Shown in pieces: positions 1 through 28,816 of a DNA stretch of 28,816 nt. The DNA lies in the IMG/VR virus record IMGVR_UViG_3300010883_008018, positions 1 to 28,816 of that record. One strand, 5' to 3'. The translations under genes and the position numbers were made by a program. Numbering within the stretch: position 1 is the stretch's first letter; every line of letters begins with the position of its first letter. The stretch comes from a virus. Below the pieces are notes generated by a model. The model did no database searches. It was not told the origin of the DNA and saw only the letters and a list, made by a program, of their open reading frames with translations.

Positions 1-111
1 ATATAATATTGCAATTTATCAAAGCAAATTATTATCAATTAATTAAGTGTTCAAAAACCACTAACAATAACAACAAATATAAAACATTAAAACGATTTCA
101 TATTCAAACCG
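1..111. other. AT-rich intergenic end of window
   Basis: No gene is visible in this stretch, which lies downstream of the last minus-strand gene of the window. It is very AT-rich and contains the minus-strand promoter candidate at 74-108 firing off the left edge. I see no tRNA, terminator hairpin or repeat array here. The plus-strand reading frame across it has low-complexity, codon-biased composition and no homology that I recognise. Confidence 0.5.
74..108 (-). promoter_or_regulatory. Candidate Bacteroidota-type promoter
   Basis: On the minus strand TATATTTG (positions 81 to 74) matches the Bacteroidota -7 consensus TAnnTTTG. A TTTG at 108-105 lies 23 bp upstream, at the long end of the 17-23 bp range described for Flavobacterium. 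It sits just after the stop codon of the 112-318 gene, so it would drive a gene beyond the left edge. AT-rich DNA gives chance matches, so confidence is moderate. Confidence 0.42.
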
Positions 112-318
112 TTAGCAAACATTTACCCATTTACCATCTACATTTTTTTTTCTACTTATGTCTTTCACTTTACCCATACCTCTTTGATAATGTTCTTCTA
201 AATCCACAGCACTTTTACCACATTCACAGTAGTTCATATCGTGCCTTAAATGTGAGTAAGAGATAACTACATCCTTACACTCTTCGCATTGCCATATCAA
301 CCTTATTAGTTCTTTCAT
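112..318 (-). CDS. Small zinc-ribbon-like protein (DUF7695-like)
   Basis: A 68-aa protein with two cysteine pairs, CEEC at residues 11-14 and CEC at 31-33, separated by an RHD motif (25-27). This spacing (CxxC, then RHD, then CxCG, then AVD, then a YQRG-like segment) resembles the short phage and bacterial zinc-ribbon family I know as DUF7695, whose function is unknown. The role could be DNA, RNA or protein binding, but nothing in the sequence decides this. It is the last gene of the early operon in the window and is preceded by a 120-bp stretch with alternative hairpins (353-419) that could tune its expression. The ATG start is the only sensible one. The family assignment is from memory of the pattern. 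Confidence 0.68.
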   Translation of the reverse strand: MKELIRLIWQCEECKDVVISYSHLRHDMNYCECGKSAVDLEEHYQRGMGKVKDISRKKNVDGKWVNVC

Positions 319-352
319 AATTCAACGATTTGCTAACACGACCTATAAATAA

Positions 353-419
353 AAAGCCTATGTTACTGTTTCACATTTATTTAATTTCTGTGGTTAGGCT
401 TTCAATTCATAGCCAAACC
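353..419 (-). promoter_or_regulatory. Alternative hairpins, attenuator-like
   Basis: In the transcript (minus strand) the segment AGCCTAACC can pair with GGTTTGGCT upstream of it (plus coordinates 392-400 with 411-419, 8 of 9 pairs). Alternatively, AAAGCCTA can pair with the downstream TAGGCTTT (395-402 with 353-360, 8 of 8 pairs), which is followed by a T-rich tract. The two stems share bases 395-400, so they cannot form together. This is the geometry of an antiterminator/terminator switch, or of a terminator with a 34-nt loop. It lies between the 53-aa gene and the zinc-ribbon gene. Confidence 0.42.
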
Positions 420-438
420 ATTGTAAAACATGCACTTA

Positions 439-600
439 CTACCAACATTCTTTATAAAATTTTACTGTCAGCTCATAAGCACCAACCAAAGCACCTATAG
501 GTATTGTAAGTAATGTAAATATCATTACTGTAGGTCTTCTTATCCACCATCTTTGTACTTTATCAAGAGGTGCTTTTAAATCATCTTTCAATCTATTCAT
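439..600 (-). CDS. Small membrane protein, 53 aa
   Basis: This short frame starts at ATG 600-598 and ends with TAG at 441-439. The product begins MNRLKDDLKAPL, has a basic WWIRRP segment at 18-23 and one hydrophobic helix at about residues 24-42, and ends with a short charged tail (KFYKECW). This is a single-pass protein with the N-terminus probably cytoplasmic by the positive-inside rule. It fills most of a gap otherwise without genes, in the same direction as its neighbours, 15 bp after the 616-879 gene. I do not recognise a family. A second holin-like or membrane-remodelling role in the early operon is only a guess. Confidence 0.62.
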   Translation of the reverse strand: MNRLKDDLKAPLDKVQRWWIRRPTVMIFTLLTIPIGALVGAYELTVKFYKECW

Positions 601-615
601 GTCGTTCGTTTTACG

Positions 616-879
616 TTATCTTTTATTATAAACCCTAGTACCTCTCCTATGATACTCACCTCTCAAACTTGTATTAACCCCTAAGTTCTTCAAGTATAAG
701 TCTAAATCTGTTATACCCTTCTCTAGTGATAGCCATAATTTAAAGTAACAGTCTAAGCCGTAAAGATTAGAGTTATACAAATTATGGTTAGTCTCCTGCT
801 GTCGGTTATGATAGCGTTTAAACTCGTAAATTAGTTTTAACTTCCTTGTGTATTGTATTGGTGTGTTTAGTGATTTCAT
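616..879 (-). CDS. Hypothetical basic protein, 87 aa
   Basis: An 87-aa protein rich in Arg, Lys, Tyr and Asn, with no cysteine pair, signal peptide or membrane helix. Its C-terminal end (RGEYHRRGTRVYNKR) is strongly basic, which would suit nucleic-acid or acidic-partner binding, but no fold is recognisable. The start ATG at 879-877 follows the 901-1215 gene by about 20 bp, with an A/T-rich leader typical of Bacteroidota. It is cotranscribed with the alpha-CTD-like gene upstream. No function assigned. Confidence 0.6.
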   Translation of the reverse strand: MKSLNTPIQYTRKLKLIYEFKRYHNRQQETNHNLYNSNLYGLDCYFKLWLSLEKGITDLDLYLKNLGVNTSLRGEYHRRGTRVYNKR

Positions 880-900
880 AATATTTATTTAATACTTTAG

Positions 901-1215
901 TTACCACGTAACAAAATCCTCTGTTACAATTCCGTCATCTTTTAACGCTTTATTTATCATTACAATACCTTTGAGCCCTAAATTTCTAAACCTTCTTAAA
1001 TCAAACCTATCTATATTTAATAATTCTCCGACAGTGTTTATATCTGCTGATTTTAAACAGTTCAATTCTCTTGTTTTTAGACCCAAACAAACAATACTTC
1101 TTTTGTCAGTTTCTCTGTTTGTTTTATTTATTAATTCATTTACACTAATTTGTTCTTGTATTTTATATCTATCGATTAATAATAATGCTTGCAATACTTG
1201 CTCTTTTGTTATCAT
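901..1215 (-). CDS. RNA polymerase alpha C-terminal-domain-like protein
   Basis: This 104-aa protein carries, at about residues 41-104, a match to the C-terminal domain of bacterial RNA polymerase alpha. The core TRELNCLKSADINTVGEL (48-65) aligns with the E. coli VRSANCLKAE region. It keeps equivalents of the DNA-contacting residues R265 (R49), N268 (N52), C269, L270 and K271 (K55), and NLGLKG (78-83) aligns with NLGKKS (residues 294-299), keeping G296 and K298. The chain ends in a Trp, as the alpha-CTD does near its end. The N-terminal 40 residues are a helical region unlike the alpha N-terminal domain, so this is not a full alpha subunit. Inference: it may bind promoter UP-like DNA, sigma or activators and redirect host polymerase. 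It has its own -7 element (1231-1238) and the same 15-bp leader as the 8239-8592 gene. Confidence 0.82.
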   Translation of the reverse strand: MITKEQVLQALLLIDRYKIQEQISVNELINKTNRETDKRSIVCLGLKTRELNCLKSADINTVGELLNIDRFDLRRFRNLGLKGIVMINKALKDDGIVTEDFVTW

Positions 1216-1230
1216 ATCTATTTGTTTCTA

Positions 1231-1238
1231 CAAAGGTA
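1231..1238 (-). promoter_or_regulatory. -7 element (TACCTTTG) before alpha-CTD-like gene
   Basis: The minus strand reads TACCTTTG, a perfect TAnnTTTG, 15 bp before the ATG of the alpha-CTD-like gene. No TTG is present 19-23 bp upstream, so either the -33 element is degenerate or an activator is needed. The leader after it, AAACAAATAGATATG (1227-1213), is identical to the leader at 8604-8590, which also follows a -7 element. That parallel raises my confidence that the site is used. Confidence 0.5.
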
Positions 1239-1265
1239 ATCTATTTATTTGTATTTATAATATAT

Positions 1266-1505
1266 TTATGGGATTAATTTCAACTTATTTCTTAACACCT
1301 TGTCTTTCAGTACGTCATGATATAAAAAATCTTTCTCATTATTACCTTTACCTATTATAATAGGGTTTTGCTCTCCTAGTCTTATCATACAATACCGCCA
1401 TTGTTTTTGTTCATGGTCGTATCTAGTAAAGTATATCCCCCATAAGTTACCGTTCTCTGTGTTCTCAAATTTTTGCCATAATGCGTATGCGTCTTTTCCT
1501 TTCAT
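1266..1505 (-). CDS. Hypothetical protein, 79 aa
   Basis: A 79-aa protein with aromatic beta-like segments (LWGIYFTRYDHEQKQWRYCM at 21-40), a lysine-rich end and no membrane helix. The pattern suggests a small mixed alpha/beta cytoplasmic protein. It starts 2 bp after the stop codon of the methyltransferase gene and is probably translated from the same message. I recognise no family. A role connected with the methyltransferase, such as modulating its activity, is possible from position alone and is not supported by any motif. Confidence 0.6.
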   Translation of the reverse strand: MKGKDAYALWQKFENTENGNLWGIYFTRYDHEQKQWRYCMIRLGEQNPIIIGKGNNEKDFLYHDVLKDKVLRNKLKLIP

Positions 1506-1507
1506 GA

Positions 1508-2578
1508 TTACAACTTATTTAACCACTGATTCAAAATTTCTATTGCTATTTGACCTGTCATTATAGGTGGCACACTCATACCTATTAAATACTCAGGTTT
1601 TAAACCTTTAAAATTATAATCACTAGGGTAACTCCCAATTTTACAAAGTTCTTTCTTATTCCTAGTTCTAGGTCTATCAAACAATACACAACCATCTTTA
1701 GCTGTGATAGTATTAGCTACTTTATCTGAATAAATAAACTTACTGTTAAACATACTTAATTTCCCTCTCTCTCTTACACTTATGTCTGAGATATCATTAT
1801 CTCCGTAAATTCTTTTATTCCATAATTGTTCTTGCAACTCTGATAAATTACACTCTTTATCGTCAAAATCCATTACTTTAGAAAACGGTATCTCTTTACT
1901 GTTAAATTTAATATCTAACCTTGGCAACTCTGTAAACATATCTTTTTGATACAAAAAAGGACTAGCTAAATCTTTACGTAAACAAATAAAAAACACCCTT
2001 TCTCTTTTTTGTGGTAGACTCATTTTTTTACTATTCAATAAAAAATGCTGACAGTAGTAACCTGCATTATCAAATTGTTTGTAAATCTCTTTTACATATT
2101 CTTTAGCATTACCCATTAATAAACCTTTTACATTTTCAGCAACAACTACTTTAGGTTTTAACTCTTTAGCTAAGTCTATAAAATCAAAAAATAATGTATC
2201 CAATACTTGCTTTGCCTGGCCTTCTCTAAATTTTTTATCCTTTCCCCAATCTTTTTCCCTTGAACCTGATACACTAAAACTACTACAAGGTGGAGAACCG
2301 TCTAAAATGTCCAGATTATAAAGTTCTTTAGGTAAGTCTTTACGCTCCTTAAATGTTTGTATTGGTTCTAAATAACTGTATTTCGGATTGTGGTTTTCTC
2401 TGTAAGCTTCAATCATCTTAGGGTCAATTTCATTACATCCTAGTACGTCAAATCCTGCTAATTTATAACCCATAGTAGAACCACCACCACAAGCAAAACA
2501 ACTAAACACAGTTCCTTTATCTTTGGTGAATACTGCATCTTTTAAAGTCCACTCGTAATTAAATTTATTATTTTTCAT
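1508..2578 (-). CDS. DNA (cytosine-5-) methyltransferase
   Basis: A complete 356-aa C5-MTase that transfers a methyl group from S-adenosylmethionine to C5 of cytosine in a specific DNA site. The motifs occur in order: I (FACGGGSTMGYKLAGF, 28-43, SAM binding), IV (DGSPPCSSFS, 93-102, catalytic Cys98), VI (AENVKG, 147-152), VIII (QKRERVFF, 190-197), a target-recognition region at about 205-330, and X (MTGQIAIEIL, near 340-349). The length is typical of phage and restriction-modification enzymes. The start overlaps the stop of the preceding gene in an ATGA. No restriction endonuclease gene lies beside it, so it is an orphan enzyme. The likely role is to shield phage DNA from host restriction, or less likely to time gene expression. 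Recognition site unknown. Confidence 0.95.
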   Translation of the reverse strand: MKNNKFNYEWTLKDAVFTKDKGTVFSCFACGGGSTMGYKLAGFDVLGCNEIDPKMIEAYRENHNPKYSYLEPIQTFKERKDLPKELYNLDILDGSPPCSSFSVSGSREKDWGKDKKFREGQAKQVLDTLFFDFIDLAKELKPKVVVAENVKGLLMGNAKEYVKEIYKQFDNAGYYCQHFLLNSKKMSLPQKRERVFFICLRKDLASPFLYQKDMFTELPRLDIKFNSKEIPFSKVMDFDDKECNLSELQEQLWNKRIYGDNDISDISVRERGKLSMFNSKFIYSDKVANTITAKDGCVLFDRPRTRNKKELCKIGSYPSDYNFKGLKPEYLIGMSVPPIMTGQIAIEILNQWLNKL

Positions 2579-2892
2579 ATCGTTATATTTTTCTTTAATT
2601 CTTCTATTTGTTTCTCTAGTTTATCAATCTTTCTATCCTTAACTCCTACTTTCAATTTTAACTGCTGATTCTCTAATAAAATATCATTCTCGTTTCTTAA
2701 CGTTTCAGCCAGTTTATTTTTTGTTTGATAGAAATACACCGTACAAGTATTTAAACGCTTTAAACAGTCTCTAAGTGGCTCTATTTGATTTGAATTAGGG
2801 CTTTTATCAAGTAATATATTTAGTAGGTTCTCATTTCTTGCATGTACTACTCTTAAATTAGTACTTGCAAATGTGTAGTCTAGTGGGTTCAT
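2575..2892 (-). CDS. Coiled-coil protein, 105 aa
   Basis: A 105-aa protein whose C-terminal half (about 60-105: NKLAETLRNENDILLENQQL, then KLEKQIEELKK) has clear heptad spacing of Leu and Ile, so a long coiled coil is expected. The N-terminal 55 residues carry two cysteines and no recognisable fold. Phage early operons often contain such proteins between the helicase and nucleic-acid enzymes, but the family is unknown to me. It overlaps the methyltransferase start by 4 bp (ATGA) and follows the helicase stop by 3 bp, so translation is probably coupled. Confidence 0.66.
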   Translation of the reverse strand: MNPLDYTFASTNLRVVHARNENLLNILLDKSPNSNQIEPLRDCLKRLNTCTVYFYQTKNKLAETLRNENDILLENQQLKLKVGVKDRKIDKLEKQIEELKKNITI

Positions 2893-2895
2893 AAT

Positions 2896-3882
2896 TTAAA
2901 AGTCTGTTACTATGTCAAAGTCTCCGTTTGGACTCATTGGTTTAAATTGTTCCTCTTCCTTTTCTAAGTCTAAAGGGTCTACTGCGTTAAGCGGTGGCTC
3001 ATCATAAATATCTGGTCTAGTATAAACTAAGAAACTTAGTAAATTCTTTTGAGCATGGAATATAATCGGGTTCGCTTTATAAGTTGGCTTACCTCCCGTC
3101 TTAGTGTTTTTAACTTTAGTTACGTGCCATTCTGACTGCATGAATAATTCTTTGTGCTGTGTCATTCTATGGATTACTATAAAGTTATCACAACGATTAA
3201 CAAACTTACCACCACCTTCAATATCTGCACTTACTAACGGCATTGGGTAGCCTTCAAAGTCATGACCTTTAGCAAAGGTCTTTCTTAATGCATCAGTGTT
3301 ACCATGAGCTAATAAATATAAACTTTTCTTTTGATTCTTGCACCACATTCTAAGCTCTGACATTACCTGATAGTCATACTCATGTGTATTTCCTTTGATA
3401 GTATCAACTTTACCAAGTGAGTTATAGGGGTCGATTACTAAATTATCAATATCTAAACCATTCGCTACTTCAATAATATCTTTAAAGTTCATTAAACGCT
3501 TTTGATTAACAAAAAAAGTATCTGAATCGTAGAACTTAAAATGTTCGTTTACAAAATAATGTGCATAATCAAAATCTTTTTCGCTTAAATCTTTAACTAA
3601 ACTACAAGTGTATAAACTTATTAAATCATCTTTTAATCCTCCTACTTCATTCTCTGAGCTGAATATAGCGTGTTTAATCCCATGCTTAACTGATAGACAA
3701 GTAAAATAATATAAAATACCTATTGTCTTTCCTACGTTAGCGTGACCAGCAATTACATTAAAATCTGTACGTTTATATCTAAGGTTTATATCTAAATCAC
3801 AATCAATTCCTAGTCCTAACTTAAACGAACCGTCACGAATACTTTTTAAATGGTCTAAGCCTGCTTTATCTTCATGTATCAT
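2896..3882 (-). CDS. DnaB-like replicative helicase (ATPase domain only)
   Basis: A 328-aa RecA-fold NTPase. The Walker A motif is GHANVGKT (46-53). FSSENE (74-79) matches the glutamate-bearing H1a motif of DnaB (FSLEM in the family), the Walker B segment NLVID ends at D151, LLAHG (190-194) matches the sensor segment, and GGGKFVNRCDNFIVIHR (223-239) resembles the DnaB arginine/K region. The N-terminal primase-binding domain of DnaB is absent, so the protein is shorter than the 450-aa norm. The acidic C-terminal tail (about 300-328) may serve as an interaction tail. It lies directly after the initiator gene, as in lambda O-P and DnaC/DnaB-type phage modules. The expected role is unwinding phage DNA at the fork. 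A RecA/Sak4-type recombinase is the alternative. Confidence 0.85.
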   Translation of the reverse strand: MIHEDKAGLDHLKSIRDGSFKLGLGIDCDLDINLRYKRTDFNVIAGHANVGKTIGILYYFTCLSVKHGIKHAIFSSENEVGGLKDDLISLYTCSLVKDLSEKDFDYAHYFVNEHFKFYDSDTFFVNQKRLMNFKDIIEVANGLDIDNLVIDPYNSLGKVDTIKGNTHEYDYQVMSELRMWCKNQKKSLYLLAHGNTDALRKTFAKGHDFEGYPMPLVSADIEGGGKFVNRCDNFIVIHRMTQHKELFMQSEWHVTKVKNTKTGGKPTYKANPIIFHAQKNLLSFLVYTRPDIYDEPPLNAVDPLDLEKEEEQFKPMSPNGDFDIVTDF

Positions 3883-3884
3883 AA

Positions 3885-4664
3885 TCAGTCGTATAAGTTT
3901 TCTGTTGGTTTAATCTCCTTAGCTCCTTGCCCTAGATACTTGTTAAAATTATTTATAGAAAGTAGGTGAGCAATTGTGTACATTTTGTTTTCTACAACCC
4001 AACTAGATAAAAACATATTATCTAAAGCAATTTGAAAATCAGAAAGCTTATAATCTTTAAAAAGTTTTTTAAGGTTGTTATCGTCTGTACTAGATAATAC
4101 TCTCACCATTCCAACCTTACCAGTCTTTATTTTCTTTTGTTGGTTAAACCAATTTATAAACTTTTCTTTCTTGTTTTTGAAATTATCAACCTTATCATCT
4201 TTAATACCTAAAAATAAATCAACACACTTTTTAAGCTCCTTTACTTGTTCCTTTGTATATTGGTTACTTGTTATTTGTTTGTTTATACTATCAATGCTTT
4301 GACGTGTGATACTACAGTGCTTTGTATCGTGCTTTACAAATGCTTTATCTAGTGCTTTATCTAGTGCTTTGTTAAAATTTGATAGAGCAATTATATTTGC
4401 AGAATATTGATTTTTACTTCTTTCTATCAATTCAAAGAACCCGAACTCCACTAATTCATTGAATGTATTTGAATAAGTATTGTATGACTTTATACCTATA
4501 GCTTCCATTGTCATGGTTGTAGGTAGTCCAAATTCCTTTTTCCATCCTAATCTATTACAATGTTCTATTGAGAAGAAGTACAAGGCGTAATGATTCGGTT
4601 TTACTTTACTAGGATTCTCAAAAGAGAAGTCTGTAAAGTTTCGGCTTAATTCGTAACTATTCAT
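3885..4664 (-). CDS. Replication initiator, winged-helix type
   Basis: A 259-aa protein with the layout of phage replisome organisers. An N-terminal winged-helix-like part occupies about 1-95 (LPTTMTMEAIGIKSYNTYSN at 48-67 fits a recognition helix-turn-helix, then LVEFGFFELIERS as the wing). Next is a repetitive linker (KALDKALDKAFVKHD, 99-113) and then a C-terminal alpha-helical domain (about 130-255). The linker is encoded by the iteron-like DNA at 4296-4370, as the lambda origin lies inside gene O. It is followed 2 bp later by the helicase, which the C-terminal domain would be expected to recruit. The sequence does not give me a named family; the domain reading is by pattern and context. 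The ATG at 4664 is the first in frame and gives a complete winged helix. Confidence 0.75.
   Translation of the reverse strand: MNSYELSRNFTDFSFENPSKVKPNHYALYFFSIEHCNRLGWKKEFGLPTTMTMEAIGIKSYNTYSNTFNELVEFGFFELIERSKNQYSANIIALSNFNKALDKALDKAFVKHDTKHCSITRQSIDSINKQITSNQYTKEQVKELKKCVDLFLGIKDDKVDNFKNKKEKFINWFNQQKKIKTGKVGMVRVLSSTDDNNLKKLFKDYKLSDFQIALDNMFLSSWVVENKMYTIAHLLSINNFNKYLGQGAKEIKPTENLYD
4296..4370. repeat. Iteron-like array, candidate replication origin
   Basis: The pentamer GCTTT begins at 4296, 4319, 4331, 4342, 4354 and 4366, so after one 23-bp step the spacing is 12, 11, 12 and 12 bp, close to one helical turn. Two consecutive units are identical 12-mers (GCTTTATCTAGT at 4342 and 4354). The array lies in the middle of the initiator gene and is flanked on the right by AT-rich DNA (4371-4420), a possible unwinding region. 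This matches the lambda ori arrangement in gene O. It also encodes a KALD repeat, so selection on protein alone is the alternative explanation. Confidence 0.6.
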
Positions 4665-4665
4665 A

Positions 4666-5433
4666 TTAAAAAGAAGTGTTAAGTGTTAAGTTATCAAAAA
4701 CAAAATTCATGAACTCATATTTATTCATATAGAATTTTTTAGTATTCAAAGTTTTAACGGTTGCGTTTGCATTAATATCGGTGTCGTAATTATTTTCTAT
4801 AAATACCAAATCATCAGCATCTAGTATTTGATTGTAATGTTTATACATTATAGCTTTCACTATCTTAGCTACGTAAAGAGAAGGGTTTTCTTTCACTTCT
4901 AACACATTACTACACACTTTAAATAACAAGTCATAAGCTTTTTGCCCGTTCATATCTTGACCATACAAGCTATCTATAGACTCTTTAATTATAGAGGTGT
5001 GGAATTTTATAGAACATTTTCTTAACTGCTTTAAATCAGCTATTTTACAACAAAATAATTCATCAAAATAGTTATTCAAATAATCTATCTTACTATTGTC
5101 AATTCTTATTTCTTTTATCTCATTTAGAACGTGGCTATTTTTTACCTCATTATTCTTTATACTGTTTATAGGTATAATAAAATTAAAGCCGTAATCTATT
5201 TTTAACATTAATAAATCATCTTCATTTAATTCAAACCACTCACCTCTACTTTTTTTGTTAGCGAATAAATTATGAAGCTCTTTCTCTAGTTCTAAGTGAT
5301 TATCCGTTTTCAATGTTGCGAATATCTTTACATCTAAAGGGTTATGAGTTTTAACAGTTTTAAGTCTGTTTTTTGGATTCTTTGAAAAACCAACCTTATA
5401 AAAGATTGAGCATTTCATTACGTAAATGTACAT
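4666..5433 (-). CDS. T5orf172 / GIY-YIG domain protein
   Basis: A 255-aa protein. Residues 1-70 match the T5orf172 branch of the GIY-YIG nuclease superfamily: MYIYVMKCSIFYKVGFSKNP starts the beta strand pair (YIYV and YKVG stand in for GIY and YIG), the catalytic-type Arg is in NPKNRL (about 19-24), and the conserved His-LEKELHNLFANK and GEWFEL segments follow. The rest (about 90-255) is helical with two Cys residues (C128, C129) and is not recognised; it may give DNA specificity. Such proteins are common in phages, often as homing or recombination nucleases or as DNA-binding factors. The gene starts 18 bp after the terminator hairpin of the candidate RNA at 5451-5535, so its expression may depend on read-through. 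Confidence 0.8.
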   Translation of the reverse strand: MYIYVMKCSIFYKVGFSKNPKNRLKTVKTHNPLDVKIFATLKTDNHLELEKELHNLFANKKSRGEWFELNEDDLLMLKIDYGFNFIIPINSIKNNEVKNSHVLNEIKEIRIDNSKIDYLNNYFDELFCCKIADLKQLRKCSIKFHTSIIKESIDSLYGQDMNGQKAYDLLFKVCSNVLEVKENPSLYVAKIVKAIMYKHYNQILDADDLVFIENNYDTDINANATVKTLNTKKFYMNKYEFMNFVFDNLTLNTSF

Positions 5434-5450
5434 ATTGTATTGGTATTAAT

Positions 5451-5501
5451 AAAAAAAGCATCACCGAAATAAGATTGCCCTCTTAAATCAATGATGCTTT
5501 T
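5451..5501 (-). terminator. Intrinsic terminator closing the small RNA
   Basis: The stem AAAAGCATCA/TGATGCTTTT has 10 bp and ends in a run of seven Ts on the minus strand. The loop is 28 nt, longer than in a typical terminator, unless stem 1 of the pseudoknot forms and constrains it. The GIY-YIG protein gene begins 18 bp beyond the T-run. Confidence 0.6.
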
Positions 5502-5535
5502 AAATGTCTTTTATTAGCTAGGGCAATAGCTTCTA
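5451..5535 (-). ncRNA. Candidate small RNA with H-type pseudoknot
   Basis: The minus strand carries two perfect interleaved inverted repeats. Stem 1 is ATTGCCCT (5527-5520) with AGGGCAAT (5481-5474), 8 bp. Stem 2 is AAAAGCATCA (5501-5492) with TGATGCTTTT (5463-5454), 10 bp. The 5' arm of stem 2 lies inside the loop of stem 1 and vice versa, so the fold is an H-type pseudoknot or a two-state switch. Stem 2 runs into seven Ts (5457-5451), so it also works as an intrinsic terminator. A good promoter (5541-5571) lies just upstream, giving a transcript of about 85 nt. No open reading frame of useful length lies in it. I recognise no known RNA family. Confidence 0.7.
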
Positions 5536-5540
5536 TACTG

Positions 5541-5571
5541 CAAATATAACTATAATTAATTAATACGCAAG
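5541..5571 (-). promoter_or_regulatory. Strong Bacteroidota-type promoter
   Basis: The minus strand reads CTTG (5571-5568), then exactly 19 bp, then TATATTTG (5548-5541). This is a full match to TTG-N19-TAnnTTTG, the consensus for the primary sigma factor of Flavobacterium and Bacteroides. The spacer is AT-only apart from 3 bases. The start site is expected near 5533-5536, immediately before the pseudoknot RNA. Confidence 0.75.
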
Positions 5572-5572
5572 T

Positions 5573-5866
5573 TTATTCATCCAATACTGTAAAGAAAGTT
5601 TCAAATCCTTTACTAGCGAATTGTTTAGCATTAGCGCTAATACACCTATCCATTACCTCAAACTGTTCTGAATCTATATTGTAAGACTTATCTAAAAAAT
5701 GTAATACTTCTTTCTGTAAATAGTTTTTATAGTTGTTAGTACGCTTCTTTAAGTCACGTACAAATATAGACGTTTCTGATACATCATCTAATGTGTCTAC
5801 TAAGGCACTAGTTTGAAATAATGCAAATAGTACGTTGTAATGCTCTTTAGTTACTTTTGTTTCCAT
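5573..5866 (-). CDS. Hypothetical protein, 97 aa
   Basis: A 97-aa, mainly helical, slightly acidic protein. Helices are likely at about 5-27, 36-60 and 65-95. It has a single cysteine, no membrane segment and no motif that I recognise. The gene follows the tRNA-like element by about 15 bp and its stop codon at 5573 abuts the next promoter, whose -33 lies at 5571-5568. This suggests that the upstream transcription unit ends or is joined here. Start ATG at 5866-5864 has the A-rich leader AAAACAAAG, common in this genome. Function unknown; it could be an early host-interaction protein. Confidence 0.62.
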   Translation of the reverse strand: METKVTKEHYNVLFALFQTSALVDTLDDVSETSIFVRDLKKRTNNYKNYLQKEVLHFLDKSYNIDSEQFEVMDRCISANAKQFASKGFETFFTVLDE

Positions 5867-5880
5867 AATCTTTGTTTTTG

Positions 5881-5962
5881 TAGTACTGTGGGAGTCGAAC
5901 CCATCAATATTAAGTTAATACCATTTGTATTAGTTGACCCTCTACCAAATCGGGGCAGTACT
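5881..5962 (-). tRNA. tRNA-like gene, isotype not assignable
   Basis: The minus strand shows an acceptor stem of 7 perfect pairs (AGTACTG with CAGTACT, plus coordinates 5962-5956 and 5888-5882), followed by an A at the discriminator position. It has a D-loop GATTTGGTAGA flanked by CCC and GGG, and a T arm TGGG-TTCGACT-CCCA. The length is 82 nt, longer than a class I tRNA. The middle does not fold canonically: the strongest hairpin is TAATAC/GTATTA with a 5-nt loop AAATG and no U33. The only position with U33 in a 7-nt loop adjacent to the D arm gives anticodon ACA with four pairs, two weak. CCA is not encoded. It may be degenerate, have a long variable arm, or be a tRNA mimic. Confidence 0.6.
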
Positions 5963-5990
5963 GGTAATTATTTAGTTAACTTACTGAGTA

Positions 5991-6341
5991 TCAGAAGGGT
6001 AAATCATCCGTAACCTTTTCAACTGTTTCAGATTGTTCAATCTCAACTTTCTCACACCTCCAATGACCCAAACTATTCCATACTCTGCCATCATCACTTT
6101 TACGACCTTTTAAATTAAACTCTACGTTAACAATGTCTCCGACTTTATTGAATTTTATAAAATTATCAATATGCTCAACGTATTCAGATTTCTTATACAT
6201 GTTAAATGATAACGGTGTGACCCAAGAGTTGTTGCCTCCTTGTTCTGTGTGTTCAATTTCATAATCTAGTACAAATGCACCGTTATTTAATTCTCTTTTC
6301 TCTCCTATCTTAGTGATAGTTCCTTTTACTGTGTAGCTCAT
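5991..6341 (-). CDS. Single-strand DNA-binding protein, DUF3127-like
   Basis: A 116-aa OB-fold-like protein. The strand pattern (YTVKGTITKIGEKR at 3-16, then FVLDYEIEH, WVTPLSFNMY, VGDIVNVEFNLKGRK, and WNSLGHWRCEKVEIE) follows the Bacteroidota DUF3127 family, an OB-fold group I associate with phage single-strand DNA binding. The C-terminal end is TDDLPF, the same acidic D-D-x-P-F tip as bacterial SSB, which binds replication and repair partners. That match is seen directly and supports the role. The gene lies in the replication/recombination block next to DUF1071 and DUF3310 genes. It would coat single-stranded phage DNA during replication and annealing. The ATG at 6341 is the only start that keeps strand 1. 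Confidence 0.8.
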   Translation of the reverse strand: MSYTVKGTITKIGEKRELNNGAFVLDYEIEHTEQGGNNSWVTPLSFNMYKKSEYVEHIDNFIKFNKVGDIVNVEFNLKGRKSDDGRVWNSLGHWRCEKVEIEQSETVEKVTDDLPF

Positions 6342-6352
6342 AATTTAATTTT

Positions 6353-6601
6353 TTATTTATTTAACTTAATTGTTCTTAATTCGTTCTCTCTTTTCCTTAA
6401 CTCCTTCTTAGCCTTGAAATAAGGCTTACCTAACTCGTCAGCCCTTTGTTTAATTTCTTGGTGCAATGTGTCCAGTTCGTATTCAAAACCGCTTAAATGT
6501 ACGCTCATAATCTCAAACTGTTCTCTATGGTCTGGGTGGAGTCTGTCGTAATAACTCTTATTAGCTTTTAGTATTATTGTATCGTTTTTATTTGCGCCCA
6601 T
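6353..6601 (-). CDS. Hypothetical coiled-coil protein, 82 aa
   Basis: An 82-aa charged protein. Residues 30-82 form a long amphipathic helix with heptad-like spacing and many Glu/Lys/Arg residues (HQEIKQRADELGKPYFKAKK then ELRKRENELRTIK), so a coiled coil is expected; no domain is recognised. It starts at ATG 6601 immediately at the stop codon of the DUF3310 gene, sharing a base, which indicates coupled translation. It sits between SSB and annealing genes, and so is probably a small accessory to recombination or replication. That is context only. Confidence 0.6.
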   Translation of the reverse strand: MGANKNDTIILKANKSYYDRLHPDHREQFEIMSVHLSGFEYELDTLHQEIKQRADELGKPYFKAKKELRKRENELRTIKLNK

Positions 6602-7044
6602 TATTCAAATGTTTCTAAGTGTTTAATCTCACGTTGTGCAAAATCAATAATCTTTTTTAAATCTTCAATGTCTTGGTCTTTCTTTCTGCAAGCGTATTTA
6701 ACTATATTTCCAAGGTTAAAGTTTAAGTCGTATAGTTTACAGAAGTCTATCACGTCAATTGATTTAGTTTTGTAACGTTCAGGGGCTTCTTTGTAACTTA
6801 CATCTGAGTTTGATACTGTTGGCTTGTATTCTATTATTTCAGCATATCCATCAATTTTACACCATAAAAAAACACTATTATTACTTTGAAAATCAACACA
6901 GTAGTTTTCACTACCAAAGCTAACCCAAAGATGAATATCCTCTTTTAAATCTTTAGTTATGTCAAATTTCTCTCCATAACTACAGCACTTAACTACTTTA
7001 GCATCTTTAAAATGCTCTCTTACTTCTTCTAATGTTGGTTTCAT
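6601..7044 (-). CDS. DUF3310 domain protein with extra N-terminal domain
   Basis: A 147-aa protein. The C-terminal part (about 87-147) has the DUF3310 pattern: DVIDFCKLYDLNFNLGNIVK (96-115) followed by YACRKK and EDLKKIIDFAQREI. It matches a widespread small phage family with the signature F-x-x-GN-x-x-KY-x-x-R and D-L-x-K. The family was once described as nucleotide-kinase-like, but its reaction is not known to me with certainty. The N-terminal 85 residues (with two Trp, two Cys and beta-like segments) are an added domain that I do not recognise. The gene ends by sharing a base with the next start, and begins 1 bp after the DUF1071 stop. Confidence 0.78.
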   Translation of the reverse strand: MKPTLEEVREHFKDAKVVKCCSYGEKFDITKDLKEDIHLWVSFGSENYCVDFQSNNSVFLWCKIDGYAEIIEYKPTVSNSDVSYKEAPERYKTKSIDVIDFCKLYDLNFNLGNIVKYACRKKDQDIEDLKKIIDFAQREIKHLETFE

Positions 7045-7045
7045 A

Positions 7046-7609
7046 TTATTTAAGTTTTTCGTTTAACTGTTTTAACTGGCTATCGTCTAAATCAAACATT
7101 TTAATTACGTTTTGAATCTGCTTTTTATCTCCAAGTAACGCCTTGTTAAATTGTTCTTCTGTTAATAATGGTAATGGTTGCTCTGGCAAATCTTCTCCAG
7201 CGTAAATATAAAGACCTAAACCAAACATTGCTAAATTTTTTACAAGACAACGCATAATAGTTTTATTAATATCAAACATAGAAGCAGGCTCTACTTCTTT
7301 CTCTCCGTACTTAGTAGTGTAGGTGTATTTTTTAGATAACATTGCTTTGTTTGCCCCGTTCATTACAGGTAGCCACATCTCTAAAGTTTCACCCTCAATA
7401 CAAACTGTAGTGTAACACATGTAACCTAACGTCTCACTAAATGTATAAGGGCTTCCTTGCTCATCTTTCCAAATATTATAACTTGCATCAGGGTATTGCT
7501 TTTTAACCTCCGACCATGCAAAAGTCCACGATAAATAGTTTAGGTTTTTCTTTTGCTCTACGTACTTACTAACATCTGTAGTAAATAATTTTTTAAACAC
7601 TTCGCTCAT
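7046..7609 (-). CDS. DUF1071 (Sak-like, Rad52-type) annealing protein
   Basis: A 187-aa protein with the DUF1071 layout: NLNYLSWTFAWSEVKKQYPD (23-42), a GYMCYTTVCIEG strand pair with MWLPVMNGANKAM (79-91), and the invariant-looking DINKTIMRCLVKNLAMFGLG (113-132), then LYIYAGEDLP. The family belongs to the Rad52-like single-strand annealing proteins of phages (Sak type). It would pair complementary single strands in phage recombination, replication restart and end joining, working with the SSB-like protein next door. The C-terminal tail (about 150-187) is short and charged, which is common. No exonuclease partner gene is visible in the window. Start ATG at 7609 follows an AAACAAATAAAG leader like those of other early genes. 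Confidence 0.88.
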   Translation of the reverse strand: MSEVFKKLFTTDVSKYVEQKKNLNYLSWTFAWSEVKKQYPDASYNIWKDEQGSPYTFSETLGYMCYTTVCIEGETLEMWLPVMNGANKAMLSKKYTYTTKYGEKEVEPASMFDINKTIMRCLVKNLAMFGLGLYIYAGEDLPEQPLPLLTEEQFNKALLGDKKQIQNVIKMFDLDDSQLKQLNEKLK

Positions 7610-7621
7610 CTTTATTTGTTT

Positions 7622-7894
7622 TTATAAATATAACTCTTTTTCTTCTTCTGTCATTGTCTTCCAGTCACTAACTAAAAATTCTTTCTTTCCATTGTCCTCT
7701 TCTGTTTTAATTAGTTTAGGTATGATGGGATTGTAAGGCTGTTTAACTACATCAAACTCACCAACCATTAGTCTGTAAAATAAATCAAACTTAGTAGTTA
7801 AGTGTGATAAACTAACACCCATTGAAATAGCTATTTGATTCTTAGTAATGTCTCCTTTTAAATACTTGTTGTAATAATCTAAATATACCTCCAT
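7622..7894 (-). CDS. Small HTH-like protein, 90 aa
   Basis: A 90-aa protein with a helix-turn-helix-like stretch, GDITKNQIAISMGVSLSHLTTKFDLF at about 14-39. The pattern NQIAxxMGVSxSHLTxxF is typical of the second and third helices of DNA-binding proteins such as CI/Cro and resolvase-type HTHs. The remaining C-terminal half is charged. It overlaps the following small gene's stop by one base, so the two are coupled. It could be a DNA-binding regulator of the early operon, but the HTH is short and scored by eye. A structural search would decide. Confidence 0.58.
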   Translation of the reverse strand: MEVYLDYYNKYLKGDITKNQIAISMGVSLSHLTTKFDLFYRLMVGEFDVVKQPYNPIIPKLIKTEEDNGKKEFLVSDWKTMTEEEKELYL

Positions 7895-8088
7895 TACATC
7901 TTCATTTTATAACCTAAAACTGACATTAAATAAGTCTCTGTAATATTGTACTTATCCGCTATCCTAGATATTGATTTAATATTTTTTATGTTCTTACTTA
8001 TCATGTAGTTATTTTTTAACTTCTGGTTAGAGTTATACTCTGAACAAGCTAAATAAACTCTATGATGCTTTGTATTTGTATCAATCAT
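7894..8088 (-). CDS. Small basic protein with HTH-like C-terminus, 64 aa
   Basis: A 64-aa, strongly basic protein. Its C-terminal half contains a segment SISRIADKYNITETYLMSVL (about 39-58) with the helix-turn-helix spacing A-x-x-Y-x-I-x-x-x-Y-L. It lies beside a second HTH-like small gene (7622-7894), so the pair could be a two-component regulator or parts of one. Its ATG overlaps the previous stop codon (TAATG at 8090-8086). No family recognised. Confidence 0.5.
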   Translation of the reverse strand: MIDTNTKHHRVYLACSEYNSNQKLKNNYMISKNIKNIKSISRIADKYNITETYLMSVLGYKMKM

Positions 8089-8234
8089 TACTTAGATTTT
8101 TTAATTATTATATCCATGAATTTTGCAATTAATATCTTCGGGTACTCTTCTTGGAATTTAATAAATGCTGATACTGCAATATCTTGGTTATCTCTTATCT
8201 CTTGGTCTGTGTAAAATGTATTGTTGTTATTCAT
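8088..8234 (-). CDS. Small hypothetical protein, 48 aa
   Basis: This short frame begins at ATG 8234-8232 and ends with TAA at 8090-8088, sharing one base with the ATG of the next gene, the same TAATG overlap seen elsewhere in this operon. The 48-aa product starts MNNNNTFYTDQEIRDNQDIA and ends in a basic KKSK tail. It is helical throughout with no motif I recognise. It fills an otherwise gene-free 150-bp gap, and the start/stop coupling to the neighbour supports it as real. Confidence 0.65.
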   Translation of the reverse strand: MNNNNTFYTDQEIRDNQDIAVSAFIKFQEEYPKILIAKFMDIIIKKSK

Positions 8235-8238
8235 GTTA

Positions 8239-8592
8239 TTAGTTTTTCTTTATTTGATATATTATATAATCTGCTAATTCTTGTGTAGGATTTATATCGT
8301 CACCATCTCTATTTTCAATTGATAAAACCATGTAGTTACTAAAATCTAATCTACCTCTTAACTCAGTATCCCAAGACGGCTCAACATAAATATGTACCTC
8401 AAACTCTCCTAATTCAATACCAACACCTAAGATGTAGTTAAGGTTGCCCTCTGTCGCATCATCACTCCATTCAGTGTCAAATATAGAGTCCTTAAAGCAG
8501 TTTTTCAAATACCTTAATTCAATTGCGTTTTGTTTATTGTGGTCAGTTAACTTAATTAAATCTAATTCATCCAAACTATTAATCTTTTTCAT
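8239..8592 (-). CDS. First gene of early operon, hypothetical 117 aa
   Basis: A 117-aa acidic protein, the first gene after the strong promoter at 8616-8648, with the leader AAACAAATAGATATG. Residues 36-100 form a beta-rich stretch with many acidic residues (FDTEWSDD, then LNYILGVGIELGEFEVHIYV), followed by a helical tail (QELADYIIYQIKKN). No family is recognised. Acidic proteins expressed first in a phage operon are often DNA mimics or host-takeover proteins; here that is inference from charge and position only. Confidence 0.6.
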   Translation of the reverse strand: MKKINSLDELDLIKLTDHNKQNAIELRYLKNCFKDSIFDTEWSDDATEGNLNYILGVGIELGEFEVHIYVEPSWDTELRGRLDFSNYMVLSIENRDGDDINPTQELADYIIYQIKKN

Positions 8593-8615
8593 ATCTATTT
8601 GTTTTATCGTTGGTA

Positions 8616-8648
8616 CAAAGATACTAAACTTTAATTGTATTTACAAAC
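8616..8648 (-). promoter_or_regulatory. Promoter of the early operon
   Basis: The minus strand reads TTTG (8648-8645), 21 bp, then TATCTTTG (8623-8616). This matches the TTTG-N19-21-TAnnTTTG consensus. The transcript would begin about 8608 with a leader of some 16 nt containing AAACAAATAGATATG. It lies 30 bp after the terminator of the late operon, so this is a clean operon boundary. Confidence 0.75.
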
Positions 8649-8677
8649 TATTTATTGATTATTATTTACTTTAACCA

Positions 8678-8706
8678 AAAAAAGGTCAACAAATTAATGC
8701 TAACCT
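8678..8706 (-). terminator. Intrinsic terminator of the late operon
   Basis: On the minus strand GGTTAGCA (8706-8699), a 6-nt loop TTAATT, and TGTTGACC (8692-8685) form an 8-bp stem with two G-U pairs, followed by seven Ts (8684-8678). It lies just past the stop codon of the last late gene, before the early promoter. It is therefore a good rho-independent terminator separating the two units. Confidence 0.78.
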
Positions 8707-8726
8707 ACTGTAATTGTGGGAGTTAA

Positions 8727-9002
8727 TTACTTTAAAATATTATCAATTTCTTTTTGTTGGTTCTCTTGGTTAGTTTCAATCTTGACTAAAAGTAAGCCCA
8801 TTGTGTTAGACGTTTTTGATAATTCCTTTATCATCACTTCATTCTCTCCGTGTCTCTTGTCGTTTGTTTTCTGGCTGTTCTTCCATATATAAAGTAGTAA
8901 AGATATTACTACGCCAAAAACTACCGTAATGGTCGTTAACGGCATCCAAAATCCGTTCTGTGCTGACTCTAATGCTTTTATTAATTCTTCTGTTTGCTCC
9001 AT
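8727..9002 (-). CDS. Holin-like membrane protein with coiled coil, 91 aa
   Basis: The ATG at 9002 (MEQTEELIKALES) is chosen over the upstream TTG at 9044, which lies inside the neighbouring gene. The 91-aa product has one hydrophobic helix (about 20-37: MPLTTITVVFGVVISLLLYI), a polar linker, and a coiled-coil-like C-terminal half (about 50-91). Single-pass proteins with such a tail occur as holins of the BhlA/UviB kind and as spanin-like or anti-holin partners. It is the last gene of the late operon and overlaps the preceding four-helix membrane gene by 22 bp, a typical holin pair layout. No endolysin gene is adjacent, so the lysis role is inference. Confidence 0.62.
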   Translation of the reverse strand: MEQTEELIKALESAQNGFWMPLTTITVVFGVVISLLLYIWKNSQKTNDKRHGENEVMIKELSKTSNTMGLLLVKIETNQENQQKEIDNILK

Positions 9003-9349
9003 GTTTCTGTTGACATTATAACAACTAATCCAATCATAAAGCAAATTAGTACTTTGATAAACATTAAGTTGTTTGTACTACTATTGAGTACTATTTTGGG
9101 TATTGTTAAATTAAAAATCTCTGTTATTAATCCACTGAAAAACCAAGAACCTACTAATATAGACGCTCTCTTTATATGTTTGTTTAGTTTCTCAGCTAAA
9201 AAAGGCAATGTAAAACCTAGAAAAGTAAGTAGCAAAAATAATAATATGTAATAAGAGTTATCGAAATGATCAGTTTCCTTTAATAAAGGAGGTAATAAGT
9301 TCAAAGCGAACATCAATAAAACAATTACTACAGCTATCTTACTTTTCAT
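8981..9349 (-). CDS. Putative holin, multi-pass membrane protein
   Basis: A 122-aa protein with four hydrophobic segments: about 4-20 (KIAVVIVLLMFALNLLP), 32-53 (SYYILLFLLLTFLGFTLPFL), 62-82 and 94-113 (VLICFMIGLVVIMS). Loops are short and the C-terminus ends in a charged tail, EDxWSKQKN-like. It lies at the end of the late operon, followed by a second, single-pass protein. Together the pair would make holes in the host inner membrane so that an endolysin can pass. It does not show a named family that I can identify. Role by position and topology only. Confidence 0.6.
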   Translation of the reverse strand: MKSKIAVVIVLLMFALNLLPPLLKETDHFDNSYYILLFLLLTFLGFTLPFLAEKLNKHIKRASILVGSWFFSGLITEIFNLTIPKIVLNSSTNNLMFIKVLICFMIGLVVIMSTETWSKQKN

Positions 9350-9365
9350 AGGGTCTTAGTTTTTA

Positions 9366-9521
9366 CTATTTAGGTGGATTAGTTGGCCTCATTAAAGGCC
9401 CTCCGTCAGCTTGACTAACGTACTCTAAGCCAAACTTTTGACTAACATTAGGGTCTACTACGTCTAACACAATTGTTTGATTTGCTCCGTTTGGCAAGTC
9501 TGTTTTTAAATCTACTTTCAT
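9366..9521 (-). CDS. Small hypothetical late protein, 51 aa
   Basis: This short frame begins at ATG 9521-9519 and ends TAG at 9368-9366. The 51-aa product starts MKVDLKTDLPNGANQTIVLD and ends with a Pro-rich RPTNPPK tail. There is no cysteine or membrane segment. It lies between the tail gene at 9541-10464 and the holin genes, 16 bp before the latter, so it is probably the C-terminal end of the tail-tip module. No family recognised. The frame is closed exactly in the gap, but a 51-codon chance ORF in AT-rich DNA is possible. Confidence 0.6.
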   Translation of the reverse strand: MKVDLKTDLPNGANQTIVLDVVDPNVSQKFGLEYVSQADGGPLMRPTNPPK

Positions 9522-9540
9522 ACAAATATATGGTTTTTGG

Positions 9541-10464
9541 TTAATAATTACGCTTTAAAGTTGATTGATTAAACTCAACCATTTTTATATTGTAGGTGTA
9601 AGTCCCGTTAATTGTGTGTTTAATCGGGTCGTCTATACCTGTCAAATATACTAATTTACTCTTATAATCTGTAACGTTGTTAGCGTTGTAGTCGTCTATT
9701 TTTATTTTATTAGCTAATAAATCATCTTTAATAAACGCCATAGAGTCAGTACTACTAATGCTATCTATCCTTAAATTAAAGTTATCGATTATTTGAGTTT
9801 GTATCTGTTCTAAATCTCTATTACTTAATAGTAAATTATCTGTTTCTGTTGTGTGGTTTTCTAAATCAAACTTACCGTATAGTCTTATTTGGTCTTCCCA
9901 AAACCTAGATAAAACAGTCCTATAATCGTTTCCATTCTCAATATAGCCGTTTTTCTCTGTAGTTATTCTTACAGTACCATTAGCATTACCACAAGTAAAG
10001 GGCATTAATTTAAAACAATGGCTTTCCATATATTGTAAATCATTAGTAATTGAGTTTCTTAATTCTATAACTAATTCATAATTACCAAAAGATATTAAAC
10101 TTGCTACCTTGTACCATTCCAATTTGAAAGCGTATTTGTCAGCTCCAACTTGACCAGAACTATACAAAAATCCGTAAGTATTATCTGTTATAGGATAGTC
10201 TACCCCTGTATCTTTATTAGTCAACACAGACGTAGCAACAACGTTTGCAGAATGTTCTACAAAGAATGAACTAAAATCATTAGTTAGTAAATCAGTAGGA
10301 CTAGTTAAGTTAGCAAAAGCAGGTAACGAACAGTCAAAACATTGGTAAAATGATTGACAATTAGACGTACTCTGTATTTTTTTATGAATTGAAGATACAA
10401 CCCTCTTTGTTGAATATGCAAGGTCAACCTTATTCCATGTTACAATAGGTGTTAGTTTTATCAT
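9541..10464 (-). CDS. Tail-tip/fibre-associated protein, 307 aa
   Basis: A 307-aa beta-rich protein. Residues 1-175 resemble a tail-tip domain with two close cysteines (C45, C44-type pair in QCFDCS) and an aromatic core (GNYELVIELRNSITNDL), and the C-terminal part is helical and then strand-rich. Late in a siphophage tail operon, after the large tip protein, such proteins often form the baseplate periphery or a fibre attachment site. No catalytic motif is seen. I recognise it only as a common kind of Bacteroidota phage tail protein. Starts at ATG 10464, 3 bp after the previous stop. Confidence 0.6.
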   Translation of the reverse strand: MIKLTPIVTWNKVDLAYSTKRVVSSIHKKIQSTSNCQSFYQCFDCSLPAFANLTSPTDLLTNDFSSFFVEHSANVVATSVLTNKDTGVDYPITDNTYGFLYSSGQVGADKYAFKLEWYKVASLISFGNYELVIELRNSITNDLQYMESHCFKLMPFTCGNANGTVRITTEKNGYIENGNDYRTVLSRFWEDQIRLYGKFDLENHTTETDNLLLSNRDLEQIQTQIIDNFNLRIDSISSTDSMAFIKDDLLANKIKIDDYNANNVTDYKSKLVYLTGIDDPIKHTINGTYTYNIKMVEFNQSTLKRNY

Positions 10465-10467
10465 TAT

Positions 10468-12783
10468 TTAATAAATTTTACCATAAATGTTATACTCAAT
10501 TCCTGCAACTAAATTTATGTTTTCCGTGTCACATATTAAAGTAATCTTATTACTGACTGATACTATTTGAACAGTGTTAAATGTAATAGGCTGTAAAGGG
10601 TTAGAATCGTTAGTCCAATCTTTAATAGTGGATAACCTCCATTCTTGACTTGTAGTGTTTTTAGGTTCAATTACAATCTCCCCGTGAGCTTTTGAAAGAA
10701 TGCCTAGAGAATGGTCAAACTCTACTTCAATCCTAACGTTTTCGTTATTATAAACATTGTCAACTAGATTATTATTTATATCGTACAACTTAACTGTACC
10801 TGTAAAAGCGTTTGCACCATCAACATCAAAATCTAATTGTCTTGAAATATCAGAATACAACCTGTAAATAGTTTCGGCCCTTCCTTGCTCACCCTGTTTC
10901 ATTTCTAACTCAATAACTCCATAAATATTATACCCATTTAAAGCAGAATAATTTGAGGTTTTAAAGTTTTTATTGTTGTTAAGCTTAGTATTATCATAAA
11001 ATACATTTGGAATACTTACATTTTCAATCCAATCCCTCCAACTAACTTTAAAAGCTAGTTGAATATTCCAATCTTGCCAAACAGTTCCCGATATTGGTAC
11101 TTGCGAGTAAATATTTATTCGGTTAAAAGAATCATTGCTTTGTATGTTGTACTGTCCCTGTGTATTATTATCTACGATTTGATAGGTAAATGTAGTCAAT
11201 GAACTATCAGTATAATTAGGAGAACCTAAAGGTATTCTAATTGCATTTAATTGAAAAGAATCTGCACCATTGTCAGCTATTAGTCTAAATGTTGCCCTTG
11301 ATACTACTGCGTTTTCTTCTGCTTTAGTTTGAAAAGTACAATTCAAGCCCACAAAATCAGCGTCATAACCTTTAAAATCAGTTGGTTCAGAACTTGCAGG
11401 AACTACTATAGTCTCGTCACCTGCAAAAAACCTAATATCATTTAATTGAACTAGACCACTAACATCACCATTATAAGCCCATCTGTCAGAATCTATTTTT
11501 AAAGTAACCCTATTCGATAAGTAAGGCGTTAAAGTCTCGTCTCCTACTATAATAGAAAGTAACCAGTCCTTAGTGTTGTCAATTAATAATTGTTGACTTA
11601 CTGAATAAGACACGGTAAAAGTAATATCTAATAAAGTAGGGTCTGCATTTAAAACAACAGTACACAATGTTATAATAGTTGAGTCAGAACTAACCGCCCC
11701 CTCTGTTGTTTCTAAAGAGTCAAACAGCCAAATATCATTAAATGATTCTACTTTGTTTGTGTACTCTGATTCACTAGGTAATTTAGAATGTTTTAGTATT
11801 ACTTTTTGACCTGCTAGAAAGTTTCCACTATTATTCTTTACTTGACAAGTAACTATATTAGACTCTGTTGCTGATATAGTTGTAGAATCAAACACATTTG
11901 AGTAAACTATATTTTGTATGCTGTAATCATTCACCTGACCGTTAAAATTCTCATCAAAATAACCAACACCACCAACAGAACCGACATCTTCAAATATACG
12001 GTTATAGCTATTGTTTGTCTCAGACATGAAAAGACCAAAACCATACTTAAAAGAATTAGTACCACTTAAATTATTAGGCGTTACTATGTTTTCTATATTA
12101 CCTAATTGACCATCTCTGTAATAAGGTATTTTAAAAGTATGTCTAACTGTAAAATTATGCGTGTAATCGTTAGTTGTTCCGTCAAATTTAATTTCGACAA
12201 GTCCTAGATTCCAACTATTAGGAGTTCCTATTTTAATTAAATCTGTATAACCGCCAGTAATATTATTAGTGTAGTAGGATTGTTCATTACCTCCTAATGG
12301 GCTAATGTAATCGTTTACTGTAGATGTAAGTTGATTTAACCCATACTTAAAAGACATTCTATTTGGCGCGCTAGACACTCTAATTTCAAAATCAGACCTA
12401 GGCGCGTCTGCTAATCCTTGCGCTAATAAATTTACGTTTGTAGTTCTAAGTACTGAGTTGTTTACACCTGTAAAGTTAATTACAGTTTCAGTAGCTAGTA
12501 GCCCATTCCATATAATATCAATAGTTGCTCCAACGCTTATACCTTCCGTAAACCAACTTCCATTTAATGTAAATAAACTAACACTACCTAAAGACTCATG
12601 TTCTATACTTCCAAAGTCAGAAGCTAAAACGCTAGTCTCAACACTTACGCTTTTAATTACTTGTGCAGTCTCTTCTACGTTGCCTACTAAAGAATCAGTA
12701 AAATCTAATAGATTTAAATCAAATAAAGAACCATTTCTTAATTCATTATAAAACTTTGTATCTGTTACTAAAAAATTATTCAT
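10468..12783 (-). CDS. Large tail-tip protein, 771 aa
   Basis: A 771-aa protein made of repeated beta-strand stretches with Asn, Thr and Ser-rich loops and few charged residues, typical of phage tail fibres, tips and adhesins. Several segments look like Ig-like or carbohydrate-binding beta-sandwich modules (for example TFTVSYSVSQQLLID and TVKLYDINNNLVDNVYNNEN). No catalytic motif was found. Position after the tape measure and hub genes suggests a tail-tip or receptor-binding structure. I see no collagen or triple-helix repeats. Confidence 0.65.
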   Translation of the reverse strand: MNNFLVTDTKFYNELRNGSLFDLNLLDFTDSLVGNVEETAQVIKSVSVETSVLASDFGSIEHESLGSVSLFTLNGSWFTEGISVGATIDIIWNGLLATETVINFTGVNNSVLRTTNVNLLAQGLADAPRSDFEIRVSSAPNRMSFKYGLNQLTSTVNDYISPLGGNEQSYYTNNITGGYTDLIKIGTPNSWNLGLVEIKFDGTTNDYTHNFTVRHTFKIPYYRDGQLGNIENIVTPNNLSGTNSFKYGFGLFMSETNNSYNRIFEDVGSVGGVGYFDENFNGQVNDYSIQNIVYSNVFDSTTISATESNIVTCQVKNNSGNFLAGQKVILKHSKLPSESEYTNKVESFNDIWLFDSLETTEGAVSSDSTIITLCTVVLNADPTLLDITFTVSYSVSQQLLIDNTKDWLLSIIVGDETLTPYLSNRVTLKIDSDRWAYNGDVSGLVQLNDIRFFAGDETIVVPASSEPTDFKGYDADFVGLNCTFQTKAEENAVVSRATFRLIADNGADSFQLNAIRIPLGSPNYTDSSLTTFTYQIVDNNTQGQYNIQSNDSFNRINIYSQVPISGTVWQDWNIQLAFKVSWRDWIENVSIPNVFYDNTKLNNNKNFKTSNYSALNGYNIYGVIELEMKQGEQGRAETIYRLYSDISRQLDFDVDGANAFTGTVKLYDINNNLVDNVYNNENVRIEVEFDHSLGILSKAHGEIVIEPKNTTSQEWRLSTIKDWTNDSNPLQPITFNTVQIVSVSNKITLICDTENINLVAGIEYNIYGKIY

Positions 12784-12785
12784 AA

Positions 12786-12986
12786 TTAAAATTTAAGAGG
12801 TGGTGGCGGTGTAGTGCCATTTTTAGCAGCGTCTTTAACTCTAACCATCCACCTATCAACCTTTTCTCTTTGTTCAATGGATAAGTTTTTTTTAATATTA
12901 TTAATGTCAGTTGCAAAAGCTTCTAATACATTTCCAGACGATTTTTTAAATGACTCTATTTGGTTCTTTATATTTTCAATATTCAT
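12786..12986 (-). CDS. Small tail-operon protein, 66 aa
   Basis: A 66-aa helical, amphipathic protein with a Pro-rich C-terminal end (TTPPPPLKF). It sits between the hub-like and large tip genes, with 2 bp between its stop and the next start. There is no motif. It may be an assembly factor or spacer of the tail tip. Start ATG at 12986 is the only candidate. The poly-Pro tail (four Pro) could be a protein-protein interaction patch. Confidence 0.6.
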   Translation of the reverse strand: MNIENIKNQIESFKKSSGNVLEAFATDINNIKKNLSIEQREKVDRWMVRVKDAAKNGTTPPPPLKF

Positions 12987-12988
12987 AA

Positions 12989-14788
12989 CTAGATAGTTGT
13001 TTCTGTTAGATTACTAATGTAGTTTTCAAAAATATAATAATCAACTATTGCAAAGTCTCTACTAACATTCCAATTAACATTTGTAAATTTACCAATATTT
13101 CCCGAATTATCATTGAAATAACTGTTATTAATTATTAAGTTAAATGATTCTATACCAAAAGGTATCTTCACGCTACTAAACAATTTCTTTTGATTTGTAC
13201 TGTTTGTGTTTGAAGGGTCTTTAATTCCCTGTACAAAGGATTTGTAAGAGTGGTATTTATTATAAAGTGCTATAGCTCCTATTTTATCAGTGAAATTAAC
13301 CGGTATCTTACCATCTTCCATGTAAACAATTTTAGGATTACTAAAGAAATGATTCTCAACTTTTAACGCTCCTTCTCTTGATGTTATTTGCTCTATGTAA
13401 TTATTAGTTTGCGGTAAAGACTGCTCTAGTATGTCTGCTACACTTTCAAAATGTGTTTGTATTTTCTCAACCCAAAAATCAGAAAGCCCTGTAATTGATT
13501 GGAACAACTCAAACAACTCGTCAACCGCTTCATTTCTTATACATAAAGAATATGGTATCTGAACATTATCAACGCCTTTTATTTGAACGTTTCTTTGATT
13601 ATCAACCTGTATAGGTGTTACGATAGTTTCACTTATAGAGTTATTTACATTTGAAATAGTCCAATAGTCACTATCATCTGTGGAGTATTCAATTAATGTT
13701 CTACCTTTTAAGTCTGACTTATTAAAACCTTGTATTCCGTTTTCATAACTATTAGTTTGTTCTATAAGAATATCGGGCATTGTATAACTTGGGTTTTCAG
13801 TCCAAAATATATCATTGTAGGGTAATAATTTAACTGTGTCACCTATTACCGCAACTTTTGTATAAGCTATCTTATTTGCTAGTTCAAAAGCATCTGATAA
13901 AATATATCCAAAATCATTAGGTTTCAATATACCACTTAAAGCACCTTGAAATATGTTTTGATTAACTCCTAAAAATCCAATAGGTGCGCCTTCTTCATCT
14001 GTCTTGTGAGGACATAATACTATTTTATCTAGTTCTGCTCCGAAAACGTCAGTTTCTAAAGTGTAACCCATGTATTCGCATCCTTTCTCTAAGAATGTTT
14101 TTAGTTTAATACCTCTGTGATATCTAACTAATGGAAAGAATGTTTTCTGTATCTCTTTTAATTGTTCTACTATGTTATTTATCAGTAAAACTAAATTGAT
14201 TAAACTAGTGGCTAAGTTAATAAAAGCTTGTGCCGATCCCCCCGTTGTTATGTCAGACGCTATGTTTACTATTTTGAATACTTCATCAACTCCTGTTTTA
14301 ATTATACTGTAAGTCGTTGTAAGTAATTGTATCTTTTCTAAATCTGTTTTTCTGTTTTTAATGATGTATGGAATGTTTACGCCTAGATTAGTTGGCATTA
14401 CGCCATTTGACTCTAGCAACTGCATTGTTATACCTTGCGCTCTCTCATGAAATGAATTTAAACCATTTGATTTAATCAATCCCATTTCAGATTCAACACT
14501 AGACTTGATGTTGTATGTGTCCCAATCTAAATAACCATTAAAAGGAACAACTGTATTTCCTTGACCACTTACCTCTATTTGTAATGGTACGCCCTCAGTC
14601 ATTCCTATGCTACCATCTCTCCATAATTTAATAGCTTTATTAGCTGTATTAACAAAGTTTAGGGTACTAAAATTTATATTAGCCTGTACACTCTCATTGT
14701 CGAACGTTGCTGATATTTCTAAATCTTGCCACTCTCTTGGAGGTGTTTGTTCTATTCCGTTTATCTTAAATTTCGTTATAGTTCCCAT
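12989..14788 (-). CDS. Distal tail / baseplate hub-like protein, 599 aa
   Basis: A 599-aa protein directly after the tape measure gene, the position of distal tail and hub proteins in siphophages. The N-terminal 130 residues are beta-rich (ITKFKINGIEQTPPREWQDL then LEISATFDN), resembling Dit-like domains. A hydrophobic helical stretch (about 180-215, FINLATSLINLVLLINNIV) is notable. No lysozyme motif or other enzymatic motif was found. The start overlaps the tape measure stop in TAATG, so the two are coupled. The Dit/hub assignment is by position and fold impression. Confidence 0.66.
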   Translation of the reverse strand: MGTITKFKINGIEQTPPREWQDLEISATFDNESVQANINFSTLNFVNTANKAIKLWRDGSIGMTEGVPLQIEVSGQGNTVVPFNGYLDWDTYNIKSSVESEMGLIKSNGLNSFHERAQGITMQLLESNGVMPTNLGVNIPYIIKNRKTDLEKIQLLTTTYSIIKTGVDEVFKIVNIASDITTGGSAQAFINLATSLINLVLLINNIVEQLKEIQKTFFPLVRYHRGIKLKTFLEKGCEYMGYTLETDVFGAELDKIVLCPHKTDEEGAPIGFLGVNQNIFQGALSGILKPNDFGYILSDAFELANKIAYTKVAVIGDTVKLLPYNDIFWTENPSYTMPDILIEQTNSYENGIQGFNKSDLKGRTLIEYSTDDSDYWTISNVNNSISETIVTPIQVDNQRNVQIKGVDNVQIPYSLCIRNEAVDELFELFQSITGLSDFWVEKIQTHFESVADILEQSLPQTNNYIEQITSREGALKVENHFFSNPKIVYMEDGKIPVNFTDKIGAIALYNKYHSYKSFVQGIKDPSNTNSTNQKKLFSSVKIPFGIESFNLIINNSYFNDNSGNIGKFTNVNWNVSRDFAIVDYYIFENYISNLTETTI

Positions 14789-17700
14789 TAGCTAAAAAGT
14801 CCTCCGTTTTTACTGTGATTATGTATTGTTTTGTTGCCTATTCTTATACTTTCCGTTGCCATTTTATTCACTGCATCATAATTAAAGTGGTGCTCTGGTA
14901 TTTGTATATTATTAATAGCTTCAATAGTTTTTTGTTGATATGACAATAATCTACTATCATTAAACGAACTAACTTGATTTACTGCATTTACCGCTCTATT
15001 ACCTACGAACTCACCATTTTTATACATCAATGCACCTGCAACTATTTCCTCTTGATTCATACCGCCTAATTTTCGGCTGTTATCAACACCTATAATATAT
15101 TCATCTTTATGCGCTTTAATTATATGTGTATCTCTGTCGCCTGTAATTGCGTATGCATTGCCTAAATCAGCACCTAAAGTAGTATTTGTTCCCTCATACT
15201 TACCTTCTAGTTTTGCTATGAAGTCTTTCATGTCGCTACCTGCGTTTTCTAAAGCGTTACCGTCCCCTGCTTGAATCTTTTGATTTGCAAAAGCCAAACC
15301 AGTTACTAATATTTGTAAGTCTCTTTTCTTCTTTTCTAGTGCATCAATGTTGCCTTTCTCGTTTGCAATCTTTTGTTTTTCTGCTTTAATACTTGCTTGT
15401 GCATCTGCATTACCTAATTTAGCTTGCTCTTGTAAATTGTCTACTGCGCTTTGACTTTCAGTTATGTTAATTCTACTGCTTTCAATTTGGCTATCTATTT
15501 TGCCTTGTTGAATTTCTAAAGTTGAATTTAGCAGGTTAGTTAGTTGTTGAAAATTATCTTTTTGTCGCTTTAGCCTTTCTTCGGCTAGTTTCTTTTCTCT
15601 ATCTAATCTTTGTTTATCAGCGTCCTCTTGTTGTTGATTTTTCTTATCTAAAGCCTCCTGTGCTTTTCTTGCCTCTTCTTCTCTTATACTGTCGTTATCG
15701 TCACTATTGTCTTTTACGTCCTTTTGCTGTTGGCTCTTTAAATCAAAAAGTCTCTGCTCCTCTTCCTCAGCAGCGTTATTTTTCTTTTTTGCGTCTGTAT
15801 TGTCTTTTAGATTATCGGTGTTGGCTCTTATTTTGCCGCTGTTATCAGCAATTCTTACAGTATAATCATGTATGTTATCAGAAGTATTTACCACTATAGC
15901 ATCAAACTCCTTTATTATAGCGTTTTGTTTTACAATCCTATCTGTATTTTCTTTAATAGTTTTATTTGATATAGTATTAGCTGAATTAACTCTATCTATT
16001 GCATTTGCATACGCTCTTTGTCCTGATTCTGATTTAGAAAAGTTGTCTTCATTAATTAGCCTAGATTCTTTTAAAGATTCTAAAGCGGCTGTTTCTAACT
16101 CTATTGTTTTAATTCTTTTTTTAGCTCTGCTAATTACATCTAAAGCCTCATTTTCCTTTTTTAATTGCAAGTCCCTTAATTGCAAATCCATCTGTTTTTG
16201 AGTCAATTTTCCTTCCGCCACTAATAACTGTAATTCTTTTGTCTTTAATTTTATCCTTTCTTCTGATTGATTATTAAAGTGTTCCCCAAAATCACTAGCC
16301 GTTTTTGTAGCCTCATTAAATAAGTCTTGCTGTCTTCTAGCCTCCGCAGCACCACTTGCAATATCATAAAAAGCAACAGCTAACTCAATTAATGCAGTTA
16401 ACGCTAGTGCTAACCCTATGCCTTTCAATGCTTTACCAAACCCTTTAGCGTTCTTGCTAGCGGATGACATTGCAGTACCTCCTTTTTTTACTTCTTTCCT
16501 AAAACTAACCCATTCCTTAACCCTGTCATTCATTTTCAAAGCAAACATTACAGCTTTAAAAGAAATAAACACTTTTGTTAATGTAACCACTAAACCTATA
16601 ATAGTTTTAAGGTTTTTAGCTACAAATTGTATAGTGTTTTTTAATCCATTAAGCGCCCCGTTGCCTTCGGCGAATCCTAAAACTACACCTTCCCACGCTG
16701 ATTTAAGTAATTTAATTGAACCACTTAAAGTATCAATTTGAGTGTTAGCCATTTTCTCAGCAGCGCCACCACTTAATAATAATGATTTAGTTAGTTTGTC
16801 AGATGCGTCTGCATTTTCGGCTAATACTATTGCAGATGTTGCACCACGTTTCCCAAACAATCCTAATGCAGTAGCATTTTTATTTGTAGCATTGTTTATT
16901 TTAGACATAGCCTCTTCCCAAGTCAAGCCTTTTTCCGCTAAATCTAAAAATATATTTCTTAACGCTGTTCCCGATGTACTTGCATCTAATCCCCTATCTG
17001 ATAATACACCTAATAATGCTGTAGTTCTTTCTAAACTTACTCCTGCAACATCAGCTGTAGTACCAACTATAGGCAAAGCAGTAGCAAGCTTACTCATATC
17101 TAGAGCACTTTTTGTTGTTGATTGCGCTAAAACATCTACAACCCTACCAGCCTCAGAAGCGTCTAAGTTAAATATTCTTAAAGCTGAACCAACCTGTATT
17201 GCTGATTGTGCTAATTCTGTTCCAGTTGCTGCGGCTAAACTTTGTATTGCCTCAGTACTTGCTAGTATTTCCCTCCTATTAAAACCTAGTTTCGCTAGTT
17301 CAGTTTGTAAAGATGTTATTTGTGAAGCGGTAAATACACTTACCTCTCCTAATCTTTTAGCGTCCTTAGTCAAATCTACTACTTTATCCTTTGTAGTTCC
17401 TAATATAGATGCTAGATTGGCATTAGCTTGTTCAAAATCTTTAATCGTGCTGAATGCGTCACGAAACCCCTGTACCAATAAAAATATACCACTAGTCAAA
17501 CCTATCGCTCCTGCGAATGAGCGTAGAGATGCAGTTGCTCTATTTAAGGCGCTTCCATAGTTACCCACGTTTCTCCCGAATTTACCTGTTAATGCGTCTG
17601 CTTTTACTAGTCCATTATTCAATCGTTTAATATCAACTAATAAACCTCTTGCAACCTTACCACTTCCTCTGCCAGCTAAAGACAATTCTTTAAACCTTCT

Positions 17701-18099
17701 AGATAAATCAGATAATTCTCTACTCTGTTGTTTATATAAAGACGTTGAGTCTCTTAATGTTTTTAATCTTTTACGTTCTGCTACATCAGCCTTTTTAGTT
17801 TGATTTAATAAAGCCGTTTCTGTTTTTAATTGTTCTCTCTTTAATTGTTCTTGCTTCTTTTCTATATCAACAGACGCTTTACGTAACTTAATGGAATTAT
17901 TTACCTCTGCGTTTATTTCTCTAATACCTTTTGCACTGTTAGGGTCTACGCCACCAATTCCAGCCTTAGCAGATTGAGCAGTCTTTTTAATTTGCCCGTC
18001 AATTTCTGAGTATAATTCTTTTACTTCTTTTAATTGTTGTATGTGGTTATCTAAAACACCATCAACAATAATTTCACCTTTCTTTATTTGTTTAGCCAT
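14788..18099 (-). CDS. Tape measure protein (TP901 type)
   Basis: A 1103-aa protein, the longest in the window. Residues 1-150 are helical coiled coil. Residues about 220-440 match the TP901 tape-measure core, with the sequence SVFTASQITSLQTELAKLGF (254-273), TGTELAQSAIQVGSALRIF and ALPIVGTTADVAGVS. Hydrophobic helices follow at about 197-212 and 560-580 (LALALTALIELAVAFYDIA) and would insert in the membrane during DNA entry. A long charged helical region (about 780-920) comes next, and the C-terminal part has an exposed GDRDTHIIKAHKDEYIIG segment. The protein sets tail length: at about 1.5 angstrom per helical residue the tail would be about 165 nm. The start follows a short gene with overlap. 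Confidence 0.93.
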   Translation of the reverse strand: MAKQIKKGEIIVDGVLDNHIQQLKEVKELYSEIDGQIKKTAQSAKAGIGGVDPNSAKGIREINAEVNNSIKLRKASVDIEKKQEQLKREQLKTETALLNQTKKADVAERKRLKTLRDSTSLYKQQSRELSDLSRRFKELSLAGRGSGKVARGLLVDIKRLNNGLVKADALTGKFGRNVGNYGSALNRATASLRSFAGAIGLTSGIFLLVQGFRDAFSTIKDFEQANANLASILGTTKDKVVDLTKDAKRLGEVSVFTASQITSLQTELAKLGFNRREILASTEAIQSLAAATGTELAQSAIQVGSALRIFNLDASEAGRVVDVLAQSTTKSALDMSKLATALPIVGTTADVAGVSLERTTALLGVLSDRGLDASTSGTALRNIFLDLAEKGLTWEEAMSKINNATNKNATALGLFGKRGATSAIVLAENADASDKLTKSLLLSGGAAEKMANTQIDTLSGSIKLLKSAWEGVVLGFAEGNGALNGLKNTIQFVAKNLKTIIGLVVTLTKVFISFKAVMFALKMNDRVKEWVSFRKEVKKGGTAMSSASKNAKGFGKALKGIGLALALTALIELAVAFYDIASGAAEARRQQDLFNEATKTASDFGEHFNNQSEERIKLKTKELQLLVAEGKLTQKQMDLQLRDLQLKKENEALDVISRAKKRIKTIELETAALESLKESRLINEDNFSKSESGQRAYANAIDRVNSANTISNKTIKENTDRIVKQNAIIKEFDAIVVNTSDNIHDYTVRIADNSGKIRANTDNLKDNTDAKKKNNAAEEEEQRLFDLKSQQQKDVKDNSDDNDSIREEEARKAQEALDKKNQQQEDADKQRLDREKKLAEERLKRQKDNFQQLTNLLNSTLEIQQGKIDSQIESSRINITESQSAVDNLQEQAKLGNADAQASIKAEKQKIANEKGNIDALEKKKRDLQILVTGLAFANQKIQAGDGNALENAGSDMKDFIAKLEGKYEGTNTTLGADLGNAYAITGDRDTHIIKAHKDEYIIGVDNSRKLGGMNQEEIVAGALMYKNGEFVGNRAVNAVNQVSSFNDSRLLSYQQKTIEAINNIQIPEHHFNYDAVNKMATESIRIGNKTIHNHSKNGGLFS

Positions 18100-18553
18100 T
18101 ACTCATATTCTTTAAATCGGTGAACCACTCAATAACTGTTATTTCCTTAATTTGCATTCTATAGCCTTTGTATTTCTCTAGGTAACTTTTAGTCTCGTAA
18201 AAGCTTGTACTTTTGCCTGTATTTAATGAATCTAAATCAGCATCTACTATGCTAAGTTGGGTATTAATAAACGGGTCTTTTGTCAAGATGTAGTTATAAT
18301 TTAATATAGCTTTCTCTTTTAATAATCTTAATTGTTTTTTGAAACTATCATCTAGTCCAAACTCTGTAATATACTCGTCTTGTAAGTTGTCCCATAAGTC
18401 AGCAAGCTTTTTACTTACTCTGCCTGAGCCACTAATAAATAAATGTTTTAAATCTCCCGTTTTTAGTATCTCCTGCCAATTCCAAATAGGCATAGTTTCA
18501 ATACTATTATAAGTTTTGTCGGTAATAGTCGATAAAGAGTCCTTTTGTTTCAT
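18092..18553 (-). CDS. Tail-operon protein before the tape measure, 153 aa
   Basis: An approximately 153-aa mostly helical protein. The ATG at 18553 is chosen over an upstream TTG at 18556. It contains MPIWNWQEILKTGDLKHLF (about 21-39) and a helical C-terminal half with an aromatic tail (RMQIKEITVIEWFTDLKNM). Position just before the tape measure is where tail-assembly chaperones are found, so a chaperone role is plausible. It overlaps the preceding gene by 47 bp in a different frame, but the frame offset is +1, not the -1 typical of programmed slippage, so a fusion product is not supported. Family not recognised. Confidence 0.62.
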   Translation of the reverse strand: MKQKDSLSTITDKTYNSIETMPIWNWQEILKTGDLKHLFISGSGRVSKKLADLWDNLQDEYITEFGLDDSFKKQLRLLKEKAILNYNYILTKDPFINTQLSIVDADLDSLNTGKSTSFYETKSYLEKYKGYRMQIKEITVIEWFTDLKNMSNG

Positions 18554-18956
18554 CAATTAGTATTTGTAAATTCTCGTCTGTTAGTCCTAATATTTCCTCT
18601 CCGTAGTCATCAAAAAGATTGTTACCTTCTTTGATTGGGTTGGCATCTATTGATATAAACTTTTGAAAGACTTTAACTTTCCAACTAGCCCAAAATTCAC
18701 CAGTATCTTTTAAATCAATAAACTCACCTTGCTTTTTTTTACCCTTACTTATCTGCTCAGTAGCAAATGAATAAGTACCTAAATGTGCGCCCAAAGAATC
18801 AGTTTTATCTCTTCCGAGTTGTTCCTCAGTATTTAGGCGCACTATTAAGTCTTTAATAACCTTGTTGTCTAATACTAACTTGAAGATTTTACCCTCCTGC
18901 TTCTTCAGTTCGGTTGCACGTTTTAAATGCTCTGAAAGTATAGTATATGAAAACAT
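18507..18956 (-). CDS. Neck or tail-completion-like protein, 149 aa
   Basis: A 149-aa protein with a helical N-terminal part and a central stretch that reads SLGAHLGTYSFATEQISKGK (54-73) followed by LKDTGEFWASWKVKVF. This pattern (a GxYS segment followed by the LxDTGxFxxS motif) is one I know from Bacteroidota phage proteins near the tail genes, without a confirmed function. A tail completion or minor tail role is the best guess. Its 3' end overlaps the next gene by 47 bp. ATG at 18956 is the first in frame, 3 bp after the 59-aa gene. Confidence 0.6.
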   Translation of the reverse strand: MFSYTILSEHLKRATELKKQEGKIFKLVLDNKVIKDLIVRLNTEEQLGRDKTDSLGAHLGTYSFATEQISKGKKKQGEFIDLKDTGEFWASWKVKVFQKFISIDANPIKEGNNLFDDYGEEILGLTDENLQILIDETKGLFIDYYRQNL

Positions 18957-18959
18957 AGT

Positions 18960-19139
18960 TTATTTTTTTTCTCTCTTACCTCTTCTTCTAGGTTTGAAAG
19001 ATTCATCTTCTATTCCTAACATCTTAGCCGCTTGTAAAATATCTACCGTTGTGAATTTACCTTTATATGAGTTTTTAAATTCCTCTAGTGACATTTTACA
19101 AACTTCTAATTTGTTAAAATTGATATTGTCAATTATCAT
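18960..19139 (-). CDS. Small protein after tail tube gene, 59 aa
   Basis: This short frame has ATG at 19139-19137, overlapping the stop of the tail tube gene as TAATG, and TAA at 18962-18960. The 59-aa product begins MIIDNINFNKLEVCKMSLEE, is helical, and ends in a very basic tail (KPRRRGKREKK). Small proteins between tail tube and tape measure are usually tail-assembly chaperones of the gpG kind, and the basic tail may bind the tape measure. The coupling to the tail tube gene supports it as real. No frameshift site found nearby. Confidence 0.7.
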   Translation of the reverse strand: MIIDNINFNKLEVCKMSLEEFKNSYKGKFTTVDILQAAKMLGIEDESFKPRRRGKREKK

Positions 19140-20065
19140 TAAGGCGCTGTAAATGTTACAGATTCCATAACAAAACCGACTTTTGCATAATCTATTCTTA
19201 CTACATCTAATGAAGTAACCGCTGGAATAACAACCGCATAAACTCCTGAGCTAGTCTCAACAGTAGAAGTAATTACAATTGCACTCGATTGAGTAACATT
19301 GTAAGCTGTAAAGTCTGCTAATAAAGCACCTTCATACTTAATACCATTAAATACTGTACCGTAATCTAAAGACATTTTTAAATCAGCACCAGTCAAAGCA
19401 GGCGTAGAAGTAACTCCATTAATGTTAATTAAAGAGCGTAAAGCTAAAGCATCAACAGCCGTTACTGGCGTATAGTTTAAATCTGCATCTCTTTCGTTTT
19501 CCTCAACAGCAAACTTTACGTTTATGTTTTGAACTTCCGTTGCATTCGGGTACTTGTACATTACTTGCAAAGTACTTCTTTGAATCTTAATAGGGTCTAA
19601 ATCTCCTGTAGATGCATTTTTCATTCCGATAATGTTTCCATTAACATCAATGATAAAGTAACCCATTTGAGAGCAAGCCATAGATTCTAAAGCACCTACA
19701 TAAGTAGGATTAGCGATAGCACCGTAAAAAGTACCGTCATAGTTTCTAACTCCTTGTTTCACATTCAACGGGATACCGTCAATATCTTGTGTAACATTTT
19801 CTCCACGTACACCGATAACATTATTAATAGCTTCTGTAATATTCCATCTTAAAGATTGGTCTAATACGGACGCTCCTGCTCCTGCGTTAATTTTACCTTC
19901 AAAGAAAGTAGAATCTAATACGTCTGTGCTTTTGATTGAATTGACTGCACCTAAATTGTCAAGATATTGAACGAAAATGATTCTCGAATCTCTACCGAAT
20001 GAAGGTACACAACTTGGTTGACCAAAAGGTGTTACTCCATCTCCACAACTGCAAATTTCTGCCAT
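19139..20065 (-). CDS. Major tail tube protein (putative), 308 aa
   Basis: A 308-aa protein with a Cys-rich start (MAEICSCGDGVTPFGQPSC), a pattern I associate with Bacteroidota phage major tail proteins, followed by a beta-rich body (about 60-230) with QDIDGIPLNVKQGVRNYDGT and a C-terminal domain (about 225-308) that looks like an Ig-like module (YNVTQSSAIVITSTVETSSG). It is in the right place, before the chaperone-like and tape measure genes. About 300 aa fits tail tubes that carry an added surface domain. It forms hexameric rings around the tape measure in the tail. The 67-bp gap before it may contain a promoter or leader not resolved here. Confidence 0.78.
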   Translation of the reverse strand: MAEICSCGDGVTPFGQPSCVPSFGRDSRIIFVQYLDNLGAVNSIKSTDVLDSTFFEGKINAGAGASVLDQSLRWNITEAINNVIGVRGENVTQDIDGIPLNVKQGVRNYDGTFYGAIANPTYVGALESMACSQMGYFIIDVNGNIIGMKNASTGDLDPIKIQRSTLQVMYKYPNATEVQNINVKFAVEENERDADLNYTPVTAVDALALRSLININGVTSTPALTGADLKMSLDYGTVFNGIKYEGALLADFTAYNVTQSSAIVITSTVETSSGVYAVVIPAVTSLDVVRIDYAKVGFVMESVTFTAP

Positions 20066-20132
20066 TGTTTTTTGTTTTTAATTTACTTTTTGTGTGCTTT
20101 CAACCATGCGCAAAGCAACTAGACGCAATATT
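20066..20132 (-). other. 67-bp leader before the tail tube gene
   Basis: An AT-rich spacer between the SGNH-hydrolase gene and the tail tube gene. I find no TAnnTTTG promoter and no strong hairpin, only a 4-bp TGCG/CGCA stem (20113-20097 region). High expression of a tail tube protein usually requires a promoter or a good leader, so this region deserves a transcript map. Confidence 0.35.
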
Positions 20133-21431
20133 TTAAGAGTTTAACAACTCACTTAATTTTATACTGTAAGGTGTAGCACCTACTCCGTAAGTAATCGAAT
20201 CACCGAAACATACTATTTTACTATAACCTGTACATAAATGGCTTAAAGAGTTTGCAATAGCTTCTTGACCGCTTACCGTTGGGTGTACATAATCTTCTGC
20301 TCCTCCTGCATTTAATGGATTCCTTAGAAAAGATGTTATCAACTCGTTAGGGTCATTGTTTGCTGTAAAGGGTGCTAATGTATCAGCTACGCCACATTTT
20401 AAAGTACTTGCTGCAATTGTATTCATTACTGCTCTATACTCATCAAGTTTAACGTTTAAGTCCAGTAAAGACTCGTCACCATACATAGGCGTGTAATCGT
20501 TTTGCTCTTTCTTTTTGTCGCTTACGGTTGGCGGTGTGTATGCTAATAATACGTCTGAACCGTTTGTAATAATTGCATCAACACAAGTTTGTAAATTAGT
20601 TTGAAAGGCTGTTAAGCTTAACCATTTACTAGTGTTTAAACAATCATTTGCACCTATCATAATGATAGTTAAATCAGGGTTTTCATTAGTTACGTCTGTA
20701 AGTCTTTGGCTTAAATCAAATGTGTTATTGTTTGGTACACCTTTATTAATTACTTCAACCGCATTTACAACTTCTGGCGGTACTTTCCAAATACTATCAT
20801 TTAAGTATGTAGTGTTTCCATTAGTAACAATTGTTGTAGTCATGTTGCCACTATCAGAAGTCAATATATTACCGCTTTGCTCACCTAAACTAAAAGTTTC
20901 AGTACCTATTCTAAACGAATGAATGTAACCTGTAAACTCTCTTGCTTGAGATTTAGCAACTTTAGATAATACAAAAGGCGTAGTTTGGTTGTCTACAAAA
21001 ATTGGAGTTCCACCGTTTATTTGTATGTAAATGTCATTAACTGAATCTTTGTATATTCTTGTAGTTGTTTTAGCAGTCATATCTAAAGCAAGCCCTGTCT
21101 TGTAGAACACAGGTGCTCCACAATTCATTCCTAACTTACTTGAATTTCCGCTAACTAAAACTCTACTGCCTACAGATACATCACCAAATAAAGGTATGTA
21201 GCTAGAATCTTCGATTGCTTCCTGAGTAGTTATTTCAAAATCAAACTCGCCACTATAAGTAATAGGGTTGTCTAATTGTATGTAGTCAACGTTGGCACGT
21301 AGTAAGTTTAAAACTTTGCTTCCGTTGCTTGGTGGAATTACTACAGTCGTAGGATAACATAGAGTTTCGTCTATCTCTACTGTTCCGACAACTACGCCGT
21401 CATCTATTCTTTTTAATTCTACTTGTATCAT
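20133..21431 (-). CDS. Circularly permuted SGNH/GDSL hydrolase fused to N-terminal adhesin-like domain
   Basis: A 432-aa protein with two parts. Residues 1-200 form an N-terminal beta-rich (concanavalin-like) adhesin module. Residues 220-432 carry the SGNH hydrolase blocks in the wrong order: block II is NKGVPNNNTFDLSQRL (229-244, G231), block III is IGANDC (259-264, G260, N262), block V is EDYVHPTVSG (379-388, D380, H383), and block I, with the nucleophile, is KIVCFGDSITYGVGA (405-419, Ser412), which normally comes first. The chain then ends LSELLNS, the helix that normally links block I to block II. All four catalytic residues are present, so the active site can form. The expected reaction is deacetylation of a surface polysaccharide. 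Located among three receptor-binding-like genes. Confidence 0.88.
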   Translation of the reverse strand: MIQVELKRIDDGVVVGTVEIDETLCYPTTVVIPPSNGSKVLNLLRANVDYIQLDNPITYSGEFDFEITTQEAIEDSSYIPLFGDVSVGSRVLVSGNSSKLGMNCGAPVFYKTGLALDMTAKTTTRIYKDSVNDIYIQINGGTPIFVDNQTTPFVLSKVAKSQAREFTGYIHSFRIGTETFSLGEQSGNILTSDSGNMTTTIVTNGNTTYLNDSIWKVPPEVVNAVEVINKGVPNNNTFDLSQRLTDVTNENPDLTIIMIGANDCLNTSKWLSLTAFQTNLQTCVDAIITNGSDVLLAYTPPTVSDKKKEQNDYTPMYGDESLLDLNVKLDEYRAVMNTIAASTLKCGVADTLAPFTANNDPNELITSFLRNPLNAGGAEDYVHPTVSGQEAIANSLSHLCTGYSKIVCFGDSITYGVGATPYSIKLSELLNS

Positions 21432-21436
21432 GTTAT

Positions 21437-23143
21437 TTAAAAATGGTTACGGCAAACTATTAAATTAATAGATGCGTTTACTGAGTTTTGTGGGAATGGG
21501 TTAAATCTTGCACTATTTACGACGTCTTGGTTTTCTCGCCAGAATAATATACTTGTTGAACTTACAGTGTTCATTATCCAATGATTGTTGTCAACCCAAG
21601 TCTTATCAGGAGTAAGTAAGTTGTTAGAAATACCATCACCAAAACTAATATGATTAGCGTCTTTCATGGTTAACATTCTGAACTGTCCGTAGTTAGTTGA
21701 ACCGTAAGTTGAAGCATCATAAGCCGTTAATGTAAATATTTTAGCATCTGCTGACGAATCAACCCAGTCTTTAGTACCTCCGTGTAATTCGTTTAGGTAA
21801 TAGCCTATGCCTGTAAAATGGTCTATCTTATAAAATGCTGTTGCACCGTCAGAAGTAAGACCCCCACCTACATCAGTGTAATTAGTTCCCCCTTTATCGT
21901 TTGTACCTCTTTCAAGATTACCCCAAAAGTTATTGGTTAATAGTTTCGTAAGGTCGTTAGGGTCTAATATTGGAGTAATACCGTTTACATTGTACGTTGT
22001 GAATACGTCAGTTGTATCAATATAATCTTTTACATCACCCGTTATATTACTAACTGCGCCCTCGTTCATTGTCCATTGGTCACGAACATAAGCAATATCA
22101 GTAACTACTACACCACATACAGTCGCAACGAATGGTGTTTGTGCTGGTGTTATTACTGGTAATCCATCAGAGTCAATATTTGTAACGTCTGGTAATAATA
22201 AGTTAGCTTGTGATACTACGTTTTGAGAGTATGTAACGTCTGAGTTTGTCACTACTGAATCAGTAATTGTCTGCTCATTAGTTCCACCACTAACAATTGA
22301 ATTATTGTATAATATAACTCCTAAACTGTCTTTTATAATACTTGTTGCATTGTCACAAGCTCCACCTGTATAATCAAATCGACCACCACTAGGTACAAAC
22401 TGTTCAAATACCATATCTTTATAAATAGATACAGGGAAGCATTTAGAAACTATTGGTAAATCACCTATACAAACATCTACTACATAAGGTAAAGAAATTC
22501 TAAGTTGACTACCACTTAACTGGTCTGTTATAATTTGAAGCTCATAACCCTTATCTGTAGCGTATGCACCAAAATTTACATGGTTATTTACAGTGTGCGA
22601 AGTTAATTTTCCAAATAAATCCTGTCTTGCTTTTAATGTTTTAATGAAAAAATCAATCTCATTATACATTGGATATACAGCATAACTATAAGCCTTATCT
22701 ATGTTCCAATCTTCAAAATCAGAAGACGTCAAAAAGAATAGGTTTAAATCTAAAGTCGCTTTAACTGAAGAATCGTCCGCATCATCATGTTCAGCATCTA
22801 AGAACTCTAAAAGCCAAATAAAAGGATATTCATTAATATTTTGATTAATATATTCTCCGTTTACTTTCTTAGGCGTACCATGTATAAATCTTGGTGAATC
22901 AATATCGAAATATGTACCCGTTGGAATTACTGCTCCCGATAAAGTTAAAGAGTTGTTTAATACAAAATCAGTAACTTTATAATCAATTAAATTGATAGTG
23001 ACAACACTTCCTAGACTTAAATAATAGGTATTATTAACTGATAACGTATAAGTACCGTCTAAATTATCTGTAATAGATTCAACCGTAACCCTATGAAGAG
23101 TACTTTCAATTAAATCATTAAGTATTTGTATCGGTTTAATCAT
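21437..23143 (-). CDS. Neck/tail protein fused to C-terminal adhesin domain, 568 aa
   Basis: A 568-aa protein. Residues 1-240 match a Bacteroidota phage neck/tail protein pattern: beta-sandwich (ITDNLDGTYTLSVNNTYYLS), then FIHGT and the F-I-W-L-L-E segment, LFFLTSSDFEDWNIDKAYSY, YPMYNEIDFFIKTLKARQDL and LSGSQLRISLPYVVDVC. The part at about 255-370 is a linker with Asn/Thr/Ser repeats, and the C-terminal part (about 370-568) is a beta-rich, Gly- and aromatic-rich adhesin-like domain. It has a -7 promoter candidate 31 bp upstream of its ATG. The fold and name of the N-terminal part are from memory. The C-terminal domain could bind host surface glycans. Confidence 0.65.
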   Translation of the reverse strand: MIKPIQILNDLIESTLHRVTVESITDNLDGTYTLSVNNTYYLSLGSVVTINLIDYKVTDFVLNNSLTLSGAVIPTGTYFDIDSPRFIHGTPKKVNGEYINQNINEYPFIWLLEFLDAEHDDADDSSVKATLDLNLFFLTSSDFEDWNIDKAYSYAVYPMYNEIDFFIKTLKARQDLFGKLTSHTVNNHVNFGAYATDKGYELQIITDQLSGSQLRISLPYVVDVCIGDLPIVSKCFPVSIYKDMVFEQFVPSGGRFDYTGGACDNATSIIKDSLGVILYNNSIVSGGTNEQTITDSVVTNSDVTYSQNVVSQANLLLPDVTNIDSDGLPVITPAQTPFVATVCGVVVTDIAYVRDQWTMNEGAVSNITGDVKDYIDTTDVFTTYNVNGITPILDPNDLTKLLTNNFWGNLERGTNDKGGTNYTDVGGGLTSDGATAFYKIDHFTGIGYYLNELHGGTKDWVDSSADAKIFTLTAYDASTYGSTNYGQFRMLTMKDANHISFGDGISNNLLTPDKTWVDNNHWIMNTVSSTSILFWRENQDVVNSARFNPFPQNSVNASINLIVCRNHF

Positions 23144-23173
23144 GTGTAAAATTTGTTACAATTTTATCTAGTA

Positions 23174-23181
23174 CAAATATA
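23174..23181 (-). promoter_or_regulatory. Candidate -7 element (TATATTTG) in intergenic gap
   Basis: A perfect TAnnTTTG on the minus strand lies in the 77-bp gap, 31 bp before the ATG of the neck/adhesin gene. There is no TTG 17-23 bp upstream, only AT-rich DNA, so it is weaker than the other promoters in the window. Its position in one of the few gaps of the late operon is the reason for listing it. Confidence 0.35.
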
Positions 23182-23220
23182 CATAAAATTTATTTAATAA
23201 TATGTTTGTTATTATTTTTT

Positions 23221-24516
23221 TTAAGGAACATCACTCACAATATCAGCTACAGTCATGTTTACCATTGTTAGGTCAGTACTTCCGATTGAGTCAACTAAAG
23301 TTGGGAATGTGTCTCCGTCTCCCATCCTCCACCAATTGCTTGGAGGTGAAGCAAGTAGGCTCAAATCATGAGTGTTTCCGCTACTGTATATAAAAGATGA
23401 ATTACTTGACTGGTCTGAGTTCCAAAAGGCTAACTCGTCAATTTTGCATGAGTCTCTGAGCCATGAGCTACCCGTGCCCCATCTCCCGACCCTAAAAACT
23501 TCTACCTCTAAGGAGGAGTTTATACCGTAATTTGCATTGCTGTTTATTGTTGTTTGCTCAACTCCGTTTAAATATATCTTGAATCTACTATAGTAGTCTG
23601 AAACACTACCACTTGAATTGCCAGTAGTGCCTCCGTCAAAAGTAACTAACAGGTGGTTCCAGTTGCCGTCATTTAGAACTGTCCCTAAGGGAGTTGAAAG
23701 TTCTATATAATTATAGCTAGTTCCGTATCTAATTGATACATTTTGTCTTACTGGGTTGTTTCCTTCCCAATAAAGTAACACAAAAGGGTCGTTTAGCGCA
23801 CTATTTCCTCCCGCAAAAACTAGGGTCTGCACAGAGTTATTATGACCGCCCGCTTTGAACCAAGTGCTTATAGTCCATGCTTTTCCATCACCATTTGACG
23901 CCCTGCCAAATATTGAATTTATTTCAGTCTCTGAGCCACTTAAATAATCTTTTTTTTTAAACTGTATGCTTTTTGAATTGCTGAATGGAGGGTTTGAAAC
24001 AGTTAAAACAATTGTCTCAGAATCTTCACCATAGTAATTAATAGCTTTTACTGGTATATTATAAGTACCACTTACTAAAGCTGACCCCCCTATTAATTTC
24101 CTTACATTACCTTCTACATTTACAATATCTGAAACAGTTGACAAATCCCATTCATAACCTACTCCAAAATTTGCAGTTAATTCATAATTAAGGGTTTGAC
24201 CTTGGGCTAAATTTATAGTAAGGTTTGAAGTTATTACAGGGACATTACCACCACCGCCACCAGTCGCTTGAAAAATAGCGTTTAAATTGTTAGTAGTAGT
24301 TTGTCCGTCTGTACCCCATGCAACACCGTTTTTATCTTCAAACTGTGTATAATCAATATCTGATAATATCTCTATATCTCTAGCAATATCAAATACTGAA
24401 AGTGTGCTATCTGTTGGATTATCTTGTACGGCTTGTAGATTATTTAAAAATTGCGCCCCGTTATTATCTTCAATAAATATAGCATTCGCATTATTGTCTA
24501 TATAAATTACTATCAT
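23221..24516 (-). CDS. LamG-like lectin adhesin, 431 aa
   Basis: A 431-aa protein in three parts. An N-terminal region at about 1-90 may attach it to the virion. A beta-sandwich (Ig/cadherin-like) domain follows at about 93-182 (VPVITSNLTINLAQGQTLNY, then TYNIPVKAINYYGEDSETIV), and then a LamG/concanavalin-type lectin domain at about 186-400, with the typical core AWTISTWFKAGG (213-224), NWNHLLVTFDG and FKIYLNGVEQTT, and a final SCKIDELAFWN. These domains bind carbohydrate or cell-surface ligands. The lectin part is richer in GC (hand count 277 of 660 bases, about 42%) than the adjacent DNA (about 25-30%), so it may have been acquired. It overlaps the previous gene by 4 bp (ATGA). A host-range determinant is the best reading. 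Confidence 0.84.
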   Translation of the reverse strand: MIVIYIDNNANAIFIEDNNGAQFLNNLQAVQDNPTDSTLSVFDIARDIEILSDIDYTQFEDKNGVAWGTDGQTTTNNLNAIFQATGGGGGNVPVITSNLTINLAQGQTLNYELTANFGVGYEWDLSTVSDIVNVEGNVRKLIGGSALVSGTYNIPVKAINYYGEDSETIVLTVSNPPFSNSKSIQFKKKDYLSGSETEINSIFGRASNGDGKAWTISTWFKAGGHNNSVQTLVFAGGNSALNDPFVLLYWEGNNPVRQNVSIRYGTSYNYIELSTPLGTVLNDGNWNHLLVTFDGGTTGNSSGSVSDYYSRFKIYLNGVEQTTINSNANYGINSSLEVEVFRVGRWGTGSSWLRDSCKIDELAFWNSDQSSNSSFIYSSGNTHDLSLLASPPSNWWRMGDGDTFPTLVDSIGSTDLTMVNMTVADIVSDVP

Positions 24517-25025
24517 AACCCTCCTTTTATTACTTGAACAACAGAACCAGCATTAACTAAAGTCCCGTCATTTTCTAAATTAACTTGTATTTTAATATAA
24601 TTATCTTTCGTATTACTGTCACCCATATAAATTAAATCAGGTTTTAATGCTTTTCTATATCCAACACCTGAGCCACTATCTAAACGTCCTACAATTGTCT
24701 CTAAGTAATACAAGCCAGCACCAGTGCCTAGCTCGTATCTAATTTTTAATAAACTATTGTTAACTTTTGGCGTTATTGTGTAGTCATTTCTTATTAATAT
24801 AGTATCACCTATAATTAATTGAGTTGGGTCGATATAACCTGTAGTTGTATCCATTAATTCATTGACTCCAAAAGGTAAACTACTTAAATTAGTAAAAGAA
24901 CCTAGACCATTATTAGGTATGTCAGTCCAAGTATTAGCTAATAAAGTAACGGGAGTAATGCTAGTAGAAGAATCATTATAATCAGCAAAGCCGTTTTTTA
25001 TTTTATCTTTTACGTTTATACTCAT
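24513..25025 (-). CDS. Beta-rich virion protein (head fibre or decoration candidate), 170 aa
   Basis: A 170-aa protein with beta-rich composition (LLANTWTDIPNNGLGSF, DTILIRNDYTITPKVNNSLL, LLKIRYELGTG), few charges and a hydrophobic C-terminal end. This pattern resembles jelly-roll type decoration or head-fibre proteins, which usually sit in this part of the operon just after the connectors. No catalytic residues are seen. Its stop/start overlaps with neighbours on both sides (4 bp each) show coupled translation. Function is inferred from composition and position. Confidence 0.58.
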   Translation of the reverse strand: MSINVKDKIKNGFADYNDSSTSITPVTLLANTWTDIPNNGLGSFTNLSSLPFGVNELMDTTTGYIDPTQLIIGDTILIRNDYTITPKVNNSLLKIRYELGTGAGLYYLETIVGRLDSGSGVGYRKALKPDLIYMGDSNTKDNYIKIQVNLENDGTLVNAGSVVQVIKGGL

Positions 25026-25378
25026 AAAGTATTCTTTAAAAGATTAAAAGTAATAGTTGATCCAACACCTACACCAGTAGAATCATAAACAAACCTAATA
25101 TATTTAAAAGTTAAAAATTCGTCTTCAAATAACTCAGGTAGTGATATGTTTTTTATATTTTCATAAGTCGTAAAACTCAATAAATCACTAGTGTTACTTG
25201 CTTGAAATTCTATTTTAGGCTTAGGATTTGCTCCAGATAAGTTATTGAACCAAATATTTAAAGAATAACCTTTAAAATCATCCCACATTAACGCATCAGT
25301 TGTAAAATCACTAGTAGCATCATAAGAAACTACCGCATTATTCGCAACCCTTACTGTTATTTCTTCCTTTAAAGCCAT
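25022..25378 (-). CDS. Beta-rich virion protein, 118 aa
   Basis: A 118-aa protein with a strand pattern (EEITVRVANNAVVSYDAT, YSLNIWFNNLSG, KIEFQASNTS, YIRFVYDSTGVGVG) typical of a small beta-sandwich, similar in type to its 170-aa neighbour. It may be a second decoration, neck or tail-terminator-type protein, or the first of a pair that assemble together. It overlaps the connector gene at its start by 10 bp. No motif identifies it. Confidence 0.58.
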   Translation of the reverse strand: MALKEEITVRVANNAVVSYDATSDFTTDALMWDDFKGYSLNIWFNNLSGANPKPKIEFQASNTSDLLSFTTYENIKNISLPELFEDEFLTFKYIRFVYDSTGVGVGSTITFNLLKNTL

Positions 25379-25884
25379 GACGCAACATCTTTATTTAAAC
25401 CGTTATATTCTGGGTAAGTTGCTGAATTTTCGCAAATATACCATTGTATAACATTATAAGTCTGTAATCCTAAGTTATAACGTTCTGTTAACCCTAATTG
25501 AATATAACTAACGCCTAGCGAATTACTAAATTGATTCTTTACATTACCAGAAATAGTGTTAAAATAATCGCTATCACCTACAAAACTATAGTAAACAAAT
25601 CCTTTAAGCATTTCAACCATACCCAAAGAACGTTCTTGGCATCCACTACCTAAACTAACGTCAATACTAAATGCATCATACAATGATAAGAATCTAGCCG
25701 TTACAGGTTTGTTTGTAATTGGGTCAATGTCTGCTATAAATAAATCATAAAGAGTATTACCTAATAAATCACGTAACATAGTTGGTTCAATCTCATCAAT
25801 GTAAGTTTGAATTTTCTCATCATTATTACCGCCTTTAGCGATTTGATGAAAACCTATGTAATCTGTGTATTTAGTAAGACTCAT
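25369..25884 (-). CDS. Head-tail connector/adaptor, DUF6712-like
   Basis: A 171-aa mostly helical protein, the first gene after the capsid region. The pattern (KYTDYIGFHQIAKGGNNDEK at 5-24, then YIDEIEPTMLRDLLGNTLYD and YYSFVGDSDYF) is the one I know for the DUF6712 family, adaptor-like proteins of Bacteroidota phages that link portal and neck. The length fits. It probably forms a ring under the portal. The gene follows the terminator-like hairpin and the small 49-aa gene, and overlaps the next gene by 10 bp. Family name from memory of the pattern. Confidence 0.75.
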   Translation of the reverse strand: MSLTKYTDYIGFHQIAKGGNNDEKIQTYIDEIEPTMLRDLLGNTLYDLFIADIDPITNKPVTARFLSLYDAFSIDVSLGSGCQERSLGMVEMLKGFVYYSFVGDSDYFNTISGNVKNQFSNSLGVSYIQLGLTERYNLGLQTYNVIQWYICENSATYPEYNGLNKDVASWL

Positions 25885-25905
25885 TTCTTAATTGTTTTTA
25901 CCACC

Positions 25906-25931
25906 AAAACCCCGACACGTTAGTATCGAGG
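25906..25931 (-). terminator. Hairpin terminator after capsid genes
   Basis: On the minus strand CCTCGATAC (25931-25923), a 4-nt loop TAAC, and GTGTCGGGG (25918-25910) form a 9-bp stem with two G-U pairs, followed by TTTT. Only four Ts follow, so it is probably a partial terminator that keeps capsid mRNA higher than that of downstream genes. It lies in the 69-bp gap before the connector gene. Confidence 0.65.
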
Positions 25932-25953
25932 TAATGAATGATTTTTAAACTAA

Positions 25954-26103
25954 TTAAGCTTTTTTAGCTTGCTTGTTTTTAATGATTGAATCAGCAACTT
26001 CTTTTGTTACTTCATAAGTTTCACCAATCTTTAAGTGTTGAGCTTTGCCTTTTGGAGACTCAATCCCAACAACTTTTACTAGTACTTCTTTTTTATCTGA
26101 CAT
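25954..26103 (-). CDS. Small protein downstream of major capsid, 49 aa
   Basis: This short frame has ATG at 26103-26101 and TAA at 25956-25954. The 49-aa product begins MSDKKEVLVKVVGIESPKGK, has a strand-turn-helix pattern (KIGETYEVTKEVADSIIKNK) and ends in a basic tail (AKKA). The pattern (GxxYEVxxEVAxxII) resembles small proteins seen next to phage capsid genes (FluMu N-terminal-like family). A decoration or connector accessory role is possible. It is followed by the hairpin terminator, and it sits 23 bp after the capsid gene, so it is cotranscribed with it. Confidence 0.72.
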   Translation of the reverse strand: MSDKKEVLVKVVGIESPKGKAQHLKIGETYEVTKEVADSIIKNKQAKKA

Positions 26104-26126
26104 TTTTTATGTTTTTATTATTAATA

Positions 26127-27392
26127 TTAAGCTGTTTCTAAAGCAGCAGCATCAGTAGCAAATACACCTTTAATGAATGCAGTTCTTTTATTAGTTTTTA
26201 CTAACGCTAAACCTCTCCATTCTGCCAATACTGTAACTAAATTCTTAGTAAAATCATCAGCATCTCTTCCGATTTCAATAGAAATAGAGCCTTTGTCGTA
26301 CACATTAGCTAAATCAAAAGCACCAATCAAGTATTGACCAGCAGTAACTAATGTAGTTTGCATAATTGGAATACCATCTAAAGATAAATTACCAGCTACT
26401 AAAGCCAATCTTTCAACATAACGTTTGTCAGTTGCAGTAACTTTTACCATTTTTAATGCTGTCACATCTGACGGGTGCATTAAAATATAATTCGGCATTG
26501 GTTGTTCTGCAATCAAGATTTGATTAGCGGCAACAGTTAAAACATCAACAGAGTTTGCGTTATCAATCGAAAGTGCAAAAGTTCCAGCAGAAAACGCAGT
26601 TGCAACAGTTCTAATTCCGTTTAAGTTTGTACCTGAGTTGTCACCTTGATAAACTTGGTTTTCAACATCTTTTAATAATTCTCTCATTAACTCGTTGTTA
26701 ATCTCAGAACGCATAAAGTCAATATCTCCTACCATTTCAGTAGATACTTTTATAAACGCTGTTCTTTTCTTAACAGACTCAGAAACAACTACTAAATCAA
26801 AATCAATTTGATTCTTTAACGCTCCCTCAGCAGTACCACCAGCAGAACCTTCTTTGTTTGCTTGACTCACCCAAGAAATGACATTACTTGAAGCTGTACC
26901 TCTTGATACAATATCTAATAATCTTACTTGTCTTGACGCTAATGAATCCATTCCTGCTAAACGTTGTTCAACTGGCACATTACCACCTGATACGTTTGTA
27001 GAAATAAGCATTGTTCCTACCGCTTTAAACGATACGCTTTCTTTGTCTCCTTCTGAGATTCTTTTTAAAGTGTCTGCGTTGTCTTCTAATCCCTTAGATA
27101 TTGTAGCACCGTTCAAGATACTTACGTCTCCTTCATTGGTTTTATTAACGTTTTTAATCGCTAATCCCATCTCTTTAAGAGCATCATTTAACGCCTTAGA
27201 CTGTTCAATTCTTAAGTCAGTTAATTCAGATTTCAAATCATCAATAGACTCTTTGTTTTCTTCTTTAAGTGCTGTCTTTAGTTCTTCTTGCTTTACTGCA
27301 TTGAACTCATTGTAAAACTCAGCAATTTTTTCTGCTGTAGTGTCTTCTTTAATCTCGTAACCTTTAGAGGCTAACCATTCTTTAAACTTCAT
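26127..27392 (-). CDS. Major capsid protein, HK97 type
   Basis: A 421-aa protein. Residues 1-110 are a charged coiled-coil scaffolding (delta) domain that would be removed by the protease encoded upstream. Residues 125-421 have the HK97-fold pattern: SGGNVPVEQRLAGMDSLASR (134-153), VKKRTAFIKVSTEMVGDIDF (207-226), ELMRELLKDVENQVYQGDNS, and near the end GRDADDFTKNLVTVLAEWRG. The gene order portal, protease, capsid fits. Capsid proteins of this type form the icosahedral shell. No lysine-asparagine crosslink residues can be assigned by eye. Starts at ATG 27392, 2 bp after the protease stop. Confidence 0.93.
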   Translation of the reverse strand: MKFKEWLASKGYEIKEDTTAEKIAEFYNEFNAVKQEELKTALKEENKESIDDLKSELTDLRIEQSKALNDALKEMGLAIKNVNKTNEGDVSILNGATISKGLEDNADTLKRISEGDKESVSFKAVGTMLISTNVSGGNVPVEQRLAGMDSLASRQVRLLDIVSRGTASSNVISWVSQANKEGSAGGTAEGALKNQIDFDLVVVSESVKKRTAFIKVSTEMVGDIDFMRSEINNELMRELLKDVENQVYQGDNSGTNLNGIRTVATAFSAGTFALSIDNANSVDVLTVAANQILIAEQPMPNYILMHPSDVTALKMVKVTATDKRYVERLALVAGNLSLDGIPIMQTTLVTAGQYLIGAFDLANVYDKGSISIEIGRDADDFTKNLVTVLAEWRGLALVKTNKRTAFIKGVFATDAAALETA

Positions 27393-27394
27393 CT

Positions 27395-28246
27395 TTATAG
27401 ATTTTTATAAAAGTTAATTACGTCATTTTGCTCTTTGCTAGTGACTTGTTTTTGAGTGTCGTTTGACGGCTCGGTTTTATCAGTGTCCTCTGACGGCTGA
27501 ATATTTTTATTGTCTAGTATTCCAGTCGCTCCATTTGAGCCCCTTAGTACTAAACTTGATTCTCCTATGTTCTTTGCTTCGGTAACAACCCAGAAATAAT
27601 CTATTTCATCAAAGTCATCTTTATTAGCAATTGCATCAATGTTGTCAGTATAAGCTTTGAACTCTTCTACATCATCTTTAGATGTGCTATTCATTGCTAA
27701 TTCAATTTTAACATACTGCATCCTTACGCTTGCTTCTATATCGTCTCCACTCTCTAACCATTCTTTTGCTAAATCATTTATAATATTAGCTTTATCGAAT
27801 TGGTAGATTAATGCTTGTGTATTTCCTTCGTAACTCTTACCAATAGAACTAAACGGTATAGTAGCTAAGAACATTTTAATATTATCCTTTTTAACTACCA
27901 CGTTAGCCATTTCCATTTTATGGTCAGTAACTAAATAGTTTTTACCTTGTTGGTCTCGTACTGTTCTGTCCCAAATACCAACCTTATGTAAATCATCATG
28001 ACTATCTAGTACTCCTGTAGTGTTAACCGCTAAATAATAACTATCGTCTGAATCAAATAAACCTTTAATAGTAGTATCGAACTTAGATACATCTAGTTTT
28101 TTACATGAAACACCCACGTTTTTATCACTAGACTTTTGAATCTTAGCCTTTTTAACTGCAATAATATCAGATTTATTAGCCTTCAAAGCCTTGAATAACT
28201 CCTTTTTATTACCAAATGTTTTATCTAATTCCTTACAAACTATCAT
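27395..28246 (-). CDS. Prohead protease, HK97-like
   Basis: A 283-aa protein between the portal and capsid genes. The catalytic pattern appears as LDSHDDLHKVGIWDRT (residues 79-94), a His in LVTDHKMEMANVVVK (about 105-119), and a Ser in DIEASVRMQYVKIEL (about 168-182). Together these match the HK97 prohead protease (S78/U35-like) Ser-His core. The C-terminal 60 residues are polar, possibly a scaffold-type tail. The enzyme would cleave the capsid delta domain during maturation. ATG at 28246 overlaps the 39-aa gene in ATGA. The residue assignments are by eye, so the catalytic role is likely, not proven. Confidence 0.8.
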   Translation of the reverse strand: MIVCKELDKTFGNKKELFKALKANKSDIIAVKKAKIQKSSDKNVGVSCKKLDVSKFDTTIKGLFDSDDSYYLAVNTTGVLDSHDDLHKVGIWDRTVRDQQGKNYLVTDHKMEMANVVVKKDNIKMFLATIPFSSIGKSYEGNTQALIYQFDKANIINDLAKEWLESGDDIEASVRMQYVKIELAMNSTSKDDVEEFKAYTDNIDAIANKDDFDEIDYFWVVTEAKNIGESSLVLRGSNGATGILDNKNIQPSEDTDKTEPSNDTQKQVTSKEQNDVINFYKNL

Positions 28247-28362
28247 TTATTTACAGTTTTATCGTTCTCAATTATCTTTAACTTGTCCTTTATAGATTTA
28301 ACTACAGTCTTGTTAAGTCCTTTCTTATCTAAAAGTTGTTTAATCTTCTGTGCTTTGTCCAT
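28243..28362 (-). CDS. Small basic protein, 39 aa
   Basis: This short frame begins at ATG 28362-28360 and ends TGA at 28245-28243, overlapping the protease start as ATGA. The 39-aa product (MDKAQKIKQLLDKKGLNKTV at its start) is a Lys-rich amphipathic helix. Its start lies 23 bp inside the portal gene. Such a small coupled frame may produce a real protein or serve only to couple translation of the protease. No family recognised. Confidence 0.55.
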   Translation of the reverse strand: MDKAQKIKQLLDKKGLNKTVVKSIKDKLKIIENDKTVNK

Positions 28363-28816
28363 TTCCTACAATTGTTTTTGCTTTGTCCTCTTCAAATCCA
28401 TAAACAGTCATAAGTATCTCAACTTTTCCGTTTGTATCTGTTGGACTTGCTAACACATCTTTGATACCTAGAGCGTTAACCCTGTTTTTGTCTGCTTCCT
28501 CTTTTTGATTACTTTGTAGTGCTTCAATTGCTGAAGTATCTACTTTTATAATAAAATCAGTATTGTCTACTCTGTTAATCCCTTTTACTATTGCTTCATT
28601 ATAAGAACCAACTAATTTAGTTAAGTTCGGTATGATAGCATTTTGATACATTGACTTATTAGCTTCTGTGACGTTGTTAAAAGAACTTGAAGAAACATCA
28701 TTAAATAGTTTAGAATCTAACCCGTAAAGATTACATAGTTGACGGTCTGTTAATACTCCTGACTGAATCAATTGTAAATCTGCTGAACTCATACCCATTT
28801 GTAGGTAGTCTAAATC
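28340..28816 (-). CDS. Phage portal protein, C-terminal part (cut by window edge)
   Basis: The reading frame stays open to the right edge (the six codons before the first ATG read DLDYLQ), so this is the C-terminal 158 residues of a longer protein. The text MGMSSADLQLIQSGVLTDRQ then LCNLYGLDSKLFND, followed by QNAIIPNLTKLVGSYNEAIV, is the pattern of the HK97-type portal (the wing/stem region: S..DLQLIE...T...I...YGVP..L, and IPNL..). The protein forms the dodecameric ring at the packaging vertex. It is followed by protease and capsid genes, as expected. The terminase genes would lie to the right of the window. Confidence 0.85.
   Translation of the reverse strand, partial: DLDYLQMGMSSADLQLIQSGVLTDRQLCNLYGLDSKLFNDVSSSSFNNVTEANKSMYQNAIIPNLTKLVGSYNEAIVKGINRVDNTDFIIKVDTSAIEALQSNQKEEADKNRVNALGIKDVLASPTDTNGKVEILMTVYGFEEDKAKTIVGNGQSTED

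Follow-up and report, generated by a model that had tools for sequence, protein, structure and literature searches.

Published SGNH proteins of phage tails have acetyl esterase activity, and removal of acetyl groups from capsule or O-antigen has been shown or is presumed for them; phage G7C gp63.1 and the receptor-binding proteins of Klebsiella prophages are tail SGNH esterases acting as deacetylases of surface polysaccharide (PMC13123978). That paper mentions no permutation in these proteins. In canonical SGNH/GDSL hydrolases, such as the PF13472 members Axe2, LAE5, AlAXEase and Bacteroides acylhydrolases, blocks I (GDS), II (G), III (GxND) and V (DxxH) follow one another in the order I-II-III-V. 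Permuted SGNH domains have been described in the O-acetyltransferases AlgX, AlgJ, WssI and PatB1 (DHHW), where the order is H-S-G-N with block V first (PMC9487903, PMC4148444, PMC10302187); these proteins have altered motifs (GTSYS or KDS, DXH) and extra cap elements. The chain layout of CE20, another SGNH enzyme with a polysaccharide context, is also unusual, but there an inserted domain interrupts the SGNH part without any rotation, and the motifs are GQSNM and DxH (PMC12313940). CE25 from Bacteroides, weighed as a possible described relative, was set aside, since the triad reported for it (Ser37, Asp238, His241) follows the canonical order.

The window analysed here is a virus record of 28.8 kb (28,816 nucleotides in full) with siphovirus-like genes on the minus strand. 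One of its open reading frames (21431-20133) runs from an ATG start to a TAA stop with the frame open and encodes a protein of 432 residues, P0001 (Table 1). All the blocks of the PF13472 enzymes are present in P0001, in the order II-III-V-I instead of I-II-III-V, and the stop codon comes 20 residues past the GDS. This order had been read by a first-pass annotation at G231, GAND (260-263), D380/H383 and GDS (410-412), and locating the motifs bore it out. P0001 has the blocks of an SGNH/GDSL hydrolase without the canonical order, and we place it as a permuted branch. Unlike AlgX, AlgJ, WssI and PatB1, it reads G-N-H-S with standard GDS, GAND and DxxH motifs and is cut elsewhere; measured against the published definition of the AlgX/AlgJ/DHHW order (PMC9487903), its block V precedes block I only. 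Among the Pfam families listed up to E=0.1, none was AlgX, AlgJ or DHHW. A block I mimic, FGDVSVG, lies in the N-terminal module (residues 82-88; 21168-21188, minus strand); it was rejected as block I, having no Ser at the nucleophile position and lying ~145 residues ahead of block II.

Table 1 Features of the P0001 gene and its neighbours, in window positions
Feature	Position	Strand	Evidence or remark
P0001 gene, N-terminal module and permuted SGNH domain	20133..21431 (stop included)	-	PF13472, E=1.7e-16
N-terminal module, residues 1-217, family not identified	20781..21431	-	No Pfam match; AF2 low confidence, scattered strands; no homologue in the loci examined
Permuted SGNH/GDSL hydrolase domain, residues 218-432	20133..20780 (stop included)	-	Pfam, rotation, AF2, relatives
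Block II, N229-K230-G231, oxyanion Gly	20739..20747	-	N and G invariant in 12-member permuted alignment
Block III, G260-A-N-D263, oxyanion Asn	20643..20654	-	Motif position and permuted alignment
Block V, D380-Y-V-H383, catalytic Asp and His	20283..20294	-	Motif position and permuted alignment
Block I, G410-D-S412, nucleophile; first block in the usual fold	20196..20204	-	Permuted alignment; AF2 strand 405-410
Helix alpha1 and chain end, residues 421-432; beta2/block II normally next	20136..20171	-	AF2 helix 421-431
568-aa neighbour gene	21437..23143	-	Related phages keep the first ~220 residues; the C-terminal half varies
308-aa structural gene, probable tail protein	19139..20065	-	Conserved; borders the variable slot at its other end

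The permutation was examined by rotating the domain. As written, P0001 matched PF13472 (Lipase_GDSL_2) over residues 225-391 (61.7 bits against a curated cut-off of 32.9), a match that covers profile positions 33-178 and misses block I. When the C-terminal 33 residues (400-432) were moved ahead of residues 218-399, the match became contiguous (1-178; E=1.7e-19, 71.5 bits), and DUF459, below its cut-off in the natural order, reached 28.5 bits. The rotated query brought canonical phage 'lipases' into alignment over the artificial junction (E=1e-7, 44% identity over residues 6-81 of the rotated sequence), whereas matches to the natural-order query span blocks II-V only. A lipoprotein of Algibacter miyuki (L172) is collinear with residues 220-420 of P0001, straight through the V-to-I junction (blastp, E=1e-26). 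Judged from these sequence comparisons, the SGNH domain of P0001 is a true circular permutation, cut between helix alpha1 and strand beta2. The earlier view of it as a real permutation in an intact gene is upheld both by the rotation and by relatives in identical order, the relatives being the decisive evidence.

An AF2 model of the domain alone, built with ten aligned sequences (pLDDT 80.9, pTM 0.84), has an alpha/beta/alpha fold of SGNH type. Its elements run beta2, beta3 (GAND), helices, last helix, beta1 (GDS) and alpha1, and a linker of about five residues (400-404, C-T-G-Y-S) joins the last helix to beta1. This predicted secondary structure agrees with the first-pass claim that the chain ends in the helix between blocks I and II and that a short TGYS linker closes the fold. 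Foldseek returned SGNH structures at probability 1.00 (TM ~0.5-0.6, ~170-180 columns), the best solved-structure matches being acylhydrolases and acetylesterases, e.g. LAE5, AlAXEase, Axe2 and Bacteroides acylhydrolases; Foldseek cannot align across a permutation, and its ~175-column matches are uninformative on block I. For full-length P0001 the mean pLDDT was 58, with most of the N-terminal module below 50.

A profile search in permuted order had been suggested at the outset. Relatives in permuted order were found in Bacteroidota, in Verrucomicrobiota/Lentisphaerota and in a second phage. With the Algibacter protein as query, full-length matches were present in 7 of 301 Flavobacteriaceae genomes, the seed genome included. 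The profile search gave 4 of 396 Bacteroidota genomes, one being the seed, at E <1e-70 and with coverage to position 218-219; canonical Bacteroidota relatives in the same search mostly end near position 175, at E near 1e-20. An extended profile found a Lentisphaerae member and, among 241 Verrucomicrobiota/Lentisphaerota genomes, 23 with a total of 32 matches, none of which stopped short of position 213. Bacillota yielded one match in 250 genomes, in canonical order, and the profile search found none in 199 Actinomycetota genomes. Among 20 Verrucomicrobiota/Lentisphaerota loci whose tails were checked, GDS follows block V in 19, and in the remaining one (L374) a stop interrupts before block I; ahead of block II, no GDS-like motif was seen in 19 loci except an unrelated GTSN ~350 residues upstream (L359). 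A permuted-family HMM separates the two forms: permuted members score 204-365 bits at full length, canonical ones at most ~83 bits with the match ending at block V, and the separation holds for members outside its building set (L226, L197-L199). P0001, itself part of the model, scores 221 bits over the full length and through the V-to-I junction. The catalytic residues, all said to be kept in the first-pass annotation, were located in their blocks and are invariant in the 12-member permuted alignment, with G, N, D, H and S among its 24 invariant columns. Simpler searches were less productive. Protein patterns drawn from P0001 by itself found no relative in viral contigs or reference genomes; apart from the window itself, the DNA pattern HP..GDSIT gave chance or canonical matches only, as did DGVHPT..GY among the matches listed, and a seven-sequence alignment was too divergent for a scan. 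In the genomes searched, permuted G-N-H-S SGNH proteins make up a family that is widespread in bacteria and not specific to phages.

The bacterial members have leader-like N-termini, judged by eye to be signal or lipoprotein leaders. Neighbours of the bacterial copies include sulfatases, GH95, GH88, SusD, SASA acetylesterases, BD-FAE (feruloyl-esterase-like), symporters and FAD oxidoreductases, and the Bacteroidota copies adjoin sulfatases, GH95/GH88, SusD and acetylesterases. Such surroundings are those in which carbohydrate esterases of polysaccharide utilisation loci are found. A Flavobacteriaceae locus (L187, G176:C1:553000-571000; L230 7272-9284) has the permuted SGNH C-terminal to a beta-helix, lyase-like protein in a 669-aa chain. 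Three Verrucomicrobiota proteins (L366, L369, L375) have it at the N-terminus, followed by ~530 residues of other sequence, so a chain end at alpha1 is usual, not required.

In the window, the capsid protein shares 39% identity with its counterpart in Flavobacterium phages (Muminvirus), and Flavobacterium phages, at ~25%, are also the only matches of the gene that follows the tape measure. The P0001 gene is located between head/connector genes and a conserved structural gene; P0001 and the C-terminal half of the 568-aa neighbour appear to occupy a variable slot as exchangeable modules. An MCP-synteny search found related phage contigs, none of those examined carrying the P0001 gene, which is therefore cargo of one phage within the MCP-related group. 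Just before the tape measure, two open reading frames on the minus strand overlap in different frames (18507-18956 and 18092-18556, the second from TTG), and over 18092-18956 they resemble a tail-chaperone arrangement. Such arrangements often use a programmed frameshift.

The N-terminal module had been taken for an adhesin. Residues 1-217 have neither a Pfam match nor a confident fold, and the assignment came from position only; no lectin family matched residues 1-218 up to E=1, and no Laminin-G/ConA-type adhesin profile matched the module, a Laminin_G_3 match being found instead in gene 23221-24516. Residues 1-217 have no significant homology with the neighbouring fibre genes or with the fibre of the second phage, nor was a relation detected with G7C gp63.1 or the Klebsiella proteins. 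The module is probably a beta-rich carbohydrate-binding or virion-attachment part.

The second phage, IMGVR_UViG_3300028595_000028 (L226, 40 kb), encodes a stand-alone permuted SGNH of ~231 aa (within 1232-3708), directly after a 594-aa fibre-like gene and ahead of an amidase-like gene. Its contig gave no match to the window tape measure protein. The two phages are apparently unrelated, and the domain is found near tail-type genes in two different phages. Separately, two records labelled as Enterococcus or Listeria phage, OR846589.1 (L166) and OR846753.1 (L167), contain stand-alone, bacterial-looking GDSL acylhydrolases, that of L166 closely resembling E. faecalis 1YZF, a sign that phage records that are unverified may include host DNA.

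For the trees, only the columns of blocks II-V were used, so that the permutation itself had no influence on them. With 12 permuted and 43 canonical rows, a single branch sets the permuted rows apart (98/93). When the permuted rows numbered 31, two long-branch Vibrio phage sequences fell among them without support; holding the permuted rows together was not rejected (p-AU 0.379), and removing the two Vibrio phage rows recovered the permuted group (78/91). The permuted rows had been gathered with permuted queries, and canonical sister groups may be under-sampled. A single origin of the permutation is favoured by these trees, though not proven. The P0001 branch is long (1.3-1.7 changes per column), and for this reason the trees do not place its donor or its closeness to the other phage copy, and P0001 may have a reduced or changed activity. 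The phage gene was probably taken from the bacterial permuted SGNH family.

We have good confidence in the following as the best explanation of the whole: P0001 carries a complete but permuted SGNH domain of predicted fold, a member of an exported family, which was most likely captured from a host and would serve for deacetylation by the virion during adsorption. The chain would enter the fold at strand beta2 (block II), continue with blocks III and V and, past the last helix, turn through the short linker into beta1 with the GDS nucleophile, ending in alpha1. Once folded, S412, H383 and D380, with G231 and N262 as oxyanion hole, are predicted to rebuild the canonical active site, which would act as an O-acetylesterase. 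The domain belongs to a family of exported glycan esterases in Bacteroidota and Verrucomicrobiota whose permutation would be ancestral, probably with a single origin. The phage most likely took the domain over from a host of that kind. Borne on the virion, it would strip acetyl groups from surface polysaccharide during adsorption. Because of the bacterial gene neighbourhoods, the variable tail-region slot and the published phage SGNH tail esterases, virion-associated O-deacetylation of a host surface glycan is the most likely role of P0001.

Other readings were weighed against this one. It is unlikely that P0001 is a segment-swapped oligomer, in which each chain of a fibre trimer is completed by the beta1-alpha1 segment at the C-terminus of its neighbour, with active sites built between chains: tail fibres are commonly trimeric and block I, lying at the chain end, could swap, but the linker of about five residues leaves little reach, stand-alone exported bacterial relatives have the same arrangement without any fibre context, and the segment is internal in the three Verrucomicrobiota proteins. 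We find it equally improbable that the SGNH fold is non-enzymatic and serves as a lectin or a structural element; the long branch of one phage copy would fit, yet the four SGNH residues and the block V Asp are all retained, as in the bacterial family. Circular permutants usually arise by tandem duplication followed by trimming of the ends, and the long branch of P0001 would also suit a decayed remnant, in which tandem SGNH copies were partly deleted in the phage to leave a non-functional jumble that keeps the motifs. This is very improbable, as the catalytic blocks are all intact, the frame has no stops, the identical order is kept in ~30 sampled proteins and no trace of a second SGNH copy was found downstream of the stop codon. 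Finally, the scrambling of a canonical gene by a sequencing or assembly error, a refutation foreseen in the first-pass annotation and conceivable for a metagenomic contig whose examined relatives lack the gene, is in essence refuted, as independent genomes share the permuted order and the independent Algibacter miyuki protein is collinear through the junction.

Returning to the permuted enzyme, the open-access literature contained no description of the G-N-H-S order (subscription papers and preprints lay outside this scope), and the bacterial family is apparently new to the literature. The first-pass annotation knew of no permuted SGNH domain in phage tails, and we likewise found no phage case described in the open-access papers, but the permutation is also widespread in bacteria. 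We incline, with moderate confidence, to the view that this is an unrecognised branch of SGNH esterases, cut at a hitherto undescribed point between alpha1 and beta2, common in polysaccharide-degrading Bacteroidota and Verrucomicrobiota and of one origin, and that at least two different phages have acquired it as a deacetylase of the tail region. If so, this would be the first known case of a permuted SGNH enzyme in phages. Because the domain models stop at block V, automatic annotation calls permuted members ordinary GDSL lipases and misses the block I nucleophile; such members may look like dead, Ser-less esterases and are probably complete enzymes. The permuted form would add a candidate carbohydrate-esterase family in bacterial polysaccharide loci and a clean case of stable circular permutation with both forms side by side. 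It would also link the glycan-degrading clusters of hosts to phage tails, as a source of surface-modifying enzymes.
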